From positions 796,001-860,000 of the forward strand of contig NZ_AP024480.1 in assembly GCF_017347585.1 (NCBI RefSeq): a stretch of DNA of 64,000 nt, given 5' to 3'. Positions within the stretch are counted from its first letter, which is position 1; every line of letters begins with the position of its first letter. The notes below the pieces were generated by a model. That model was not told the DNA's origin. It saw only the letters and a program-made list of their open reading frames with translations, and did no database searches. Below, piece after piece: positions 1-64,000 of this stretch. This DNA comes from Caldicellulosiruptor diazotrophicus. GTDB taxonomy: Bacteria; Bacillota; Thermoanaerobacteria; Caldicellulosiruptorales; Caldicellulosiruptoraceae. Both the position numbers and the translations under genes were made by a program.

Positions 1-513
1 TTAACTACAATTAAGAGCTATGAAATACTATCCCAAAAGCTCAGCTATCCTCTTCATGTTGGTCTTACCGAAGCAGGCACTTTTGTTGCAGGTACTGTGA
101 AGTCGAGCATTGCAATTGGTTATCTTCTCTTGAGGGGAATTGGTGATACAATAAGAGTTTCTCTTACAGATAGTCCAGAGAAAGAGGTTATTGTGGCAAA
201 GGAGATTTTGAAAAGTTTAAAGCTCAGAAAAGGTGTGAAGATAGTATCATGTCCCACTTGTGCAAGGTGTAATGTTGACCTTTTAAAGATTGCAGATGAG
301 GTTGAAAAGAGAATACAAAATTTAGACTTGGACATTTCGGTTGCGATAATGGGCTGTGCAGTAAACGGCCCTGGCGAGGCAAAAGAAGCAGATGTAGGTG
401 TGGCATGTGGAGCTGGTGAAGGACTTCTGTTTAAGAAAGGCAAGATTATAAGGAAAGTGAAAGAGAATGAGATTGTAGATGAGCTTGTAAAGGAAATCTA
501 TTCTCTTTCTTAA
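1..513 (+). CDS. ispG: 4-hydroxy-3-methylbut-2-enyl diphosphate synthase, C-terminal part
   Basis: This is the 3' end of ispG (gcpE). The reading frame is open from the first base, so the gene starts outside the window. IspG is the iron-sulfur enzyme of the MEP isoprenoid pathway that converts MEcPP to HMBPP in the cytoplasm. The visible part has the cluster-binding CPTCARC motif and the downstream GCAVNGPGE motif carrying the third cysteine and the conserved glutamate, followed by the glycine-rich end. A glycosyltransferase gene follows after 20 bases with no terminator, so it probably leads the ispG-GT-polC-thiN transcript. The family is clear. Confidence 0.95.
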   Translation, partial: LTTIKSYEILSQKLSYPLHVGLTEAGTFVAGTVKSSIAIGYLLLRGIGDTIRVSLTDSPEKEVIVAKEILKSLKLRKGVKIVSCPTCARCNVDLLKIADEVEKRIQNLDLDISVAIMGCAVNGPGEAKEADVGVACGAGEGLLFKKGKIIRKVKENEIVDELVKEIYSLS

Positions 514-533
514 TTTTTCGATGAGGTGAAAAT

Positions 534-1202
534 ATGTGTAAGAAGGTGGTTTGTCTTATTCCTGCTTACAACGAAGAAAAGAGAATAGGTGCTGTGCTTA
601 GTGTTGTAAAAAAGTGTAAACTTGTAGATGAGATTTTTGTAATTGACGATGGTTCTGTAGACAAAACAGCTGAAGTAGCAGCAAAAAATGGTGTGAGTGT
701 CTTAAGACTTGAAAAAAACAGAGGAAAGAGCTATGCTATTTTTTACGGTGTGGAGAATACAGAGGGAGATATAATATTGATGCTTGATGCAGACCTTGTA
801 AATCTCAAGGTTGAAGATGTTGAAAATTTAATTAGACCTTTGCTTGAAGACCAGGCTGACATGACAATTGGAATTTTTTCTGACGGCAGGTTTTCCACCG
901 ACCTTGCCCAGAAGATTTCGCCTTTTTTGTCAGGCCAGAGAGGGATAAAAAGATGGGTTTTTGAAAAAATTTTAGAGTCGCGCGAGGATATAAAAGATTT
1001 GGGGTATGCAATAGAGATTATTTTAACTGAGTATGCCAAAAAGTTTAACTTAAGAGTATTGACAGTACCACTGCCAAAGGTTTCGCATGTGATGAAGGAA
1101 GAGAAGCTTGGGTTTATAAAAGGTGCTCAGCACCGGATGAAGATGTATTCAGATATAATAAAAGGTTATGTCAATCTCAAAAAAAGTAGGGATGGACAAT
1201 GA
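534..1202 (+). CDS. Family 2 glycosyltransferase
   Basis: A 222-residue GT-A fold glycosyltransferase of the polyprenyl-phosphate or dolichyl-phosphate mannosyltransferase type. Visible motifs are the N-terminal IPAYNEEKRIG, the nucleotide-binding DDGSVDKT and the metal-binding DADL. I see no membrane helix, so it is probably a soluble or peripheral enzyme acting at the inner membrane face. The acceptor cannot be read from the sequence. A GAGGTG ribosome binding site precedes the ATG. Its stop overlaps the polC start by four bases (ATGA), which suggests translational coupling. A glycosyltransferase beside polC is not a functional clue I can interpret. Confidence 0.85.
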   Translation: MCKKVVCLIPAYNEEKRIGAVLSVVKKCKLVDEIFVIDDGSVDKTAEVAAKNGVSVLRLEKNRGKSYAIFYGVENTEGDIILMLDADLVNLKVEDVENLIRPLLEDQADMTIGIFSDGRFSTDLAQKISPFLSGQRGIKRWVFEKILESREDIKDLGYAIEIILTEYAKKFNLRVLTVPLPKVSHVMKEEKLGFIKGAQHRMKMYSDIIKGYVNLKKSRDGQ

Positions 1203-4200
1203 GTGAGGCTCTATTTTTGCCAGTAAAACCTGTTAAGATTGAGTTTGACAAATCAAGTATGGATCTTAAGGTTTATGTTGAGAGCCTTGATAACCTGAAA
1301 GATATTGACCTCATTGGAATTGAACAAAGATTCAAGTCTCTTTTAGAAAGTTGCAGAGATGTTGAGATAAAACTCTTCAAAACCAGAAACCTGACGTTGG
1401 AAGAACTTTTGAAAAAATATAGATGGTTTTTGTTTTATAAGATTTCAAAAAGATGTAACGGTCTTAGCCATTTTTTGAGAGAATGCGAGATTGTGCAAAG
1501 TTCAAGCGGCTTAGATTTTTTGGTTCCAAATGGTATCAGAGATATTCTTTTTGAAAGAAAAGTAGATGTGCTTGTAAAGCAAATACTGTCTGAAGAGTTC
1601 GGAATAGTATGCGACGTGGATTTTAAGATTAAAGACTTTTTTATCCAGTTTGATACAGACCAAGAAGTAGAAAAATATCTAAGGCTTAGCGAGGAAAAGA
1701 AAGAAGAAACAGAAAAAATTACAAGTGAAAAGAATGAGGTTGAGACAGACCCGACCATTATATTTGGCAAAAAGATAGATGAAAAGAAAGAGGTAACTCC
1801 TATTTCTCTTGTCAAAGTTGGTACTGATTGCGTGATCGAAGGTGAAATTTTTAATCTTGAGATAAAAGAGACTAAAAACCAAAATGTGCTCATATACAAG
1901 CTTTACATCACAGACTATTTAAATTCAACCTTTGTAAAAATTGTTGCTAAGAAAGATAAAATTCCTACTTCAATTTCTGTTGGAGATTATGTTAAGGTTG
2001 AAGGCAGGGTAGAATTTGACGATTTTGAAAAAGCGGTTGTGGTTAATGCTAAAAACATAAACAAAAGTCAAAAACCTCAGCGACTTGATACAAGCGATAA
2101 CAAGAGAGTAGAACTTCATGCTCACACCAAAATGTCTGCTATGGATGCTGTGTGCTCTGCAGAGGAGATTATAAAATTGGCAGCTTCAATGGGACACAGA
2201 GCAGTTGCAATAACAGACCATGGAGTTGTTCAAGCGTTTCCAGAAGCACAGGAGGCTAGCAAAAGCTGTAATATCAAAGTTATCTATGGGATGGAATGCT
2301 ATCTTATTGATGACGGCGCGCCAGTTGTTTACAATCCTAAGGAAGGACAAGGATTTGACTCTACCTTTGTGGTTGTTGACATTGAAACAACAGGGTTTGA
2401 CAGTCAGAGAGATAGAATAATAGAAATTGGTGCTGTGAAGATAGAAAACGGTCAAATAACAGAGAGATTTTCTACATTTGTCGACCCCGAAGGCAAAATC
2501 CCTGTCAGGATATCAGAGCTAACAGGCATATACCAAGATATGGTTGATAAAGCCCCAAAGCTGAGTGACGTCATTTTAGAATTTGAAAAGTTTGCGAGCG
2601 GTAGCGTTCTTGTTGCGCACAACGCTCAGTTTGATATTGGATTTTTGAAAAAGGCGTACCATGAGTGTGGAATTATTTTCGACTATACATATATCGATAC
2701 GCTGGAACTTTCAAGAAGGCTTTTGACAGACCTTTCTTCTCATAAGTTAAACAAAGTTGCTGAGTTTTTAAATATAGAGTTAAAACATCATCACAGAGCT
2801 GATTCTGACGCAGAAACAACAGCTGGTATCTTTATTTCTCTTGTGGAAAGATTAAAAGCAAGAGGGTACAAATGGTTAAAAGAATTTAATTCAATTGAGT
2901 CAAACGCAAAAGCAGACCTCAAGTCTCACAGCTATCATGCAACTATACTTGTAAAGAACCAGCAGGGGTTAAAAAATCTCTACAAACTGGTATCGTATTC
3001 TCATTTAGAATACTTCTATAAAAGGCCAAGGATACCCAAAAGTCTTTTGATACAATTAAAAGATGGACTTTTGATAGGAAGTGCGTGTGAGTCCGGTGAA
3101 ATTTTCAGGGCCTTTTTAGAAGGAAAAAGTGAGGAAGAGATAGAAAAGATAGCAGCATTTTATGATTTCCTTGAGATAATGCCGGTTGAGAATAATTCTT
3201 TTTTGATTAGAGAAGGATACTTAAAAGATGAAGAAGATTTAAGAGAAATCAATAAAAAGATTTACAATCTTGGCAAAAAACTTGGCAAGCTTGTTGTTGC
3301 GACATCTGATGCGCACTATTGTCATCCACACCAGAGAGTGTTGCGCCAGATTTTAAAACATAACCAAGGGTACGATGATGTTGAAAATGACCCACAGCTT
3401 TATTTCAGAACAACTGATGAAATGCTCAAGGAATTTGAATATCTTGGCAGTGATGCTTGTTATGAAGTTGTTGTAGAAAATACCAATAAGATTGCCGATA
3501 TGATAGAAGATGTAAAACCAATACCCGATGAGACTTTCCCACCCAAGATTGAGGGTGCTGAGGAAGAAATATACAACATGACAATGAAGAAAGCTCACGA
3601 AATATATGGAGACCCTCTTCCGGAAATTGTAAGAGCACGGCTTGAAAAGGAACTGAATTCGATAATCAAGAATGGTTTTGCGGTGATGTATTTGATTGCC
3701 CAAAAACTTGTATCTAAATCTTTGTCAGATGGGTATCTTGTTGGGTCACGAGGGTCTGTTGGTTCTTCTCTTGTTGCGACAATGTGTGGGATAACAGAGG
3801 TAAATCCGTTGCCCCCACATTATGTTTGTCCACACTGTAAGTATTCCGAGTTTATAACAGATGGTTCTGTTGGATGTGGTTATGACTTGGAAGACAAAAA
3901 CTGTCCACGCTGTGGGGAAAAACTTAAAAAAGATGGGCACGACATACCGTTTGAGACCTTTTTGGGATTTGATGGGGATAAAGAACCTGATATTGACCTT
4001 AACTTTTCTGGTGATTATCAGCCAATTGCACACAAGTTTACAGAAGAACTGTTTGGACAAGGTTATGTGTTCAGAGCTGGTACAATATCAACAGTTGCAG
4101 AAAAGACAGCACATGGTTTTGTAACAAAGTATGCAGAAGAAAAAGGTTTGAGTCTTCATCCTGCAGAGATTTTGAGACTTTCTCAGGGTTGCACAGGAGT

Positions 4201-5407
4201 AAAAAGAACAACAGGCCAGCATCCTGGGGGGCTTATGATTGTTCCAAGAGACAAAGAGATATTTGATTTTACACCAATCCAGCATCCGGCAGATAGCACT
4301 GACAAAAGCGTTATCACAACGCACTTTGATTACCATGCTATCTCAGGAAGACTTTTGAAGCTTGATATTCTTGGCCACGACGACCCGACTGTCATACGAA
4401 TGCTCCAGGACTTGACGGGAGTTGACCCGCGTTCAATTCCTCTTGATGACAAAGATACGATGTCAATTTTTACAAGCACAGAAGCTCTTGGAATTTCTCC
4501 TGAGGACATAGATTGTGAAGTAGGGACTTTCGGTATACCTGAGTTTGGTACAAGATTTGTAAGACAGATGTTAATTGAGACAAAACCAAAGACGTTTGCT
4601 GAACTTGTTCGTATTTCAGGTCTTTCGCATGGCACAAATGTGTGGACAAACAATGCTCAGGATTTAGTAAGAAATGGAATTGCAACGCTCAAAGAGGTAA
4701 TTTCTACAAGAGACGATATTATGTTATATTTAATTCAAAAGGGTGTTCCACCAAAAGACAGTTTCAGAATCATGGAAGATGTTAGAAAAGGTAAAGGATT
4801 AAAGCCGGAGGATGAGCAGCTTCTAAGAGCTCACAATGTACCGGACTGGTATATAGAGAGTTGCAAAAAGATAACGTACATGTTCCCAAAAGCACATGCT
4901 GCAGCGTATGTAATGATGGCGTTCAGGATTGCATATTTCAAAGTACATTATAAGGAGGCTTTCTATGCAACATATTTTACAGTCAGAGCAGACGACTTTG
5001 ATTATGCAACAATCATCAAGGGGAGAGATGCTATAAGGCAGAAGATAAGGGATTTGGAAAACAGGATAAGTAGTCTTTCTCAGAAAGACAAAAACCTTCT
5101 GACAGTGCTTGAGATTGCAAATGAAATGTTAGCACGAGGTCTAAAATTTTACCCTGTTGATTTGAATGAGTCTGATGCAGAGAGGTTCATCATAAAAGAT
5201 GGAGGACTTTTAATACCTTTTAGTGCTCTGCCAAATGTTGGGGTGGCAGCTGCAAAAAGTATTGTTGAGGCGAGAAAAGAAGGAAGGTTTTTGTCGGTGG
5301 ATGACCTTATAAGACGTGCAAAGCTAAACAAGCAGGTAATAGAGATTTTGACTCAGTATAAAGTGTTGAAAGACTTGCCTCAAACAAGTCAGCTAAGCTT
5401 TTTCTAA
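1199..5407 (+). CDS. polC: DNA polymerase III alpha subunit, PolC type
   Basis: The Gram-positive replicative polymerase, 1402 residues, close to the usual PolC length. Domains in order: an N-terminal region, an OB fold (about 205-295), a PHP domain starting near 304 (VELHAHTK) that is split by a DEDD proofreading exonuclease (VDIETTGFD near 393), then the palm with catalytic aspartates in EPDIDLNFSGD (near 929). Two CxxC pairs near 877 and 901 form the PolC zinc site. The last residues, QLSFF, fit the beta-clamp binding motif. The start overlaps the upstream glycosyltransferase gene. Confidence 0.98.
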   Translation: MSEALFLPVKPVKIEFDKSSMDLKVYVESLDNLKDIDLIGIEQRFKSLLESCRDVEIKLFKTRNLTLEELLKKYRWFLFYKISKRCNGLSHFLRECEIVQSSSGLDFLVPNGIRDILFERKVDVLVKQILSEEFGIVCDVDFKIKDFFIQFDTDQEVEKYLRLSEEKKEETEKITSEKNEVETDPTIIFGKKIDEKKEVTPISLVKVGTDCVIEGEIFNLEIKETKNQNVLIYKLYITDYLNSTFVKIVAKKDKIPTSISVGDYVKVEGRVEFDDFEKAVVVNAKNINKSQKPQRLDTSDNKRVELHAHTKMSAMDAVCSAEEIIKLAASMGHRAVAITDHGVVQAFPEAQEASKSCNIKVIYGMECYLIDDGAPVVYNPKEGQGFDSTFVVVDIETTGFDSQRDRIIEIGAVKIENGQITERFSTFVDPEGKIPVRISELTGIYQDMVDKAPKLSDVILEFEKFASGSVLVAHNAQFDIGFLKKAYHECGIIFDYTYIDTLELSRRLLTDLSSHKLNKVAEFLNIELKHHHRADSDAETTAGIFISLVERLKARGYKWLKEFNSIESNAKADLKSHSYHATILVKNQQGLKNLYKLVSYSHLEYFYKRPRIPKSLLIQLKDGLLIGSACESGEIFRAFLEGKSEEEIEKIAAFYDFLEIMPVENNSFLIREGYLKDEEDLREINKKIYNLGKKLGKLVVATSDAHYCHPHQRVLRQILKHNQGYDDVENDPQLYFRTTDEMLKEFEYLGSDACYEVVVENTNKIADMIEDVKPIPDETFPPKIEGAEEEIYNMTMKKAHEIYGDPLPEIVRARLEKELNSIIKNGFAVMYLIAQKLVSKSLSDGYLVGSRGSVGSSLVATMCGITEVNPLPPHYVCPHCKYSEFITDGSVGCGYDLEDKNCPRCGEKLKKDGHDIPFETFLGFDGDKEPDIDLNFSGDYQPIAHKFTEELFGQGYVFRAGTISTVAEKTAHGFVTKYAEEKGLSLHPAEILRLSQGCTGVKRTTGQHPGGLMIVPRDKEIFDFTPIQHPADSTDKSVITTHFDYHAISGRLLKLDILGHDDPTVIRMLQDLTGVDPRSIPLDDKDTMSIFTSTEALGISPEDIDCEVGTFGIPEFGTRFVRQMLIETKPKTFAELVRISGLSHGTNVWTNNAQDLVRNGIATLKEVISTRDDIMLYLIQKGVPPKDSFRIMEDVRKGKGLKPEDEQLLRAHNVPDWYIESCKKITYMFPKAHAAAYVMMAFRIAYFKVHYKEAFYATYFTVRADDFDYATIIKGRDAIRQKIRDLENRISSLSQKDKNLLTVLEIANEMLARGLKFYPVDLNESDAERFIIKDGGLLIPFSALPNVGVAAAKSIVEARKEGRFLSVDDLIRRAKLNKQVIEILTQYKVLKDLPQTSQLSFF

Positions 5408-5436
5408 AAATTTATTGTTAGGAAAGGGAAAAAGAT

Positions 5437-6072
5437 ATGAAAGGTGTTGTAATCTCAAGTGGCAAGATTGCAAGCAAGTCATTTTATGATGAACATATGA
5501 AAGATGCTGATTTTATAATTTGCTGTGATGGTGGAGCAAACGTGGCATACAAATATGGTTTTGTTCCAAACCTGATAATAGGCGACTTTGACTCTGTAGA
5601 CAGAAGAATTTTAGAATATTTCAAAATTAATGGCATACAAATAATGGAATTTCCTTGTGAAAAGGATAAAACAGATACACAGATTGCTATTGAGTATTTG
5701 GCAGAAAATGGATTTGACGAGGTGGTAATGCTTTCTTGCACTGGCGAAAGACTTGACCATGTTCTTGCCAACATAAGTCTTTTATATTATCTGCTTGAAC
5801 GTGGTATAGTAGGTACAATAGTAGATGAAAACAATATAATCATGATGACAAGAGACAAAATAAAAATTCATGGTAAAAAAGGTCACTTACTTTCTTTGCT
5901 TCCATACACGCAAACTGTGAGTGGTATTTGTACCAAAGGTTTGTATTATTCGTTAGAAAATGGTGTGATGAAGTTTGGCAATCCTTATGGTGTGTCAAAT
6001 GTTATTATTGAAGATGAAGCAATTGTTGAGGTAAAAGATGGGGTTTTATTAGTAATATTATCAAGTGATTAA
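5437..6072 (+). CDS. thiN: Thiamine pyrophosphokinase
   Basis: A 211-residue enzyme that pyrophosphorylates thiamine to TPP with ATP. Recognisable motifs are CCDGGANVAYKYG, PNLIIGDFDSV, the acidic DKTDTQIAIEYL and TGERLDHVLANI, followed by the C-terminal beta domain that binds thiamine. It lies 29 bases after polC with a GGAAAGGG ribosome binding site, so it is probably the last gene of the ispG operon. The short gap after it carries a possible promoter for the next gene. Confidence 0.95.
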   Translation: MKGVVISSGKIASKSFYDEHMKDADFIICCDGGANVAYKYGFVPNLIIGDFDSVDRRILEYFKINGIQIMEFPCEKDKTDTQIAIEYLAENGFDEVVMLSCTGERLDHVLANISLLYYLLERGIVGTIVDENNIIMMTRDKIKIHGKKGHLLSLLPYTQTVSGICTKGLYYSLENGVMKFGNPYGVSNVIIEDEAIVEVKDGVLLVILSSD

Positions 6073-6074
6073 AT

Positions 6075-6103
6075 TTGATAAAAGTATTCATACTAAATAA
6101 ATA
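6075..6103 (+). promoter_or_regulatory. Possible SigA promoter for the GlsB-like gene
   Basis: TTGATA at 6075-6080, a 17-base spacer, and TAAATA at 6098-6103. It lies just after thiN and before the GlsB-like gene. Only the -35 box is strong. Confidence 0.4.
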
Positions 6104-6133
6104 GAGGCTCCATCAAAAAGGGGGTCAAAACTT

Positions 6134-6406
6134 ATGCTCGGATTTATAATGACCCTAATTGTTGCAGCAATTGCAGGGTATATAGGCGATGCACTAACCA
6201 AATACAAGATGCCAGGTGGATTTATTGGTGCTATGATTGCTGGACTTGTTGGGTCTTGGATTGGAGCATATATTCCGTTTTTCAGAAAACTTGGACCTGT
6301 GATTGCTGGTATTCCTATTATTCCAACCATCCTTGGCGCAGCAATATTTATATTTGTACTGGGAATGTTCAGAAAAGGGATTGATACGGCAACCAAACAA
6401 CAGTAG
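6134..6406 (+). CDS. GlsB/YeaQ/YmgE family stress response membrane protein
   Basis: A 90-residue, very hydrophobic, glycine-rich protein with about three membrane helices. Helix breaks such as GAMIAGLVGSWIGAYIP match the transglycosylase-associated (GlsB/YeaQ) family, which in other bacteria is linked to general stress. Its biochemical role is unknown. AAAAAGGGGG before the ATG is the ribosome binding site. A strong terminator follows directly, so it is the last or only gene of its transcript. Confidence 0.8.
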   Translation: MLGFIMTLIVAAIAGYIGDALTKYKMPGGFIGAMIAGLVGSWIGAYIPFFRKLGPVIAGIPIIPTILGAAIFIFVLGMFRKGIDTATKQQ

Positions 6407-6417
6407 CAGTAAAATTT

Positions 6418-6455
6418 GGCTGATAAGGAAAGGCTCCTTATCAGCCTTTGTTTTT
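6418..6455 (+). terminator. Rho-independent terminator
   Basis: Perfect 12-bp stem (6418-6429 with 6435-6446), 5-base loop, then a T-rich tail. It closes the GlsB-like gene. Confidence 0.92.
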
Positions 6456-6606
6456 GGTAAGATAGTTTAGACATGTTATCTAAAAGGTTTTTGAAAAGTT
6501 TGTTTAAAAAATCAATAGTTTTTAATCGCAAATAATTGTATAGTCTATATTAGAAGAAGATTTATTACAAGTTTATATACAATACTGTGTAGGAGGTTAA
6601 AGAAAA

Positions 6607-7719
6607 GTGGCAAGTGTAAGATTAAAAGGTGTTTACAAGAGATATCCTGGTGGTGTTACAGCTGTTTCTGACTTTAACTTAGATATTGAGGACAAAGAAT
6701 TCATAGTTTTGGTAGGACCATCTGGTTGTGGTAAGACAACAACACTGAGAATGATAGCAGGTCTTGAAGAGGTAACAGAAGGCGAAATCTACATAGGGGA
6801 CAAGCTGGTAAATGATGTCCCACCGAAGGACAGAGACATTGCGATGGTTTTCCAGAACTATGCTTTGTATCCTCACATGACTGTTTTTGAAAATATGGCA
6901 TTTGGTCTCAAACTCAGAAAATTTCCTAAAGATGAGATAAAAAGACGTGTACATGAAGCTGCTAAGATTTTGGGAATTGAGCACCTACTTGACAGAAAAC
7001 CGAAGGCTCTGTCCGGTGGTCAGAGACAGAGAGTGGCTTTAGGTCGTGCTATTGTAAGAGAGCCAAAAGTATTCCTCATGGATGAGCCTCTTTCAAACTT
7101 GGACGCAAAACTCAGAGTTCAGATGAGAACAGAGCTATCTAAGCTTCACAAGAGGCTTGGAACAACATTCATCTACGTTACACACGACCAGACAGAAGCT
7201 ATGACAATGGGTACAAGAATTGTTGTTATGAAAGATGGATTTATTCAGCAGGTAGACACTCCCCAAGTTCTGTATGAACAACCTGCAAACCTATTTGTGG
7301 CAGGTTTCATTGGTTCGCCACAGATGAACTTCATTGAATCAAGGATTGAGCAAAAGGATAAGAACTTATATGTTGTATTTGGAAACAACGCAATAAAACT
7401 TCCAGAAGGAAAGGCAAAGAAGGTTGAAGAGCTTGGCTATGTTGGAAAGGAAGTTATAATGGGTATAAGACCAGAGGATTTGCACGATGAAGAGATATTC
7501 CTGCAGACAGCTCAGGATGCTGTTGTTGATGCACATGTTGATGTTGTTGAGATGCTTGGTTCTGAAACACTTCTGTATGTAGTTGTTGATGGGCTTAACC
7601 TCATTGCAAGAGTTGATCCAAGGTCAAAAGCAAAAGCTGGCGACAAGATCAAACTTGCGTTTGATGTCAACAGAATTCACCTGTTCGACAAAGAAACAGA
7701 GAAGGCTATTGTTCACTAA
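6607..7719 (+). CDS. Sugar ABC transporter ATP-binding protein, MsmX/UgpC type
   Basis: A 370-residue CUT1-family ATPase that energises oligosaccharide ABC importers. It shows Walker A (GPSGCGKTT), the signature LSGGQRQR, Walker B with [14 protein letters not shown], the H-loop THDQTEAMT, and a C-terminal TOBE/MalK-type regulatory domain from about residue 235. It stands alone with its own terminator and no permease beside it. This is typical of MsmX, a shared ATPase that serves several sugar transporters. GTG start preceded by AGGAGG (6591). Confidence 0.93.
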
Positions 7720-7733
7720 GCAAAAGTAGAATA

Positions 7734-7776
7734 AGCCCTTGCCATGTGGTAAAGCTGTGGCAGGGGCTTTTTGTTT
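7734..7776 (+). terminator. Rho-independent terminator
   Basis: An 11-bp stem (7734-7744 with 7758-7768, one G-U pair) followed by a T run. It ends the MsmX-like gene. Confidence 0.88.
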
Positions 7777-7786
7777 TCAAAAACCT

Positions 7787-7815
7787 TTTACAACTGCAAA
7801 GAAAAAAAGTATAAT
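7787..7815 (+). promoter_or_regulatory. SigA-type promoter
   Basis: TTTACA at 7787-7792, a 17-base spacer and a perfect TATAAT at 7810-7815, about 44 bases before the CdaR/PucR regulator. The regulator therefore has its own promoter, separate from the preceding ATPase gene. Confidence 0.75.
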
Positions 7816-7858
7816 AGAGTTATAAAATACTATTGAGAAAAGGGTGAGGTATTGAGGT

Positions 7859-8953
7859 ATGATGACACAAAAGGTTATTGATGTTTTAGAGCAGGCAAAA
7901 GACATCATCGACGATGAATTTGGATATATTGAAGCCGATGGTAGAGTTATATACAGTTCAAATCCTCTTTCTCAAAACAGGATAAACACGGTTGCAATTG
8001 ACATGATAAAGACTGATACAGACCTTGAGATATTTGAAGGCCGCACATACAAGGTTTACAGAAGCCAGACAGACACCTACGTTCTTTATATAAACAATAC
8101 AGAACCTCATGCTGAAAAGCTTTTGGACATGTTAAACCTTGTTGTGATGAAAGCAAAAGAGCCAGCTTCAGCGTACGATAAAAAGCTGTTTATAAAAAAT
8201 CTTTTGTATGACAACATCCTTCCAGGAGAAATCTATACAAAGGCAAGAGAACTTCACATTGCGACAGGTGCAACAAGGGTTGTGTTTGCTATTTATATTC
8301 CAAATGCAAAAGAGATTAAAGATGTGAACATCGGTGAGATTTTGACAAGCATATTTCCAAAGAGTACAAAAGATTTTATAATCCAGCTTGACAACAATAT
8401 TCTGGTTTTCATAAAAGAGCTAAAACCAGGTTCAAATGATGAGGATGCATACAAGGTTGCAAGGATTATACTTGATACACTCAACTCAGAACTATTGCTC
8501 AAGGCATATATTGGAATTGGCTCTGTTGTTGATGACATAAAAGAACTTTCGATGTCTTATAAGGAGGCAGAAGCAGCGCTCAAAATAGGCTACATCTTTG
8601 AAAAGGACAAGTACATCGTAAGCTATCACAAGCTTGGTCTTGGAAGACTTATATATCAGATGCCAACAAAACTTTGTGAGATGTTCTTGGAAGAGGTCTT
8701 CAAGGATGTAAAACTTTCTGATTTTGACCCAGAACTTATACAGACTGTTGAGATGTTTTTTGAATGCAACTTGAACGTATCAGAAACAGCAAGACAGCTT
8801 TATATTCACAGAAATACTCTGGTTTACAGACTTGACAAAATAGAAAGAATGATAGGACTTGACCTCAGAAGGTTTGAAGATGCTATAATTTTCAAGATGG
8901 CTATGCTTGTAAATCAATATTTAGAATATACAAAAGGTAACATTACATTTTAA
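7859..8953 (+). CDS. CdaR/PucR-family transcriptional regulator
   Basis: A 364-residue regulator. The C-terminal 60 residues form the PucR-type helix-turn-helix (LNVSETARQLYIHRNTLVYR). A GGDEF-like CdaR middle domain lies at about 130-280 and an unassigned sensory domain at the N terminus. Relatives respond to sugar diacids or purine catabolites. The effector here is unknown, but its place after a sugar ATPase gene fits carbohydrate control. GTGAGGT precedes the tandem ATG codons. Its last codons lie within 17 bases of the ftsE start. Confidence 0.85.
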   Translation: MMTQKVIDVLEQAKDIIDDEFGYIEADGRVIYSSNPLSQNRINTVAIDMIKTDTDLEIFEGRTYKVYRSQTDTYVLYINNTEPHAEKLLDMLNLVVMKAKEPASAYDKKLFIKNLLYDNILPGEIYTKARELHIATGATRVVFAIYIPNAKEIKDVNIGEILTSIFPKSTKDFIIQLDNNILVFIKELKPGSNDEDAYKVARIILDTLNSELLLKAYIGIGSVVDDIKELSMSYKEAEAALKIGYIFEKDKYIVSYHKLGLGRLIYQMPTKLCEMFLEEVFKDVKLSDFDPELIQTVEMFFECNLNVSETARQLYIHRNTLVYRLDKIERMIGLDLRRFEDAIIFKMAMLVNQYLEYTKGNITF

Positions 8954-8970
8954 AATTGCAGGTGAAAAGA

Positions 8971-9690
8971 ATGGTAAAATTTATAAATGTGAGCAAAAGA
9001 TATCCAAACGGGGTGCTTGCGCTCACAAATATCAATTTGACCATTGAAAAAGGAGAGTTTGTATTTTTGGTTGGTTCAAGCGGGGCAGGAAAATCTACAA
9101 TTGTAAAGCTTATTTTGAAAGAGATTGACCCGACTGAGGGAGAGATTATTGTTGGTGAGTACAAGCTCACACAGCTTCCGAAAAGGGAGATACCATATTA
9201 CAGAAGAAAGATTGGAATAGTATTTCAGGATTTTAGACTTCTCCCCAACAAAACAGTATATGAAAATGTGGAGTTTGCTATGCAGATAACAGGAACACCT
9301 GCAAAAATCATCAGAAGACAGGTTCCTTATGTTCTATCTTTGGTAGGGCTTGCGCACAAGGCAAAATGTTACCCGCACGAACTTTCAGGCGGTGAGCAGC
9401 AGCGGGTTGCCTTGGCGCGAGCAATTGTAAATAAGCCCAACTTGCTTGTAGCTGATGAGCCAACAGGTAACTTAGACCCTGATACATCGTGGGAAATAAT
9501 GAAACTTCTAGAAGATATCAATAAAAGAGGAACAACTGTACTTGTTGCCACTCATGCAAAAGAGATTGTTGACAGTATGAGAAAAAGGGTTGTAGCAATT
9601 GATTGTGGTAGAATTGTAAAAGATCAGCATAGAGGAGTTTACAGCTATGAGTCTTCAGACAATCAAGTACTTTTGCAAAGATGGATTTAG
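8971..9690 (+). CDS. ftsE: Cell division ATP-binding protein FtsE
   Basis: A 239-residue ABC ATPase: Walker [10 protein letters not shown], signature LSGGEQQR, and [10 protein letters not shown]. With FtsX it controls peptidoglycan hydrolases at the cell wall. I chose the ATG at 8971 because AGGTG lies 6 bases upstream. An in-frame TTG at 8956 would give 5 more residues but has no good binding site. It overlaps ftsX by 44 bases. The order ftsE-ftsX-M23 hydrolase-ctp fits a wall-remodelling operon. Confidence 0.96.
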
Positions 9691-10531
9691 AAACATTTTT
9701 TTAAATAAGACCATGGCTGCTGCTTCTATTTCTATAGTGGTAGCAGCCTTAACTGTGGTTGGGATATTTATTGCAATAGGAGCTAATCTTAATTATATTT
9801 CGCAACAAATTGAAAAGACGGTTGATATAAGGGTAATTTTACAAAAAGGTCAGGAAGAAAAAGCTATTGTAATTGAAGATTATTTGAGGAAAAATGTTTT
9901 AGTTCGAGAGTTTAAATACATAAGTCCACAGATGGCTTTGCAAGATTTGAAAAATAAGCTTGGTAAAAATGCATTTTTGCTTGAAGGACTTGAGAGGGAT
10001 AATCCTCTGCGGGGATACTTTGTAGTAAAACCTGTAAAGATTGAATACACTAAAAAGCTTGCAGAAGAGTTAGAAACGTTAGATGGTGTTGCTCAGGTCT
10101 ATTTTCCTTCTGAGACGGTGGAAAAGCTTAAAAGGATTTTGAAGATAATAAATCTTTTTTGCATACTTTTAATTTTGGGACTTTATATAATTGCCATATT
10201 TATAATTGCCAATACTATTAAAATAACCCTCTTTGCAAGACGAAAAGAAATCTCAATTATGAGATATATTGGAGCAACTAATAGGTTTATAAGCGGACCT
10301 TTTGTTGTTGAGGGATTTATTATAGGTATTTTAGGTTCACTTTTAGCATACGCTATTGTTCTGTTGTTTTATCACTATGCAATAAGGTACCTTTCACAGA
10401 CTATTACCTTTGTTGATTTTGTCAACATTTCTATTTACAAGTACAAAATATTAGGAGTGTTTATACTCACAGGAAGCATGGTGGGTGTACTGGGAAGTTT
10501 AATTTCTTTGAGAAGATATTTAAAAGCATAA
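9647..10531 (+). CDS. ftsX: Cell division protein FtsX
   Basis: A 294-residue membrane partner of FtsE. One N-terminal helix (about 22-45) is followed by an extracellular domain (about 50-165) and three C-terminal helices, the usual FtsX layout. The cytoplasmic FARRKEISIMRYIGAT segment is the conserved coupling loop. The gene begins inside ftsE, which suggests coupled translation. The hydrolase it activates is probably the coiled-coil M23 protein encoded next. Confidence 0.95.
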   Translation: MSLQTIKYFCKDGFRNIFLNKTMAAASISIVVAALTVVGIFIAIGANLNYISQQIEKTVDIRVILQKGQEEKAIVIEDYLRKNVLVREFKYISPQMALQDLKNKLGKNAFLLEGLERDNPLRGYFVVKPVKIEYTKKLAEELETLDGVAQVYFPSETVEKLKRILKIINLFCILLILGLYIIAIFIIANTIKITLFARRKEISIMRYIGATNRFISGPFVVEGFIIGILGSLLAYAIVLLFYHYAIRYLSQTITFVDFVNISIYKYKILGVFILTGSMVGVLGSLISLRRYLKA

Positions 10532-10575
10532 AAATCAAGCCTCTTTTGTCTTTTGTAAAAGAGGGGGTTTGGCTG

Positions 10576-11715
10576 TTGAAAATCAGACTCAAAATTTTTT
10601 CTATTTTGCTTATATTTGTTATCTTTTTTGAAACTGCTGTGTCAAGTACTTTAAAAGAGTATCAAAGCAAGCTTAAGTCTATTGAAAAGAGCAAGCAAAA
10701 GGCACAGCAGAAGATAATAGAGGTTAAAAAACAGCAGCAGCAAGTTTTATCTCAAATAGATGGGCTTGATAAGAAGATTGATGATGTAGAAGGAAAAATA
10801 AGAAATTTAAAAGCAAACATTGCATCTATTGAAAACAAGATTTTGAAGACAGAGGCTGAGCTCAAAGAAGAAGAAAAAAGGAAAGAAATGTATTATGAAA
10901 AGTTCAAAGAGAGAATAAGATGTATTTATGAGCTAAATACTGTCTCTGTATCGTATATTGAAATGCTGCTTGACTCTCAAAACCTTTCAGATTTTTTTAC
11001 AAGAATGTATCTTTTTAACGATATAATTGAATATGATAAGCAAATACTAAATGAGTACACAAAGAGCATTGAGACTATCAAAAATAAGAAAAAAGAACTT
11101 GTTCTGTTAAAGGAAGATTTGAGTAGACAAAAAAAAGATCTTGAAAGCTACCAAGCTTCTCTTTTAGCAGATCAAAATGAAAAGAAAAAGCTTTTGTCGG
11201 AACTTGAAAAAGAGCAAGATAAATTGGAAAGAATGCTTGATGAACTTGAAGAAATTTCAAATGAACTTTCTAAGAAAATAAAGGAAATTTTGGCAAGACA
11301 AAAGAAAAAACGTATGTATAAAGGTGGTAAACTTTTATGGCCGCTTGAAGGGTATTATGAGGTAACGTCATATTTTGGTATGAGGTTTCATCCAATTTTG
11401 AAGAAAAATAAAATGCACACAGGGATTGACATTGCAGCGCCATATGGAGCAAGTGTTTTAGCAGCAGCAGACGGTGATGTGATTTTAGCCGGATGGGTGT
11501 CTGGCTATGGTAAGACTGTCATTATAGATAATGGTAGTGGTATTTCAACCTTATATGGTCATCTTTCTTCAATTAACGTTACTGTGGGTCAAAAAGTGAA
11601 AAGAGGTGAAATAATAGGCAGTGTTGGTGCAACTGGGTATGCAACAGGTCCTCACCTTCATTTTGAGGTTAGAATAAACGGCGATATATCTGACCCACTC
11701 AATTTCCTAAGATAA
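10576..11715 (+). CDS. Coiled-coil M23 peptidoglycan hydrolase (EnvC/NlpD-like)
   Basis: A secreted wall hydrolase: N-terminal signal or anchor helix, a long Lys/Glu/Gln coiled coil (about 25-245), then an M23 (LytM) domain with the zinc motifs HTGID and HLHFE. The architecture matches EnvC and Firmicute FtsEX partners that are held inactive by the coiled coil. The likely start is TTG at 10576, 8 bases after GAGGGGG. An upstream in-frame TTG at 10546 lacks such a site. It sits directly behind ftsX. Confidence 0.9.
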   Translation: MKIRLKIFSILLIFVIFFETAVSSTLKEYQSKLKSIEKSKQKAQQKIIEVKKQQQQVLSQIDGLDKKIDDVEGKIRNLKANIASIENKILKTEAELKEEEKRKEMYYEKFKERIRCIYELNTVSVSYIEMLLDSQNLSDFFTRMYLFNDIIEYDKQILNEYTKSIETIKNKKKELVLLKEDLSRQKKDLESYQASLLADQNEKKKLLSELEKEQDKLERMLDELEEISNELSKKIKEILARQKKKRMYKGGKLLWPLEGYYEVTSYFGMRFHPILKKNKMHTGIDIAAPYGASVLAAADGDVILAGWVSGYGKTVIIDNGSGISTLYGHLSSINVTVGQKVKRGEIIGSVGATGYATGPHLHFEVRINGDISDPLNFLR

Positions 11716-11730
11716 GGAGCTGAAAAAGAA

Positions 11731-12924
11731 ATGAAGAAAAGACTTCAAACTTTTGCAATAGTTTTCATTACCGCAATTGTAACATATATTGTGACCACTT
11801 ATGTCTATTTTGGAAGTCCTGTGTATACAAACAGAATAGTAACCGACCCTAAGATTTCTAAGGTTATATGGCTTTTGAAAAAATATTACTACGAACCTAA
11901 GGATATAAATGACCAAAAAATTGTAGACGGCGCAATAGATGGTATTGCTGCAAGTGTCGATGATCCATACACAGAATATTTTACCAAAAAAGAATTTGAA
12001 GAGTTTATGATACAAAGTAAAGGTACGTATTTTGGGATAGGAGTGACAATAGAGCCGGGCGAACATTATATTGAAGTTGTAACACCATTTGAAGGTTCTC
12101 CGGCATACAAGGCCGGGATAAAACCAGGGGATAAGATTATAAGAGTAAATGGGATAAATTTGACATCAAAAGATATAGAAAAGGCTGTAAATTTAATGAG
12201 AGGGCCAAAAGGAACAAGTGTGACAGTTACAATTTTGCGCGATGGCAGCTCAAAGCCTATTGAATTTAAAATTGTCAGGGATGAAGTAAAAATAAAAACT
12301 GTATCTTCTTCCATTTTGGAAAATAACATAGGTTATATTAAAATCACCAATTTTGACGAAAATACCCCACAGGACTTTTACAATAGCTATGACAAACTCA
12401 AAAGTTCTGGCTGCCGCGGACTTATTATTGACTTGAGATTTAATCCTGGCGGGCTTTTAGAGTCTGTTGTTGACATTGCAAGCAATTTTCTCAAAAAAGG
12501 ACAGCTTATTGTGTATCTTAAAGATAGATACAATCAAAAAGAATATTTTAAGTCATACAAAAATGGTGACACTGTAACACCGCTTGTTGTGCTTACCAAT
12601 AAATATTCGGCATCAGCTTCAGAGATATTAGCTGGATGTTTAAAAGACCAAAAAAGGGCAAAAATTGTTGGTGATAAGACATTTGGCAAAGGGGTTGTTC
12701 AGCAGGTATTTGACCTTGGAGATGGTTCTGCAATAAAAATAACAGTGAGTCAGTATCTTTTGCCAAGTGGAGCATATATTCACAAAAAAGGTATAGAGCC
12801 AGATATTAAGATAGCTCAGCCCAAGGAGTATCAAGATAAAATGAATGTTCCAATAGATAAAGACTTGCAACTGAAAAAAGCTATTGAGATATTAAAGAGT
12901 GAAATTTCAAAGAGTAAGTTTTGA
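11731..12924 (+). CDS. Carboxy-terminal processing protease (S41)
   Basis: A 397-residue CtpA/CtpB-type serine protease exported by an N-terminal helix. It has a PDZ domain (about 95-185, including YFGIGVTIE and SPAYKAGIKPGDKI) and a catalytic core with the Ser in NKYSASASEI and the Lys in GDKTFGKGV. In B. subtilis, CtpB lies near ftsEX and cleaves SpoIVFA in sporulation. A similar role is possible here. AAGGAG precedes the ATG by 13 bases. Confidence 0.94.
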   Translation: MKKRLQTFAIVFITAIVTYIVTTYVYFGSPVYTNRIVTDPKISKVIWLLKKYYYEPKDINDQKIVDGAIDGIAASVDDPYTEYFTKKEFEEFMIQSKGTYFGIGVTIEPGEHYIEVVTPFEGSPAYKAGIKPGDKIIRVNGINLTSKDIEKAVNLMRGPKGTSVTVTILRDGSSKPIEFKIVRDEVKIKTVSSSILENNIGYIKITNFDENTPQDFYNSYDKLKSSGCRGLIIDLRFNPGGLLESVVDIASNFLKKGQLIVYLKDRYNQKEYFKSYKNGDTVTPLVVLTNKYSASASEILAGCLKDQKRAKIVGDKTFGKGVVQQVFDLGDGSAIKITVSQYLLPSGAYIHKKGIEPDIKIAQPKEYQDKMNVPIDKDLQLKKAIEILKSEISKSKF

Positions 12925-12941
12925 AATTTGAGGTGCATATA

Positions 12942-14216
12942 ATGTTAAAGTTTTTTTGGCAGATATTTGAACTGACAGGACTGAGTATATTTCAACTTCT
13001 TTTTAGCTGGAATTTTTGGGTAGTAGTAATATTGATTTCTTTTTTGTACAAAAGAGAACAGGAATTTGAACAGGCTGTGCTCGGGTACAACCGGGTCAGC
13101 CTTACCTACAAAGTTGTGGAGTCATCTATCGCAGGACTTGTAGGGGGTTATATAGTCAGTTTAATTACTTTATTTTTTGGTATTGTAGTAGATGTAGATA
13201 GTTTTATGTACCTTTGGTATATTGCTTTGATTCTTGCACTCATAAATCCAAGGTATCTTTGTTTTTCATATTCAGCAGGAATTGTTTCGGTGATATCTCT
13301 CATCTTCACAAAACCGGTTGTTGATATCTCAGGGATATTGGTAATTGTTGCAATTCTCCATTTTGTTGAAAGTCTTTTAATTTTCTTGGACGGTTTTCGT
13401 GGTGCAATACCTGTTGTGATTGAGAGAAGAAAAAAAGAAGGTGTTTTTTCAACCTCAGGTGCTTACCTTATGCAAAGGTTCTGGGTTATACCGATGGTAA
13501 TAATTGCGTATAACTATCAGACCACCACGCAGGTTGTAAAAATTGAGTTGTTTGAACCAACATGGTGGCCTCTTTTTAAACCACAGAATCTTTTGCCCAA
13601 TGCTATGCTTCTTATGACTCCTATTGTTGCAGCGCTTGGATACGGGGATTTAGCGGTGGAAGATGAACCAGCTGTGATAAGCAAAAAGAGTGCTGGAATT
13701 TTGAGCATTTTTAGTATTGTTTTGTTTATTTTAAGTGCATTTTCATATAAAGTCTATGCTTTCAAGTGGGTGGCAGCTCTGTTTGCTCCTATTGCTCATG
13801 AAAGTATAATACTTTTTCAGCAAAAAAAGCAAAAAGAGGGAAAATCAATATTTGAGGCAGAGGAGAATACAATCAAGGTGTTGTATGTTGAAGAAAATAG
13901 CGTTGCTGAAAAGATGGGAATTAAACTGGGTGACACATTGATTTCTATAAATGGTGTTTTAATTCAATCAGAAAACGAACTTGAGAGGATATTTTCAGAT
14001 GCCCAAATTTATATGTGGGTGAAGGTAAAGGATAAAAGGGGGAAAATTAAAGAGCTTTACTATCAGGACTATGAAAATGGGATAAGAAACCTTGGTATAA
14101 TAGTCATTACCAAAAATGTGACGCCAAACTATAAAATTGACACTGAGGGTTATTTTATATTTATTAAAAGTATAGCCAGCAAAATAAAAAGGTTTTTGTT
14201 TAATAAGACAAATTGA
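12942..14216 (+). CDS. MinJ-like multi-spanning PDZ membrane protein
   Basis: A 424-residue protein with about eight membrane helices in the first 290 residues and one cytoplasmic PDZ domain (about 300-370, VAEKMGIKLGDTLISINGV). This architecture, and its place right after a ctp gene, match B. subtilis MinJ, which bridges DivIVA and MinD at the septum. The identity is inferred from topology and synteny. I chose ATG 12942 because AGGTG lies 6 bases before it. A TTG at 12921 overlaps the ctp stop. No terminator is obvious before the AT-rich gap that follows. Confidence 0.7.
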   Translation: MLKFFWQIFELTGLSIFQLLFSWNFWVVVILISFLYKREQEFEQAVLGYNRVSLTYKVVESSIAGLVGGYIVSLITLFFGIVVDVDSFMYLWYIALILALINPRYLCFSYSAGIVSVISLIFTKPVVDISGILVIVAILHFVESLLIFLDGFRGAIPVVIERRKKEGVFSTSGAYLMQRFWVIPMVIIAYNYQTTTQVVKIELFEPTWWPLFKPQNLLPNAMLLMTPIVAALGYGDLAVEDEPAVISKKSAGILSIFSIVLFILSAFSYKVYAFKWVAALFAPIAHESIILFQQKKQKEGKSIFEAEENTIKVLYVEENSVAEKMGIKLGDTLISINGVLIQSENELERIFSDAQIYMWVKVKDKRGKIKELYYQDYENGIRNLGIIVITKNVTPNYKIDTEGYFIFIKSIASKIKRFLFNKTN

Positions 14217-14435
14217 TAATTCAAAATTAAATTATTTTTGGTTAATTTATACATTGATTTTTTTTATAATTAAAATAACATTTCATGGTAATAAAGGGAT
14301 GATTCAATTATGTCATAAGTTTTATTCAATCAATGTTGATAAAAAGTAAATTTAACTTTAAGTTAGCAAGAAAAAATGTTAACAGCTGTTTAGTTAAAAT
14401 CAAACTACAATAGCTGAAAGGAGGTTTTAAGTGAT

Positions 14436-15223
14436 ATGAAAAGAATATATAGGTTTATAGGAGTTTTTATGTTAATATTATGTATCGTTGGAATTTTTAA
14501 AGAACAAACAATTTTAGGGAACCCGACGATAAGTAAAAATGAAATTTTAAATTATGCAACATTTGATAAGTCAAAAATACGGGAAAATGATACAGTTACA
14601 AAAGCAGTTTATGAGAAAAATCCTTATTTTAATTCAATTCTAAAAATAACATTTTGAGCAACAAATTAATAATAACACCAAATTATACAGATACTGATGA
14701 AGGTTCAATAAACATTACGTATACTCCTCGATGGTCAAGTGGTATTCTCTATAAAGATGGAGAAAAAGACGGCATTTTTTCAACGATTGCTGAAGAGTTA
14801 TTGAGCATAGCTGAAGCAAATTATTATGTCAAAGTAGCGAGTTTGATATACGAAGTTGCATCTATTGCGTTTAATCTTATGCCGCAGGATATTGCAGTAA
14901 CAGGATATGGAAAAGCAGCATTATATCATTCTTACTCATACTATAGTAAAATTGCCCAGGTTTATTACAGTAGCAAAAAAGAGTGGGTTACGAAGGTAGA
15001 TGTTGAACGCAAGGAAACCTATAGACATGCTTTAGTTTCATTTACAGATAAAAACGGATTTACGCGCACAAAGTCATATGATTTTATTCCAGCAAATGGA
15101 TATGGCCCTATTGCTTCAGAAGTTTACAGTGGTTACTATTGGCAAGACAGTATAATGTATCAAGAAGCTTATCTTCGTTATTTATGGTTAAAACCAGCTT
15201 TAGTTCTTGCGTGGACTCATTGA
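14436..15223 (+). pseudogene. Secreted protein gene, probably frameshifted
   Basis: Two overlapping reading frames are best read as one gene. The first (14436-14657, 73 codons) has an excellent AAAGGAGG site and a signal-like hydrophobic N terminus. It stops at 14655. The second (from about 14633 in the +2 frame to 15223) encodes about 190 further residues rich in Tyr and Ser, with no signal peptide. Its only start is a TTG without a binding site that overlaps the first stop. A single-base change in the A5 run at 14642 or the T4 run at 14652 would join them. I recognise no domain. It could also be programmed frameshifting or two genes. Confidence 0.6.
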
Positions 15224-15235
15224 TAATGCTATTTT

Positions 15236-15823
15236 ATGAAAGTTTTTGTAGGTGATAGAATTGTCAAAAAAAGGTTTATTCCAATATTCGCGCTGTATGC
15301 AGCTGTAGTTATTTTGATAGGAATGGGAATTTTAATCATTGTAGAAAGAAATATAGAAAAAGATAAATCCATTGAAAAATCTAAGTTATTAAGCTACAGA
15401 AAGTATAATCCATCAATTTTTAAATCTGAGGCAGAAGTTATAATACAAGAAGTTAAAGAAAGCAAAGATTATTTAAGATTCATAATAAGTGTCAAAATTG
15501 TTCCAACTAAAATTCCTTGCTCGTATAAAGGAATAATAGTCAAAGGCACATTGGATAAAAGTTTAAAAAAATATTTCCCTCCTTGGAGGCAAAACCTTGA
15601 ATTCGGATACGATTTTAATACAATCCCAAATTATGTATTAGATGGCGTCAAGAATAAAGGGATAGATGTTGGGTTAGCCACATTTATTACTAAGATTACA
15701 ACTGATAGTAATAAGCTCAAAAGCTTATTTGTGAAAGATATACATGTGGAGATTAAATGGGTTGGGGGTTATACCACTTTTACAATTCCAGCAGAGGACG
15801 TTAACTTTGTATACAAAAAATAG
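15236..15823 (+). CDS. Hypothetical membrane-anchored protein
   Basis: A 195-residue protein with a short basic N terminus, one membrane helix (about 16-36) and an outside domain of mixed beta character that I do not recognise. The region before the ATG lacks a good ribosome binding site. AGGTGA lies just inside the proposed coding region, so the true start could be slightly downstream at a rare codon. It follows the frameshifted secreted protein by 12 bases and is directly upstream of an insertion sequence, so it belongs to an accessory patch. Confidence 0.6.
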   Translation: MKVFVGDRIVKKRFIPIFALYAAVVILIGMGILIIVERNIEKDKSIEKSKLLSYRKYNPSIFKSEAEVIIQEVKESKDYLRFIISVKIVPTKIPCSYKGIIVKGTLDKSLKKYFPPWRQNLEFGYDFNTIPNYVLDGVKNKGIDVGLATFITKITTDSNKLKSLFVKDIHVEIKWVGGYTTFTIPAEDVNFVYKK

Positions 15824-15888
15824 CCTTTTGCAGAAACGCTCAAGATGAGCATTATCAAGCTTTATATAATCTTCAAAAAAGTATTCCT

Positions 15889-15946
15889 TCCTCCTCATAG
15901 ATAGTGTAAAATATAACTGTATAAAACATATTTTCTATGAGGAGGA
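15889..15946 (+). promoter_or_regulatory. Inverted repeat masking the transposase ribosome binding site
   Basis: A perfect 12-bp inverted repeat: TCCTCCTCATAG at 15889-15900 and its complement at 15935-15946. The right arm is the transposase ribosome binding site. The 34-base loop is AT-rich and holds possible -10 boxes. RNA read in from outside would fold and hide the site. RNA started inside the loop would not. Confidence 0.75.
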
Positions 15947-15953
15947 GGATAAA

Positions 15954-17396
15954 ATGTTTAAAAATCATAATAAACAACTCTCTTTTTTAGAACTTTATGA
16001 GGACGTTAAAAACCTCGCTCTCAATAACCCTCATAACCTTCTTGGCTTCTTCAACAAATACATCAATATCAATAACTTCATCCCTCAATCCTTCTTTAAA
16101 GCCTACTATAAATACTTCGGTAAACATAGATGCTTCTCTTTGCAATCTATGTTATGTGCTTTCTTCATCCAAAAAATCTTCAAATTCTCTACCTTAACTC
16201 AACTCCGTGCTGTCTTGCTCAACTCATACCAGCTTAAATCTTTCTGCAACTTCGATACTATACCCTCTATCTCTACATTCTCAAGATTTAGAAAAATCTT
16301 TTGCTCCGAAATCGAAAACGTCTTTTATAACCTCGCAAAATATGCTCAAAATATTGCACTTGAAATAAACCCTGACCTTGCTTCTTGCGTAATATTCGAC
16401 ACAACTGCCTTAGTCCCTATGCTCAAAGAAAATAACCCTAAGTTCATCCAATCTATGCTCAGAAAAACTAAATCTCAAAACCCTAACCTTACATCCTCTG
16501 CTGTGTATTATCTCACATACTCAAACCTCCCCAAATCTGCTTCTGCTTCACCTTATATTACTCGTATGTTCGCTAATGGTCATTTCTGCTATGGATACAA
16601 ATTCGCTATCATCACTAATGGATTTGGTTTACCTCTTGTAATCACTCCTGCCTTCTGTCCTTCTTCTGATGACCCTCAAGACCCTGCTTTTTCTAAAGCT
16701 ATCTCTGATTCAAAAGCTCTTATTCCCGCTTTGATTAACCTAAACCATAATTTCCAATTCAATCAGTTTTCAACCTTTATCGCCGACAGTGCTCTTGACT
16801 CTTACATGGTCTATTCTTCCCTCATCAAAGATTTCAATTTCTCTAAAGTCATAATCCCTATTAACCCCAGAAATTCTAACCAAACCTCATATACCCCTAC
16901 CTCTGACCCTAACATCACTATCTCACAAAACGGTATACCCTTCTGTAATAAACTAAATAAACCTTTTATCTACGAAGGTCTTTGTAATGGTAAAAATCGC
17001 TCCCCAAGAATTAAATGGCGCTGCCCTTGCTCTCAGATTAAAGACAATAAACGCTTTTGCACCTGCCCACATCCTTGTACTACTTCTAAGTCAGGTAGGA
17101 TGTTCTATACATACCCAGATGCCAACCTGCGGTATTATCCAGGTATCGATAGAAATTCTGACCAGTTTTATCAACTTTACAAATCCAGAGTTACTATCGA
17201 GCAAACTATTTTTAATCTAAAGTCTTTTCTCGGTCATGATACCATTTTCTCATATGACCATATTTCACTTTTTTCTGACTTCTTACTCTCTGCTATTTGT
17301 ATGCTTTTACTCTTTATTCTCTCTTATGCCATACTAAAACATCACCAAAATATCTCTTACAAAAAACTTCAAAAACTTAAAAAACTTATTGCCTGA
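15954..17396 (+). mobile_element. IS4-type DDE transposase gene of an insertion sequence
   Basis: A 480-residue DDE transposase. The N-terminal part (about 40-120) resembles the DUF772 region of IS4/IS5-type enzymes. Catalytic candidates are Asp in IFDTTALVP, Asp in FIADSALDS and Glu in the Y-x2-R-x3-E-x6-K signature seen in YKSRVTIEQTIFNLK. A Cys-rich insert (CPCSQIKDNKRFCTCPHPC) lies before that. The coding strand is strongly C/T-rich and G-poor, opposite to every neighbouring gene. The frame is intact, so it may be active. I could not find matching terminal repeats, so the element ends are undefined. Confidence 0.88.
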
Positions 17397-17700
17397 GATT
17401 TCTCTTAACTCTAAAAAATGCATTTTTAATCCCTAACAAATTGCCCACACTAAAAACCCTTTTTAAAGGGTTTGATATAGCTTTGCCTTTTTTGGCTTTT
17501 GAATTATTTGGTAATAAATTTATAGTTACATACGTTGCTGATAATGTTGTTATTGTGTGCAAATAGCACAATTTACCTATACACCCTCTTGACTTTTATT
17601 CCTGTATTCCTATTTTATGGTTTGTACATCTATTCATTTTGCAAACGGCTATTTGTATACAAAAAACTGTAGTTTTAATAATAAATATTATGATGAATAA
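17397..17700. other. Gene-free stretch after the transposase
   Basis: About 300 bases with no convincing gene. It contains a perfect 9-bp hairpin (17454-17462 with 17465-17473) that may act as a terminator or lie at the right part of the insertion sequence. The rest is AT-rich, with a promoter-like TTGACT near 17589 that leads to no gene. Confidence 0.5.
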
Positions 17701-17739
17701 AAGAGGGCAAGGCTGAATTCAAAATAGCTTTGCCCTTTA
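17701..17739 (-). terminator. Terminator of the small membrane protein gene
   Basis: Stem of about 12 bp with G-U pairs around GGGCAAGG/CTTTGCCC, read on the minus strand and followed by TTTATT. It ends the minus-strand gene just upstream. Confidence 0.65.
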
Positions 17740-17997
17740 ATTTTTTGTCTTTGCCAAGTAGTCAATTATAATAGCAGCTGCCAACCCTTCTATGAATATG
17801 TAAAGTGAATTTTGCAAAAGCCCCTGTGACAAAGTTTTTAAATCAATCTTATCAGACACATAGTGCAAAGATAGAAAATAGAACTTTATACCAAGCAAAA
17901 GCATTATAACAGAAATTGTTCCTATGATTAACAAAATCTTTTTTGAAGTAGATGAAATCTTTCCAAATAGTCTTTTCTTTGTATTTCGCCTTTCCAT
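17737..17997 (-). CDS. Small two-helix membrane protein, unknown function
   Basis: An 86-residue protein with a basic N terminus (MERRNTKKRLFG) and two likely membrane helices (about 18-40 and 60-80). I recognise no family. The ATG at 17997 is chosen because AGGTG lies 6-7 bases upstream. A GTG at 18006 overlaps that site. It has its own terminator and is divergent from the SpoIIQ-like gene. Confidence 0.65.
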   Translation of the reverse strand: MERRNTKKRLFGKISSTSKKILLIIGTISVIMLLLGIKFYFLSLHYVSDKIDLKTLSQGLLQNSLYIFIEGLAAAIIIDYLAKTKN

Positions 17998-18103
17998 TGT
18001 TTGCACCTCATTCTAAGTTGACATAACTGATCTTTAAATAAATCATATCAAATCCTCTTCTAATATTCAAAGAAAAAATATGGATATTTAAGATGTTATT
18101 TAT

Positions 18104-18133
18104 GTATAGTTTGAGAAATAGCTGGCAAGAATA
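18104..18133 (+). promoter_or_regulatory. SigF-type forespore promoter
   Basis: GTATA at 18104-18108, a 15-base spacer and GGCAAGAATA at 18124-18133. This fits the B. subtilis SigF consensus (GYATA, then GGnnAnAHTR) and lies 28 bases before a SpoIIQ-like gene. In Bacillus, spoIIQ is SigF-dependent. Confidence 0.7.
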
Positions 18134-18160
18134 TTATATGGAAGGAGGTGCAAAGTCAAG

Positions 18161-19075
18161 ATGAATAAAAAGGATTGGAAAGAAAGATTGATAAACTTTT
18201 TTGACACCAAAGGATTTTATATAATTGTGGTTGTTTGTCTTTTTGTAATTGGTTTTTCAATTTATACAATTGCAACTACTGATTTTACGAAGTATGAGGT
18301 TGAAGAAAAGCAAGATAATAATGTAAGCCTGAATAACAGCGATACCTCTAATGCAATTCCACAAGTTGGTATGCAAGAAGTGACCAAACAAGATAAATTA
18401 AAAAATAGCCCTGCAACAACTGAAAAAACAGGAAATAAAAATGTATCTCAAAGGAAATCAGAAGACAATACCCAAAGTATTCATAGCTCAAACTCAGCTT
18501 ACAATTCAAAAAAGAATGAAAGTTCTTTAACAACTAAGAATGACGCCGCAAGCAATGCTAATAAACAACAGCATGCACAACAAAAGGCTAATACAACTGC
18601 AGAGGAAAATCAGGGAAGAAATAGCTTAGGAGACGAAATAGAAGTAATAAATCCTCTTGTGTTCAAGCCTATATATCCTGTTTCTGGCAAGGTAATCAGA
18701 GAGTTTTCTGACCAGTCACTTGTGTACTCTAAAACCTTAGATGAATGGACAGAACATTCAGGCATTGATATTCAAGCAGAAGAAGGTAGCGATATAAAAG
18801 CTTGCTTTGACGGTACTGTAATTGACTTGGGCGAAGACCCTCTTTATGGAAAATATGTTGTAATTGACCATAGTGATGGATATATTTCAAAATACTTTAA
18901 CTTGAAAGATTTAAAATATGTCCAAGTTGGAGACATAGTTAGGCAAGGGCAAAAAATTGGTGAGGTGGGGACAAGCTCTAATATAGAATACATGGACCCA
19001 CCACATTTACACTTTGAGATTTTATACAACGGTGAGAACCAAAACCCAGCAAGATTTTTGCCACAACCACAATAA
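18161..19075 (+). CDS. SpoIIQ-like M23 family protein
   Basis: A 304-residue protein with a short cytoplasmic tail, one helix (about 20-40), a low-complexity Ser/Asn/Lys/Gln linker (about 45-165) and an M23 domain (about 170-300). In Bacillus, SpoIIQ in the forespore membrane binds SpoIIIAH across the gap between the two cells. Here both zinc motifs are present (HSGID near 200 and HLHFE near 281), as in clostridial SpoIIQ. B. subtilis SpoIIQ lacks the first His. The assignment rests on architecture and on a SigF-type promoter. A generic M23 wall protease is the alternative. Confidence 0.75.
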   Translation: MNKKDWKERLINFFDTKGFYIIVVVCLFVIGFSIYTIATTDFTKYEVEEKQDNNVSLNNSDTSNAIPQVGMQEVTKQDKLKNSPATTEKTGNKNVSQRKSEDNTQSIHSSNSAYNSKKNESSLTTKNDAASNANKQQHAQQKANTTAEENQGRNSLGDEIEVINPLVFKPIYPVSGKVIREFSDQSLVYSKTLDEWTEHSGIDIQAEEGSDIKACFDGTVIDLGEDPLYGKYVVIDHSDGYISKYFNLKDLKYVQVGDIVRQGQKIGEVGTSSNIEYMDPPHLHFEILYNGENQNPARFLPQPQ

Positions 19076-19096
19076 AAAAGAGAAATCTTTTTATAG

Positions 19097-19133
19097 AAAG
19101 GGGAATGGGGCCTTTTAGAGCACCATTCCCTTT
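19097..19133. terminator. Probable bidirectional terminator
   Basis: An 8-bp stem (19101-19108 with 19123-19130), extended by A/T pairs, between two convergent genes. The loop contains the stop of the minus-strand glycosyltransferase gene. Confidence 0.5.
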
Positions 19134-20227
19134 ATAAATTCCACAATGTCATTTGATGAATTTGGCTTTGCTAAAAATGAACACGCAAGTTTCATATGTT
19201 CGAGCCTTTGAGGATTGTTTATTATTTGGTTAAAAACTATATCAAAGCTTTCAATATTTCTTACATAAGCGGCAGCGCCGTTGTTTATAAGATAAAAGGT
19301 ATTTCTCTCTTCTTGTCCAGGAATTGGTGATATCAAAATCATTGGAAGTTTACGAGAAAGTGCTTCAGCACAGGTAAGACCACCAGGCTTTGTAATCAAA
19401 ATGTCACTTATTGCCATGAGCTTGTCTATAAAGCTGATAAAACCAAATACAACTACCTTTCTTCCAAAATTTCTTACCTCCAATGATTTCTTTAATGTTT
19501 TGTTTTTCCCAGTAACAACAATTATTTGATAACTCTCGTCACATATGTGGCAAACCATTTCAACTATATCCTCAATATTTCCAAGCCCTAAACTTCCACC
19601 CATAATTAAGATTGTTGGGTTGTCTTCAAGGTTTAGCTCAGATAAGATTTGTTTTTTTTCATTATTTATTGAGAAAGAAGGGTTAATGGGAATACCAAGA
19701 GGTATTACCTTTTTTTCTGAAGCTCCTTTTTTCACCGCTTCATAAACCAAGTTCTCATGGTGGACAATTATATAGTCTGCATACTCATTAATCCAATAGG
19801 GGTGTATTGTAAAATCTGTAACTATGCTGATTATAGGGACATTTATGTTTCCACGTTTTTTTAGCTGACTTACCATATCAATTGGTGACGGATGAGTTCC
19901 AATTATTACATCAGGGTTTAGTTCAGAAATAATATTGTAAAGCTTATAAAATGCAAAATAAAATTTTTCATAAATTGCCTTGCTAAAACGTGTAGGTGGG
20001 TCTTTGTCTGTTGAATCATAAACAAGACCGTATATAAATGGAACTGTTTTAATAGCTTTTAAATATGTTCCAACAGCCAACTTATCTAATATTGGGCTTA
20101 TAATCTTAAGGGTGTCTACAATTTCAACTTTGGCTTGGGGATCTTTTTGCAAAATAGCGGTTTTCAATGCATTTGAAGCAGCAAAGTGTCCACCACCTGC
20201 GTCAAGACTTAAAATCAAAACTTTCAT
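19115..20227 (-). CDS. MGDG synthase/UgtP-like glycosyltransferase
   Basis: A 370-residue GT28-type enzyme. It opens with the MGDG-synthase N domain (LSLDAGGGHFAASNAL) and has the C-terminal UDP-sugar site (ITKPGGLTCAEALSRKLPMI). Relatives make glucosyl- or galactosyl-diacylglycerol at the membrane, which serves as a glycolipid and lipoteichoic acid anchor. A MurG-like step is unlikely given the N-terminal domain. GGAGG precedes the ATG by 8 bases. It is flanked by sporulation genes on the other strand but has no obvious functional tie to them. Confidence 0.88.
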   Translation of the reverse strand: MKVLILSLDAGGGHFAASNALKTAILQKDPQAKVEIVDTLKIISPILDKLAVGTYLKAIKTVPFIYGLVYDSTDKDPPTRFSKAIYEKFYFAFYKLYNIISELNPDVIIGTHPSPIDMVSQLKKRGNINVPIISIVTDFTIHPYWINEYADYIIVHHENLVYEAVKKGASEKKVIPLGIPINPSFSINNEKKQILSELNLEDNPTILIMGGSLGLGNIEDIVEMVCHICDESYQIIVVTGKNKTLKKSLEVRNFGRKVVVFGFISFIDKLMAISDILITKPGGLTCAEALSRKLPMILISPIPGQEERNTFYLINNGAAAYVRNIESFDIVFNQIINNPQRLEHMKLACSFLAKPNSSNDIVEFIKGMVL

Positions 20228-20342
20228 TTACATTTCCTCCGCTAATATAAATCTTTAAGTTTATTTTACCGCTAATTTTGAATAATAAAAATGAGCTTAC
20301 AAAAAATAATTTTAGAAAAATTTATATTTGGGGGTTTAAACG

Positions 20343-20900
20343 GTGAGCAAAATCTTAAGAAAATATTCACTTTATCTCTTGCTTCTTTTTATAAGTTTTA
20401 TTCTCAGTATTTACACTGCAAAACTTATTTATGATGTAAGAAGATCAAGTTACGAAAAAATTGAGAAAAAACTTGAAAAAGCATTGGAAAGTAGTGACAA
20501 AGAAGTTTTGAATCAATCTATTGAAACACAAGGTTCAACGAGCTACCAAAATAAAGATTTGTATCTTTTGGCCAGAGTAATAAATGGTGAAGCAAGAGGA
20601 GAACCTTATATAGGTCAGGTTGCAATCGGAGCTGTTATTATAAACAGAACAAAACACCCCGGATTTCCAAAAACAATCAGTGGTGTTATTTATCAGCCAG
20701 GTGCCTTTACCTGTGTCTCTGACGGACAGATTAACGCCAAACTTGAACCAACAGCTTTGAAAGCCGCAAGAGATGCATTAAATGGTTGGGACCCGACAAA
20801 CGGTTGTATATATTATTATAATCCTGCAAAGACAACAAATAGATGGATTTGGAGTAGAAAGGTTATGCTTGTAATTGGCAAACACAGATTTGCAAAATAA
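20343..20900 (+). CDS. sleB: Spore cortex-lytic enzyme SleB-like hydrolase
   Basis: A 185-residue protein with an N-terminal helix (about 8-27), a charged linker and a Hydrolase_2/SleB catalytic domain (about 68-185) containing the conserved GEARGEPYIGQVAIGAVIIN segment with the catalytic Glu. It lacks the peptidoglycan-binding domain of B. subtilis SleB, so it could also be a CwlJ- or YkvT-like member. The ypeB gene directly follows, and SleB and YpeB depend on each other in spore germination, which supports SleB. GTG start. Confidence 0.85.
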   Translation: MSKILRKYSLYLLLLFISFILSIYTAKLIYDVRRSSYEKIEKKLEKALESSDKEVLNQSIETQGSTSYQNKDLYLLARVINGEARGEPYIGQVAIGAVIINRTKHPGFPKTISGVIYQPGAFTCVSDGQINAKLEPTALKAARDALNGWDPTNGCIYYYNPAKTTNRWIWSRKVMLVIGKHRFAK

Positions 20901-20925
20901 AATCAACTAAAGAGGTGAGATTAAC

Positions 20926-22326
20926 TTGAGTATTTTAGGTGGATATAAAGAACTTAGGGAAAGACTAAAAAGTGTAAGACTTTGGAGTATAATGGCAGTA
21001 ACACTTGGTATTTTAGTTATTGTGGCCCTTTGGGGAGTGAATCAGTATAGAGGTAAAGCTAATTATCATAACTATCTTACCAATATGTGGCACAGAGCAT
21101 TTTTCGATATGGTAGGTTATGTTCAAAACATCCAATCGCTTCTTTCAAAGGCTGAAGTGTCAGGCGATGATAGGCAAAGAGCAGTATTATATACCGAGGT
21201 GTGGAGAAACGCTTTTGCAGCACAGGAAAACCTTTCCCAGCTTCCTATTGAGAACAATGTTGCACTTGAAAAAACAGCAAAATATCTTACTCAAGTTGGA
21301 GACCTCAGTTTTTCGCTTTCAAAACAGCTTATGAGTGGTAAAAAGGAGACACTCCTTCAGAAAAAGCAACTCAAAAAACTTCGAGCATATGCAGATAAAC
21401 TCAGTAATAGCCTAAATGAACTTGCAATTGAGATAAGCCAAGGAAGACTAAGATGGGGAGAGGTTAGAGTAGTTGGAACGTCAAGGCTCAAGAGAGTGTC
21501 TCAGAATGTTACAAGTAGCAGAATGCTTGCAGTTGAGGCTGGTTTTAAAGACTATCCAACTTTGATATATGATGGACCTTTTTCTGACCATATTAGCCGC
21601 CAGATTCCAAAAGGGCTTCCTGAAAAACTTGTAACTAAAGAACAAGCAAAAAAAATTGCTTTTGAGTTTTTAAATCTTAAAAGAGCTGACGTTGTTAATT
21701 ATTTAGGACTTTCAGGAGATAGAATAAAGGTTTATACTTTTGAGATAATCCCTGACAGAAAAATTCGCTACAGAACAATCACGATAGCTATTTCTAAAAA
21801 AGGTGGCAAAGTAATTTGGATGATTGACAACAGAGCTACTTCTTCACCAAAAATAGGTGTTGCAAAAGCAAAAGAAAACGCTAAAAAGTTTTTAATTGCA
21901 AAAGGTTTTCCTAACATGATTGATACCTTCTATTTAAAACAAGACAACACTGCACTAATAAATTATATTTTTCTGCAAAATGGTATCAAAATATATCCTG
22001 ATATGGTAAAGATTAGAGTAGCCCTTGACACAGGGCAAATAGTAGGATTTGATGCAACACCATATTATATGTCTCACACTTCAAGAAATATTCCTAAACC
22101 TGCAATATCTGAAAGACAAGCAAGAAATTTGATTAGCAAAAATTTTGATGTGCAAAGTGTGTCGCTTGCTATCATACCACTTGATTCTGGGAAAGAGGCT
22201 TTCACATATGAGTTTTTAGGCAAGTACGACGACAAATACTTTGCTGATTATATAAACGCAATTACTGGAAAAGAAGAAAATATCCTGGAAATTATTAAAG
22301 ACCCTAACGGAATTTTATCAATGTAA
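20926..22326 (+). CDS. ypeB: Germination protein YpeB
   Basis: A 466-residue protein with one N-terminal membrane helix (about 22-40), a helical region (to about 215) and a C-terminal series of PepSY-like repeats (about 235-460). YpeB is needed to place and stabilise SleB in the spore. TTG start after AGAGGTGAG. It lies 25 bases behind sleB. Confidence 0.92.
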   Translation: MSILGGYKELRERLKSVRLWSIMAVTLGILVIVALWGVNQYRGKANYHNYLTNMWHRAFFDMVGYVQNIQSLLSKAEVSGDDRQRAVLYTEVWRNAFAAQENLSQLPIENNVALEKTAKYLTQVGDLSFSLSKQLMSGKKETLLQKKQLKKLRAYADKLSNSLNELAIEISQGRLRWGEVRVVGTSRLKRVSQNVTSSRMLAVEAGFKDYPTLIYDGPFSDHISRQIPKGLPEKLVTKEQAKKIAFEFLNLKRADVVNYLGLSGDRIKVYTFEIIPDRKIRYRTITIAISKKGGKVIWMIDNRATSSPKIGVAKAKENAKKFLIAKGFPNMIDTFYLKQDNTALINYIFLQNGIKIYPDMVKIRVALDTGQIVGFDATPYYMSHTSRNIPKPAISERQARNLISKNFDVQSVSLAIIPLDSGKEAFTYEFLGKYDDKYFADYINAITGKEENILEIIKDPNGILSM

Positions 22327-22403
22327 ATAAATGGATTATAAATTAAATTGTTTTTGAACAGACTAAGATATGCGGTGAAAAAACCGCAAGGGGGGCGATT
22401 GCC

Positions 22404-22577
22404 TTGGCAAGACAAAAGATTATGTCAGAGGAATTAAAAATGGAAATAGCAAAAGAACTTGGAGTGTACGACACGGTATCGAAGTACGGTTGGGGAGAAG
22501 TAAAATCACGCGACTGTGGTAATATTGTCAGAAAAGCTATCGAGATGGCAGAAAAAGCCTTGAAAGAAAAGCAATAA
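22404..22577 (+). CDS. Alpha/beta-type small acid-soluble spore protein
   Basis: A 57-residue SASP that coats spore DNA. Hallmarks are MEIAKELGVYDTV, with the Glu-Ile bond that the GPR protease cuts, then WGEVKSRDCGNIVRKAIEMA. It starts at TTG 22404 after a GGGGGGCGA site. A small hairpin (TGCGGT/ACCGCA, about 22370-22387) lies just before this site. Its degrading protease gene, gpr, is the next gene. The frame is short and easily missed by length cut-offs. Confidence 0.95.
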   Translation: MARQKIMSEELKMEIAKELGVYDTVSKYGWGEVKSRDCGNIVRKAIEMAEKALKEKQ

Positions 22578-22595
22578 CCCCCCTGAAAATAAAAA

Positions 22596-22634
22596 GAGGG
22601 GGCTGCAAGGGTATAATCTTGCAGTTCCCTTTTA
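22596..22634 (+). terminator. Rho-independent terminator
   Basis: A 12-bp stem (GGGGGCTGCAAG paired with CTTGCAGTTCCC, including G-U pairs) with an 8-base loop and TTTT tail, after the SASP gene. Confidence 0.88.
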
Positions 22635-22720
22635 ACATACATTCATTTTTGGTTAAATGAATTCAAAAGTGAAAATAATAATGTGTAGGAAAAAGTTTCA
22701 AGAGAAAGGCGGGAAAAAGA

Positions 22721-23704
22721 ATGTTTAAAATTCAAACAGACCTTGCACTTGAAACAAGAGAACTTGTCCAAAAAGGACTTGGAAGAGAGATAGAAGGTGT
22801 TGAGGTTGAAGAGAGAAAAGAGTTTGAGGATAAAATTAAAATCACTAAGGTCAAGATTAACTCTATAAAAGGTGAAGCAATCTTGCAAAAGCCTATAGGA
22901 AATTATATCACTATCGAAGCTGATGGGCTGCGTGATGAAGATTTTGAGGTACAGGAACAAGTTTCAAAGGTCTTAGCTGACCAGCTTGAAAGCTTAATAA
23001 ATGTGTCACAAAAATCTACCGTACTTGTTGTTGGACTTGGCAACTGGAATGTCACGCCCGACTCTTTAGGGCCCAAAGTGGTGTCAAAGGTGTTGATTAC
23101 ACGTCATTTGTTTGAATTTGTTCCCGACAAGATAAAAGACAGACGAGTACGTTCTGTTTGTGCAATATCGCCAGGTGTTTTAGGTATAACTGGAATCGAA
23201 ACCAGTGAAATAATAAGCGGTATAGTTCAGAGAATACACCCTGATTTAATAATTGCAATTGACGCACTTGCTTCACGAAGACTTGAAAGGATATCAACTG
23301 CTATCCAGATAACAGATACAGGTATTGTTCCTGGATCGGGTATTGGAAATGAAAGAAAAGGTATCACAAAAGATACAGTTGGTGTTCCTGTTGTGGCAAT
23401 TGGTGTTCCTATGGTGGTTGATGCAGCAATTATTGCAAATGATGCCATAGACCTTCTGCTTGAAAGACTTAAAAATGAAACAGACAGGTCATCGCCGCTT
23501 TATATGCTTTTAGAGAGTATTCCCGATGAAGACAGGTTTAATCTTATTAAAGAAGTTATATTCCCTTACTATGGGAATCTTTTTGTAACGCCGAAAGACA
23601 TCGACAGGATTGTTGAAAATATTTCGACTGTTATAGCCGATGGAATAAATAAGGCAATTCATCCGGAAGTAAAAGAGAATGAAGAGTACAGATATGTAAA
23701 TTGA
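22721..23704 (+). CDS. gpr: GPR spore endopeptidase
   Basis: A 327-residue germination protease (M63/GPR) that degrades SASPs when spores germinate. The N terminus (MFKIQTDLALETREL) carries the propeptide removed by self-cleavage. The core has VVGLGNWNVTPDSLGPKV and TGIVPGSGIGNERKG. GAGAAAGGCGGG precedes the ATG. Its placement beside a SASP gene and upstream of spoIIP mirrors the gpr-spoIIP order in Bacillus. Confidence 0.97.
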   Translation: MFKIQTDLALETRELVQKGLGREIEGVEVEERKEFEDKIKITKVKINSIKGEAILQKPIGNYITIEADGLRDEDFEVQEQVSKVLADQLESLINVSQKSTVLVVGLGNWNVTPDSLGPKVVSKVLITRHLFEFVPDKIKDRRVRSVCAISPGVLGITGIETSEIISGIVQRIHPDLIIAIDALASRRLERISTAIQITDTGIVPGSGIGNERKGITKDTVGVPVVAIGVPMVVDAAIIANDAIDLLLERLKNETDRSSPLYMLLESIPDEDRFNLIKEVIFPYYGNLFVTPKDIDRIVENISTVIADGINKAIHPEVKENEEYRYVN

Positions 23705-23804
23705 ATGAGTTGTAATAAAAGTGGGGACTGAAGAATAAGAATTTTAAAAGAAAGTTTTTAGAATAATATCAAAAGTTTTAAAAAGGAGTTTTGAATAATT
23801 TAAA

Positions 23805-24938
23805 ATGGTGAAGGTTTTTGATTTTAAAAGGATAGTATTGGTAACCACTATACTTTTTGTGTTTGGTGTTGGCTTTTTAGTTGAAAGATTAATCTTTTTA
23901 AATCAAACAGCCACAACTCTGCTTTTCAGGTACTCAAAAGAGATTATTTCATGCAATATACCCATTTTTTCTGACCATTTTGTAAGTGAGGCTTTTAAAA
24001 TTGAGAACATAGTAAGATTTTCTTATCCAATGTTTACAGAAATAAACTTTCGAGAAGCTGCAAATACAGCTGTATATGAAGATGATGCTATTGTGATAAA
24101 TTACAACCAGCAAATCCAAGAAGAGAAGAAAAATGGTCAAGCTCAAAGTCAGGATGAAAACATCGAATTTCAGAAATACTTTGAAAATAGTTCCCAAAAG
24201 TTAGGAACATACAACAAAATAGAGATTATAAATCAGACAGACTATAAAGTTGATGCCAATGAACTTTTGATGACCAAATTCAAAATTTTCAATGGGGAAA
24301 AACCTTCCATCTTAATTTACCATACTCACACAACAGAAAGTTACAATACCTTTTCCCAAAAACTTGTATACACTTCTGGTACAACAGATAGAACACTTGA
24401 TTTTAATTACAATGTTGTGAGAGTAGGGGAAGAGCTGAAGAGGATTTTGGAGAAACAGTATGGTTATAAGGTTTTTCACAGCAAAGAGATAAACGATTAT
24501 CCAGAATACAAGGGCTCTTATGCACGATCATTAAAAGTTATGGAGAAATATAAAAGTAAACATCCTGATATAAAAGTTTTTATAGATTTGCACAGGGATG
24601 CTATTGGAAACGGTTCAAATAAGGTGAAAGTTTCAACAATTGCGTTTGGATATGAGGTTGCAAAGGTTATGCTTGTTGTGGGGACAGACAAGCTTGGGCT
24701 TTATCATCCGTTTTGGCGACAGAACCTTTTATTTGCTGTGCATCTTCAAAAGAATCTCAAAAAAATATGTCCTCAGATTACAAGACCTATAACTCTCTCT
24801 GTTGCACGATACAATCAACATATATCGCCATATGCAATAATTATTGAAATTGGTAGTAATGGAAATACATTAGAGGAAGCTTTAAGAAGTTGTCAGATTG
24901 TTGCAAAAGCATTGGATGATACCATCATGGGAAGGTGA
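23805..24938 (+). CDS. spoIIP: Stage II sporulation protein P
   Basis: A 377-residue membrane-anchored amidase/endopeptidase. With SpoIID and SpoIIM it dissolves septal peptidoglycan during engulfment. One N-terminal helix (about 10-30) is followed by the catalytic domain with YHTHTTESY and DLHRDAIG zinc motifs and a conserved EIGSNGNT glutamate. AAAGGAG lies 16 bases before the ATG, a long spacing, but an in-frame stop just upstream leaves no earlier start. Confidence 0.95.
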   Translation: MVKVFDFKRIVLVTTILFVFGVGFLVERLIFLNQTATTLLFRYSKEIISCNIPIFSDHFVSEAFKIENIVRFSYPMFTEINFREAANTAVYEDDAIVINYNQQIQEEKKNGQAQSQDENIEFQKYFENSSQKLGTYNKIEIINQTDYKVDANELLMTKFKIFNGEKPSILIYHTHTTESYNTFSQKLVYTSGTTDRTLDFNYNVVRVGEELKRILEKQYGYKVFHSKEINDYPEYKGSYARSLKVMEKYKSKHPDIKVFIDLHRDAIGNGSNKVKVSTIAFGYEVAKVMLVVGTDKLGLYHPFWRQNLLFAVHLQKNLKKICPQITRPITLSVARYNQHISPYAIIIEIGSNGNTLEEALRSCQIVAKALDDTIMGR

Positions 24939-24946
24939 GTTTTGGT

Positions 24947-25261
24947 TTGAGAAGAAGCAGATACAGAAGATATTGTGAATACAAAATTTTTATAAGAAAG
25001 ATAAGAAAAGGGTTAATTTTAATATTTGCTATATTTTTAATCATGTTCTTCACTGTTGAGTTAGGCAAACAAAAGATATTGCCTAACGACAAGTACATCC
25101 TCAAAATACTTTTTAGCTATGACAATGTAAATTTGAAATTTGCAAGTGGAAGATTATCAATCAAAGTTAGCAAAAGCTTGCCTAACTGCTTTTATAAGAA
25201 AACGAACTATCTCATTTTTAAATCAAAAGGGCATCTATTCTCTTTGGTTGGGAATAATTAA
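24947..25261 (+). CDS. Small single-helix protein in the YqxA position
   Basis: About 104 residues: very basic N terminus (RRSRYRRYCEYK), one membrane helix (about 27-45) and a short outer part. In B. subtilis, spoIIP is followed by yqxA, a small membrane protein, so this may be its counterpart. Sequence similarity is not evident by eye. The TTG at 24947 is preferred because AAGGTGAG lies 9 bases upstream. A GTG at 24935 overlaps the spoIIP stop. Confidence 0.5.
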   Translation: MRRSRYRRYCEYKIFIRKIRKGLILIFAIFLIMFFTVELGKQKILPNDKYILKILFSYDNVNLKFASGRLSIKVSKSLPNCFYKKTNYLIFKSKGHLFSLVGNN

Positions 25262-25313
25262 GAAAAGATTGACATATTATTTTACTATAAAATTTGCAAA
25301 AGAGAAGATAACT

Positions 25314-25877
25314 ATGAGGACAAGAATAAAACTTTTGGTTGTATTAGTTTCTGTTTTGTATATTCTTAGTATGTTTTTTGGCATAAGATTTTTCTTAGGA
25401 ATGAACACAAATCAAAAAAGACAATTATCTAACTTTGTATTAATTTCAATAAACAGGGCAAAACAAGGAAATGAAGATTATTGGAAGAATGTTTTAATTT
25501 TCTCACTGGGAATGATACTACTTTGTCTCTGCATATGGGGACTTTCTAACCTACATAGATATATGCAGCTTTTGAATGTAGGGGTTATAATATTTAAAGG
25601 ATTTTCATTTGGGCTTTCTACTGCTATCTTTTTTTACGCGTATAAGTTAAATGGGATTACGTTCTTTTTGTCTTATATACTATTAAAGGAATTGATTGTT
25701 TTTATATTTTTGATTATACTTATTTTGTATTCATTTATAGTGTTATTCTTTAAAGATAGAATGGTAAGAATAGACAAAAGGTTATTTACAATTGTAGGAA
25801 TTATTATAATATTTTTACTATTTGGAATACTTATTATTGACAACATGGTAGCAAAACTTGCTTGTAAGCTAATATAA
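25314..25877 (+). CDS. SpoIIM-like membrane protein
   Basis: A 187-residue protein with about five membrane helices. The N terminus (MRTRIKLLVVLVSVLYILSM) and size fit stage II sporulation protein M, the membrane scaffold that recruits SpoIIP and SpoIID. Context supports it: spoIIP lies just upstream, and xerD follows 53 bases later, as in Bacillus, where spoIIM lies close to xerD. The frame is open upstream to 25140, but that part overlaps the preceding gene. The ATG at 25314 with AGAGAAG is the sensible start. Sequence divergence leaves doubt. Confidence 0.6.
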   Translation: MRTRIKLLVVLVSVLYILSMFFGIRFFLGMNTNQKRQLSNFVLISINRAKQGNEDYWKNVLIFSLGMILLCLCIWGLSNLHRYMQLLNVGVIIFKGFSFGLSTAIFFYAYKLNGITFFLSYILLKELIVFIFLIILILYSFIVLFFKDRMVRIDKRLFTIVGIIIIFLLFGILIIDNMVAKLACKLI

Positions 25878-25930
25878 CGTTAATATAGGATGGCAGGAAT
25901 TTATTTATATATAAGGGGATTTGGGCATAG

Positions 25931-26806
25931 ATGAGCATTATAGAAGTTTTTGGCAATTACCTCCAGAAACAAAATAAATTTTCACAGAATACTATAAGTT
26001 CGTATTTACGAGATGCCAAAAAATATATAGAGTTTTTAGATAGCATAAAAATAAAACTTGAAAATACTTCTCAGGCAACCTTAATAGCATACATTATCAG
26101 TATGCAAAAAGCTGGGAAATCAAACAGCACTATTGCACGAGCAATTGTGTCATTAAAAATCTTTTATGAATTTCTAAAAATACAAAATATTGTTGATATT
26201 GGGAAAATTGAGATTGAACCTCCGAAACTTGAAAAAAACCCACCTCAGATACTTACAAAAGATGAGGTGGAAAGGCTTCTTTCATGTCCGAAAGAGGATG
26301 ATATTAAAGGGATTAGAGACAAAGCAATGCTTGAACTTTTGTATGCAACAGGTATCAGGGTAAGCGAACTTATAAATCTCAATCTTGACGATATTAATCT
26401 TGAGCATGGGTATATTATTTGCAAAAATAAGAAAAGAGATAGGGTTATTCCTATTGGTTCGTACGCTATTTCGGCAGTGGAGAAGTATTTGCGTCATTCA
26501 CGACCCTACCTTGCAAAAAGTAAAGATGAAGAGGCTCTTTTTTTGAACTTTAGCGGAGAAAGAATGACCAGACAGGGATTTTGGAAGATAGTAAAGTTCT
26601 ATGCACAAAATGCGAGGATAGAAAAAGAAATAACACCGCATATACTCAGACATTCCTTTGCTACTCATTTAATTGAAAATGGTGCAGATGTGAGGGCTGT
26701 TCAGCAAATGCTTGGTCATGCTGATATTTCAACAACACAGAAATACCTTCAAGTTGCAAATATTAAGCTTAAAGAAGTGTATCAAAAAACTCATCCACGT
26801 GCCTAA
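25931..26806 (+). CDS. xerD: Tyrosine recombinase XerD-like
   Basis: A 291-residue site-specific recombinase for chromosome dimer resolution. It has the N-terminal SAM-like DNA-binding domain (about 1-90) and a catalytic domain with Arg (ATGIRVSEL), Lys in the beta hairpin, HILRHSFATH, LGHADISTTQKY and the nucleophilic Tyr. Length is standard for XerC/D. The position next to a SpoIIM-like gene and upstream of deoB-punA matches XerD in Bacillus. Confidence 0.9.
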   Translation: MSIIEVFGNYLQKQNKFSQNTISSYLRDAKKYIEFLDSIKIKLENTSQATLIAYIISMQKAGKSNSTIARAIVSLKIFYEFLKIQNIVDIGKIEIEPPKLEKNPPQILTKDEVERLLSCPKEDDIKGIRDKAMLELLYATGIRVSELINLNLDDINLEHGYIICKNKKRDRVIPIGSYAISAVEKYLRHSRPYLAKSKDEEALFLNFSGERMTRQGFWKIVKFYAQNARIEKEITPHILRHSFATHLIENGADVRAVQQMLGHADISTTQKYLQVANIKLKEVYQKTHPRA

Positions 26807-26835
26807 AATTAAATTTTTTATTTTGAAAATACGTA

Positions 26836-26859
26836 GGGCAAGGCAGTGCCTTGCTTTTT
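26836..26859 (+). terminator. Rho-independent terminator
   Basis: A 7-bp stem GCAAGGC/GCCTTGC with a three-base loop and T5 tail after xerD. Confidence 0.8.
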
Positions 26860-26899
26860 ATATTTTACAAATCTTTTCAGAAAGTAGGGGATGAGATAA

Positions 26900-28264
26900 T
26901 TGAAAAATTTAAAACTTTATGTTGCTATTTTACTTGGAATGATGTTTAAACTTATCCTAAAACTTTTTGGAAAAGATGCAACAAGCGCTCCAGGTAAGAT
27001 TGCCTTAAAGATTTATCCAAAAATTATAAAAGAAATTGATAAAAGGTGCAAATTGAAGATACTTATCTCGGGTACAAATGGGAAGACAACAACAAACAAC
27101 ATAATAAACTGGTTAATTGCGGACGATAGAGTTGTTCTTTCTAATTTAAAGGGTTCAAACATGGCAAACGGGATTGTAAGTGCTTTTATAAATAATCTAA
27201 AGTCAAATTATGATATTGCATGTTTTGAAGTTGATGAAGGCTCCCTGCCAATTGTAACAAGATACTTAAAACCAGACATATTTGTTACAACCAATGTGTT
27301 CAGAGACCAGCTTGACAGATATGGTGAACTTGACAGAGTAAAGGAGCTGATTTTAAACCATATTGGACAGGCTATCGCTATAATAAACGCAGATGATCCA
27401 AACTTAGCAAGTTTTAGTGGCGTAAAAAGGGTGTTTTATAGTGTTGATGAGAACATGTTTAGTCGAAGAACTAATGTTACATTGGATTCGCGCTTCTGTC
27501 CTATTTGCAATGCCAAGCTTGAATATTCATTTTATAATGTTGGACATCTTGGCAAATATGAATGTTTGATGTGTGGTTATAGGAATCCTGAAAGCCGGTT
27601 TGTAATTACAAATATAAGAGAAGACTTAACCGGGTTTGTTTTTGATTTTGTTGACAGAGAGACAGGTATAAACATTGAGAATATAAAATGGAAAATGGGT
27701 GGAGTTTATAATCTATACAATGTATGTGCAGCTATTTCAGTAGCAATGATTATTGGGATTGATAAAGAAAAAATAAGAGAAAGAATTGAAACATTTGAAA
27801 ACAGACTTGGTCGATTAGAAAAGAAAGAAGTTGGTGACAAAGATGTAATAATATCGCTCGTAAAAAATCCTATAGGCATGAGCGAGACATTAAATGTAAT
27901 TAGTCAGGATCCTGATCCTAAGGTTATTGTGTTTATACTGAACGACAATGCTGCAGATGGCAGGGATATTTCATGGATTTGGGATGCTGATTTTGATATC
28001 TTGTGTAAAATAGAAAATATCAAAGCTTTGTATTTTAGCGGAAAGAGGAAAGAAGATATGGCCTTGAGAGTAAAATACAGCGAATTTGTACTTTCTAATT
28101 TTGAGTTTATTGACTACAAAGAAGAATTAAACTGTGTTTTTGATCAAAATGATATAAAGAAAATCTATATTCTTCCAACATACACTGCTCTTTTTGAAGT
28201 TAGAAAAATAGTAGATAACCTTTCAAAAAAGGATGGGATAAAAAATGGAAATAAACATTGTTAA
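26900..28264 (+). CDS. murT: Lipid II isoglutaminyl synthase, MurT subunit
   Basis: A 454-residue Mur-ligase-like protein. P-loop SGTNGKTTT (near 57), the Mur ligase centre, a Cys4 zinc ribbon (CPICNAKL near 200 and CLMCGY), and a C-terminal DUF1727 domain with NDNAADGRDISW. With GatD it amidates the alpha-carboxyl of D-Glu in lipid II, needed for efficient cross-linking in Gram-positives. TTG start. It overlaps gatD by 20 bases, so the two subunits are coupled. Confidence 0.94.
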   Translation: MKNLKLYVAILLGMMFKLILKLFGKDATSAPGKIALKIYPKIIKEIDKRCKLKILISGTNGKTTTNNIINWLIADDRVVLSNLKGSNMANGIVSAFINNLKSNYDIACFEVDEGSLPIVTRYLKPDIFVTTNVFRDQLDRYGELDRVKELILNHIGQAIAIINADDPNLASFSGVKRVFYSVDENMFSRRTNVTLDSRFCPICNAKLEYSFYNVGHLGKYECLMCGYRNPESRFVITNIREDLTGFVFDFVDRETGINIENIKWKMGGVYNLYNVCAAISVAMIIGIDKEKIRERIETFENRLGRLEKKEVGDKDVIISLVKNPIGMSETLNVISQDPDPKVIVFILNDNAADGRDISWIWDADFDILCKIENIKALYFSGKRKEDMALRVKYSEFVLSNFEFIDYKEELNCVFDQNDIKKIYILPTYTALFEVRKIVDNLSKKDGIKNGNKHC

Positions 28265-28973
28265 TATGTTCCCTGAGGTTTTGAACTTGTACGGTGATAG
28301 AGGCAACATTATATGTCTTCAGAAAAGATCTGTTTGGAGAGGAATTAAAGCAAATGTGTTTGAATATACGTTGGGTGCAAACCAAGAAATCCTGAAAGAT
28401 GCTGATATAATTTTACTTGGTGGGGCATCAGATAGAGAACAATCTATTGTATATTCACATCTTTTGAGTTTGAGAGGGCTTATTAAAGACCTTATTGAAG
28501 ATGGAGTGGTTGTACTTGCAATCTGTGGTGGATATCAACTCTTAGGAGAGGCTTATATTGATGCAAACGGTAGAGTAATAAAAGGTCTTCATCTTTTGGA
28601 CTTTGTAACAAAAGCTGAGGGAAAAAGACTTATTGGTAACATTATAATCGAAACAAGCTTGGATGTTTTTCCAAAAACAGTTGTGGGATATGAAAATCAT
28701 GGTGGAAGAACCTATCATAATTATCAACCTTTTGGCAAGGTATTAAAAGGTTATGGTAACAACGGGAAGGATGGGTTTGAAGGGCTGATTTATAAAAATG
28801 TCATAGGTACCTATCTGCACGGACCACTTCTCCCAAAAAATCCGCATATTGCGGACTTTATGATAAAAAAAGCTCTTGAAAGAAAGTATACTTTAGATAA
28901 CTTAGAATTTCAAAAATTAGACGATACATTAGAGTATTTAGCTCACAATAGGGTAAAAGAATTGTATATGTAA
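28245..28973 (+). CDS. gatD: Lipid II isoglutaminyl synthase, glutaminase subunit GatD
   Basis: A 242-residue CobB/CobQ-like class I glutamine amidotransferase. The nucleophile is Cys94 in LAICGGYQLLG. The probable catalytic His192 lies in GTYLHGPLLPKNP, and YENHGGRT is also family-typical. It supplies ammonia to MurT. The ATG lies inside murT after GGATGGG. A terminator follows. Confidence 0.94.
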   Translation: MEINIVNMFPEVLNLYGDRGNIICLQKRSVWRGIKANVFEYTLGANQEILKDADIILLGGASDREQSIVYSHLLSLRGLIKDLIEDGVVVLAICGGYQLLGEAYIDANGRVIKGLHLLDFVTKAEGKRLIGNIIIETSLDVFPKTVVGYENHGGRTYHNYQPFGKVLKGYGNNGKDGFEGLIYKNVIGTYLHGPLLPKNPHIADFMIKKALERKYTLDNLEFQKLDDTLEYLAHNRVKELYM

Positions 28974-28988
28974 AACAAAGATTGAGAA

Positions 28989-29017
28989 AAAAGGCTGCAA
29001 TTTAGAGGCAGCCTTTT
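28989..29017 (+). terminator. Rho-independent terminator
   Basis: A 10-bp stem (28989-28998 with 29008-29017), with TTTT formed by the right arm, after gatD. Confidence 0.85.
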
Positions 29018-29051
29018 ATAATTATAATTCACAAATTTATAAATTTTCATA

Positions 29052-29080
29052 TTGACTTTTTTGAACATATATTATAAAAT
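29052..29080 (+). promoter_or_regulatory. SigA promoter of the nucleoside locus
   Basis: TTGACT at 29052-29057, a 17-base spacer and TAAAAT at 29075-29080. The predicted start of transcription lies just before a repeat and palindrome cluster. Confidence 0.75.
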
Positions 29081-29084
29081 AGTA

Positions 29085-29120
29085 ATGTCAGATGTCAGAT
29101 GTTAGATGTCTGACATCTAA
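29085..29120 (+). promoter_or_regulatory. Candidate operator: tandem repeats and a 19-bp palindrome
   Basis: Three 7-base direct repeats (two TGTCAGA and one TGTTAGA) run into TTAGATGTCTGACATCTAA at 29102-29120, a perfect 9-bp dyad about a single T. It lies between the -10 box and the ribosome binding site of the BMP gene, so a bound repressor would block transcription. The GntR/UTRA regulator encoded at 34569 is the obvious candidate. Confidence 0.6.
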
Positions 29121-29144
29121 AAATATAAAAGGAGGTTGCTTTTT

Positions 29145-30167
29145 ATGAAGAGAAGTTTATATGCAGTTTTAAGTCTTGTTGTAATTGTAGCTCTTTTATT
29201 AAGCTTAAATGTATCTTGGAATATGGTAAATGGCTCTACATCACAAAAAACTTTTAAAGTAGGGCTTGTAACTGATGTAGGTGGTGTAAATGACAGAAGT
29301 TTCAACCAGTCTGCATATGAGGGGATGAAAAAGGCCGAAAAAGAACTCAAAATCAAAACAACTCTTATTCAGTCTAAGCAGATGACAGACTACATTCCGA
29401 ATCTACAAAAGCTTGCTAAAGCAAATTATGATTTGATTATTGCTGTTGGTTTTATGATGCACGATGCAGTTGTCACAGTTGCAAAACAGTTCCCAAAGAC
29501 AAAATTTTTAATTATCGACTCTGAGATTTCTGACCTTCCTAATGTGGCCTCAGCTATGTTCAGAGAGGAACAAGCAGGTTATTTAGCTGGTGTTGCTGCA
29601 GCCTTACTTGAGAAAGCCAAGTTTGGCAAAACAACTGGAAAGAATGTATTTGGAGTTGTAGGTGGTATGAAGATTCCACCTGTTGATAGATACATTGCAG
29701 GTTTTAAAGCTGGTGTATTGAGTGAGATTCCAAAAGCAAAGGTTATAATTAAGTACACTGGTAAATTTGATGACCCAGCATCAGGAAAACAAGTAGCCCT
29801 TTCAGAAATTTCAGAAGGTGCTGACTTTGTGTTCCAAGTTGCAGGTCAGACAGGGCTTGGTGTTATCCAGGCTGCAAAAGAAAAAGGAATTTATGCAATT
29901 GGTGTTGACTCAGACCAAAGCTATGTTGCACCAACCACTGTTGTTACCTCTGCGATGAAGAGAGTTGATGTTGCGACATATAGCGTTATAAAAGATACAT
30001 TAAATAAAAAATTCAAAAGTGGTGTAATTTACTTTGATTTAAAAAACAATGGTGTTGGACTTGCTCCTTTTATGAAAGGTGTTCCAAAGAATGTGAGTGA
30101 TAAAATAAACAAGATAATTTCTGATATAAAAGCTGGTAAGATAAAGATACCAACAGAAGTAAAGTAG
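29145..30167 (+). CDS. BMP-family nucleoside-binding protein without lipobox
   Basis: A 340-residue periplasmic-type binding protein of the BmpA/PnrA (PF02608) family. It shows KVGLVTDVGGVNDRSFNQSA and the ligand-site motifs VFQVAGQTG and YAIGVDSDQ. The neighbouring ABC genes and salvage enzymes indicate nucleoside uptake. Unusually, the N-terminal hydrophobic segment has no lipobox cysteine. Most Gram-positive members are lipoproteins, so this one may be held by an uncleaved helix or released. ATG at 29145, 9 bases after AAAGGAGG. Confidence 0.92.
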   Translation: MKRSLYAVLSLVVIVALLLSLNVSWNMVNGSTSQKTFKVGLVTDVGGVNDRSFNQSAYEGMKKAEKELKIKTTLIQSKQMTDYIPNLQKLAKANYDLIIAVGFMMHDAVVTVAKQFPKTKFLIIDSEISDLPNVASAMFREEQAGYLAGVAAALLEKAKFGKTTGKNVFGVVGGMKIPPVDRYIAGFKAGVLSEIPKAKVIIKYTGKFDDPASGKQVALSEISEGADFVFQVAGQTGLGVIQAAKEKGIYAIGVDSDQSYVAPTTVVTSAMKRVDVATYSVIKDTLNKKFKSGVIYFDLKNNGVGLAPFMKGVPKNVSDKINKIISDIKAGKIKIPTEVK

Positions 30168-30182
30168 TTCCATATACATTTT

Positions 30183-30223
30183 AAAGGCCTGCTGACAATA
30201 TGAAATATCACAGCAGGCCTTTT
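30183..30223 (+). terminator. Terminator or attenuator inside the nucleoside locus
   Basis: A perfect 12-bp stem (30183-30194 with 30211-30222) with TTT at the end. It separates the binding-protein gene from the rest. Partial read-through would give the usual excess of binding protein over transporter. Confidence 0.8.
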
Positions 30224-30270
30224 AACAATACGCAAGTTTGTAATACAAATAGAGAGGAGTTCTAATCCAC

Positions 30271-31005
30271 ATGATAGGTATAATAGGTGGTTCTGGATTT
30301 TACTCTTTTCTGGAAAATTTTAAGGAAATCGAGATGGAAACACCTTATGGTAAACCAAGTGATAAAATAGCAATTTCCATGGTGGAAGGAAAAGAAGTTG
30401 CGTTTATTCCGAGACATGGTAAAAAGCATATTTATCCCCCACACAAAGTTCCATACAAAGCAAACATATATGCATTAAAACAACTTGGTGTTGACAGGAT
30501 TATATCCACAACAGCTTGTGGGAGTCTAAAAAAAGAAATTTCACCAGGTGATTTCGTGATTGTTGACCAATTTGTTGACAGAACATGGGGACGAGAGGAC
30601 ACATTTTCGGATATTGGAAATGTAAAGCACACCTCAATGGCACAGCCTTATGATGAGCAGATGAGAGAAATTGCAATTAATGTTTTAGAAGAACTTGGAT
30701 ATAGATTTCATAAAAAAGGTACATGTGTAGTTATTCAGGGACCGCGATTTTCTACTTTAGCTGAGAGCAGATGGTATTCTAAAATGGGATTTGACGTTAT
30801 TGGAATGACTCAATATCCTGAAGTTGTTTTGGCAAATGAACTTGGAATAAAGTATTTAAATGTAACTCTTGTGACGGACTATGATGCGGGTTTAGAAGAT
30901 GACCCGGGTGTAAAACCTGTTTCGCATGAAGAGGTTTTGAGAGTGTTTTCAGAAAATATAGAAAAGCTAAAAAAGGTTGTCATTGAAATAATAAAAAGAA
31001 TATAA
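30271..31005 (+). CDS. S-methyl-5'-thioadenosine/purine nucleoside phosphorylase
   Basis: A 244-residue PNP/MTAP-family enzyme with IGIIGGSGFYS, the phosphate site PRHGKKHIYPPHKVPY and the purine-site segment GMTQYPEVVLANELG. It splits MTA or a related nucleoside into base and sugar 1-phosphate. The PEVVLA segment fits MTA phosphorylases, but MTI-phosphorylase or inosine specificity cannot be excluded. Its place between a binding protein and ABC genes points to nucleoside use. Confidence 0.88.
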   Translation: MIGIIGGSGFYSFLENFKEIEMETPYGKPSDKIAISMVEGKEVAFIPRHGKKHIYPPHKVPYKANIYALKQLGVDRIISTTACGSLKKEISPGDFVIVDQFVDRTWGREDTFSDIGNVKHTSMAQPYDEQMREIAINVLEELGYRFHKKGTCVVIQGPRFSTLAESRWYSKMGFDVIGMTQYPEVVLANELGIKYLNVTLVTDYDAGLEDDPGVKPVSHEEVLRVFSENIEKLKKVVIEIIKRI

Positions 31006-31024
31006 AGACAGGTGGGACAGGGAT

Positions 31025-32536
31025 ATGGAGTATATTTTGCAAATCAAAGGTATTTCTAAGAGGTTTGGTAATATTCAAGCAAACGATAATGTGTATTTAG
31101 ATGTTAAAAAAGGTGAGGTACATGCCATACTTGGAGAAAATGGTGCTGGAAAGTCTACTTTAATGAATATAATCTATAGTCTTTATACTCCTGATTCTGG
31201 TGAGATATATTTTGAAGGGCAAAAACTTGAGGTCAAAGGACCTCATGAAGCAATTGAAAAAGGAATAGGAATGGTTCATCAGCATTTTATGTTGATACCT
31301 GTATTTACGGTGGCTGAAAATATTGTTTTGGGATTTGAGCCAAAAGGTTTTAGGTTTAATGTTCAAGAAGCTGAGAAGAAAATTCTTGAGATTTCGAAGA
31401 AATACAATTTAGAAATTGACCCAAAAGCAAAAGTTGGAGATTTAAGTGTAGGTATGCAACAAAGAGTAGAGATATTAAAGGCTTTTTATAGAGATGCAAG
31501 GCTTTTGATACTTGATGAACCAACAGCAATGCTAACACCCCAAGAGACAAGAGAGCTTTTTAAAATTATAAATAACCTCAAAGCTCAGGGAATATCCATA
31601 CTGTTTATAAGCCACAAGCTTGATGAGGTTATGGAAATTTCAGATAGAGTAACTGTTATGAGAAGAGGAAAGACAATAAATACCTTGAATACAAAAGAAA
31701 CCAACGAACAGGAACTTGCAAATTTGATGGTTGGAAGAGAAGTTAAACTTGTTGTTGAAAAGGCTGAACCAAGGATAGGAGAGACTGTATTAAAGGTTGA
31801 AAACCTTTCAGTTAAATTGAAAAACGGTGTTGAAAAGGTCAAAGATGTAAGTTTTGAAATAAGAAGAGGAGAGATTTTTGGCATAGCAGGTGTTGATGGA
31901 AACGGTCAAAATGAGCTTGTTGAAGCTATTGTTGGGCTTATTTCATCAACAGGGAAGATAATTTTTAATGGACAGGAGATTCAAAATCTTCCTTCACGCA
32001 AACGTTATGAAAAAGGGATTGCTTATATTCCAGCAGATAGGCAGAAGGACGGACTTGTTTTGAACTTTACTGTGGCAGAAAACATTGTGCTCAAAAGATA
32101 CTACAAAAAACCATATTCTAATAAAGGATTTTTAAATTTCAAGGTTATAACTCTTGAAGCTGATAGACTCATACATGAATTTGATGTGCGTCCACCTGAT
32201 TACAAGCTGTTTGCAAAGAACCTTTCAGGTGGTAATCAGCAAAAGGTAATCTTGGCAAGGGAGTTTTCAAGCAATCCAGACCTTTTAATTGCTGTCCAGC
32301 CAACAAGAGGAATGGATGTGGGAGCTATAGAGTATATCCATAAAAAGCTGATTGAACTTCGAGACAGTGGCAAAGCAATACTACTTGTTTCGTTAGAGCT
32401 TGATGAGATTTTGAACCTTTCTGACAGAATTGCTGTTATGTATTCGGGCCGGATTATGGATATTTTGGAAAGTAAAAGTGCAACAAAAGAAGAAATAGGA
32501 CTTTTGATGATAGGCAAGAAAAAGAAGGAGGCTTAA
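31025..32536 (+). CDS. Nucleoside ABC transporter, double ATP-binding protein
   Basis: A 503-residue protein of two fused ABC domains, like NupO/YufO or RbsA. Domain 1 has GENGAGKST and LSVGMQQR. Domain 2 has a degenerate Walker A (GVDGNGQNE) but an intact LSGGNQQK signature and a VQPTRGMD Walker B. This asymmetry is normal in the family. It powers the two permeases that follow. AAAGACAGGTGGGACAGGG precedes the ATG. Confidence 0.93.
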   Translation: MEYILQIKGISKRFGNIQANDNVYLDVKKGEVHAILGENGAGKSTLMNIIYSLYTPDSGEIYFEGQKLEVKGPHEAIEKGIGMVHQHFMLIPVFTVAENIVLGFEPKGFRFNVQEAEKKILEISKKYNLEIDPKAKVGDLSVGMQQRVEILKAFYRDARLLILDEPTAMLTPQETRELFKIINNLKAQGISILFISHKLDEVMEISDRVTVMRRGKTINTLNTKETNEQELANLMVGREVKLVVEKAEPRIGETVLKVENLSVKLKNGVEKVKDVSFEIRRGEIFGIAGVDGNGQNELVEAIVGLISSTGKIIFNGQEIQNLPSRKRYEKGIAYIPADRQKDGLVLNFTVAENIVLKRYYKKPYSNKGFLNFKVITLEADRLIHEFDVRPPDYKLFAKNLSGGNQQKVILAREFSSNPDLLIAVQPTRGMDVGAIEYIHKKLIELRDSGKAILLVSLELDEILNLSDRIAVMYSGRIMDILESKSATKEEIGLLMIGKKKKEA

Positions 32537-32539
32537 ATT

Positions 32540-33616
32540 GTGATGGTTAAAAAGGTTTTGCAGAGTATTTTAATGCCGCTTATTGCTATTTTTATATCCA
32601 TGATAGTAGGTGGAATAGTAATATTAATCACAGCAAAACAAAATCCTATATATGCGTATTTGGCACTTTTTAGCGGCGCTTATGGGAATCTAATGAACTT
32701 TGCAACAACCCTGACAAATGCAATACCCCTCATAATAACCGGACTTGGGGTTGCGATAGCATTTTCTTCTGGGCTTTTTAATATTGGTGCCGAAGGACAG
32801 TTTTGGATAGGCGCAATTGTTGCAACCTATCTTGGGTACCAGGTAAAAGGTCTTCCGTGGTTTTTACACATTCCATTGATAATTATATGTGCTATGATAG
32901 CGGGTGCGCTGTGGGGTGGAGTTGTTCCTGGTCTTGCGAAAGTTTACACTGGTGCTCATGAGGTTATCACAACTATGATGATGAGCTATATAGCCATTTA
33001 TTTTAGCCACTATTTGTTAGAAGGCGGTCCAATGATGGACAAAGGAACAATACCACAATCACCAGTGATTCAAAACAGTGCAAAGTTAAGTACTTTGGTA
33101 CCAAATACACAGCTGTCAAGTGGACTTTTCATTGCAATCTTGGCAGTTGTAATAGTATATATTCTCATGTACAAAACGACATTGGGTTACGAACTTAGAG
33201 CAGTAGGGTTTAACGTCAAAGCTGCAAAATATGCTGGAATTAATGTTGCTCAAAAACTTGTTTTAGCAATGGGACTTTCTGGGGCATTTGCTGGCCTTGC
33301 TGGTGCTGTTCAGATAATGGGTGTGCAGTACAGACTCTATGATAGCTTTACTTCAGGTTATGGTTATACTGCTATAGTTGTTGCACTTCTTGCGAATAAC
33401 AATCCCATTGGTGTTGTAATAGCAGCACTTTTCCTGGCAGGACTGTCAACAGGTGCACAAGAGATGCAGATGCAAACAAATATCTCTGGTCAGCTTGCCG
33501 ATGTTGTTGTGGGGCTTATAATATTCTTTATTGCAATTGAAGAGCTTTATAGGATTGTTATTGAAAAAATAAAAAACAGAAAAACAAAGTTACAACCAGT
33601 AGGAGGGCAAAAGTAA
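32540..33616 (+). CDS. Nucleoside ABC transporter permease (NupP-like)
   Basis: A 358-residue BPD_transp_2 permease with about 9-10 membrane helices and the conserved FNIGAEGQFWIGAI motif. AAGGAGG lies just before it. GTG 32540 or ATG 32543 may serve as start. It lies 3 bases behind the ATPase gene and 2 bases before the second permease. Confidence 0.92.
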   Translation: MMVKKVLQSILMPLIAIFISMIVGGIVILITAKQNPIYAYLALFSGAYGNLMNFATTLTNAIPLIITGLGVAIAFSSGLFNIGAEGQFWIGAIVATYLGYQVKGLPWFLHIPLIIICAMIAGALWGGVVPGLAKVYTGAHEVITTMMMSYIAIYFSHYLLEGGPMMDKGTIPQSPVIQNSAKLSTLVPNTQLSSGLFIAILAVVIVYILMYKTTLGYELRAVGFNVKAAKYAGINVAQKLVLAMGLSGAFAGLAGAVQIMGVQYRLYDSFTSGYGYTAIVVALLANNNPIGVVIAALFLAGLSTGAQEMQMQTNISGQLADVVVGLIIFFIAIEELYRIVIEKIKNRKTKLQPVGGQK

Positions 33617-33618
33617 AG

Positions 33619-34548
33619 ATGAACATACTCCATATTTTTACAAATCCATATTTGTGGGCGTCAACCATTGCAATGGCAGTACCGCTTGCATTTCCGGCAA
33701 TTGGCGGAACTTTTTCTGAACGAGCTGGCGTTGTCAATATTTCTATGGAAGGAATAATGCTAATTTCGGCATTTGTTTCTGTTGCATTTTCGGCATACTT
33801 TCACAATGCATGGCTTGGACTTTTAGCGGGAGTAATCTCTGGTATTTTGGTAGCATATGTATTTGCATGGGCAGCTGCAAAGATGTACGCAAACCAGATA
33901 GTCCTTGGTATGGCTTTTAATATATTTGCATCTGGCATTACAGCTTACCTTTTCAATGCTATATATGGACCAGAAGGGACACCTTTTGATACGCCTAAAC
34001 TTCCTGATGTTAGAATACCTATTATTGATGAGGTTCCTGTAATTGGTCAAATTTTGAGCGGACAAAATGTGATGGTTTATATAATGTTTGTTTTGATAAT
34101 ACTTAGCCAGTGGTTTTTGTTCAAAACAACCATAGGTTTGAGACTAAGAGCCGTTGGCGAAAATCCAGAAGCTGCTGAGACAGCAGGTATTGATGTTGTA
34201 AAGATGAAATACTTGGGTGTTATTCTGGGTGGGGCGTTTTCAGCTCTTGGTGGTGCTTATCTTTCAATTGGTGTTTTGAACAGTTTTTCACCTGAGATGT
34301 CGTCAGGAAGAGGTTATATAGCTTTGGCTGCTATGATTTTTGGCAAATGGACACCAGTTGGCTCATTCTTAGCATCACTTTTGTTTGGTTTTGCAACAGC
34401 TCTGAGCTATACATTGCAAGAATCCTCAATTTCAAAAAACATTATAATGATGTTACCATATGTAGTTACAATATTAGCATTGATTGGAATAGGCGGCAAG
34501 AGCGTTGCGCCTGCTGCCGATGGTATTCCTTACAGGCCTAAAAAATAG
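33619..34548 (+). CDS. Nucleoside ABC transporter permease (NupQ-like)
   Basis: A 309-residue permease, partner of the preceding one, with about 8-9 helices and the GTFSERAGVVNISMEG motif typical of NupQ/YufQ. The segment LRAVGENPEAAETAGI is the coupling-helix region that contacts the ATPase. Confidence 0.92.
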   Translation: MNILHIFTNPYLWASTIAMAVPLAFPAIGGTFSERAGVVNISMEGIMLISAFVSVAFSAYFHNAWLGLLAGVISGILVAYVFAWAAAKMYANQIVLGMAFNIFASGITAYLFNAIYGPEGTPFDTPKLPDVRIPIIDEVPVIGQILSGQNVMVYIMFVLIILSQWFLFKTTIGLRLRAVGENPEAAETAGIDVVKMKYLGVILGGAFSALGGAYLSIGVLNSFSPEMSSGRGYIALAAMIFGKWTPVGSFLASLLFGFATALSYTLQESSISKNIIMMLPYVVTILALIGIGGKSVAPAADGIPYRPKK

Positions 34549-34568
34549 AAAAAAGGCGGGTGCGAGCA

Positions 34569-35300
34569 ATGGAAAATTTTGAATTAGTAGGATACCCCCA
34601 AAGGTATGAGGTTGTGTTGAAGAGATTAAAACAACTCATAGAAGAAAAATTTAAAGAAGGTGACAAACTTCCTTCTGAGCTGGAACTGGCAAGGTTTTTT
34701 GGTGTGAGCAGAGCAACACTTAGAGAGGCTTTAAGGATATTAGAAGAAGAAGGATATGTTGTAAGAAAACATGGTGTTGGGACTTTTGTGTCATCACGGC
34801 CAATTTTACAATCTGGAATGGAAGAACTTCAGAGTATAACAAAACTAATGGAAAAACAGGGATACAAACCACATACCAAAGATATTGTCGTGACCAAAAC
34901 CTATCCCAACGCAAAAGAGGCTCATATGCTCAGAATACCATCAACTGAAGAGATTATTAAAATAGAAAGAGTACGACTTGCTGAGAGTATTCCCGTTGTT
35001 TATTGTGTTGATAGACTTCCTGCAAAGCTATTTTCATCTGAATTTAAATTTATAGGAGAATCATTATTTGACTATTTAAATGACAAATTGGGAATATATA
35101 TTGCGTACGCAATCTCTGATATTATTCCAATGCTTGCTGAGAAAAATAATGTGTACAAAAAGCTTGACCTTGAAAAGAATGATGTTGTTCTTTTGCTTGA
35201 CCAAGTCCATTTTGACCAAAACGACATTCCAATTTTGTATTCTTCGAATTATTTTTCACCCAAGAAGTTCAGATTCTATATTGTACGAAAGAGGGTATAA
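34569..35300 (+). CDS. GntR-family regulator with UTRA domain
   Basis: A 243-residue HutC-type repressor: winged helix at the N terminus (LPSELELARFFGVSRATLREALR) and a UTRA effector domain (about 95-240) whose last strands include ILYSSNYFSPKKFRFYIVR. It probably senses a nucleoside or sugar phosphate and controls this locus. I prefer the ATG at 34569, 7-8 bases after GGCGGG. A GTG at 34560 overlaps that site. The palindrome at 29102-29120 is a candidate target. Confidence 0.85.
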   Translation: MENFELVGYPQRYEVVLKRLKQLIEEKFKEGDKLPSELELARFFGVSRATLREALRILEEEGYVVRKHGVGTFVSSRPILQSGMEELQSITKLMEKQGYKPHTKDIVVTKTYPNAKEAHMLRIPSTEEIIKIERVRLAESIPVVYCVDRLPAKLFSSEFKFIGESLFDYLNDKLGIYIAYAISDIIPMLAEKNNVYKKLDLEKNDVVLLLDQVHFDQNDIPILYSSNYFSPKKFRFYIVRKRV

Positions 35301-35303
35301 AAA

Positions 35304-35720
35304 ATGAAGTATTTGGACAAAGTTGATGATACAATTATATATTTTTTGACCTTGGCCCAAGAAGCTCAAAAAAGGGCATATGCACCATATTCGCGTTTCA
35401 GGGTTGGTGCAGTAGCTGTTGGAAAAAGTAACAAGGCATATACAGGGTGCAACATAGAAAATGCTTCATATCCACTTTCCATGTGTGCAGAAAGAGTTGC
35501 ACTTTTTAAAGCGATATCAGAAGGTGAAAGTGAAATAAAAGCTCTTTATATCATTGGTCCAGAAAATGGGCCTATATCGCCATGTGGTGCGTGTAGACAG
35601 GTAATATTTGAACTTGCAAAAGATGCCATCATTTATCTTTCAAATCATGATTTGACAAAAATAGTTGAAACTAATATCAAAGAACTTTTGCCATATGGAT
35701 TTGGATTACAAAAAAGATAA
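35304..35720 (+). CDS. cdd: Cytidine deaminase
   Basis: A 138-residue zinc deaminase that converts (deoxy)cytidine to (deoxy)uridine. It shows AYAPYSRFRVGAV, the active-site CAERVALF with catalytic Glu, and the zinc ligands in PCGACRQV. Tetrameric type by length. It feeds uridine to the pyrimidine phosphorylase encoded downstream. Confidence 0.95.
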   Translation: MKYLDKVDDTIIYFLTLAQEAQKRAYAPYSRFRVGAVAVGKSNKAYTGCNIENASYPLSMCAERVALFKAISEGESEIKALYIIGPENGPISPCGACRQVIFELAKDAIIYLSNHDLTKIVETNIKELLPYGFGLQKR

Positions 35721-35770
35721 AATTAAGATAAATTAAGTAAGATAATAAGATAGGAGGGCGACTGATAAAG

Positions 35771-35941
35771 GTGAAATCAATATTACTTTCTTTTATCACA
35801 GGGTTTGTTGTCGGTGCTATATTCAGGATTCTTAAGCTTCCAATTCCTGCTCCAAATGCTCTTGCAGGTGTAATGGGTATATTTGGAATATTTTTGGGTT
35901 CTGTTTTTGCTAACCAGATTCTCAAGTTTTTAACAAAGTAA
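35771..35941 (+). CDS. XapX domain protein
   Basis: A 56-residue hydrophobic protein with two helices separated by LKLPIPAPNALAGVMG, the XapX (DUF1427) pattern. XapX proteins are found beside xanthosine and other nucleoside phosphorylase genes. Function is unknown. AGGAGGG lies at 35752-35758, 12 bases before the GTG start. In-frame CTG (35762) or ATA (35765) codons would be better spaced, so the start is uncertain. It is too short for usual gene cut-offs. Confidence 0.8.
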   Translation: MKSILLSFITGFVVGAIFRILKLPIPAPNALAGVMGIFGIFLGSVFANQILKFLTK

Positions 35942-35959
35942 AACAAGAAGGTGAAAAGC

Positions 35960-37285
35960 ATGCTGGTAACAGAAATTATTAGGAAAAAAAGAGATGGTGA
36001 AATCTTGAGCAAAGAAGAGCTTGAATTTATTGTGAATGGATATGTAAAAGGCGAAATTCCAGACTATCAGATGGCTGCTTTCTTGATGGCTATATATTTT
36101 AGAGGGATGTCAAAAGATGAGCTTGTAGAACTTACCATGCTCATGGCAAAATCAGGCAAGATGGTAGACCTCGGCAGTATAGAGGGAATCAAGGTTGACA
36201 AACACTCAAGTGGTGGTATTGCTGACACAACAACCCTGGTCTTAATACCACTGGCAGCATCTTGCGGTGTAAAAGTTGCAAAGATGTCAGGACGAGGACT
36301 TTCTCACACAGGTGGGACAATTGACAAGTTGGAGTCAATTCCAGGTTTGAAAACAGAGCTTTCAGAAGATGAGTTTATAGAAGCTGTAAATAAAGTTGGT
36401 GCGGCAATTGTTGGACAGTCAGAAAGCCTTGTTCCTGCAGACAAAAAGATATATGCTTTAAGAGATGTCACATGTACAGTTGAATCTATACCACTTATAG
36501 CATCTTCTATCATGAGCAAAAAGATTGCAGCTGGTAGTGATAAGATAATACTTGATGTGAAATTTGGTAAGGGCGCTTTTATGAAAGAGTATGGAAGGGC
36601 AAAAGAACTTGCTAATACTATGGTTGAGATTGGAACTTTGGCAGGAAGAGAAACCATCGCATATGTTACAGATATGAACCAGCCACTTGGTCTTATGATT
36701 GGAAACGCTCTTGAGGTTATTGAAGCAATAGAGGTCTTAAAAGGCAGAGGACATGAAGATTTGAAGAATCTTTGTGTTGAATTTGCATCTGAGATGATGA
36801 TTATCTCTGGAATTGAAAAAGATAAAAAATTAGCACAAGAAAGAATAATTGAGAGCATTGAAAAAGGACATGCTCTTGAAAAGTTTAAAGAAATTATAAA
36901 AAACCAAGGTGGGAACCCTGAAATAGTTAACAATTATTCTTTGCTGCCACAAGCAAAATATACTTATGAACTAAAATGCAATGAAGATATGTATATAAAA
37001 GACATCGATGCGCTAAAGCTTGGACTTTGTGCGCTAAAACTTGGTGCAGGAAGGCAAAGAAAAGAAGACAGAATTGACTATGCAGTTGGAATTCAACTTT
37101 TTGGTAAAATAGGCGACAAAATAGGTAAGAATATGCCGTTTGCTAAAATCTATGCAAATGATGAAAAAAGGCTTGAAGAAGCCATCTTAGATGTGAAAAC
37201 TGCATTTGAGTTTTCAAAAGCGCCTGTTCCAAAAAGAAAAGTAATATTTGCAAAGATAACGAAAGATAATGTCTTTGAATATTAA
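35960..37285 (+). CDS. pdp: Pyrimidine-nucleoside phosphorylase
   Basis: A 441-residue dimeric enzyme that phosphorolyses uridine, deoxyuridine and thymidine. It has the phosphate-binding KHSSGGIADTTTLV, the catalytic-site KMSGRGLSHTGGTIDKLESI and DVKFGKGAFMK. The ATG at 35960 follows AAGGTG by 6-7 bases. Very near relatives are called deoA, but the dual-specificity name fits Firmicutes better. Confidence 0.94.
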   Translation: MLVTEIIRKKRDGEILSKEELEFIVNGYVKGEIPDYQMAAFLMAIYFRGMSKDELVELTMLMAKSGKMVDLGSIEGIKVDKHSSGGIADTTTLVLIPLAASCGVKVAKMSGRGLSHTGGTIDKLESIPGLKTELSEDEFIEAVNKVGAAIVGQSESLVPADKKIYALRDVTCTVESIPLIASSIMSKKIAAGSDKIILDVKFGKGAFMKEYGRAKELANTMVEIGTLAGRETIAYVTDMNQPLGLMIGNALEVIEAIEVLKGRGHEDLKNLCVEFASEMMIISGIEKDKKLAQERIIESIEKGHALEKFKEIIKNQGGNPEIVNNYSLLPQAKYTYELKCNEDMYIKDIDALKLGLCALKLGAGRQRKEDRIDYAVGIQLFGKIGDKIGKNMPFAKIYANDEKRLEEAILDVKTAFEFSKAPVPKRKVIFAKITKDNVFEY

Positions 37286-37303
37286 AATTACATGGAGGGG
37301 AAT

Positions 37304-37969
37304 ATGATGACCAGACAAGAAATTGCAAAGTTTATTGACCATACTCTTTTGAGGTCTTCTGCAACACCTGCAGATATAAAAAAAATATGTGATGAGGCTC
37401 TGAAATACTCATTTGCCTCTGTTTGTGTGAATCCTTATTATGTAAGATTATGTAAGGAATACTTGAAAGAGTCAAATGTCAAAGTGGCAACTGTGATAGG
37501 TTTTCCACTTGGTGCAAACACTCTCAAAACAAAGGTGTTTGAAGCAAAAGAAGCTTTTGAAAATGGTGCTGATGAGATAGATATGGTTATAAATATTGGA
37601 TCTATGCTAAGTGGTGACACAGATTATGTTTATGAAGAGATAAAAAGTGTTGTTGATGTTGCAAGAGAATATTCAAGTAAAATAGTGAAAGTGATAATAG
37701 AAACATCTGAACTTGACGATGAAAAGAAGATCGAAGCATGCAAAATTGTAGCCGAAGCGGGCGCAGATTTTATAAAAACTTCTACAGGGTTTTCTAAAAG
37801 CGGTGCAAAGTATGAGGATATTCTCCTTTTGAGAAAAGTTGTAGGAGACAAGTTGAAAATTAAGGCTTCAGGTGGAATTAGAACGTTTGAGGATGCTCTT
37901 TTGATGATACAAGCAGGCGCAAGCAGGATAGGTACAAGCAGCGGTGTAGCAATTGTTGGTGGGAAATAA
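37304..37969 (+). CDS. deoC: Deoxyribose-phosphate aldolase
   Basis: A 221-residue class I aldolase that cleaves deoxyribose 5-phosphate into glyceraldehyde 3-phosphate and acetaldehyde. The Schiff-base lysine is in ADFIKTSTGF. IDHTLL and KASGGIRTFEDAL are also typical. ATG 37304 lies 4-5 bases after GGAGGGG. An ATG at 37292 would lie before that site. Confidence 0.96.
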   Translation: MMTRQEIAKFIDHTLLRSSATPADIKKICDEALKYSFASVCVNPYYVRLCKEYLKESNVKVATVIGFPLGANTLKTKVFEAKEAFENGADEIDMVINIGSMLSGDTDYVYEEIKSVVDVAREYSSKIVKVIIETSELDDEKKIEACKIVAEAGADFIKTSTGFSKSGAKYEDILLLRKVVGDKLKIKASGGIRTFEDALLMIQAGASRIGTSSGVAIVGGK

Positions 37970-38010
37970 AAATAATCTCAAGTATTTGTTATTGGAGGGA
38001 AGATTTTTAA

Positions 38011-39180
38011 ATGAGAGTTATATTAATTGTTCTTGACAGTGTGGGTGTCGGTGCACTTGACGATGCATATCTTTACGGGGATGAAGGGAGTAATACTCTT
38101 TCAAATACTTCTTATGTAGTTGGAGGCCTTGAACTTAAGAACTTATATAAACTTGGGATAGGAAACATAACAAGTATAAAAGGTACACCGCCAAATCCTA
38201 ATCCTATTGGAGTTTTTGGTAAGAGCAGGGAAATGTCAAAGGGCAAGGACACTATAACCGGCCACTGGGAGATAGCTGGTGTTGTGTTAGAGGAACCTTT
38301 CAAGACATTTCCAAATGGTTTTCCTGAAGATTTGATTCGTGAATTTGAAAAAAAGATTGGGAGAAAAGTTCTTGGCAACAAAGTTGCATCTGGTACAGAA
38401 ATAATAAAAGAGCTGGGAGAAGAGCATATAAAAACTGGCTATCCAATTGTTTATACTTCTGCTGACTCTGTATTTCAAATAGCTGCTCACGAAGAAATAA
38501 TTCCTCTTGAGGAGTTATATAGAATATGCCAGATAGCAAGGCAGCTTCTTGTTGGAAAATATCTTGTTGCCAGGGTAATTGCAAGGCCATTTGTGGGAAA
38601 AGATAAAAACAGTTTTGTAAGAACTTATAACAGAAGAGATTTTGCAGTTGAGCCTCCTTATAATACTCTACTTGATAATGTTAAAGAAGCAGGTTTTGAA
38701 TGTGTGGGAATAGGTAAGATAGAGGATATTTTTGCTAAAAGAGGATTGACAAAGAGTATTCACACAGAAGGAAACATGGACGGAGTTGACAAGACGTTGA
38801 AAACAATGGATGAAGTTGATAAAGGATTAATTTTTACAAACCTTGTTGACTATGATATGCTGTATGGTCACAGAAATGACCCTTATGGTTATGCAAAGGC
38901 TTTAATAGACTTTGACACAAGGCTTCCCGAAATCATGAAAAAGCTTAAAGAAGATGATATTTTGATAATCACTGCAGACCATGGTTGTGACCCGACAACA
39001 CCTTCAACAGACCATTCGCGTGAATATGTGCCAATTATTGTATATGGTCAGAATGTTAAAAAAGGACATGACCTTGGAACAAGAAAAAGCTTTGCTGATA
39101 TTGGTCAGACAATAGCAGAATATTTGAATATAAAACCTTTAAAGTTTGGAGAGAGTTTTTTAAAAATTATGATAAAATAG
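38011..39180 (+). CDS. deoB: Phosphopentomutase
   Basis: A 389-residue alkaline-phosphatase-superfamily enzyme that moves phosphate from C1 to C5 of (deoxy)ribose. Metal-site motifs are [18 protein letters not shown] and [20 protein letters not shown]. It links the nucleoside phosphorylases to DeoC. The deoB-punA pair here follows xerD by 11 kb, whereas in Bacillus the genes are nearly adjacent. Confidence 0.96.
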
Positions 39181-39197
39181 CTATTGAGGTGATTTTT

Positions 39198-40016
39198 ATG
39201 TCGTATTATGAGAAAGTAAAAGAAGCATCAGAGTTTATAAAAGGTAAGATTCCAAGTGTGCCAGAGGTTGCTATTATTCTGGGCAGTGGACTTGGCAACT
39301 TTGTTGAGGCAATGGAAGATAGAATTGAGATTAACTATTCAGAGATACCTCATTTTCCTGTGTCTACTGTCAAAGGGCACAAAGGCAACTTGGTTTTTGG
39401 AATAGTAAAAGGAAGAAAGGTTTTAGCATTCCAGGGAAGATTTCATCTTTATGAAGGGTATAAGGCTCAAGAGGTTGTAATTGGTGTGAGGGCAGCTGGA
39501 CTTTTGGGTGTGAAAAACCTAATTGTTACAAACGCGGCAGGGGGAATTTCACCTCTGCTTTCTCCTGGAGACTTGATGGTGATAAAAGACCATATAAATC
39601 TTTCAGGTGAAAATCCGGCAATTGGACCTGAAGCAGAGAGATTTGGTGAAAGATTTTTTGATATGACATATGCATATGACAGAGAAATGATTGAAAAAGC
39701 AAAAGATGTCTACAAAAAAAATAGAGTTGATTATAAAGAAGGTGTATATGCATTTTTAAAAGGTCCTTCGTATGAAACGCCTTCGGAGATAAAGATGCTA
39801 AAAATTATTGGTGCAGATGCTGTTGGTATGTCAACAGTTTTGGAAGTTATTGCAGCACGACAAATGAACATGAGAGTATTTGGAGTTTCATGTATAACAA
39901 ACATGGCAGCAGGGATTCTTGAAAAAAAACTTTCACATCAAGAGGTCATAGAAGTTACAAAGTTAGTTGAGGAAAAGTTTATAAAAATAATTAGGGATTT
40001 GATAGAGATTATTTAA
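39198..40016 (+). CDS. punA: Purine-nucleoside phosphorylase
   Basis: A 272-residue trimeric-type PNP: ILGSGLGNFVE, VSTVKGHKGNLV, GRFHLYEGY, TNAAGGI, and the purine-site AVGMSTVLEVIAAR. The downstream CITNMAAG is also conserved. It phosphorolyses inosine and guanosine. ATG 39198 lies 7 bases after GAGGTG. It is the last gene of the salvage operon and is followed by a very strong terminator. Confidence 0.95.
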   Translation: MSYYEKVKEASEFIKGKIPSVPEVAIILGSGLGNFVEAMEDRIEINYSEIPHFPVSTVKGHKGNLVFGIVKGRKVLAFQGRFHLYEGYKAQEVVIGVRAAGLLGVKNLIVTNAAGGISPLLSPGDLMVIKDHINLSGENPAIGPEAERFGERFFDMTYAYDREMIEKAKDVYKKNRVDYKEGVYAFLKGPSYETPSEIKMLKIIGADAVGMSTVLEVIAARQMNMRVFGVSCITNMAAGILEKKLSHQEVIEVTKLVEEKFIKIIRDLIEII

Positions 40017-40036
40017 ATAAAGAAAGGTAAATACTT

Positions 40037-40079
40037 AAAAATCCTACACTGCAAAGTTTTTGTGCAGTGTAGGATTTTT
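40037..40079 (+). terminator. Strong rho-independent terminator
   Basis: A 17-bp perfect stem (40037-40053 with 40063-40079) including an A5/T5 end. It closes the nucleoside operon and isolates the chemotaxis genes. Confidence 0.95.
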
Positions 40080-40153
40080 GTTTATTATACAGAAAATTCG
40101 GGTAAAAATAAATTTGGAATATTATTTTTCCTGCGGGGAGGGAAAATTGCTGT

Positions 40154-40507
40154 ATGAAAAAAGTTTTAATAGTAGACGATGCAGCATTTGTAAGGTATTC
40201 TCTAAGACAGACATTAGAAAAATATGGGTTTGAAGTTGTGGGTGAAGCATGTGATGGGAAAAGCTGCATAAAACTTTTTCAGCAACTCCATCCAGATATT
40301 GTAACTCTTGATATTACAATGCCTGAGATGAACGGTATAGAGGTTTTGAAAAAGATTATGGAGATTGACAAGAATGCAAAAGTTGTCATGATAACTGCTT
40401 TAGGACAAGAAGAAAAAGTAAAAGAGGCAGTATTAAATGGAGCAAAAGGGTTTATAGTAAAGCCATACAAAGAAGAACATTTGGTTAAGGTCTTGGCCTC
40501 TTTATAA
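40154..40507 (+). CDS. cheY: Chemotaxis response regulator CheY
   Basis: A 117-residue single receiver domain. Acidic pocket VDDAAFVRY, phospho-acceptor Asp53 in TLDITMPEMNG, Thr in ITALG and Lys in VKPYKEEH. Having no output domain and sitting directly before cheA, it is the switch-binding regulator. GGGGAGGG lies about 10 bases before the ATG. Confidence 0.93.
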   Translation: MKKVLIVDDAAFVRYSLRQTLEKYGFEVVGEACDGKSCIKLFQQLHPDIVTLDITMPEMNGIEVLKKIMEIDKNAKVVMITALGQEEKVKEAVLNGAKGFIVKPYKEEHLVKVLASL

Positions 40508-40527
40508 AAGGATGAGAAGGTGAGACT

Positions 40528-42429
40528 GTGAATGAAGTACAAAAAGACCCCATGTTTGAGGTATTTATGAGCGAAGCAAAAGAGATAGTAAATTCACTTG
40601 AGAGGATTTTTATCGAACTCAAAGAAGGAAACAGAAACTTTGATGTAGCAGTAACAGAAGCTCTAAGATTTTTCCATACATTAAAAGGTTCCTCAGCGAT
40701 GATGGGGTTTGACAACATATCTAAGGTTTGTCACAGAGTTGAAGACATCTTTGTTTGTATGAGAGATGAAGGTAAACTACCAATAAACCTTGATAATTTT
40801 ATTTTAGACATGTTGAAGTTAGTGGATTTTTTAACCATTCAGATAAATCGTATAGAAAACTTGCAGCAGCCTCAAGATGCAGAAAATATCGAAGAGGTTT
40901 TAGAAAAGATTGAAATGAGTTTAGCAGAAAATGGTAAGGCGCAAACCGAAAGCGAGAAAAGATATCACATAAGGTTGCTTTTTGAAGAAGGCTGGGAAAT
41001 GGAGAATTTGAGGGCCTTTCTAATTGTCCAAAATTTGAAACAGTATGTCAAGGTATTAGAATACCTGCCTTCTGATATTGAGGTTAATATGGCATCTTCA
41101 GAAAAAATCAAAAAAGATGGTTTTTTTATTTCAATTGAAACTTTACTTAAAAAGGAAGATATAGTTAAACTTTTTGAAAACTTTGCATGGGTAAAAGATA
41201 TTAAAATTGAAGAAGTATCAGAAAAAGCTTCTTTAACAAAAGAGATAAGTTCATGGCAGAATGCTGTACAATCTACTCATAAACTGATAAATGTTAATAT
41301 TGAAAAAGTTGATAAGCTAATAGACCTCATTGGCGAAGTGGTAATAACCTTTTCAATGATTGTACAACACCAAGAAATAAAAACTGATGAGAATAGCAGT
41401 TTCAAAAATTTAACGCTTCAGATGTCAAAGCTAATAAGAGAACTTCAAGAAGTTGCAATGTCGATGCGTATGCTACCGCTTTCTTCAACATTTCAAAGGC
41501 TAAAAAGGACCGTTATTGAGATGTCTGCAAAACTTCAAAAACCAGTTGATGTTCATATCACCGGTGAGGAAACTGAGCTTGACAAAGTTTTGATAGAACA
41601 CTTAACAGATCCACTGATTCATATAATTAGAAATGCTGTAGATCATGGAATAGAAGACAAAGAAGAAAGATTAAAAAAAGGCAAAAATATAACTGGTAAT
41701 GTATATATAAGTGCTAAAAATAGCGGGTCTGAAGTGGTTATTAGCATTGAGGATGATGGTAGAGGTCTTAATAAAGAGAAAATATTACAAAGAGCTTTAG
41801 AAAGAGGTATTATAAACTCACCTGATGATATTGGAGAAGATGAGATTTTTGAATTAATATTTCAGCCAGGATTTTCTACAAAAGAAGAAGCTACAGAATA
41901 TTCAGGAAGAGGTGTGGGTCTTGACATTGTTAAAAATAGCATTCAAAAAATTGGGGGAAGAATTTTTGTTGAGTCTGAAAAGGACAGAGGTACAAGATTT
42001 ACAATTAGAATCCCTCTCACTTTAGCAATAATTGATGGAATGTTAATTGATGTTGACGGCAATGTTTTTGTTGTACCATTGAGCTCAATAGTAGAGACAT
42101 TTAAACTTGAAAAGCAGCAGATAGTATTGGAAAACGAAGTTCCGTTTGTGTACAGAAGAGGCACATGTTTTAGTGTAATTGATTTGAACAAGATTTTTTA
42201 TGGAAATGATATACGTAATAAAGAAAAAACATATTATTTAGGAATACTTATTACGAATGGTGAAAAAAATGGTATTTTGCTTGTTGACAATATGATTTCG
42301 CAACAGCAGATAGTTATAAAAACTCTGCCTGCTATTTTAAAGCAGGTAAGAGGCATTTCAGGATGTACACTCCTTGGAAGTGGGAATATAGCATTTATTT
42401 TGGATATTGATGCTTTACTTGAAAGGTAG
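40528..42429 (+). CDS. cheA: Chemotaxis histidine kinase CheA
   Basis: A 633-residue kinase: Hpt domain with His50 (FFHTLKGSS), a middle segment of about 150-235, dimerisation helices (about 250-320), ATPase (NAVDHGIEDKEER, DDGRGL, GRGVGLDIV) and a C-terminal CheW-like domain from about 500. GTG start after GAGAAGGTGAG. It phosphorylates the adjacent CheY. No cheB or cheR gene lies in this operon. Confidence 0.96.
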   Translation: MNEVQKDPMFEVFMSEAKEIVNSLERIFIELKEGNRNFDVAVTEALRFFHTLKGSSAMMGFDNISKVCHRVEDIFVCMRDEGKLPINLDNFILDMLKLVDFLTIQINRIENLQQPQDAENIEEVLEKIEMSLAENGKAQTESEKRYHIRLLFEEGWEMENLRAFLIVQNLKQYVKVLEYLPSDIEVNMASSEKIKKDGFFISIETLLKKEDIVKLFENFAWVKDIKIEEVSEKASLTKEISSWQNAVQSTHKLINVNIEKVDKLIDLIGEVVITFSMIVQHQEIKTDENSSFKNLTLQMSKLIRELQEVAMSMRMLPLSSTFQRLKRTVIEMSAKLQKPVDVHITGEETELDKVLIEHLTDPLIHIIRNAVDHGIEDKEERLKKGKNITGNVYISAKNSGSEVVISIEDDGRGLNKEKILQRALERGIINSPDDIGEDEIFELIFQPGFSTKEEATEYSGRGVGLDIVKNSIQKIGGRIFVESEKDRGTRFTIRIPLTLAIIDGMLIDVDGNVFVVPLSSIVETFKLEKQQIVLENEVPFVYRRGTCFSVIDLNKIFYGNDIRNKEKTYYLGILITNGEKNGILLVDNMISQQQIVIKTLPAILKQVRGISGCTLLGSGNIAFILDIDALLER

Positions 42430-42438
42430 GTGAGAAAA

Positions 42439-42921
42439 ATGCAAGAAGAATTGTTAAGTAATAAAGTAGCTGAGTTTGAAGAAACTATGAAAGATATGTA
42501 TCTTATATTCAAAGTAGATGACCAGTTATATGGGATAGAGATTAAGTATGTCATAGAGATTATAGGACTTTTACCCATAACCTATGTGCCAAATCAAGAG
42601 GAATATGTCAAAGGAATAATTAATTTGAGGGGGAAAATCATTCCTGTGATAGACGCAAGAATGAGACTTTCCAAACCACAAAAAGAATATAACGAAAGGA
42701 CCTGTGTAATTGTTATAAGTATAGATGATTTTTTAGCTGGTATTATTGTTGACCATGTGAGCGAGGTTGCTGTGATAAATAAGGACCAAATTAGTCCTTT
42801 GCCACCCACATATGAGAAAATAGACGAAAGGTTTTTTAGAGGTGTTGCAAACTTAAACGAAAGACTTGTGTTGATAATTGATTGTGAAACTTTTGTTAAG
42901 CCAGATAGGATAAATCTTTAA
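42439..42921 (+). CDS. cheW: Chemotaxis adaptor CheW
   Basis: A 160-residue SH3-like coupling protein that joins CheA to receptors. Motifs include [27 protein letters not shown] and [17 protein letters not shown] 42439 is chosen because AGGTGAG ends 3-4 bases before it. The GTG at 42430 is inside that site. It lies directly behind cheA. Confidence 0.93.
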
Positions 42922-42952
42922 AAAATCTAATATGAAAGGGGATAAATGGTTT

Positions 42953-44503
42953 ATGAGGTTATTTAGAAATCTTAAGATTTCTACAAAGATTTTAGCGGGG
43001 TTTGGAATAGTTTTAATTTTGATACTTTTAATGGGTACAATTGCTGTTACAAATATCAACAGAATAAACAATGCATATAAAAAGGTTTATCAAGCTAATG
43101 TGAAAGCATTTATTGCAATTGGCAATGTGCTTGAAGGTTTTGAACGACAGCGTGTAAACTATAGAAGTATTTTACTTGCGAGAAATTCTACAGAGATGAA
43201 TACGTATCTTCAAAAAACTAATGAGATAAGTAATTTTTATAAAACAAATCTTGAAGAATTTTCAAGATTGATAAATGAAGAGGACATAAAAAAAGAATAT
43301 CAAAAGTTGATTTCTTTATTTGGTGAATACGAGAGTCTAACAAATCAGATAGTTGAACTTGCAAAAAGTGATAAAAAAGCAGCAATTGACCTTTTGTTCA
43401 AGCCAAGTTCAGCCCAGCTTGTGACTGAAGTTCAAAACTCAATTAATACCCTCTATGATCTTGAAAAAAAATACATCGAAGAGTCAAACCTTCAAAATGA
43501 TGCCCTTGCAAGAAGTACAGTAACATCAATGATAATAATAATTATTCTATGCATAGCAATATCTCTCTTTTTAGGACTGATTATTTCTTCAGCTATCAGC
43601 AGACCACTTTCTAAAATGGTTTTTGCTGCCCAGAAAATTGCAGATGGAGATTTAACAGTTGATATAAGTGTTGATTCAAAAGATGAGGTTGGGATTTTGT
43701 CAGAAGCTTTTTCTAAGATGGTAGAATCATTATCTCAGCTTATCTTTTCAGTAAAATCATCTGCAGAACAGGTTGCACTTGGTGCAAAACAGCTTGCGGA
43801 TGCAAGTCAAAGTCTTGCTCAGGGTGCAACTGACCAGGCAAGCTCTATCGAGGAGCTAAATGCTTCAATAGAAGAGGTATCTGCTCAAACAAAACAGAAT
43901 AGCAAAAACGTAGAAGAAGCAACTAATTTTGCTAACCAGATTAGGGATGATGCAAAAATAGGTATGCAGCAAATGGAAGAAATGATGAAGGCTATGGAAG
44001 AAATTAATACTGCTTCGTCCAATATATCAAAAATAATTAAGACAATAGATGAAATTGCTTTTCAGACAAATATATTAGCGCTCAACGCTGCGGTTGAAGC
44101 AGCAAGGGCAGGAACCTATGGAAAAGGTTTCGCTGTTGTAGCCGAAGAGGTAAGAAATTTGGCAACAAGGAGCGCAAATGCAGCAAAAGAGACAAGTAGT
44201 CTTATTGAATCTACCATCAAAAAGATTGAAGTAGGAGATAGCATTGCAAAACAGACATATACCTCGTTAGATAGGATTACAAAGAACATCGATAAAATGG
44301 CCATGATTATGAATGATATAATGTATTCTTCAAAAGAACAATCTGAAGCAATAGCTCAGATTACAGAGGGAATAAACCAAGTTGCCAATGTGGTACAGAG
44401 TAATTCAGCAAACTCTCAAGAGACAGCTGCAGCTTCAGAAGAACTTTTTAGCCAGGCAGATGTTCTTAAAAACCTTGTTGAAAAATTTAAGACAAAAAAC
44501 TAA
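42953..44503 (+). CDS. Methyl-accepting chemotaxis protein
   Basis: A 516-residue receptor: helix (about 12-32), four-helix-bundle-type outer sensor (about 35-185), second helix (about 190-212), HAMP domain (about 213-265) and signalling domain with the conserved hairpin tip [21 protein letters not shown]. The ligand is unknown. AAAGGGGA lies about 10 bases before ATG 42953. It is co-transcribed with cheYAW. Confidence 0.93.
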
Positions 44504-44523
44504 TAATATTGTGTAAGGTTAAT

Positions 44524-44556
44524 CGGGGCTGGGGGAACCAGCTCCCTTTATTTTTG
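44524..44556 (+). terminator. Rho-independent terminator
   Basis: An 8-bp stem (44525-44532 with 44538-44545, one G-U) and a T-rich tail, after the chemoreceptor gene. Confidence 0.8.
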
Positions 44557-44644
44557 TATCGATACAATTTTGGCTTAAAAATTTGATTTTTAGAATTTTT
44601 TGTGTAGAATTAGCTGAAGAAAATATTTTTGCAGAGGTGGTTTT

Positions 44645-45199
44645 ATGAAAAACGGAGTGAGGTTTTGGGTATTTTCTGGGGTAATAATTGCTCTTGTTTT
44701 TGTTTTAACATTTACAATCCGAATACCACTTATGACAGGATATTTTAACATTGGCGACATTGTAATAATACTTTCTTCTATTTTATTTGGAAAAAGTATA
44801 GGGTTTATGGGCGGAAGTTTTGGTTCTGCCCTTGCGGATATTGCTTCTGGTTATACCATTTATGCTCCTTTTACTTTTGTCATCAAGGGACTTGAAGGGT
44901 TTATCTGTGGACTGATTTTCGAAAAATTAAAAGTGAAACAGAAGAAGTGGACACCTTTTATTATTTCGACAATGCTAAGTGGCATTTTTATGGCAATGGG
45001 ATATTTTTTGTCAGAAGCTTTTGTGTTAAAATATCTTTCATCAGCATTAAATATTAATAGAAGTTTACAATTTGGACTTAAAGTAGCTCTTGCGAATTTG
45101 CCTTTTAATTTGCTACAGGGTGTTTTATCTGCAATAATTTCCATAATATTAGCTGTTCCTCTTTATAATAATAAATTTATTGGGAAGATGAAAACTTGA
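44645..45199 (+). CDS. ECF transporter S component
   Basis: A 184-residue membrane protein with five to six helices. The N-terminal pattern IRIPLMTGYFNIGDIVIILS followed by GKSIGFMGGSFGSALADI is typical of the substrate-binding subunit of energy-coupling-factor vitamin importers (PF12822). The substrate is not readable. HMP/thiamine, pyridoxine or similar compounds are possible. Energising ATPases must be encoded elsewhere. AGAGGTGG precedes the ATG. It overlaps the next gene by four bases. Confidence 0.8.
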   Translation: MKNGVRFWVFSGVIIALVFVLTFTIRIPLMTGYFNIGDIVIILSSILFGKSIGFMGGSFGSALADIASGYTIYAPFTFVIKGLEGFICGLIFEKLKVKQKKWTPFIISTMLSGIFMAMGYFLSEAFVLKYLSSALNINRSLQFGLKVALANLPFNLLQGVLSAIISIILAVPLYNNKFIGKMKT

Positions 45200-45948
45200 G
45201 ATACTTAAAATTTCCATATATACCAGAACATAAAGTTACGCACGTTTTGCTTGATAAAAGAGCGTATAATAAGTTTATCTATGCGTTGGAAGATTTGGGT
45301 GTAAAAATAGTGATTTGTGAAAGCTGTGATGACCTTTATCCTGCAATATCTTCTCACCCTGACATATTTTATTTTCATTATGAAGGAAATTTAATCTTTG
45401 CCGCTCCCAATTCGCCGAGAAAAACCACAGATGAACTAAGAAAACTTGGGTTTAATATAATATTTGGAGAGAAAGCTGTTTTGGGAAAATATCCTGAGGA
45501 TGTAAGGTACAATATCGCAAAAGTTAGCACAAAAGTCTTTCACAATTTTGAATTTACTGATAGAATAGTAGCAAAAAAAATCGAAGAAGATAACCTTCAA
45601 AGGATTCATATAAAACAAGGGTATACTAAATGTTCAACCTTGATTGTAAATACAAATGCAATTATTACCTCTGATAGAGGGATTTATAAAAAAGCTTTAG
45701 AAAATAGGATAGATTGTTTGCTTATATCTCCCGGTTTTATTAAATTGGAAGGACTTAACTATGGCTTTATTGGTGGATGTGGGGGATTAATTAACAAAAA
45801 TCTTATGGCTTTTAATGGTGATATTTCAATGCATCCAGATTATTTGAGTATAAAGAATTTTCTTAAAAAGTATGATATTGAAATCTTGAGTGTTGCGGGT
45901 TTGCAGCTTTCAGATATAGGTTCTATCATTCCTTTGTGTCAGGAGTAG
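45196..45948 (+). CDS. GME-fold-like protein (resembles DUF6873)
   Basis: A 250-residue soluble protein. Conserved-looking blocks are HYEGNLIFAAPNSP, the central SDRGIYKKAL and the C-terminal GFIGGCGGLI and MAFNGDISMHPD. From memory these fit the DUF6873 family, related to guanidino-group-modifying (arginine deiminase-type) folds. I cannot assign a catalytic triad with confidence, though Cys, His and Asp/Glu candidates exist in these blocks. TTG start overlapping the ECF gene stop, so the two are coupled. Function unknown. Confidence 0.6.
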   Translation: MRYLKFPYIPEHKVTHVLLDKRAYNKFIYALEDLGVKIVICESCDDLYPAISSHPDIFYFHYEGNLIFAAPNSPRKTTDELRKLGFNIIFGEKAVLGKYPEDVRYNIAKVSTKVFHNFEFTDRIVAKKIEEDNLQRIHIKQGYTKCSTLIVNTNAIITSDRGIYKKALENRIDCLLISPGFIKLEGLNYGFIGGCGGLINKNLMAFNGDISMHPDYLSIKNFLKKYDIEILSVAGLQLSDIGSIIPLCQE

Positions 45949-46036
45949 AAAAAAGAGCATATTGAAAAAGATTATTTGAGGGTATATTTATTATTGTGCT
46001 AAAAAGTTAAAGCTTATATTCAGGGATGTGAAGAAA

Positions 46037-46933
46037 ATGCAAATATTGAGTTTGGGAGTGGCAGATGACCCTGTTTTTGTATATGAGAGTTTAAAAAGAC
46101 AGTTGGATAGAAACGAAAATGTAAAAGGACTTTTCATTGAGCCAAATCAATGTGGTAGTATTACGTTTTATGGTATTTTTTTAAGCGACGATGAACTCAA
46201 AAAAAATTTCGATTTAAATGCTTATGAGAGAGTAAAATATTTTATTGCTGATGCTATAGCAAATGTAATTATTGAGTACACCAGAGAAAAGTTTCTTTTT
46301 AAACTTATAAAGCAAGATTATTATTTTTTAGACGAAATAGAAGCGAAAAAAATATTTCAAGAAAGTCAAAAAAGATTAAATGAACTGACACATTCACAGA
46401 GTTTTTCAAAGGTAAAGTTTGAAATAATAAAGAAGGTTCTTGACTATTTAGACTCTAATTTTGAATTTAATTTTGAAGGTTTCTTGACCTTCAGATTAAA
46501 AGAATATATAAAGACAATTCAAAGTATTGTGGAAGATGTTACAAATAAATATCTGCTGGAAAGGGAATATTTTCAATTTATAAATCTTTTGAGATATTTT
46601 ACCGACGTTCAAGAATCGAAAATAGAGTATGTAGATGTCATTCCGACTACTAAAATGTATTTGATTATTGACAAGGAAGGAAATGAGATAAAAGACGAGT
46701 TTTATGATATTTTATCAAGAAATTTCAAATTAAATCTTTCAAAAGAAGATATACTTCTAAGTAGACTAATTTCGCTCTCCCCTCAAAATATTGTTTTTCA
46801 CAATCACCATGATGTAACTATTCCATCTGATGTACTTGAGATTCTTTCTCTTGTATTTGATAAGAAACTTCAATTTTGCTCTTCTTGTAAGAAAAAATAT
46901 GTAGATAGTTTTTCGTCTAAAAGTGAGGATTAG
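46037..46933 (+). CDS. ytxC: Putative sporulation protein YtxC
   Basis: A 298-residue protein of the YtxC family. The central helical block FNFEGFLTFRLKEYIK and the following YFQFINLLRYFTDVQ are the family signature. The N-terminal half is a divergent alpha/beta region and the end has a CSSC pair. YtxC is conserved in endospore formers, but its role is unknown. ATG 46037 follows AGGGATG. GTG 46028 is an alternative. A terminator overlaps the end of the gene. Confidence 0.8.
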   Translation: MQILSLGVADDPVFVYESLKRQLDRNENVKGLFIEPNQCGSITFYGIFLSDDELKKNFDLNAYERVKYFIADAIANVIIEYTREKFLFKLIKQDYYFLDEIEAKKIFQESQKRLNELTHSQSFSKVKFEIIKKVLDYLDSNFEFNFEGFLTFRLKEYIKTIQSIVEDVTNKYLLEREYFQFINLLRYFTDVQESKIEYVDVIPTTKMYLIIDKEGNEIKDEFYDILSRNFKLNLSKEDILLSRLISLSPQNIVFHNHHDVTIPSDVLEILSLVFDKKLQFCSSCKKKYVDSFSSKSED

Positions 46934-46950
46934 TTCCTCACTTTTGTTTT
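46919..46950 (+). terminator. Rho-independent terminator
   Basis: A perfect 11-bp stem (46919-46929 with 46935-46945) and TTTT-rich tail. The left arm overlaps the end of ytxC. Confidence 0.9.
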
Positions 46951-46956
46951 CTCATG

Positions 46957-46985
46957 TTTACTTCAATTATTTAAAGTGATATAAT
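46957..46985 (+). promoter_or_regulatory. SigA promoter
   Basis: TTTACT at 46957-46962, a 17-base spacer and a perfect TATAAT at 46980-46985. It serves the yerC-like gene and the methyltransferase gene. Confidence 0.75.
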
Positions 46986-47033
46986 CTTAAAGAGGAATGG
47001 TACAAGTGTAGTTACAAAGAGGTGTAAAAGCGC

Positions 47034-47345
47034 ATGAATGAAAAACTAAAGAGTGAGATGACAGATCATCTTTTTGAAGCAATACTTGAACTGAGGACAA
47101 TAGAGGAATGTTATAATTTTTTTGAAGATTTGTGTACGGTAAAGGAGATTCAGGAGCTTTCTCAAAGATTTGAGGTTGCAAAACTTCTATTTGAGGGTAC
47201 AAAGTATAGTGACATTACAAAAAGAACAGGTGCATCTCCTGCTACAATTAGCAGAGTAAACAGGTGTCTAAACTATGGAGCTGACGGCTACAGAACTGTG
47301 CTTATCAGACTTAAACAAAAATCAGGATTGGATGATGAAAAGTGA
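47034..47345 (+). CDS. YerC/YecD family TrpR-related protein
   Basis: A 103-residue all-helical protein with a TrpR-like helix-turn-helix (IQELSQRFEVAKLL and TKRTGASPATISRVNRCL). Members are small DNA-binding regulators of mostly unknown target. AGAGGTG lies before the ATG. It overlaps the next gene by four bases, so it may regulate its own operon. Confidence 0.85.
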   Translation: MNEKLKSEMTDHLFEAILELRTIEECYNFFEDLCTVKEIQELSQRFEVAKLLFEGTKYSDITKRTGASPATISRVNRCLNYGADGYRTVLIRLKQKSGLDDEK

Positions 47346-48460
47346 TAGAACTTTTTGTGGCGACGCCTTTAGGTACAGAGTCAGTTACAAGGGGAGAGCT
47401 AATAAGGTTGGGGTATAAAAACTTAAAAGTTGAAAATGGGAGAATTTTTGTGTCAGCTGAGCTTGAAGACATTCCAAAGCTCAATATAAATTTAAGAACG
47501 CCAAATAGAATTTTTGCTATCTTGGATAAGTTCAAGGCTCAGACTTTTGATGAACTATTTGATGGAGTGTACAGCTACTCTTGGCACGAAATACTACCAA
47601 AAGATGCGAAGATTTTGGTAACTGGCAGAACAGAAAAATCCAAACTGTTTAGTATAAGGTCATGTCAATCTATAACTAAAAAAGCAATAGTTGAAAAACT
47701 AAAATCAAAATACAATGTAAACTTGCTTGAAGAGACTGGACAGCTATTCAAGATAGAAATTGCCATGATAAATGACTGGGCTTATCTGCTTTTTGATACA
47801 ACAGGCGATTCTCTTCACAAAAGAGGTTATCGTAAACTTATTTCTAAAGCGCCTTTGAAAGAAAACATTGCAGCAACTATAATTTTTCTTACCAGATGGC
47901 AAGACGATGAAGAAGTATTTTGGGACCCATTTTGCGGCTGTGGAACCATAGCGATTGAAGCAGCAATGATTGCCAGAAACATAGCTCCTGGGATTAACAG
48001 GACATTTTTGGCTGAAAAAAATGGCTTTATTTCACAGCAGGAATGGAAAAGATCAAGGCTTGAGGCAATTGAAAGGATTGATTATCAAAAAAAGTTTGAG
48101 ATACTATCTTCTGATATTGAGGAGAGTATGATACACATTGCAAAGGCAAACGCAAAGGAGATTGGTGTAGATAAAGACATAAGATTTTTCAGGGCAGATG
48201 CAAGGAAAATTAAAAAACCATCAAATAAAGGTATAATTGTAACAAACCCGCCGTATGGACAGAGGATTGACGACATGGATATATTTGAGCTTTATAGGGA
48301 TTTTGGCAGATGTCTTAAAACATTTGATAACTGGCGCTTTTTTGTGTTATCGGCATATAGCAAAATTGAAAAAGCATTTGGCAGAAAAGCAGATAAAAAC
48401 AGGAAGATTTATAATGGGAAGATAAAAACTTATCTTTATTTCTATTTCACTTTAAAATAA
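47342..48460 (+). CDS. THUMP-domain class I RNA methyltransferase (RlmL/YpsC type)
   Basis: A 372-residue protein with an N-terminal ferredoxin-like plus THUMP region (about 1-150) and a SAM-dependent methyltransferase domain. DPFCGCGTIAIEAAMIARN is the SAM site, and NPPYGQRI is the N2-guanine target motif. It probably makes m2G in 23S rRNA, as E. coli RlmL does. A tRNA target is possible. GTG start overlapping yerC. Confidence 0.88.
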   Translation: MIELFVATPLGTESVTRGELIRLGYKNLKVENGRIFVSAELEDIPKLNINLRTPNRIFAILDKFKAQTFDELFDGVYSYSWHEILPKDAKILVTGRTEKSKLFSIRSCQSITKKAIVEKLKSKYNVNLLEETGQLFKIEIAMINDWAYLLFDTTGDSLHKRGYRKLISKAPLKENIAATIIFLTRWQDDEEVFWDPFCGCGTIAIEAAMIARNIAPGINRTFLAEKNGFISQQEWKRSRLEAIERIDYQKKFEILSSDIEESMIHIAKANAKEIGVDKDIRFFRADARKIKKPSNKGIIVTNPPYGQRIDDMDIFELYRDFGRCLKTFDNWRFFVLSAYSKIEKAFGRKADKNRKIYNGKIKTYLYFYFTLK

Positions 48461-48480
48461 AATGAGTTTTTACCGGGAGT

Positions 48481-48532
48481 AAATAAAAAGGGCTTGCCAT
48501 CTGAAAAAGCATATGTATTTTTGGCAAGCCCT
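48481..48532 (-). terminator. Rho-independent terminator on the minus strand
   Basis: A perfect 11-bp stem (48489-48499 with 48522-48532). On the minus strand it is followed by a T5 run, so it ends the secreted-protein operon. It may also stop transcripts from the plus strand. Confidence 0.85.
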
Positions 48533-48540
48533 GTATAGTT

Positions 48541-50409
48541 TTATTCCTCTTTTTTCTTGAATTTTTCCAAATCCTCTTTTACAAATTTTATATTCAGCTT
48601 TGAAAACTCAATCTTGTCTATCTTTATGCTTTTCACAAAGTTTTCAAAGTCAGAAACTGTAAAGCTGTTATAATACAAAACAGGAATTGACAGGTCGATG
48701 GTGTAATAATATTGATTGTATTTTACCATATAAATAATTCTATTCTGAAGGTTCATGAAATTGAAGTCTCTATTTGGAGTTCCCTTTGCGAGTTCTGAAA
48801 GCTTAGAAATGTTATACACATAAGTAAACTTATAAATAGAAAGATTTTTGTCAGCATATTTTAAAAGGCTCATATTCACAGTTTTACTTTTATATTCATT
48901 GCTTTCAACCCATGCTTGCATAGTATTTTTTATAATTTTTTCGGCAGGGTCTACGTTTATTCCACCATTTATTGTCAAGATTGAGTATGGAGTATTGTAA
49001 AGCATCACTGTTTCAATGTCTGAAATACCCTGTGCAGATGGAATTGAGGATCCTATTATCTGACTAAAGTAGCTATAGTAGTAATATGGCATATTTGTTT
49101 TGTAATCCTTTGAAATCTTCATTTCAAATGGAGCTTTGTTGAGCTTTATTGTTTTTAAATTGCTTTGTGGTTTTAAATTTCCAGACCAAAGAATAATATC
49201 AAAATATCTGCTTTTATCTGGCAATACTTTGAACGAATTAATTATCCTCTCATATTTTTGTTTATCTTTGTTATATTTATCTTCTGCAGCATACAATCTT
49301 ACCACATATTTATTATTATTTGAGTCAACATAAAGTCTTTTTTCAACGAATGTCTTATTAAGACTTTTTCTAATTCTGAGGTCATAAATTTTTGCATTAC
49401 TTGTTCCAATATTTAAGCTTTTGGTTGAGATGACTTTTAAAAGCTCTTTGTTGTAAAGTTCAATACTTTTTATTTCCTGAGAAACCCATTTGTCAAAACT
49501 GACATTCGAGTTTGTCACAAAACTGACAGATAGATATTCGTCATATTCTTGCTGGCTATCTGAAGGTATTATACTTGAGGTATCCTGCTGCTGTTTTTGG
49601 GTTGAGATTCCCATCTCCTCATCTGTGTAAAGTGGAGCAAATGATTGTGTTGATGAATTGTACTCAAGATTATAAATGTCTGTAGATTTCCAATAGGGTG
49701 GAAGATCAATCTGCCATCCATAACTTGTGTTTTTGTGAACTCTCCACGATGTTACGTTGTCTGCTAAATCTTTTATGTTGGGATTGTTTCTGTCAAAGTT
49801 TGTTTCAAAAGAATCAGCAATCTTGTATAAAAGATTTTGGTGTTGTGAATAGAAATTTAAATCCATGCTAATCGTAAGTCTATAAATGTAGTTGTATCTC
49901 TTATTTTTGCTCAAGTATATTCGCATGAGATTGAAAGTGCCAGAACTTTCTTCTTCGTCAACAAATACATAAAAGGAGTCGGTATAAACACTTGTAGCTT
50001 CAATATATTCTTGGCCTTGCTTGTCTTTTCCTTTTTTGAGCGAATATAGCTTTGAACCAGAATAATAACCTGAAATCAGGTCTTGACCATACAGCAAAAT
50101 CTCATCTAATGATGTGTAGCCTTCTTTGTTTAAAATTGCCTCAACATTGATATTTGCCTTGTAGCTATTGCTTGACATTGAAAAATAGCTTCCTTTTGGG
50201 TCTTTGTTTATATAGGCATCCTGTGGCATATAGATAGACCAGTTGTAAACACTGTTTCCAACCCTGTTCTTATTGATGTCATCTTTTGAAAAGACTGTGT
50301 AAAAGTCAATAACACCACTATCTTCTTGTGCAAGTGCGAAGCTAGAAGATGTGAGAACGAAAGCAACTATTGTAAAAATGCAAATTGCTATTTTAAACCT
50401 TTTTGACAT
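48541..50409 (-). CDS. Secreted three-domain protein, PsbP-like repeats suspected
   Basis: A 622-residue protein with a clear signal peptide (ending near FALAQ) and no anchor. Three segments of about 170 residues start with the same pattern (YNWSIYMPQD near 55, YGWQIDLPPYW near 230, APFEMKISKDY near 430). Each is followed by a beta-rich stretch and ends near a phrase such as IINSFKV or FVKSIKI. This resembles PsbP/DUF1795-like domains, a structural guess. Tyr and Ser are abundant. It is encoded 30 bases after an HtrA protease, probably in one operon. Confidence 0.7.
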   Translation of the reverse strand: MSKRFKIAICIFTIVAFVLTSSSFALAQEDSGVIDFYTVFSKDDINKNRVGNSVYNWSIYMPQDAYINKDPKGSYFSMSSNSYKANINVEAILNKEGYTSLDEILLYGQDLISGYYSGSKLYSLKKGKDKQGQEYIEATSVYTDSFYVFVDEEESSGTFNLMRIYLSKNKRYNYIYRLTISMDLNFYSQHQNLLYKIADSFETNFDRNNPNIKDLADNVTSWRVHKNTSYGWQIDLPPYWKSTDIYNLEYNSSTQSFAPLYTDEEMGISTQKQQQDTSSIIPSDSQQEYDEYLSVSFVTNSNVSFDKWVSQEIKSIELYNKELLKVISTKSLNIGTSNAKIYDLRIRKSLNKTFVEKRLYVDSNNNKYVVRLYAAEDKYNKDKQKYERIINSFKVLPDKSRYFDIILWSGNLKPQSNLKTIKLNKAPFEMKISKDYKTNMPYYYYSYFSQIIGSSIPSAQGISDIETVMLYNTPYSILTINGGINVDPAEKIIKNTMQAWVESNEYKSKTVNMSLLKYADKNLSIYKFTYVYNISKLSELAKGTPNRDFNFMNLQNRIIYMVKYNQYYYTIDLSIPVLYYNSFTVSDFENFVKSIKIDKIEFSKLNIKFVKEDLEKFKKKEE

Positions 50410-50439
50410 ATAACTATCACCCTTTCTATATGTTTTTAA

Positions 50440-51552
50440 CTATTTGCTTGTTGGCCACTCTTTCAAAATAACTTCTTTTTCGAGAATTTTGCCGTTTCTT
50501 TTGATTTTTATCTTTACCTTGTCACCAGGAAGATATTTCATAAGGGTTTGATTGTATTCTGCAATTGAATTGATAGGGTAGTTGTCAATTGAAACAAGTA
50601 TATCATTTTCTTGAGCAAATCCTTTTAAAGGACTATCTGCTTTTACATCTATAATTTTAAGACCAAGGTTAGACGGAAGCCCAACATACGAGAGCCAACT
50701 GTCTTCAAACTCAAGACCTGAGTAACATCTTCTGATTCTACCAAACTTTTTGTAATGGTCAAGAAAATAAAGTATATTTTCTGCAGGGATTGCAAAGTTA
50801 ATTCCTTGCCAGTAATCAATACCGAGAGTATTTATTCCTACAAGTTTTCCCTGCATGTTAACAAGTGGACCGCCGCTGTTGCCTGGATTGATACTTGCAT
50901 CTGTTTGCAAAAATGTATAGACTTCATCTACAGGTCTGTTAAGCCCGCTAATTATTCCTTTTGTGACGCTATTTCGCCATCCCAAAAAAAGCGGTGTGCC
51001 TATTGCCAAAACTTCCTGACCTACATAAATATTTTTAGGGCTTTCAATTTCAATTGGGGTAAGATTGCTTCGGTTGACTTTCAAAATTGCAAGGTCAATT
51101 TCTTTGTCGCTATAAAGTACAGTTGCCTTGTAAGCCTTGGCATCGTAGAAGATAACATAAGGTTGTTTTAAGTCTTCAATTACATGGTTGTTTGTCAAAA
51201 TTAGTCCATTTTTGTCAACTACAACGCCAGAGCCATGAGAAAGTCCCGCTGGAATTTTACTGTAGTAAAAGTCATCAGCTTTTATCTTTTTACTATCACC
51301 AATGATTGCTACAACAGACTTGTTCACTTTGTCAATTACTTCACTTATGGACAGGTCTTTTTTCTGAATTATCAAGCTATTTTGCATTTTGGTGTAATCA
51401 AAGTTTAAGAAATCTTTTAAAGAGTCAATATCAACATAGGTTTTTCCGTCAATCTCTTTTGGAGTAACTACAATAGTTTGGGCGAATACAATGTTTGAGA
51501 GAATAAATATTACAATAAGCTCAAAAATAAACATTTTAGCAATATTTTTCAT
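50440..51552 (-). CDS. HtrA/DegP-like serine protease with PDZ domain
   Basis: A 370-residue exported protease. The order is: a signal/anchor helix (1-25), a short domain similar to half of a copper amine oxidase N-terminal domain (DGKTYVDIDSLKDFLNF), a trypsin-like core with His123 (TNNHVIED), Asp153 (EIDLAIL) and Ser226 (NPGNSGGPL), and one PDZ domain (about 270-365). It handles damaged envelope proteins. ATG at 51552, since the upstream GGAGGT is the ribosome binding site and lies inside a longer frame starting at 51567. Confidence 0.92.
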   Translation of the reverse strand: MKNIAKMFIFELIVIFILSNIVFAQTIVVTPKEIDGKTYVDIDSLKDFLNFDYTKMQNSLIIQKKDLSISEVIDKVNKSVVAIIGDSKKIKADDFYYSKIPAGLSHGSGVVVDKNGLILTNNHVIEDLKQPYVIFYDAKAYKATVLYSDKEIDLAILKVNRSNLTPIEIESPKNIYVGQEVLAIGTPLFLGWRNSVTKGIISGLNRPVDEVYTFLQTDASINPGNSGGPLVNMQGKLVGINTLGIDYWQGINFAIPAENILYFLDHYKKFGRIRRCYSGLEFEDSWLSYVGLPSNLGLKIIDVKADSPLKGFAQENDILVSIDNYPINSIAEYNQTLMKYLPGDKVKIKIKRNGKILEKEVILKEWPTSK

Positions 51553-51656
51553 AGCAGAACCTCCCATACCAATAATTTGTCACTATATAATTATAACGTA
51601 TTTTAGCCAAAAATGTTATCTATTAAAATAAAAAATTTTGGTTGCAATTTTTATAC

Positions 51657-51685
51657 TTGATTATTTTTATCTTTTGCTTTATAAT
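51657..51685 (+). promoter_or_regulatory. SigA promoter
   Basis: TTGATT at 51657-51662, a 17-base spacer and a perfect TATAAT at 51680-51685, upstream of the ferredoxin and CsoR-like genes. Confidence 0.75.
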
Positions 51686-51700
51686 ATACTTGTAAATGCA

Positions 51701-51723
51701 ATACACCCCCATGGTATAGGGAT
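51701..51723 (+). promoter_or_regulatory. Candidate CsoR-family operator
   Basis: An imperfect dyad just after the predicted transcription start: ATACACCCCC, a short centre, then TATAGGGAT. C-run/G-run dyads flanked by TA are typical of CsoR and CstR sites. It suggests self-control by the CsoR-like repressor. Confidence 0.5.
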
Positions 51724-51755
51724 AAATTTGCTGAGGAAGGAGAATATTCTGAGTA

Positions 51756-51959
51756 ATGAGAAAAGCAGTATTGGACAAAGAAATGTGTGATAGGTCTCCT
51801 TTTTGTCCTGCTTCGCGGTCATGTAAGTTTGGTGCAATAAAAAGAAATGTAAGAGGATTTTTTGATGTAGAAATTGTAATTGACAAAGAAAAGTGTACAG
51901 GATGCGGTGTATGTACGAGGTTTTGTCCGCAAGGGGCTATAAAGATGGTTGAAGAGTAG
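51756..51959 (+). CDS. Small ferredoxin-like 4Fe-4S protein with extra cysteines
   Basis: A 67-residue protein. The C-terminal half has one canonical cluster motif (CTGCGVCTRFCPQG). The N-terminal half carries three more cysteines in a C-x5-C-x5-C pattern (CDRSPFCPASRSC), which is not a standard ferredoxin motif. It may be an electron carrier or hold a second metal site. AAGGAG lies 14 bases before the ATG, rather far. It is followed after 10 bases by a CsoR-like repressor gene. Confidence 0.8.
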   Translation: MRKAVLDKEMCDRSPFCPASRSCKFGAIKRNVRGFFDVEIVIDKEKCTGCGVCTRFCPQGAIKMVEE

Positions 51960-51969
51960 GTGATTCTTT

Positions 51970-52227
51970 GTGTCTGAGAATGAAAGGAAAGATGAGGTTC
52001 TTTCAAGACTTAAAAATATCAAAGGGCACATAGAAGGAATTATTAAAATGGTAGAAGAAGAAAAAGAATGTGAAGATATAATGCTTCAGATAATTGCTGT
52101 TAAGAAAGCTTTGGAAAAAGTAGGGTATTATATTATTGAAAGCCATGCTGAAAAGTGTTTGTCTGATGTTGAAAACAAGGCTCAAGTCCAAAAAATATTG
52201 AATATAATGATGAAATTTTTAAGTTGA
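51970..52227 (+). CDS. CsoR/FrmR-family (DUF156) metal- or persulfide-sensing repressor
   Basis: An 85-residue helical repressor. It has Cys34, His59 and Cys63, with spacings of 25 and 4 residues as in the Cu(I) site of M. tuberculosis CsoR (36, 61, 65). Copper sensing is therefore possible. However, no copper pump lies nearby, while TusA and DsrE-like sulfur carriers do, which is the typical setting of the persulfide sensor CstR. Both Cys needed for CstR chemistry are present. TTG or GTG start near AGGTGATTC. Confidence 0.85.
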   Translation: MSENERKDEVLSRLKNIKGHIEGIIKMVEEEKECEDIMLQIIAVKKALEKVGYYIIESHAEKCLSDVENKAQVQKILNIMMKFLS

Positions 52228-52408
52228 AAGGTAAAGTTGATATTTATTTTTCTCTTTTGTGAGTGCTTAAAAGTATTTGTGTTCAAAAATGTTATTATTT
52301 TAACAATCTGATTTTAAGAAATTTTTTCATAAGTTTTTTAATAAATCTCATGCAAATAGGGTAACAATATAAAAGGTAAAAATAAAAATTTATGGAGGTG
52401 CGGTCAAG

Positions 52409-52633
52409 ATGGCAGAATATTTTATTGATGCTAAAGGTCTTCAGTGTCCAGGGCCTATTACCCAGCTTTTTAAACAGATGAGGGAAGCACAAAGTGGCGA
52501 TGTTGTAACAATTGAAGTGACAGACCAAGGTTTTAAGCGTGATATTGAGAGCTGGTGTAAAAAGACTAAGAATGAACTTTTAGAATTAAAAGAAGAAAAC
52601 AGTGTAATTATAGCAAAGATTAAAAAAGGATAA
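52409..52633 (+). CDS. TusA-family sulfur carrier
   Basis: A 74-residue protein with the CPGP motif at Cys13 (KGLQCPGPI), which carries persulfide sulfur. It is followed 11 bases later by a DsrE-like gene, a common pair in sulfur transfer. GGAGGTG lies 10-12 bases before the ATG. The 180-base gap before it holds no gene. An ATAGGGTA motif near 52357 resembles half of the upstream candidate operator. Confidence 0.9.
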   Translation: MAEYFIDAKGLQCPGPITQLFKQMREAQSGDVVTIEVTDQGFKRDIESWCKKTKNELLELKEENSVIIAKIKKG

Positions 52634-52644
52634 AAGGAAGTGAG

Positions 52645-53127
52645 ATGATTATGAGAGAAGACAAAAAGACAATTATTGTATTTTCAAACGATATGGACAA
52701 GGTTATGGCAGCATTTGTAATTGCAACTGGTGCTGCTGCGATGGGTGATGAGGTTACAATGTTCTTTACATTCTGGGGTTTGAATGTTCTAAGAGATGCT
52801 AAAAAGAAAGCACAGGGAAAATCTTTTTTGGAGAAAATGTTTGGTGCTATGATGCCAAAAGGGGTTGAAAAGCTTCCACTTTCCAAGATGAACTTTTTAG
52901 GAATTGGTCCAAAACTTATGAAATATATGATGAGAAAGAAAAATGTGATGATGTTACCTGAGATGATAAAACAGGCACAGGAGCTTGGTATAAAGATGGT
53001 AGCTTGTTCAATGTCTATGGATGTTATGGGAATAAAGAAAGAAGAGTTAATCGATGGTGTTGAAATTGGTGGTGTTGCCACATACCTTGGTGAGGCAAGT
53101 GAAGCAGGTGTGAATCTGTTTATCTGA
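52645..53127 (+). CDS. DsrE/DsrF/DrsH-like family protein
   Basis: A 160-residue protein of the DsrE superfamily. FSNDMDKVMAAFVIATGAAAMGDEVTMFF is too long to quote whole as a motif, so positions 14-42 mark the N-terminal Rossmann-like part. VACSMSMD (near 124) carries the likely reactive Cys. Met-rich middle region. It probably passes sulfane sulfur to or from the adjacent TusA. ATG 52645 or 52651 can start it. Confidence 0.88.
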   Translation: MIMREDKKTIIVFSNDMDKVMAAFVIATGAAAMGDEVTMFFTFWGLNVLRDAKKKAQGKSFLEKMFGAMMPKGVEKLPLSKMNFLGIGPKLMKYMMRKKNVMMLPEMIKQAQELGIKMVACSMSMDVMGIKKEELIDGVEIGGVATYLGEASEAGVNLFI

Positions 53128-53151
53128 ATCATGGAAACCTTAATTAATAGC

Positions 53152-53180
53152 GGCAGGAGAAAACCTGCCTTTTTATTTTT
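53152..53180 (+). terminator. Rho-independent terminator
   Basis: GGCAGG/CCTGCC stem with a 6-base loop and a long T run, after the DsrE-like gene. Confidence 0.85.
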
Positions 53181-53181
53181 T

Positions 53182-53211
53182 TTGCACTTTTGAAAAAAAC
53201 TGTGATATAAT
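53182..53211 (+). promoter_or_regulatory. SigA promoter
   Basis: TTGCAC at 53182-53187, an 18-base spacer and TATAAT at 53206-53211, about 40 bases before the radical SAM gene. Confidence 0.7.
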
Positions 53212-53251
53212 AGTGGAACGATAATTATTAGTATCAGAAAGGAAAATCGCT

Positions 53252-54862
53252 ATGATCTTGCTTGTGGCGATAAACTCAAAGTATGTTCATACAAATTTAG
53301 CAGTCAGATACCTTTATCAGCTGTGCAAAGAAAACTATCCATGTGAGTATATTGAGTTTAATATTAATCAGCCTTTGCATGATGTGATCTATGAGATTTT
53401 GAGTAAAAAACCTGAATATGTTGCAATATCAACATATATCTGGAACAGAAGTTATGTTGAAAAACTTGTTGAAGGATTAAAAAAGGCACAAAAAAGGATA
53501 AAAATAATTCTTGGCGGGCCAGAGGTATATTTTGACAGCCTTGATGAATGGAAGTTTGTGGACTTTATAATCAGAGGAGAGGGAGAGCATCCTTTTTTAG
53601 ATTTATGTAATCATCTTGCAGCTGGGAGGCAATATACTCAAAAAGAATATCCTCCGTTTGATTTGAACAAGCTTCCTTTTGCATACAAGGACGAGAAGTT
53701 AGACCAAAGCAGAATCTATTATTATGAAAGCAGCAGAGGCTGCCCTTTTAGATGTTCGTATTGTCTTTCTTCCATTGAAAAAGGTGTTCGATTTGCACCT
53801 CTTGAAAAGGTCTTTGAAGAGCTTGACTATCTTTTTAAAAAGCAAGTGAGACTCATAAAGTTTGTTGACAGGACATTTAACACAAACAAAGAAAGAGCAA
53901 TAAAAATAATAGAGTTTTGCAAACAAAAGTCGCAGTCTACTCAAGTACACTTTGAAATAGACCCAACACTTTTAGATAGTGACATTATCACTGCAATAAA
54001 TGATTCTAAAGATAACCTTTTCAGACTTGAAATAGGTCTTCAGAGTTTCAACCCACAAACTCTTGATGCAATAGATAGGTTTCATGATATAGATAAAATT
54101 GATAAAAACTTGAAAAAGCTTATGGAAAACAAAAAGGCCATTGTTCATCTTGACTTGATAGCGGGCCTGCCATATGAAGATTTTTTGAGTTTTAAAAGAA
54201 GTCTTGACAAGACCATATTGTATTTTGCCGATGAAGTTCAGCTTGGGTTTTTAAAAATGTTAAAAGGAACAAAGATAAGAAATGAAGCAACTAAATACAA
54301 TTATGAATTTTTCAAAGACCCACCGTATGAGGTTATCTCAAATAGCTTTATTAGCTTTGAAGAGATTTATAAGCTTAAAAAGATAGAAGATTTGATAGAC
54401 AAAGTTTACAATAGGCAGTACCTCTATTTTACTTTAAGATACATCTTTCAAAAAATCTCTCCCTCAGAATTTTTTGAAAAGCTCTCAAGCAAAGTGAATA
54501 GCAATTTAAACACAAGGGAGTTTATAAAAGAGCTTTACAGCGCCATAAAAGAGAATTTTGATTTTGACAAGGATGTATTTGATAGCTTGTTCAGATTTGA
54601 CATTCTAAGAAGATTTCCAGAAGAATTTTTGCCTGAAGAATTGACAGTGGCGAAAGAGGAAAAAGAGAAAATTAAACAAGCAATATACAGAGTCAGCCCA
54701 GAATACCAAGATATTGGAGAACCAAAAGAGATTCTAAGAAGATCTAGAGCTTGTATATTTGAATTTGACATTGAAAAGTTTATAGAAGATAATAGTATTG
54801 AAAAGGGAGATTTTTTATACATCTTTTTCGAAGAGAAAGTAAAGAAAATAAAACTTCAGTAA
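53252..54862 (+). CDS. B12-binding radical SAM protein (DUF4080)
   Basis: A 536-residue class B radical SAM protein. A cobalamin-binding-type Rossmann domain comes first ([20 protein letters not shown], about 1-140). Then comes the radical SAM core with GCPFRCSYC (near 161) and a C-terminal DUF4080 region. The substrate is unknown. The Firmicute family is widespread. A Cys-rich small protein is encoded 19 bases downstream and may be co-expressed. Confidence 0.88.
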
Positions 54863-54881
54863 AAAGGGGGAAAAGGGTAAT

Positions 54882-55082
54882 ATGGAGTGTACACTTTCCA
54901 AAAATCTTTCTATCTGCACATGTACTTATGAGCCGTGTTCAAGAAAGGGAAGATGTTGCGAGTGTTTGCACTATCACAGGAAAAATGGACAGCTTCCTGC
55001 TTGCTATTTTTCAAAAGAAGCAGAAAGGACATATGACCGTTCAATAGAAAACTTCATTCGTGACTATTCTTCGAGAAAATAA
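54882..55082 (+). CDS. Small Cys-rich protein (resembles DUF6485)
   Basis: A 66-residue protein whose first half has eight cysteines, in pairs such as CTCTYEPC and CCECLHYH, and ends with a charged helix. The pattern suggests a zinc or iron-sulfur site. From memory it fits DUF6485. AAAGGGGGAAAAGGG precedes the ATG. It lies in the operon of the B12-binding radical SAM gene. Confidence 0.75.
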
Positions 55083-55088
55083 AAATTA

Positions 55089-55138
55089 AAAAAAGTGGGC
55101 AGACAAACTATTTTTGTTTTCATCTGCCCACTTTTATT
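55089..55138. terminator. Bidirectional terminator
   Basis: A perfect 13-bp stem (55091-55103 with 55123-55135), with A-rich and T-rich flanks, between convergent genes. Confidence 0.92.
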
Positions 55139-55140
55139 CT

Positions 55141-56355
55141 TTATAAAGATGCAACAAGTAAAAAAACATCAAGTCCAATTACTAAAGCTGCCACTGTCAA
55201 AAGAATTATTTTATCAACTAAAGAGTTTGCGAACTTACCCATGACTTTTTTGGATGACGTCAGATAAATTTGAAGAAGAATTGTAATTGGCAGCTGAACA
55301 CTCAATAGCATCTGTGAGATTATCAGAGCTTTGAATGGGTTGGAAATAAAAAGTATGATAATGGATGCTAAAACTAATGGAATGGTAATTCCAATCTTAG
55401 TTGGCAACTCTTCTATGTTGTAAGGTCTTCTATAAAAGCCTGCCATGATTGTTCCACCTGTATATGCAGCTGTGATGCTTGAGGATATGCCAGAAAGCAA
55501 TAGAGCAAATGCAAAAATTGTTGCAGATAAACTTCCCAAAATGGGTTTTAACATCTGCTGAGCCTGTGGTAGCGATTCAACAAGGATACCTTTTTTGTAA
55601 AAGGTTGCGTGAGCTATTATAATCATGCTGCTGTTAATTAAAAATCCTATAAACATTGAAAAAAGTGTATCAACAAACTCAAATTTGAGCTGATGTTTTA
55701 TTACCTTTTCATCTTGAGTGTTCCATTGCCTGCTCTGAATTATTTCAGAATGCAAAAACAAATTGTGTGGCATGACAACCGCACCAAGTATTGAAAGAAC
55801 AACAACCAGTGAACCAGAAGGTATGCTTGGAGTTATCCAGCCAAAGACCACATCTTTTACAGGGACCTTCACAAGAAAAAGCTCTATCAAAAAGGAAAGA
55901 CCTATCAGCGACACAAACGCAATTATCCACCTTTCAACCTTTTTATATGAGTTAGAAAATAAGAAAAATATAGTAAAAGGCAGGATGATTAAACACCCAA
56001 ACTTAATAGGAATTTTAAAAAGCATCTCAAGGGCAATTGCCGCGCCTAAGATTTCTGCCATAGCAGTTGAGACTGTTGCGAGCATGGCAGATGAAAGCAC
56101 CACTGTGGCAAGAGATTTATTAAGATAGATTGAAGTTGCTTCAGCCAAGCAAAGACCTGTTGCAATGCCAAGATGAGCTGCGTTGTGCTGAAGTACTATC
56201 AAAATTAAGGTTGATAGTAAAACTACCCACAAAAGTTTTAAACCAAACTGGCTTCCTGCAGCCACGTTTGATGCCCAGTTTCCAGGGTCGATAAATCCCA
56301 CTGTGACAAGAAGGCCCGGTCCTATGTATTTGAGTATTTCCCTTGCGTTTTTCAT
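55141..56355 (-). CDS. Nramp-family divalent metal transporter
   Basis: A 404-residue membrane protein with 10-11 helices. The helix 1 metal site is DPGNWASNVAAG, and helix 6 carries VVMPHNLFLHS, including the metal-contacting Met. These match bacterial MntH-type Mn/Fe importers. No Mn riboswitch is visible in the roughly 210-base divergent region upstream. A metal-responsive repressor is possible but I find no clear box. Confidence 0.9.
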   Translation of the reverse strand: MKNAREILKYIGPGLLVTVGFIDPGNWASNVAAGSQFGLKLLWVVLLSTLILIVLQHNAAHLGIATGLCLAEATSIYLNKSLATVVLSSAMLATVSTAMAEILGAAIALEMLFKIPIKFGCLIILPFTIFFLFSNSYKKVERWIIAFVSLIGLSFLIELFLVKVPVKDVVFGWITPSIPSGSLVVVLSILGAVVMPHNLFLHSEIIQSRQWNTQDEKVIKHQLKFEFVDTLFSMFIGFLINSSMIIIAHATFYKKGILVESLPQAQQMLKPILGSLSATIFAFALLLSGISSSITAAYTGGTIMAGFYRRPYNIEELPTKIGITIPLVLASIIILFISNPFKALIISQMLLSVQLPITILLQIYLTSSKKVMGKFANSLVDKIILLTVAALVIGLDVFLLVASL

Positions 56356-56565
56356 TTTGTGCTGCCTTTCACACCTTTCTTCTCAAGTAATTTTATGAAA
56401 TATCTTCTAAAGTGGTGAATAGATAAATAGTAAATCTTATCTCAAGCTCTTATATTAAAATTAATACCCAAAAAAAGATGATTGTGATATCATAGTTTGT
56501 ATGAAGCTAAAAATATTTAAATGGGAACTGGACATTTTGAACACTAAAATATTGGAGGTAGAACA

Positions 56566-57993
56566 ATGATCGAAAAGTCTTACGGCCAAGAGCTTTACGA
56601 AAAGCTATCCTACACTTCTAAAAATGCGTGGGAAGTTTTAAAAGAAGAAGAAAAGCCTTTTGTTTTTGATTTGGCAGAAAAGTATAAGCACTTTTTGAAC
56701 TGTGCAAAGACAGAAAGAGAAGCAGTTGAATATTTCATAGAAAGAGCTAAAGAAAAAGGATATAAAGAATTTAACAATAATATCCAAGAATTAAAGCCAG
56801 GTGATAAAGTATATTTTGTCAACAATAACAAAAGCATTTTGCTTGCTCATATAGGGAAAAAACCTTTAAAGGAAGGATTCAATCTGATAGGTACCCATAT
56901 AGATTCTCCACGACTTGACTTAAAGCCAAAACCACTATATGAGTCAAATGAACTTGCACTTTTGAAGACCCACTACTATGGTGGCATTAAAAAATATCAC
57001 TGGGTAAATGTACCACTTAGCATCCACGGAGTTGTTGTGAAAAGTGATGGTTCAAAAGTAAAGATTACAATTGGTGAAGATGAAAATGACCCTGTTTTTT
57101 ATATAACAGACCTTCTTGTTCACTTGTCTTCTGATCAGCTTCAGAAAAAGGCAAGTGAGGTAATTCCAGCTGAAAACTTGAATGTGCTTATAGGAAGTAT
57201 GCCGTTTAATGATGAGAAGGTGAAAGAAAAAGTAAAACTTAATGTCTTGAAGATTCTGAATGAAAAATATGGTATTACAGAAGAAGATCTTATTTCAGCG
57301 GACATTGAAGTTGTGCCGGCTGCAAAAGCACGTGATGTGGGGCTTGACAGAAGCCTAATTGGCGCATATGGTCAGGATGACAGAGCATGCAGTTTTTTGG
57401 CAGCAGAAGCTATATTCTCAATTGATGAAATTCCCGAAAAGGCTGCGATAGTCTACTTGGTTGACAAAGAGGAAATAGGAAGTGTAGGAATATCAAGCGC
57501 TGAGGCAAGCTTTTTTGATATATCAGTTGCAAAGCTAATGAAAGCTTTGGGTGAGTACGAGAATAGCCTTGATTTGGCTCTTTGCTTTGAAAACTCAGCA
57601 GCAATTTCGGGTGATGTTGCAGCAGCCCTTGACCCAACATATGAAGGTGCTTATGATAAGCTCAATTCTACGCTAATTGGCCACGGTGTTACAATTGAGA
57701 AGTATACAGGAGTTAGAGGCAAATACAGTGGTTCTGAAGCAACAGCAGAGTATGTGGGCAAAATCAGAAACTTTTTGAACTCAAATAACATTTGCTGGCA
57801 GACAGGGCTTTTAGGTAAAGTTGACCAAGGCGGTGGAGGTACAATTGCTATGTTTATCGCAAGAAAAATGATAAATGTAATAGACTCAGGCGTTCCAGTT
57901 CTGTCTATGCACTCAACATTTGAGATAACAAGTAAGGTTGATGTTTATATGACATACAAGTTTTATAACCAGTTTTTGAGAAAGTTTGAATGA
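56566..57993 (+). CDS. M18 family aminopeptidase
   Basis: A 475-residue cytoplasmic zinc aminopeptidase (ApeA/LAP4 type). Metal and catalytic residues appear in GTHIDSPRLDLK, YGQDDRACSF, VDKEEIGSVG and SMHSTFEI. It removes N-terminal, often acidic, residues from peptides. GGAGGT lies 6 bases before the ATG. It is followed by a terminator. Confidence 0.94.
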   Translation: MIEKSYGQELYEKLSYTSKNAWEVLKEEEKPFVFDLAEKYKHFLNCAKTEREAVEYFIERAKEKGYKEFNNNIQELKPGDKVYFVNNNKSILLAHIGKKPLKEGFNLIGTHIDSPRLDLKPKPLYESNELALLKTHYYGGIKKYHWVNVPLSIHGVVVKSDGSKVKITIGEDENDPVFYITDLLVHLSSDQLQKKASEVIPAENLNVLIGSMPFNDEKVKEKVKLNVLKILNEKYGITEEDLISADIEVVPAAKARDVGLDRSLIGAYGQDDRACSFLAAEAIFSIDEIPEKAAIVYLVDKEEIGSVGISSAEASFFDISVAKLMKALGEYENSLDLALCFENSAAISGDVAAALDPTYEGAYDKLNSTLIGHGVTIEKYTGVRGKYSGSEATAEYVGKIRNFLNSNNICWQTGLLGKVDQGGGGTIAMFIARKMINVIDSGVPVLSMHSTFEITSKVDVYMTYKFYNQFLRKFE

Positions 57994-58000
57994 AAGTTTT

Positions 58001-58036
58001 GCGAGGCTACAAATTATTTGTGTAGCCTCGCTGTTT
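58001..58036. terminator. Terminator between convergent genes
   Basis: A perfect 11-bp stem (58001-58011 with 58021-58031) and a short T run. It separates the M18 gene from the RiPP-like cassette. Confidence 0.85.
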
Positions 58037-58054
58037 AAAAAGATTTATATTATT

Positions 58055-59236
58055 TTATCTACTGTGCTGAAGTATTTTATAATAGTTTTTTGATAAGTTA
58101 ATAAAATAAACCATTCCTATTAATGTGATGTTAATTCCGCAGATTAAGAAGATTATCTTAACAGATATAGTATTAGATATAATTCCTCCAATTAATAATG
58201 AAATAATTGAGGAGATATTTCCCACGATTGAATTAAAGCTAAAAACTCTTCCTAATAGTTTCTTGTTACAATTTTCTTGGATTATAGTAGTTCGAGCAAT
58301 AGCATAAAATGAATTACATATTCCATTCACAAAATGGATGAAAAGAGCAAAGACAAAAATATTACTTAATGAGAATAAAGTAGTAGAAATACCAATACCT
58401 ATTACTCCTGTTAAAAGGAGAGTCTCATTTTTTATTGTTTTTATATATTTATAAACATAAAGTGAGGTAATAACCATTGCAGTTCCTTTTGATGTCAGAA
58501 TAAAACCATATCCTTTTGAATCAGTATGTAAATAGTTAATCACATAAACGATTAACAGTCCGTTTAGAATTCCTGCAAATAAACCAATCAAACCATTGAG
58601 AATTATTAAACTTTTTATGATAAAGTTAGATTTCAAATATTTTAAAAATTCCAAATATCTTATGTTTTTACTTTTATTTTCAGTGCTTTCATATTTATGG
58701 TACGAAATCTGAGAAATAAAAATGGCAGAAACAAGAAAGGTAAATGAATCAATAAAAAAACAATATTTCAAATTAAGATAAGAAGTTAATAACCCACCTA
58801 TTGAGGGACCAATAACCATCATAATGGAATTTAATGAGCTACTGAGACTGTTAATTTTACGTATTTCTTCTTTGGTGGTTAGTTCTGGTATAATACTATT
58901 TCTTGTATTTTCATAAATAGCGGTGACAGAAGATATAATAAACACAATCAAAAACACATAATTGGTGAAATATGGCAATAATATTACTAATAACGCTCTC
59001 GAAATATCTCCAAATACCAAAATTGTTTTTTTGTTTGATAAATCAATTATTTTCCCAAATGGAATACCAAATATAATAGCAGGTGATAATATTAAAATAG
59101 AAAGAATAGACATTTGTAAACTTGACTTACTAACGTTATACACTAATGTAAGTAAAGCAACCCTATCAATCCAATTTCCAATCTCTGATATAAATTGAGA
59201 GCATAACAAGTTAATAGCATTTCTATTCTTTTTCAT
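58055..59236 (-). CDS. MFS efflux transporter of the RiPP-like cassette
   Basis: A 393-residue MFS protein of the MFS_3 (MefA-like) efflux type with 12 helices. The N terminus has SQFISEIGNWIDRVALLTLV, and the loop after helix 2 has the motif A-like GKIIDLSNKKTILVFGD. Codons are strongly AT-biased (many ATA, TTA, AAT), more than in flanking genes. Its ATG overlaps the stop of the PqqD-like frame (ATGA), so it probably exports the product of the radical SAM pathway. Unlike the two genes before it, it is intact. Confidence 0.88.
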   Translation of the reverse strand: MKKNRNAINLLCSQFISEIGNWIDRVALLTLVYNVSKSSLQMSILSILILSPAIIFGIPFGKIIDLSNKKTILVFGDISRALLVILLPYFTNYVFLIVFIISSVTAIYENTRNSIIPELTTKEEIRKINSLSSSLNSIMMVIGPSIGGLLTSYLNLKYCFFIDSFTFLVSAIFISQISYHKYESTENKSKNIRYLEFLKYLKSNFIIKSLIILNGLIGLFAGILNGLLIVYVINYLHTDSKGYGFILTSKGTAMVITSLYVYKYIKTIKNETLLLTGVIGIGISTTLFSLSNIFVFALFIHFVNGICNSFYAIARTTIIQENCNKKLLGRVFSFNSIVGNISSIISLLIGGIISNTISVKIIFLICGINITLIGMVYFINLSKNYYKILQHSR

Positions 59237-59505
59237 TCTTTAGTATCTCCCTGAATTAGAATGTTTTTCTCTAATAGAATTTTTATAAAGTTTTCTATAG
59301 TTTTAGTAGCCGCTTTAATATCATCGTTAGTCTTTTGACATACAAATTTTACCAGTTAAGGCATACTCTTGGATTTGAGAGCACACTCAAAAATGATATA
59401 CCCTATATCATTTAGTAAGAAAGTTTCACCTGTTTTTGTATTAAAGAAAATATACTCTTCTTCAGTTTCTTGCCTTACATTGATAAATTCATTTTTCTTA
59501 AACAT
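59233..59505 (-). pseudogene. PqqD-like RiPP recognition protein with an internal stop
   Basis: A 91-codon frame, 90 residues plus stop, starting MFKKNEFINVRQETEEEY. It matches PqqD/RRE proteins: FFNTKTGETFLLNDIGYIIF, then helices with ENFIKILLEKNILI. Codon 50 (59356-59358) is TAA in the middle of the fold. Normal sequence continues in the same frame on both sides, so it is a point nonsense change, probably from GAA or CAA. PqqD proteins bind the precursor peptide leader. GGAGG lies 11 bases before the ATG. The stop overlaps the MFS start. Confidence 0.8.
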
Positions 59506-59528
59506 TTCAATTTGTTCCTCCATTCATA

Positions 59529-60572
59529 TTAATTATGCCAGCATCGACTGTCAATACCATTAAGATTTTTATTAACATAATAAGCAAGAGCCCTACAACC
59601 ACCCATACAAGTACTAAAATGAGCACAAAGGGGGCAATTGTCATTGGAAAGTTCTCTAAAGAGATTAAAGACTTGGGAATGGTTCCATATAGATAAAAAA
59701 TCATTTTGCAGTATGTTTCCAGCAATAAATTTTTTTTCTCTAAAAAAAAAACACACGGTGTAATATCTCCATTAGCTTTTATGTGAACTATAATATTTGC
59801 TGCTTCACATATAACCTTTTTTTCCCTGTTAATCCATTGCAGTAAAGTAAAGTTCGAATAATTTATTTCATTTTTTTGTCAAATACTAAAGTGCTTAGTA
59901 ACTTATATGGTTTTATGATTTTAAACTCAGGTGTATTTTCAAATTTGTTCATTGTAATATAAGCTTTTTTAATTTCTTCGTTTGAAGGAACTAACATCAT
60001 TTTTTCATTTGAATTAGGGATAAAATCTATAAATCTAACACTATTTACTTTAATTTTTTTAGCAAATATTATAAAATCCTCCACTAAATTTATATTCGTC
60101 TTCAACAATACCATTGAAAGGCAAATCGGGATTTTAAATTCTTTTAAATATTCAATGCTTTCTAAAATTCTATCAAAATAAGTTTCTGAACCTCTTATAT
60201 TAGAATAGCATTCTTTATTTGGGGCATCTAACTTATTTGTAATGTTAATATTTTATAATTTGCAAGCTCTTTAGCTAATTCTCTTGTAATTAATGTTCCG
60301 TTTGTTGTTATTTTAGGGATATAGCCTTTTTCATTTAAATATCCTATTATTTCTAACAGATCGTTTCTCAAAAAAGGTTCTCCGCCTTCAATGTTTATTC
60401 TAAAGACTTCGGTTTTATGTAGAATATCTATAACTTTTTTGCAATCCTCAATAGAAAGAGATAGGGATGAAGCATAAAAATTATCATCATTTGAACAATA
60501 ATTGCATCTTAAATTGCATTGATTTGTTATTTCCCAACTTGCAAGTTCTGGAGCTCTTAAAATTCTGTTCAT
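59529..60572 (-). pseudogene. Radical SAM/SPASM peptide maturase with three frameshifts
   Basis: Together the fragments make one protein of about 348 codons. Segment 1 (60572-60231) has CNLRCNYCS and IEGGEPFLRNDLLE, and ends in LQIS. One missing T near 60229-60232 breaks it before DAPNKECYSNIRGSETYFD. Segment 2 ends at 59863, where an A7 run (59871-59877) is one base short. Segment 3 has CEAANIIVHIKANGDITPC. A run of ten (59742-59751) is again off by one. Segment 4 has CPLCAHFSTCMGGC and DSRCW, the SPASM cluster ligands. GAGGAAGTG precedes the ATG. Sequencing error in homopolymers cannot be excluded. Confidence 0.85.
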
Positions 60573-60622
60573 TGTATTTTCACTTCCTCAATTTGAAATA
60601 ATTGTTGATTTTTTTGTGAAGA

Positions 60623-60651
60623 AGGAGGTTCGTTAAAGGTGCGAACCTCCT
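60623..60651 (-). terminator. Hairpin between the peptide gene and the maturase gene
   Basis: A perfect 10-bp stem AGGAGGTTCG/CGAACCTCCT with a 9-base loop, 18 bases after the peptide stop. No T run follows on the minus strand. It is therefore more likely a stabiliser or partial attenuator than a full terminator. Confidence 0.7.
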
Positions 60652-60669
60652 GAAGAAAGTATGCATAAT

Positions 60670-60726
60670 TTAATGTATATTATCACAACCTGCAAACATC
60701 TCTACAATAATAGGTTGTTTTTTCAT
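60670..60726 (-). CDS. Candidate RiPP precursor peptide
   Basis: An 18-residue frame, MKKQPIIVEMFAGCDNIH, preceded by AAGGAAGGAG with good spacing and followed by a stable hairpin. It lies 97 bases upstream of a radical SAM/SPASM gene and in the same direction as the PqqD-like and MFS genes. PqqA and mycofactocin precursors have a similar position. The peptide has a Lys-rich start, a hydrophobic middle and a C-terminal GCDNIH that may be the modified core. I know no matching RiPP family. A chance frame is possible, but the binding site and position argue against it. Confidence 0.65.
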   Translation of the reverse strand: MKKQPIIVEMFAGCDNIH

Positions 60727-60754
60727 CAAACCCCACTCCTTCCTTTTGATATAG

Positions 60755-60783
60755 ACTTTAAGCTTTAATATTCAGCAGTTCAA
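60755..60783 (-). promoter_or_regulatory. Possible promoter of the RiPP-like cassette
   Basis: On the minus strand TTGAAC (60783-60778), a 17-base spacer and TAAAGT (60760-60755). It would start RNA about 25 bases before the peptide ATG. The -10 box is weak. Confidence 0.45.
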
Positions 60784-60895
60784 TAGTTTTACATAATAAT
60801 TGTAAAAAAAAAAAGCAATATACAAAATGCATAAATTATAGATATATTTATTGTGCTGCATATCTAGAACTAATAGACCAATTATTAAATCCTTT

Positions 60896-62287
60896 TTATT
60901 TCATCTCCTCTATCAACTTCACAGCCTCATCTAAAAGTCTTTTGACCTCGTTTTTGGAAAACTGTTCTGTGTAGACCCTCAAAACAGGTTCTGTGCCAGA
61001 TGCCCTAAAGAGTATCCATGAGCCATCTTCAAAGATATATTTATAGCCGTCCAATGTTTGAATCTCTTTAATCTTTCTGCCTGCAAACTCTGTGTTTTGG
61101 GAAATCATCTTCAACGTCTTTTCTTTAATTTCGTTTGGCAAATGCAGGTCAACCCTGTCATAGTAATGGTAGCCAATTTCCTTAAAAAGTTCATCAAGTA
61201 TTTGACCAATTGGTTTTTGATAATAAGCCATAATCTCAAGAAGCAGCAAGCTACACAAAATTCCATCTCTTTCAGGTATATGATTTTTAATTCCAATACC
61301 TCCGCTTTCCTCGCCACCAATGAGAATGTCTTCTTTTAAGAAAAGTTCGCAGATATATTTAAAACCAATCGGTGTTTCGTAGATTTTGAGCCCGTACTTG
61401 TTTGCCAAAATAGGAACCATATTGGTTGTTGAAAATGTTTTTACAACACCACCCTTTAAACCTTTTACTTCAACTAAATGTCTCAGAAGCAGTGCATATA
61501 TTCTGTGTGAATCAATAAACTCTCCTTTTTCATCAACAGCGCCAACTCTATCTGCATCTCCATCTGTTGCAAGGCCAATGTCTGCTTTGTTTTGGACAAC
61601 AGTATCAATCAATTTTCCAAGGTTTTTATAAATAGGTTCTGGGTTGACTCCACCAAAGTACGGGTTTCGCTCATCTCTTATCTGGATGTGTTTAATTCCA
61701 TATTTTTCTAACAAGGTTTTAACATATCCAACTCCTGCGCCGTGCATTGGGTCGATTATTGCAAATGGCTTTACTTTTGCAATTAGATTAAAATCTACAA
61801 GCTTTTCAATGTGTTCAAAATACTCTTTGTCAGGGTCTATATAAGAAAAAATATCACTACTTTCGGGTTCAACAAATTTTGCTTTATTTTTATATAAATG
61901 TTTTTCTATCTCGCTAATAATAGACGGAAGAGCAGACCCACCATAATCACTTTTAAATTTTATACCATTCCACTGGGGTGGATTGTGGCTTGCTGTAATC
62001 ATTATAGCTCCTGCTAAATTCATGTTCTTGACAGTAAATGATACAACAGGTGTGGGTGTTGGCTTTTTTGTAAGATATGTCTTTATCCCATTTGCAACAA
62101 GAACCCCTGCACAAAGCCGAGCATACTCTTCCGACATAAACCTTGTGTCATATCCTACCAAAATAGGTCTTTTGTCATCAATTTCTTTGATATAATCAGC
62201 AATTGCTTGGGCGACAATCTTTACATTGTCAAAGGTGTAATCTTTGCTAATCACAGCTCTCCAGCCATCCGTGCCAAATTTTATCAT
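60896..62287 (-). CDS. Phosphoglucomutase/phosphomannomutase family protein
   Basis: A 463-residue alpha-D-phosphohexomutase. It has the phosphoserine loop TASHNPPQWNG, the metal loop DGDADRVGA, the sugar loop GGEESGGIG and the phosphate loop RASGTEPVLRVY. It interconverts hexose 1- and 6-phosphates. The exact sugar (glucose, mannose or glucosamine) is uncertain. AGGAGGTGAAG lies before the ATG at 62287. It is divergent from the two-component genes. Confidence 0.92.
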   Translation of the reverse strand: MIKFGTDGWRAVISKDYTFDNVKIVAQAIADYIKEIDDKRPILVGYDTRFMSEEYARLCAGVLVANGIKTYLTKKPTPTPVVSFTVKNMNLAGAIMITASHNPPQWNGIKFKSDYGGSALPSIISEIEKHLYKNKAKFVEPESSDIFSYIDPDKEYFEHIEKLVDFNLIAKVKPFAIIDPMHGAGVGYVKTLLEKYGIKHIQIRDERNPYFGGVNPEPIYKNLGKLIDTVVQNKADIGLATDGDADRVGAVDEKGEFIDSHRIYALLLRHLVEVKGLKGGVVKTFSTTNMVPILANKYGLKIYETPIGFKYICELFLKEDILIGGEESGGIGIKNHIPERDGILCSLLLLEIMAYYQKPIGQILDELFKEIGYHYYDRVDLHLPNEIKEKTLKMISQNTEFAGRKIKEIQTLDGYKYIFEDGSWILFRASGTEPVLRVYTEQFSKNEVKRLLDEAVKLIEEMK

Positions 62288-62300
62288 GATTCTTCACCTC

Positions 62301-62329
62301 CTGCAAAGAAATAGTGATTGTGCTATAAT
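62301..62329 (+). promoter_or_regulatory. Possible extended -10 promoter
   Basis: CTGCAA at 62301-62306, a 17-base spacer ending in TGC, and TATAAT at 62324-62329. It would give a leader of about 90 bases before the response regulator gene. Confidence 0.45.
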
Positions 62330-62427
62330 AAATCTTGAAACCACTATATAGTATACAAGAGTTTCAGAATTTTTTCAAATATTTGAAAGGAATTGTCTAA
62401 AATTTTATAAAGAAAGGGAATTTTAAG

Positions 62428-63132
62428 ATGTCTGCTTATACTGTGTTTGTAGTTGATGACGAAAAGGATATATTAGAACTTATCTGTGAGTATTTGACCC
62501 AAAAAGGCTATGCTGTTAAAATCTTTGAGAATGGTGAAAGCTTTCTTAGGGAATTTGAAAAAAGTGAGCCTGATATAGTTATACTTGATATTATGCTTCC
62601 TGACATTGATGGTTATGAGATTTGTAAAAGAATAAGAAAAAATAGCGAAGTACCGATAATAATGCTGTCTGCAAAAGGCGAAGAACTTGACAAAGTTTTG
62701 GGACTTGAACTTGGAAGTGACGATTACATATCAAAACCGTTTTCTCTTTCAGAACTTGAAGCAAGAATAAAAAAAATTTTGCGACGGGTAAATAAAGGTT
62801 CAATAAAACAAGATAATGTTATAGAAACGTTTGGTATAAAGGTTGATTTTAATCAGCGAAATATTTTTTATAATAGCACACAGATTGAACTTTCACCGAA
62901 GGAGTTTGAAACATTTGCACTTCTTTTAAGAGAGTCAAACAAGGTTTTAAAGAGAAGATATATATTAGAAAGAATATGGGGAGACCCTGCTTTATATGAT
63001 GAAAGGATGGTTGACGATGTTATCAAAAGGATCAGGAGAAAGATTTTGCAATACAACCTGCCTGTTGAGATAAAGACAATGTGGGGTTTAGGATACAAGC
63101 TTGAGGAGAAAAAAGATGAGCATAAGAATTAA
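62428..63132 (+). CDS. OmpR/PhoB-family response regulator
   Basis: A 234-residue regulator. The receiver domain has VDDEKD, Asp54 in VILDIMLPDIDG and Lys in SKPFSLSELE. It is followed by a winged-helix domain (about 130-228, ending TMWGLGYKLEE). The target genes are unknown. AAAGGGAATTTTAAG precedes the ATG. The kinase gene starts inside its end, overlapping by 17 bases. Confidence 0.94.
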   Translation: MSAYTVFVVDDEKDILELICEYLTQKGYAVKIFENGESFLREFEKSEPDIVILDIMLPDIDGYEICKRIRKNSEVPIIMLSAKGEELDKVLGLELGSDDYISKPFSLSELEARIKKILRRVNKGSIKQDNVIETFGIKVDFNQRNIFYNSTQIELSPKEFETFALLLRESNKVLKRRYILERIWGDPALYDERMVDDVIKRIRRKILQYNLPVEIKTMWGLGYKLEEKKDEHKN

Positions 63133-64000
63133 GATTTATTTGTCGTATGTGGGTATAATTTTATTCATATTTATAGTTTTTGTTATCCTTTTTTATGCTT
63201 GGTTTGAAAAAAGTTTGGTTGACCAGATGAAAGAAGATAACCTTCGTTTCGCAAAGCTTATAGAATTTGTTGTAACAACCCAAAACAAGAGCAGAGTTAA
63301 TTTGAAACCATTTGAGTTGTACTTTGAAAGCTTTGAATCAAAAATGTTACAGGACTATATTATAATTGTCAGTAATGACGGTGTAATAGAATATTCAAAT
63401 AAAGAGCTGGACATTGAGGCAAAGGTAAAAATAATGAAACTTTTTGACGAAAATAAAGATGCTCAATATGGATTTGAAGTGGGCAGTATTAGGGAAAAGC
63501 CCTGTTTGTTTACAATATATGGCGGAAAATCAAAAAGTATTTTTGTAATTATTATCACTGATCTTGAAAGAGTTTTGAGCTTTGAGAGAAGGTTTTTTCT
63601 TCTCATTTTGCAAACAGCTGGTCTGAGTAGCCTATTTGCTGCTACTGTTGCAATTTTTATATCCCGTAGGATGATTGGAGGGCTTTTACAGCTCAAAGAG
63701 GCAATAAAGCAGGCTTCTCAGCTTAGGTTCAACAAAAAAGTTGAAGTAACTTCAAAAGACGAAATTGGTTTAATTGCCACTGAATTTAATAGACTTATAG
63801 AAAAGATTGATGAATATAATCAAGCACAGATAAGGTTTTTGCAAAATATCTCTCATGAACTCAAAACTCCTCTTACCTCAGTGCGAGGATATGCAGAGAT
63901 GCTTAAAGAAGGAATTTTAGAAAAAAGCAAGATGGAATCTGCTGCAGAGAAAATAATTTGGCATGTTGATAGATTAAAAAGATTGATAAACCAAATTATA
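63116..64000 (+). CDS. Sensor histidine kinase, N-terminal part
   Basis: The first 295 codons of a membrane kinase cut by the window edge. It starts with a helix (about 8-30), has an outer sensor region (about 31-155), a second helix (about 160-182), a HAMP domain (about 183-235) and a HisKA domain with the phospho-acceptor His in FLQNISHELKTPLTSVRGY. The ATPase domain lies outside. The partner is the overlapping regulator. The signal is unknown. Confidence 0.92.
   Translation, partial: MSIRIKIYLSYVGIILFIFIVFVILFYAWFEKSLVDQMKEDNLRFAKLIEFVVTTQNKSRVNLKPFELYFESFESKMLQDYIIIVSNDGVIEYSNKELDIEAKVKIMKLFDENKDAQYGFEVGSIREKPCLFTIYGGKSKSIFVIIITDLERVLSFERRFFLLILQTAGLSSLFAATVAIFISRRMIGGLLQLKEAIKQASQLRFNKKVEVTSKDEIGLIATEFNRLIEKIDEYNQAQIRFLQNISHELKTPLTSVRGYAEMLKEGILEKSKMESAAEKIIWHVDRLKRLINQII

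What the first reader, a model, noticed from the sequence alone, without database searches (positions are those of the whole stretch)
60670..60726. An 18-residue candidate precursor with a single Cys in a C-terminal GCDNIH
The peptide MKKQPIIVEMFAGCDNIH is shorter than PqqA (about 23) and has one Cys, one Asp, one Asn and a terminal His. SPASM enzymes commonly make Cys thioethers or C-C links at acidic or aromatic positions, so GCDNIH is a possible core. With so short a leader, recognition by the PqqD-like protein would have to use the KKQPIIVEM part. The AAGGAAGGAG site is among the better ones in the window.
Basis: partly seen in the sequence, partly recalled or inferred. Interest (0 to 1): 0.75.

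Follow-up and report, generated by a model that had tools for sequence, protein, structure and literature searches.

The report
18-residue radical-SAM RiPP precursor gene
The 18-residue frame is a real, conserved precursor gene for a small enzyme-modified peptide made by a four-gene operon in heat-loving clostridia; in this genome the modifying enzyme is broken and only the precursor and the exporter gene survive intact.

Summary
The frame is real: window 60726..60670 on the minus strand reads MKKQPIIVEMFAGCDNIH, with AAGGAAGGAG 9 nt before the ATG. It is a genuine gene. A degenerate pattern for MKKxxIIxxMxxGCD hits exactly 8 places in 37 genomes of the class, each exact, each 66-115 nt upstream of a SPASM-type radical-SAM gene or its remnant; the reversed control hits none. 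In a second family (maturase 52% identical) the peptide is MKKSPIIRQMVVGCDNVH while the surrounding intergenic DNA is unrelated.

The gene heads a four-gene operon: precursor, radical-SAM/SPASM enzyme, PqqD-like chaperone, MFS exporter. It matches the streptococcal tryglysin (wgk) operon in order, and in the second family also has a nearby HTH-TPR regulator. The precursor and enzyme fit no curated family.

In this genome the operon cannot make product: the maturase carries three frameshifts and the chaperone a nonsense codon. The maturase is broken in six of eight loci by private lesions. The exporter is intact in 11 of 12 and is kept, under purifying selection, in four genomes that lost the rest. 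This suggests the exporter also gives immunity and the product is inhibitory (inferred). The chemistry at GCD[N/S][I/V]H is undetermined. I rate it a new member of a known kind.

The parts
60670..60726 (-). Precursor peptide gene, MKKQPIIVEMFAGCDNIH (18 aa); probable leader MKKQPIIVEMF(A), probable core (A)GCDNIH
   Evidence: Conserved frame, start, stop and ribosome site in 8 loci of two families
60736..60745 (-). Shine-Dalgarno site AAGGAAGGAG, 9 nt before the ATG
   Evidence: Read directly; GGAG-type site kept in all 8 loci
60623..60651 (-). 10-bp hairpin AGGAGGTTCG/CGAACCTCCT between precursor and maturase genes, no T run after it; probable mRNA-stabilising or partial-termination element that lets the precursor outnumber the enzyme
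   Evidence: Fold z = -4.6; a hairpin of different sequence lies at the same place in the second family
59529..60572 (-). Radical-SAM/SPASM maturase, pseudogene: -1 near 60231, -1 near 59877, +2 near 59750; CxxxCxxC and the SPASM cysteines still recognisable
   Evidence: Alignment with the intact 347-aa gene of G011; Pfam Radical_SAM and SPASM matches
59233..59523 (-). PqqD-like peptide chaperone (96 aa when intact); here interrupted by TAA at codon 56 (59356-59358)
   Evidence: Alignment with G011/G005/G004; Pfam PqqD match of the intact copy, E 1e-7
58055..59236 (-). MFS exporter, intact, 393 aa; probable product exporter and immunity pump
   Evidence: Pfam MFS_1 E 1e-34; intact in 11 of 12 loci, dN/dS 0.13-0.24 in most within-genus pairs

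Best explanation
The frame is the precursor gene of a radical-SAM/SPASM RiPP and heads the operon precursor / maturase / PqqD-like chaperone / MFS exporter. Shown by sequence: the precursor is conserved between two families together with the maturase; the maturase keeps CxxxCxxC and the SPASM cysteines found in MftC; the chaperone is a PqqD-family protein; order and strand are constant. Inferred: the chaperone binds the MKKxPIIxxM part, the maturase modifies the C-terminal GCD[N/S][I/V]H, a host protease trims it to about 6-7 residues (by analogy with tryglysin, VNCWGKH), and the MFS protein exports it and protects the cell. The product is most likely an inhibitory peptide: the maturase is lost again and again while the pump is kept. 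In this genome the operon is dead at the maturase and chaperone steps, so the peptide, if made, stays unmodified.
For: Eight of eight pattern hits lie at the cassette and control hits are zero. Peptide similarity across families is far above shuffles and intact cassettes exist in G011 and G031. Pfam matches: Radical_SAM 6e-27, SPASM 1e-9, PqqD 1e-7, MFS_1 2e-34. The maturase lesions are all private: own (three indels), G004 (-1), G005 (large deletion), G032 (22-bp deletion), G028 (-2 and +1), G034 (nonsense and +1). Exporter intact 11/12 versus maturase 2/8, Fisher p = 0.004, not corrected for relatedness. Exporter without biosynthetic genes in G001, G002, G003 and G029, with dN/dS 0.21 for G002 against G003. 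The precursor itself has decayed in G002 and G003, where the maturase is gone.
Against: No mass-spectrometric or expression data. Only two intact cassettes are known. The MFS protein could be a general drug pump that merely sits there. The intact precursor in this genome says little about present use: cassette DNA is about 99% identical to G011 over most 250-bp windows, so there has been little time for decay.
Confidence: 0.8

Rival explanations
1. Same operon, but the chemistry is mycofactocin-like: the maturase oxidatively decarboxylates the C-terminal His (Tyr in G005) and may link it to the beta carbon of the preceding Val/Ile; the Cys is not modified.
For: MftC is the best NCBIfam match of the G011 enzyme (166.6 bits) and second best for G031 (183.5). 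MftA ends G-V-Y; the intact cassettes here end [I/V]-H, both with a tertiary beta carbon. MftC chemistry is described in PMC9062424.
Against: Below the MftC cut-off of 265; the tree does not join it to MftC with support. No mftD, mftE or mftF homologue was seen among the neighbouring ORFs, and an exporter is not expected for a cofactor. G004 has Arg at position 17.
Confidence: 0.25
2. The modified peptide is a pheromone, not an inhibitor; non-producers are signalling cheaters and the pump is an unrelated efflux protein.
For: In the second family the operon sits beside an HTH-TPR regulator and a 44-residue signal-peptide-like frame. The only amino-acid changes within the genus fall in the last three residues, as expected of a specificity tail.
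Against: No such regulator in any genome of the window's genus. The 44-residue frame is itself a better pheromone candidate. A signal alone does not explain keeping the pump after biosynthesis is lost.
Confidence: 0.2
3. The 18 codons are a regulatory leader peptide of an attenuator, not a substrate.
For: A short frame is followed by a hairpin before the maturase gene.
Against: No T run follows the hairpin and no terminator is called; no run of regulatory codons; 11 of 18 residues conserved between families including MKKxPIIxxM; no other precursor candidate stands upstream of the enzyme in all loci.
Confidence: 0.05

Closest known systems
Streptococcal WGK / tryglysin operon (wgkABCD with Rgg/SHP), PMC8092268
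   Same: Same gene order: very short unannotated precursor (21 aa), radical-SAM enzyme, RRE protein, transporter. HTH-TPR (RRNPP-like) control nearby in the second family. WgkB is the second or third best full-length profile match. The last seven residues of the G031 peptide, VGCDNVH, share V-x-C-x-x-x-H with tryglysin B, VNCWGKH.
   Different: No Trp-Gly-Lys core, so the tetrahydrobenzindole link is impossible. Enzyme scores 148-174 bits against a WgkB cut-off of 650. Transporter homology to WgkD not tested. Found in thermophilic clostridia.
Mycofactocin (MftA/MftB/MftC)
   Same: Best or second-best profile match of the enzyme; all SPASM cysteine positions shared; PqqD-family partner; precursor ends in beta-branched residue plus aromatic/His, with a Cys nearby.
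   Different: 29% identity, below the equivalog cut-off; no MftD/E/F beside it; an exporter instead; precursor about half the length.
PqqA/PqqD/PqqE
   Same: Short precursor, separate PqqD-type chaperone, SPASM enzyme.
   Different: 24% identity; PqqA's Glu/Tyr pair is absent from the precursor; no other pqq genes.
Ryptide-type operons with an MFS exporter (NCBIfam NF041056)
   Same: Radical-SAM RiPP exported by an MFS protein; weak match of our exporter (29-45 bits).
   Different: Far below the cut-off of 575; no Arg-Tyr core in the intact cassettes.

Membership tests
Radical-SAM/SPASM RiPP (general class) | Radical_SAM and SPASM domains with CxxxCxxC and auxiliary-cluster cysteines | tested here: met
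   Intact G011 enzyme: PF04055 6e-27, PF13186 1e-9; cysteines aligned with MftC. In this genome the gene is broken.
Radical-SAM/SPASM RiPP (general class) | Conserved short precursor gene linked to the maturase | tested here: met
   8 of 8 pattern hits at the cassette, control 0
Radical-SAM/SPASM RiPP (general class) | Recognition element (PqqD/RRE) | tested here: met
   PF05402 1e-7
Radical-SAM/SPASM RiPP (general class) | Demonstrated modified peptide | not testable with these tools
   Needs mass spectrometry
Mycofactocin | MftC above the curated cut-off (265 bits) | tested here: not met
   166.6 and 183.5 bits
Mycofactocin | mftD/E/F neighbours and MftA ending GVY | tested here: not met
   Neighbours are PqqD-like and MFS genes; peptide ends [I/V]H
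WGK / tryglysin | WgkB above the curated cut-off (650 bits) | tested here: not met
   147.9 and 174.4 bits
WGK / tryglysin | Trp-Gly-Lys core | tested here: not met
   Core is GCD[N/S][I/V]H
WGK / tryglysin | Order precursor, enzyme, RRE, transporter | tested here: met
   G011 and G031 against PMC8092268
Ranthipeptide PapB (CX3D thioether) | PapB above the curated cut-off (340 bits) | tested here: not met
   96 bits; the peptide has CX3H, not CX3D
PQQ | PqqE above the curated cut-off (381 bits) and a PqqA Glu/Tyr pair | tested here: not met
   114 and 129 bits; no Tyr in the intact-cassette peptides

The most novel reading that the evidence does not exclude
A new radical-SAM RiPP subfamily (GCD[N/S][I/V]H) with one of the shortest known precursors, whose enzyme acts on the last five residues to make a link not yet described, such as a Cys14-His18 thioether (CX3H) or a decarboxylated C-terminal His joined to Val/Ile, giving a heat-stable inhibitory hexa- or heptapeptide with the MFS pump as immunity.
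Probability: 0.3. Interest if true: 0.65.

Novelty: new member of a known kind. Interest (0 to 1): 0.45.

Why it matters
It shows that a tryglysin-type operon (tiny precursor, SPASM enzyme, PqqD protein, exporter) exists well outside streptococci, in thermophiles, with a core motif no curated family covers. The recurrent, independent loss of the maturase with retention of the pump is the pattern expected of resistant non-producers. It makes the question of self-immunity, left open for tryglysin in PMC8092268, directly testable. It also shows that an 18-codon gene can be recognised by cross-family conservation.

Tried and rejected
Chance frame: rejected. Viral relatives: none confirmed; the one viral pattern hit (L060) lies in a different context and looks like chance. 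Plasmid and phage collections: only distant homologues at about 23-30%, those annotated being mostly mycofactocin, PQQ and NirJ enzymes. Two even samples of about 400 genomes of the phylum: no close maturase outside the class, only some at 32-33%, and one chance pattern hit that reads like the start of pyruvate kinase. Distant maturases have no related short frame upstream. Family tree: too star-like to place the enzyme. Rfam: no meaningful match. Attenuator or terminator: not called. A first version of the short-frame shuffle test was faulty because it compared only frames of similar length from the most upstream start; the corrected test is. Sequencing error as the whole cause of the broken maturase: unlikely, since lesions in other genomes include a nonsense codon and a 22-bp deletion and the chaperone here has a substitution nonsense codon; but the three homopolymer indels in this genome's maturase could not be checked against reads. 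The literature search found a genome-mining paper that lists other Caldicellulosiruptor RiPPs (PMC4289311); I did not see this operon among the passages shown.

Full report
What was checked. The window lies in a 2.6-Mb genome. DNA search of 12 genomes of the genus found the region in three others.

Cassette. In G011 (L022) it is intact: peptide 4739-4795, radical-SAM/SPASM enzyme 4893-5936 (347 aa), PqqD-like 5942-6232 (96 aa), MFS 6229-7386. Domain matches are clear. A class-wide search found the same cassette in four genomes of another family, with one intact copy in G031 (L043: peptide 4143-4199, enzyme 2982-4034, PqqD-like 2706-2981, MFS 1544-2713, all minus). The enzymes are 52% identical.

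The precursor family. The eight peptides are MKKQPIIVEMFAGCDNIH (own)...GCDSIH (G011)...GCDSRH (G004)...GCDSIY (G005), MKKSPIIRQMVVGCDNVH (G031, G032, G028) and MKKSLIIRQMVVGCDNVH (G034). Invariant: M1 K2 K3 I6 I7 M10 G13 C14 D15; P5 in seven of eight. Position 17 is Ile/Val and position 18 His in both intact cassettes; Arg17, Tyr18 and Leu5 occur only where the enzyme is broken or deleted. Within the genus all three amino-acid changes are in residues 16-18 while other changes are silent. The match between families is far above shuffled controls and the DNA around it is unrelated. A pattern search over the class gave 8 hits, all at cassettes, none elsewhere at up to 3 mismatches.

Operon structure. 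A hairpin lies between precursor and enzyme genes in both families, with different sequence (window 60623-60651), suggesting conserved differential expression. A T run of 10 to 26 lies 76-78 bp upstream of the start codon in four genomes. In the second family a HTH-TPR regulator follows the MFS gene and a 44-residue signal-peptide-like frame precedes the precursor. The regulator is absent from the genus of the window.

State in this genome and elsewhere. Here the enzyme has -1, -1 and +2 indels and the chaperone a TAA at codon 56, so the operon cannot make its product; the MFS gene is intact. Enzyme lesions in the other genomes are all different: G004 -1, G005 a deletion of most of the gene, G032 a 22-bp deletion, G028 -2 and +1, G034 nonsense and +1. 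The locus sits between a phosphohexomutase and an M18-type aminopeptidase gene (names by my reading of the sequences). Those genes are about 48-51 bp apart in four genomes of the genus (calculated). G001, G002 and G003 keep only the MFS gene there, with a decayed precursor in G002 and G003; G001's exporter is a divergent allele (61%). G029 keeps MFS plus regulator. Exporter intact 11 of 12, enzyme 2 of 8, p = 0.004, uncorrected for relatedness. Exporter dN/dS is 0.13-0.24 in most within-genus pairs; the exception, own against G011 (0.78), rests on few changes. Between own and G011 the cassette is nearly identical (exporter dS 0.02) while the adjacent phosphohexomutase has dS 0.31, so the cassette has probably moved by recombination and then lost its enzyme quickly.

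Interpretation. The precursor identity is well supported. What the enzyme does is not known. Candidate sites are Cys14 and the C-terminal [I/V]-H. Profile scores put the enzyme near MftC, WgkB and heme synthases without reaching any curated cut-off, and the tree is unresolved. The closest operon by order and by the form of its product is tryglysin: wgkA (21 aa), wgkB, wgkC (RRE), wgkD (transporter) under Rgg/SHP control, product VNSWGKH or VNCWGKH (PMC8092268). By analogy the product here would be about (A/V)GCD[N/S][I/V]H. The analogy of V-x-C-x-x-x-H is a lead, not a test.

Function. Repeated loss of the maturase with a maintained pump fits an inhibitory product with pump-based immunity. A signal, a metal-binding peptide (the core holds Cys, Asp and His) or a general drug pump cannot be excluded.

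Noticed in passing
window 60804-60814 (minus strand) and L022, L023, L024: A T run of 11, 26, 17 and 10 bases at a constant 76-78 bp upstream of the precursor start codon in four genomes; the length varies strongly, which could tune or phase-vary expression.
   Followed up: partly
window 55500-62250: Identity to G011 is about 99% over most of the cassette, 94-97% over most of the flanking phosphohexomutase and aminopeptidase genes (one window at 82%), and 64-78% beyond: a recombination mosaic.
   Followed up: partly
L045:2868-3002 (also L043, L044, L046): A 44-residue signal-peptide-like frame MNKKIKILILFTLMFAVLTLVISIIPLEDPPALTLNSSSVCNVV upstream of the precursor, with an HTH-TPR regulator downstream of the operon: a possible peptide-pheromone pair.
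   Followed up: partly
L063:2312-2419 (Agathobacter rectalis plasmid NZ_CP143948.1): Unannotated 35-residue frame MFNLEELSLEFVKISELKTSKNLFGPVMYGTGVRM with a good ribosome site and a hairpin-like repeat after it, upstream of a radical-SAM gene and an MFS gene: possibly another precursor of the same operon design.
   Followed up: no
own genome G000:C1:1605778-1607856: Tandem pair of intact radical-SAM/SPASM genes, 35-37% identical to the G031 maturase, function not examined.
   Followed up: no
L108 (G007), between aminopeptidase and phosphohexomutase genes: A 1.9-kb insert with a transposase-like long frame sits at the cassette's site in this genome.
   Followed up: no
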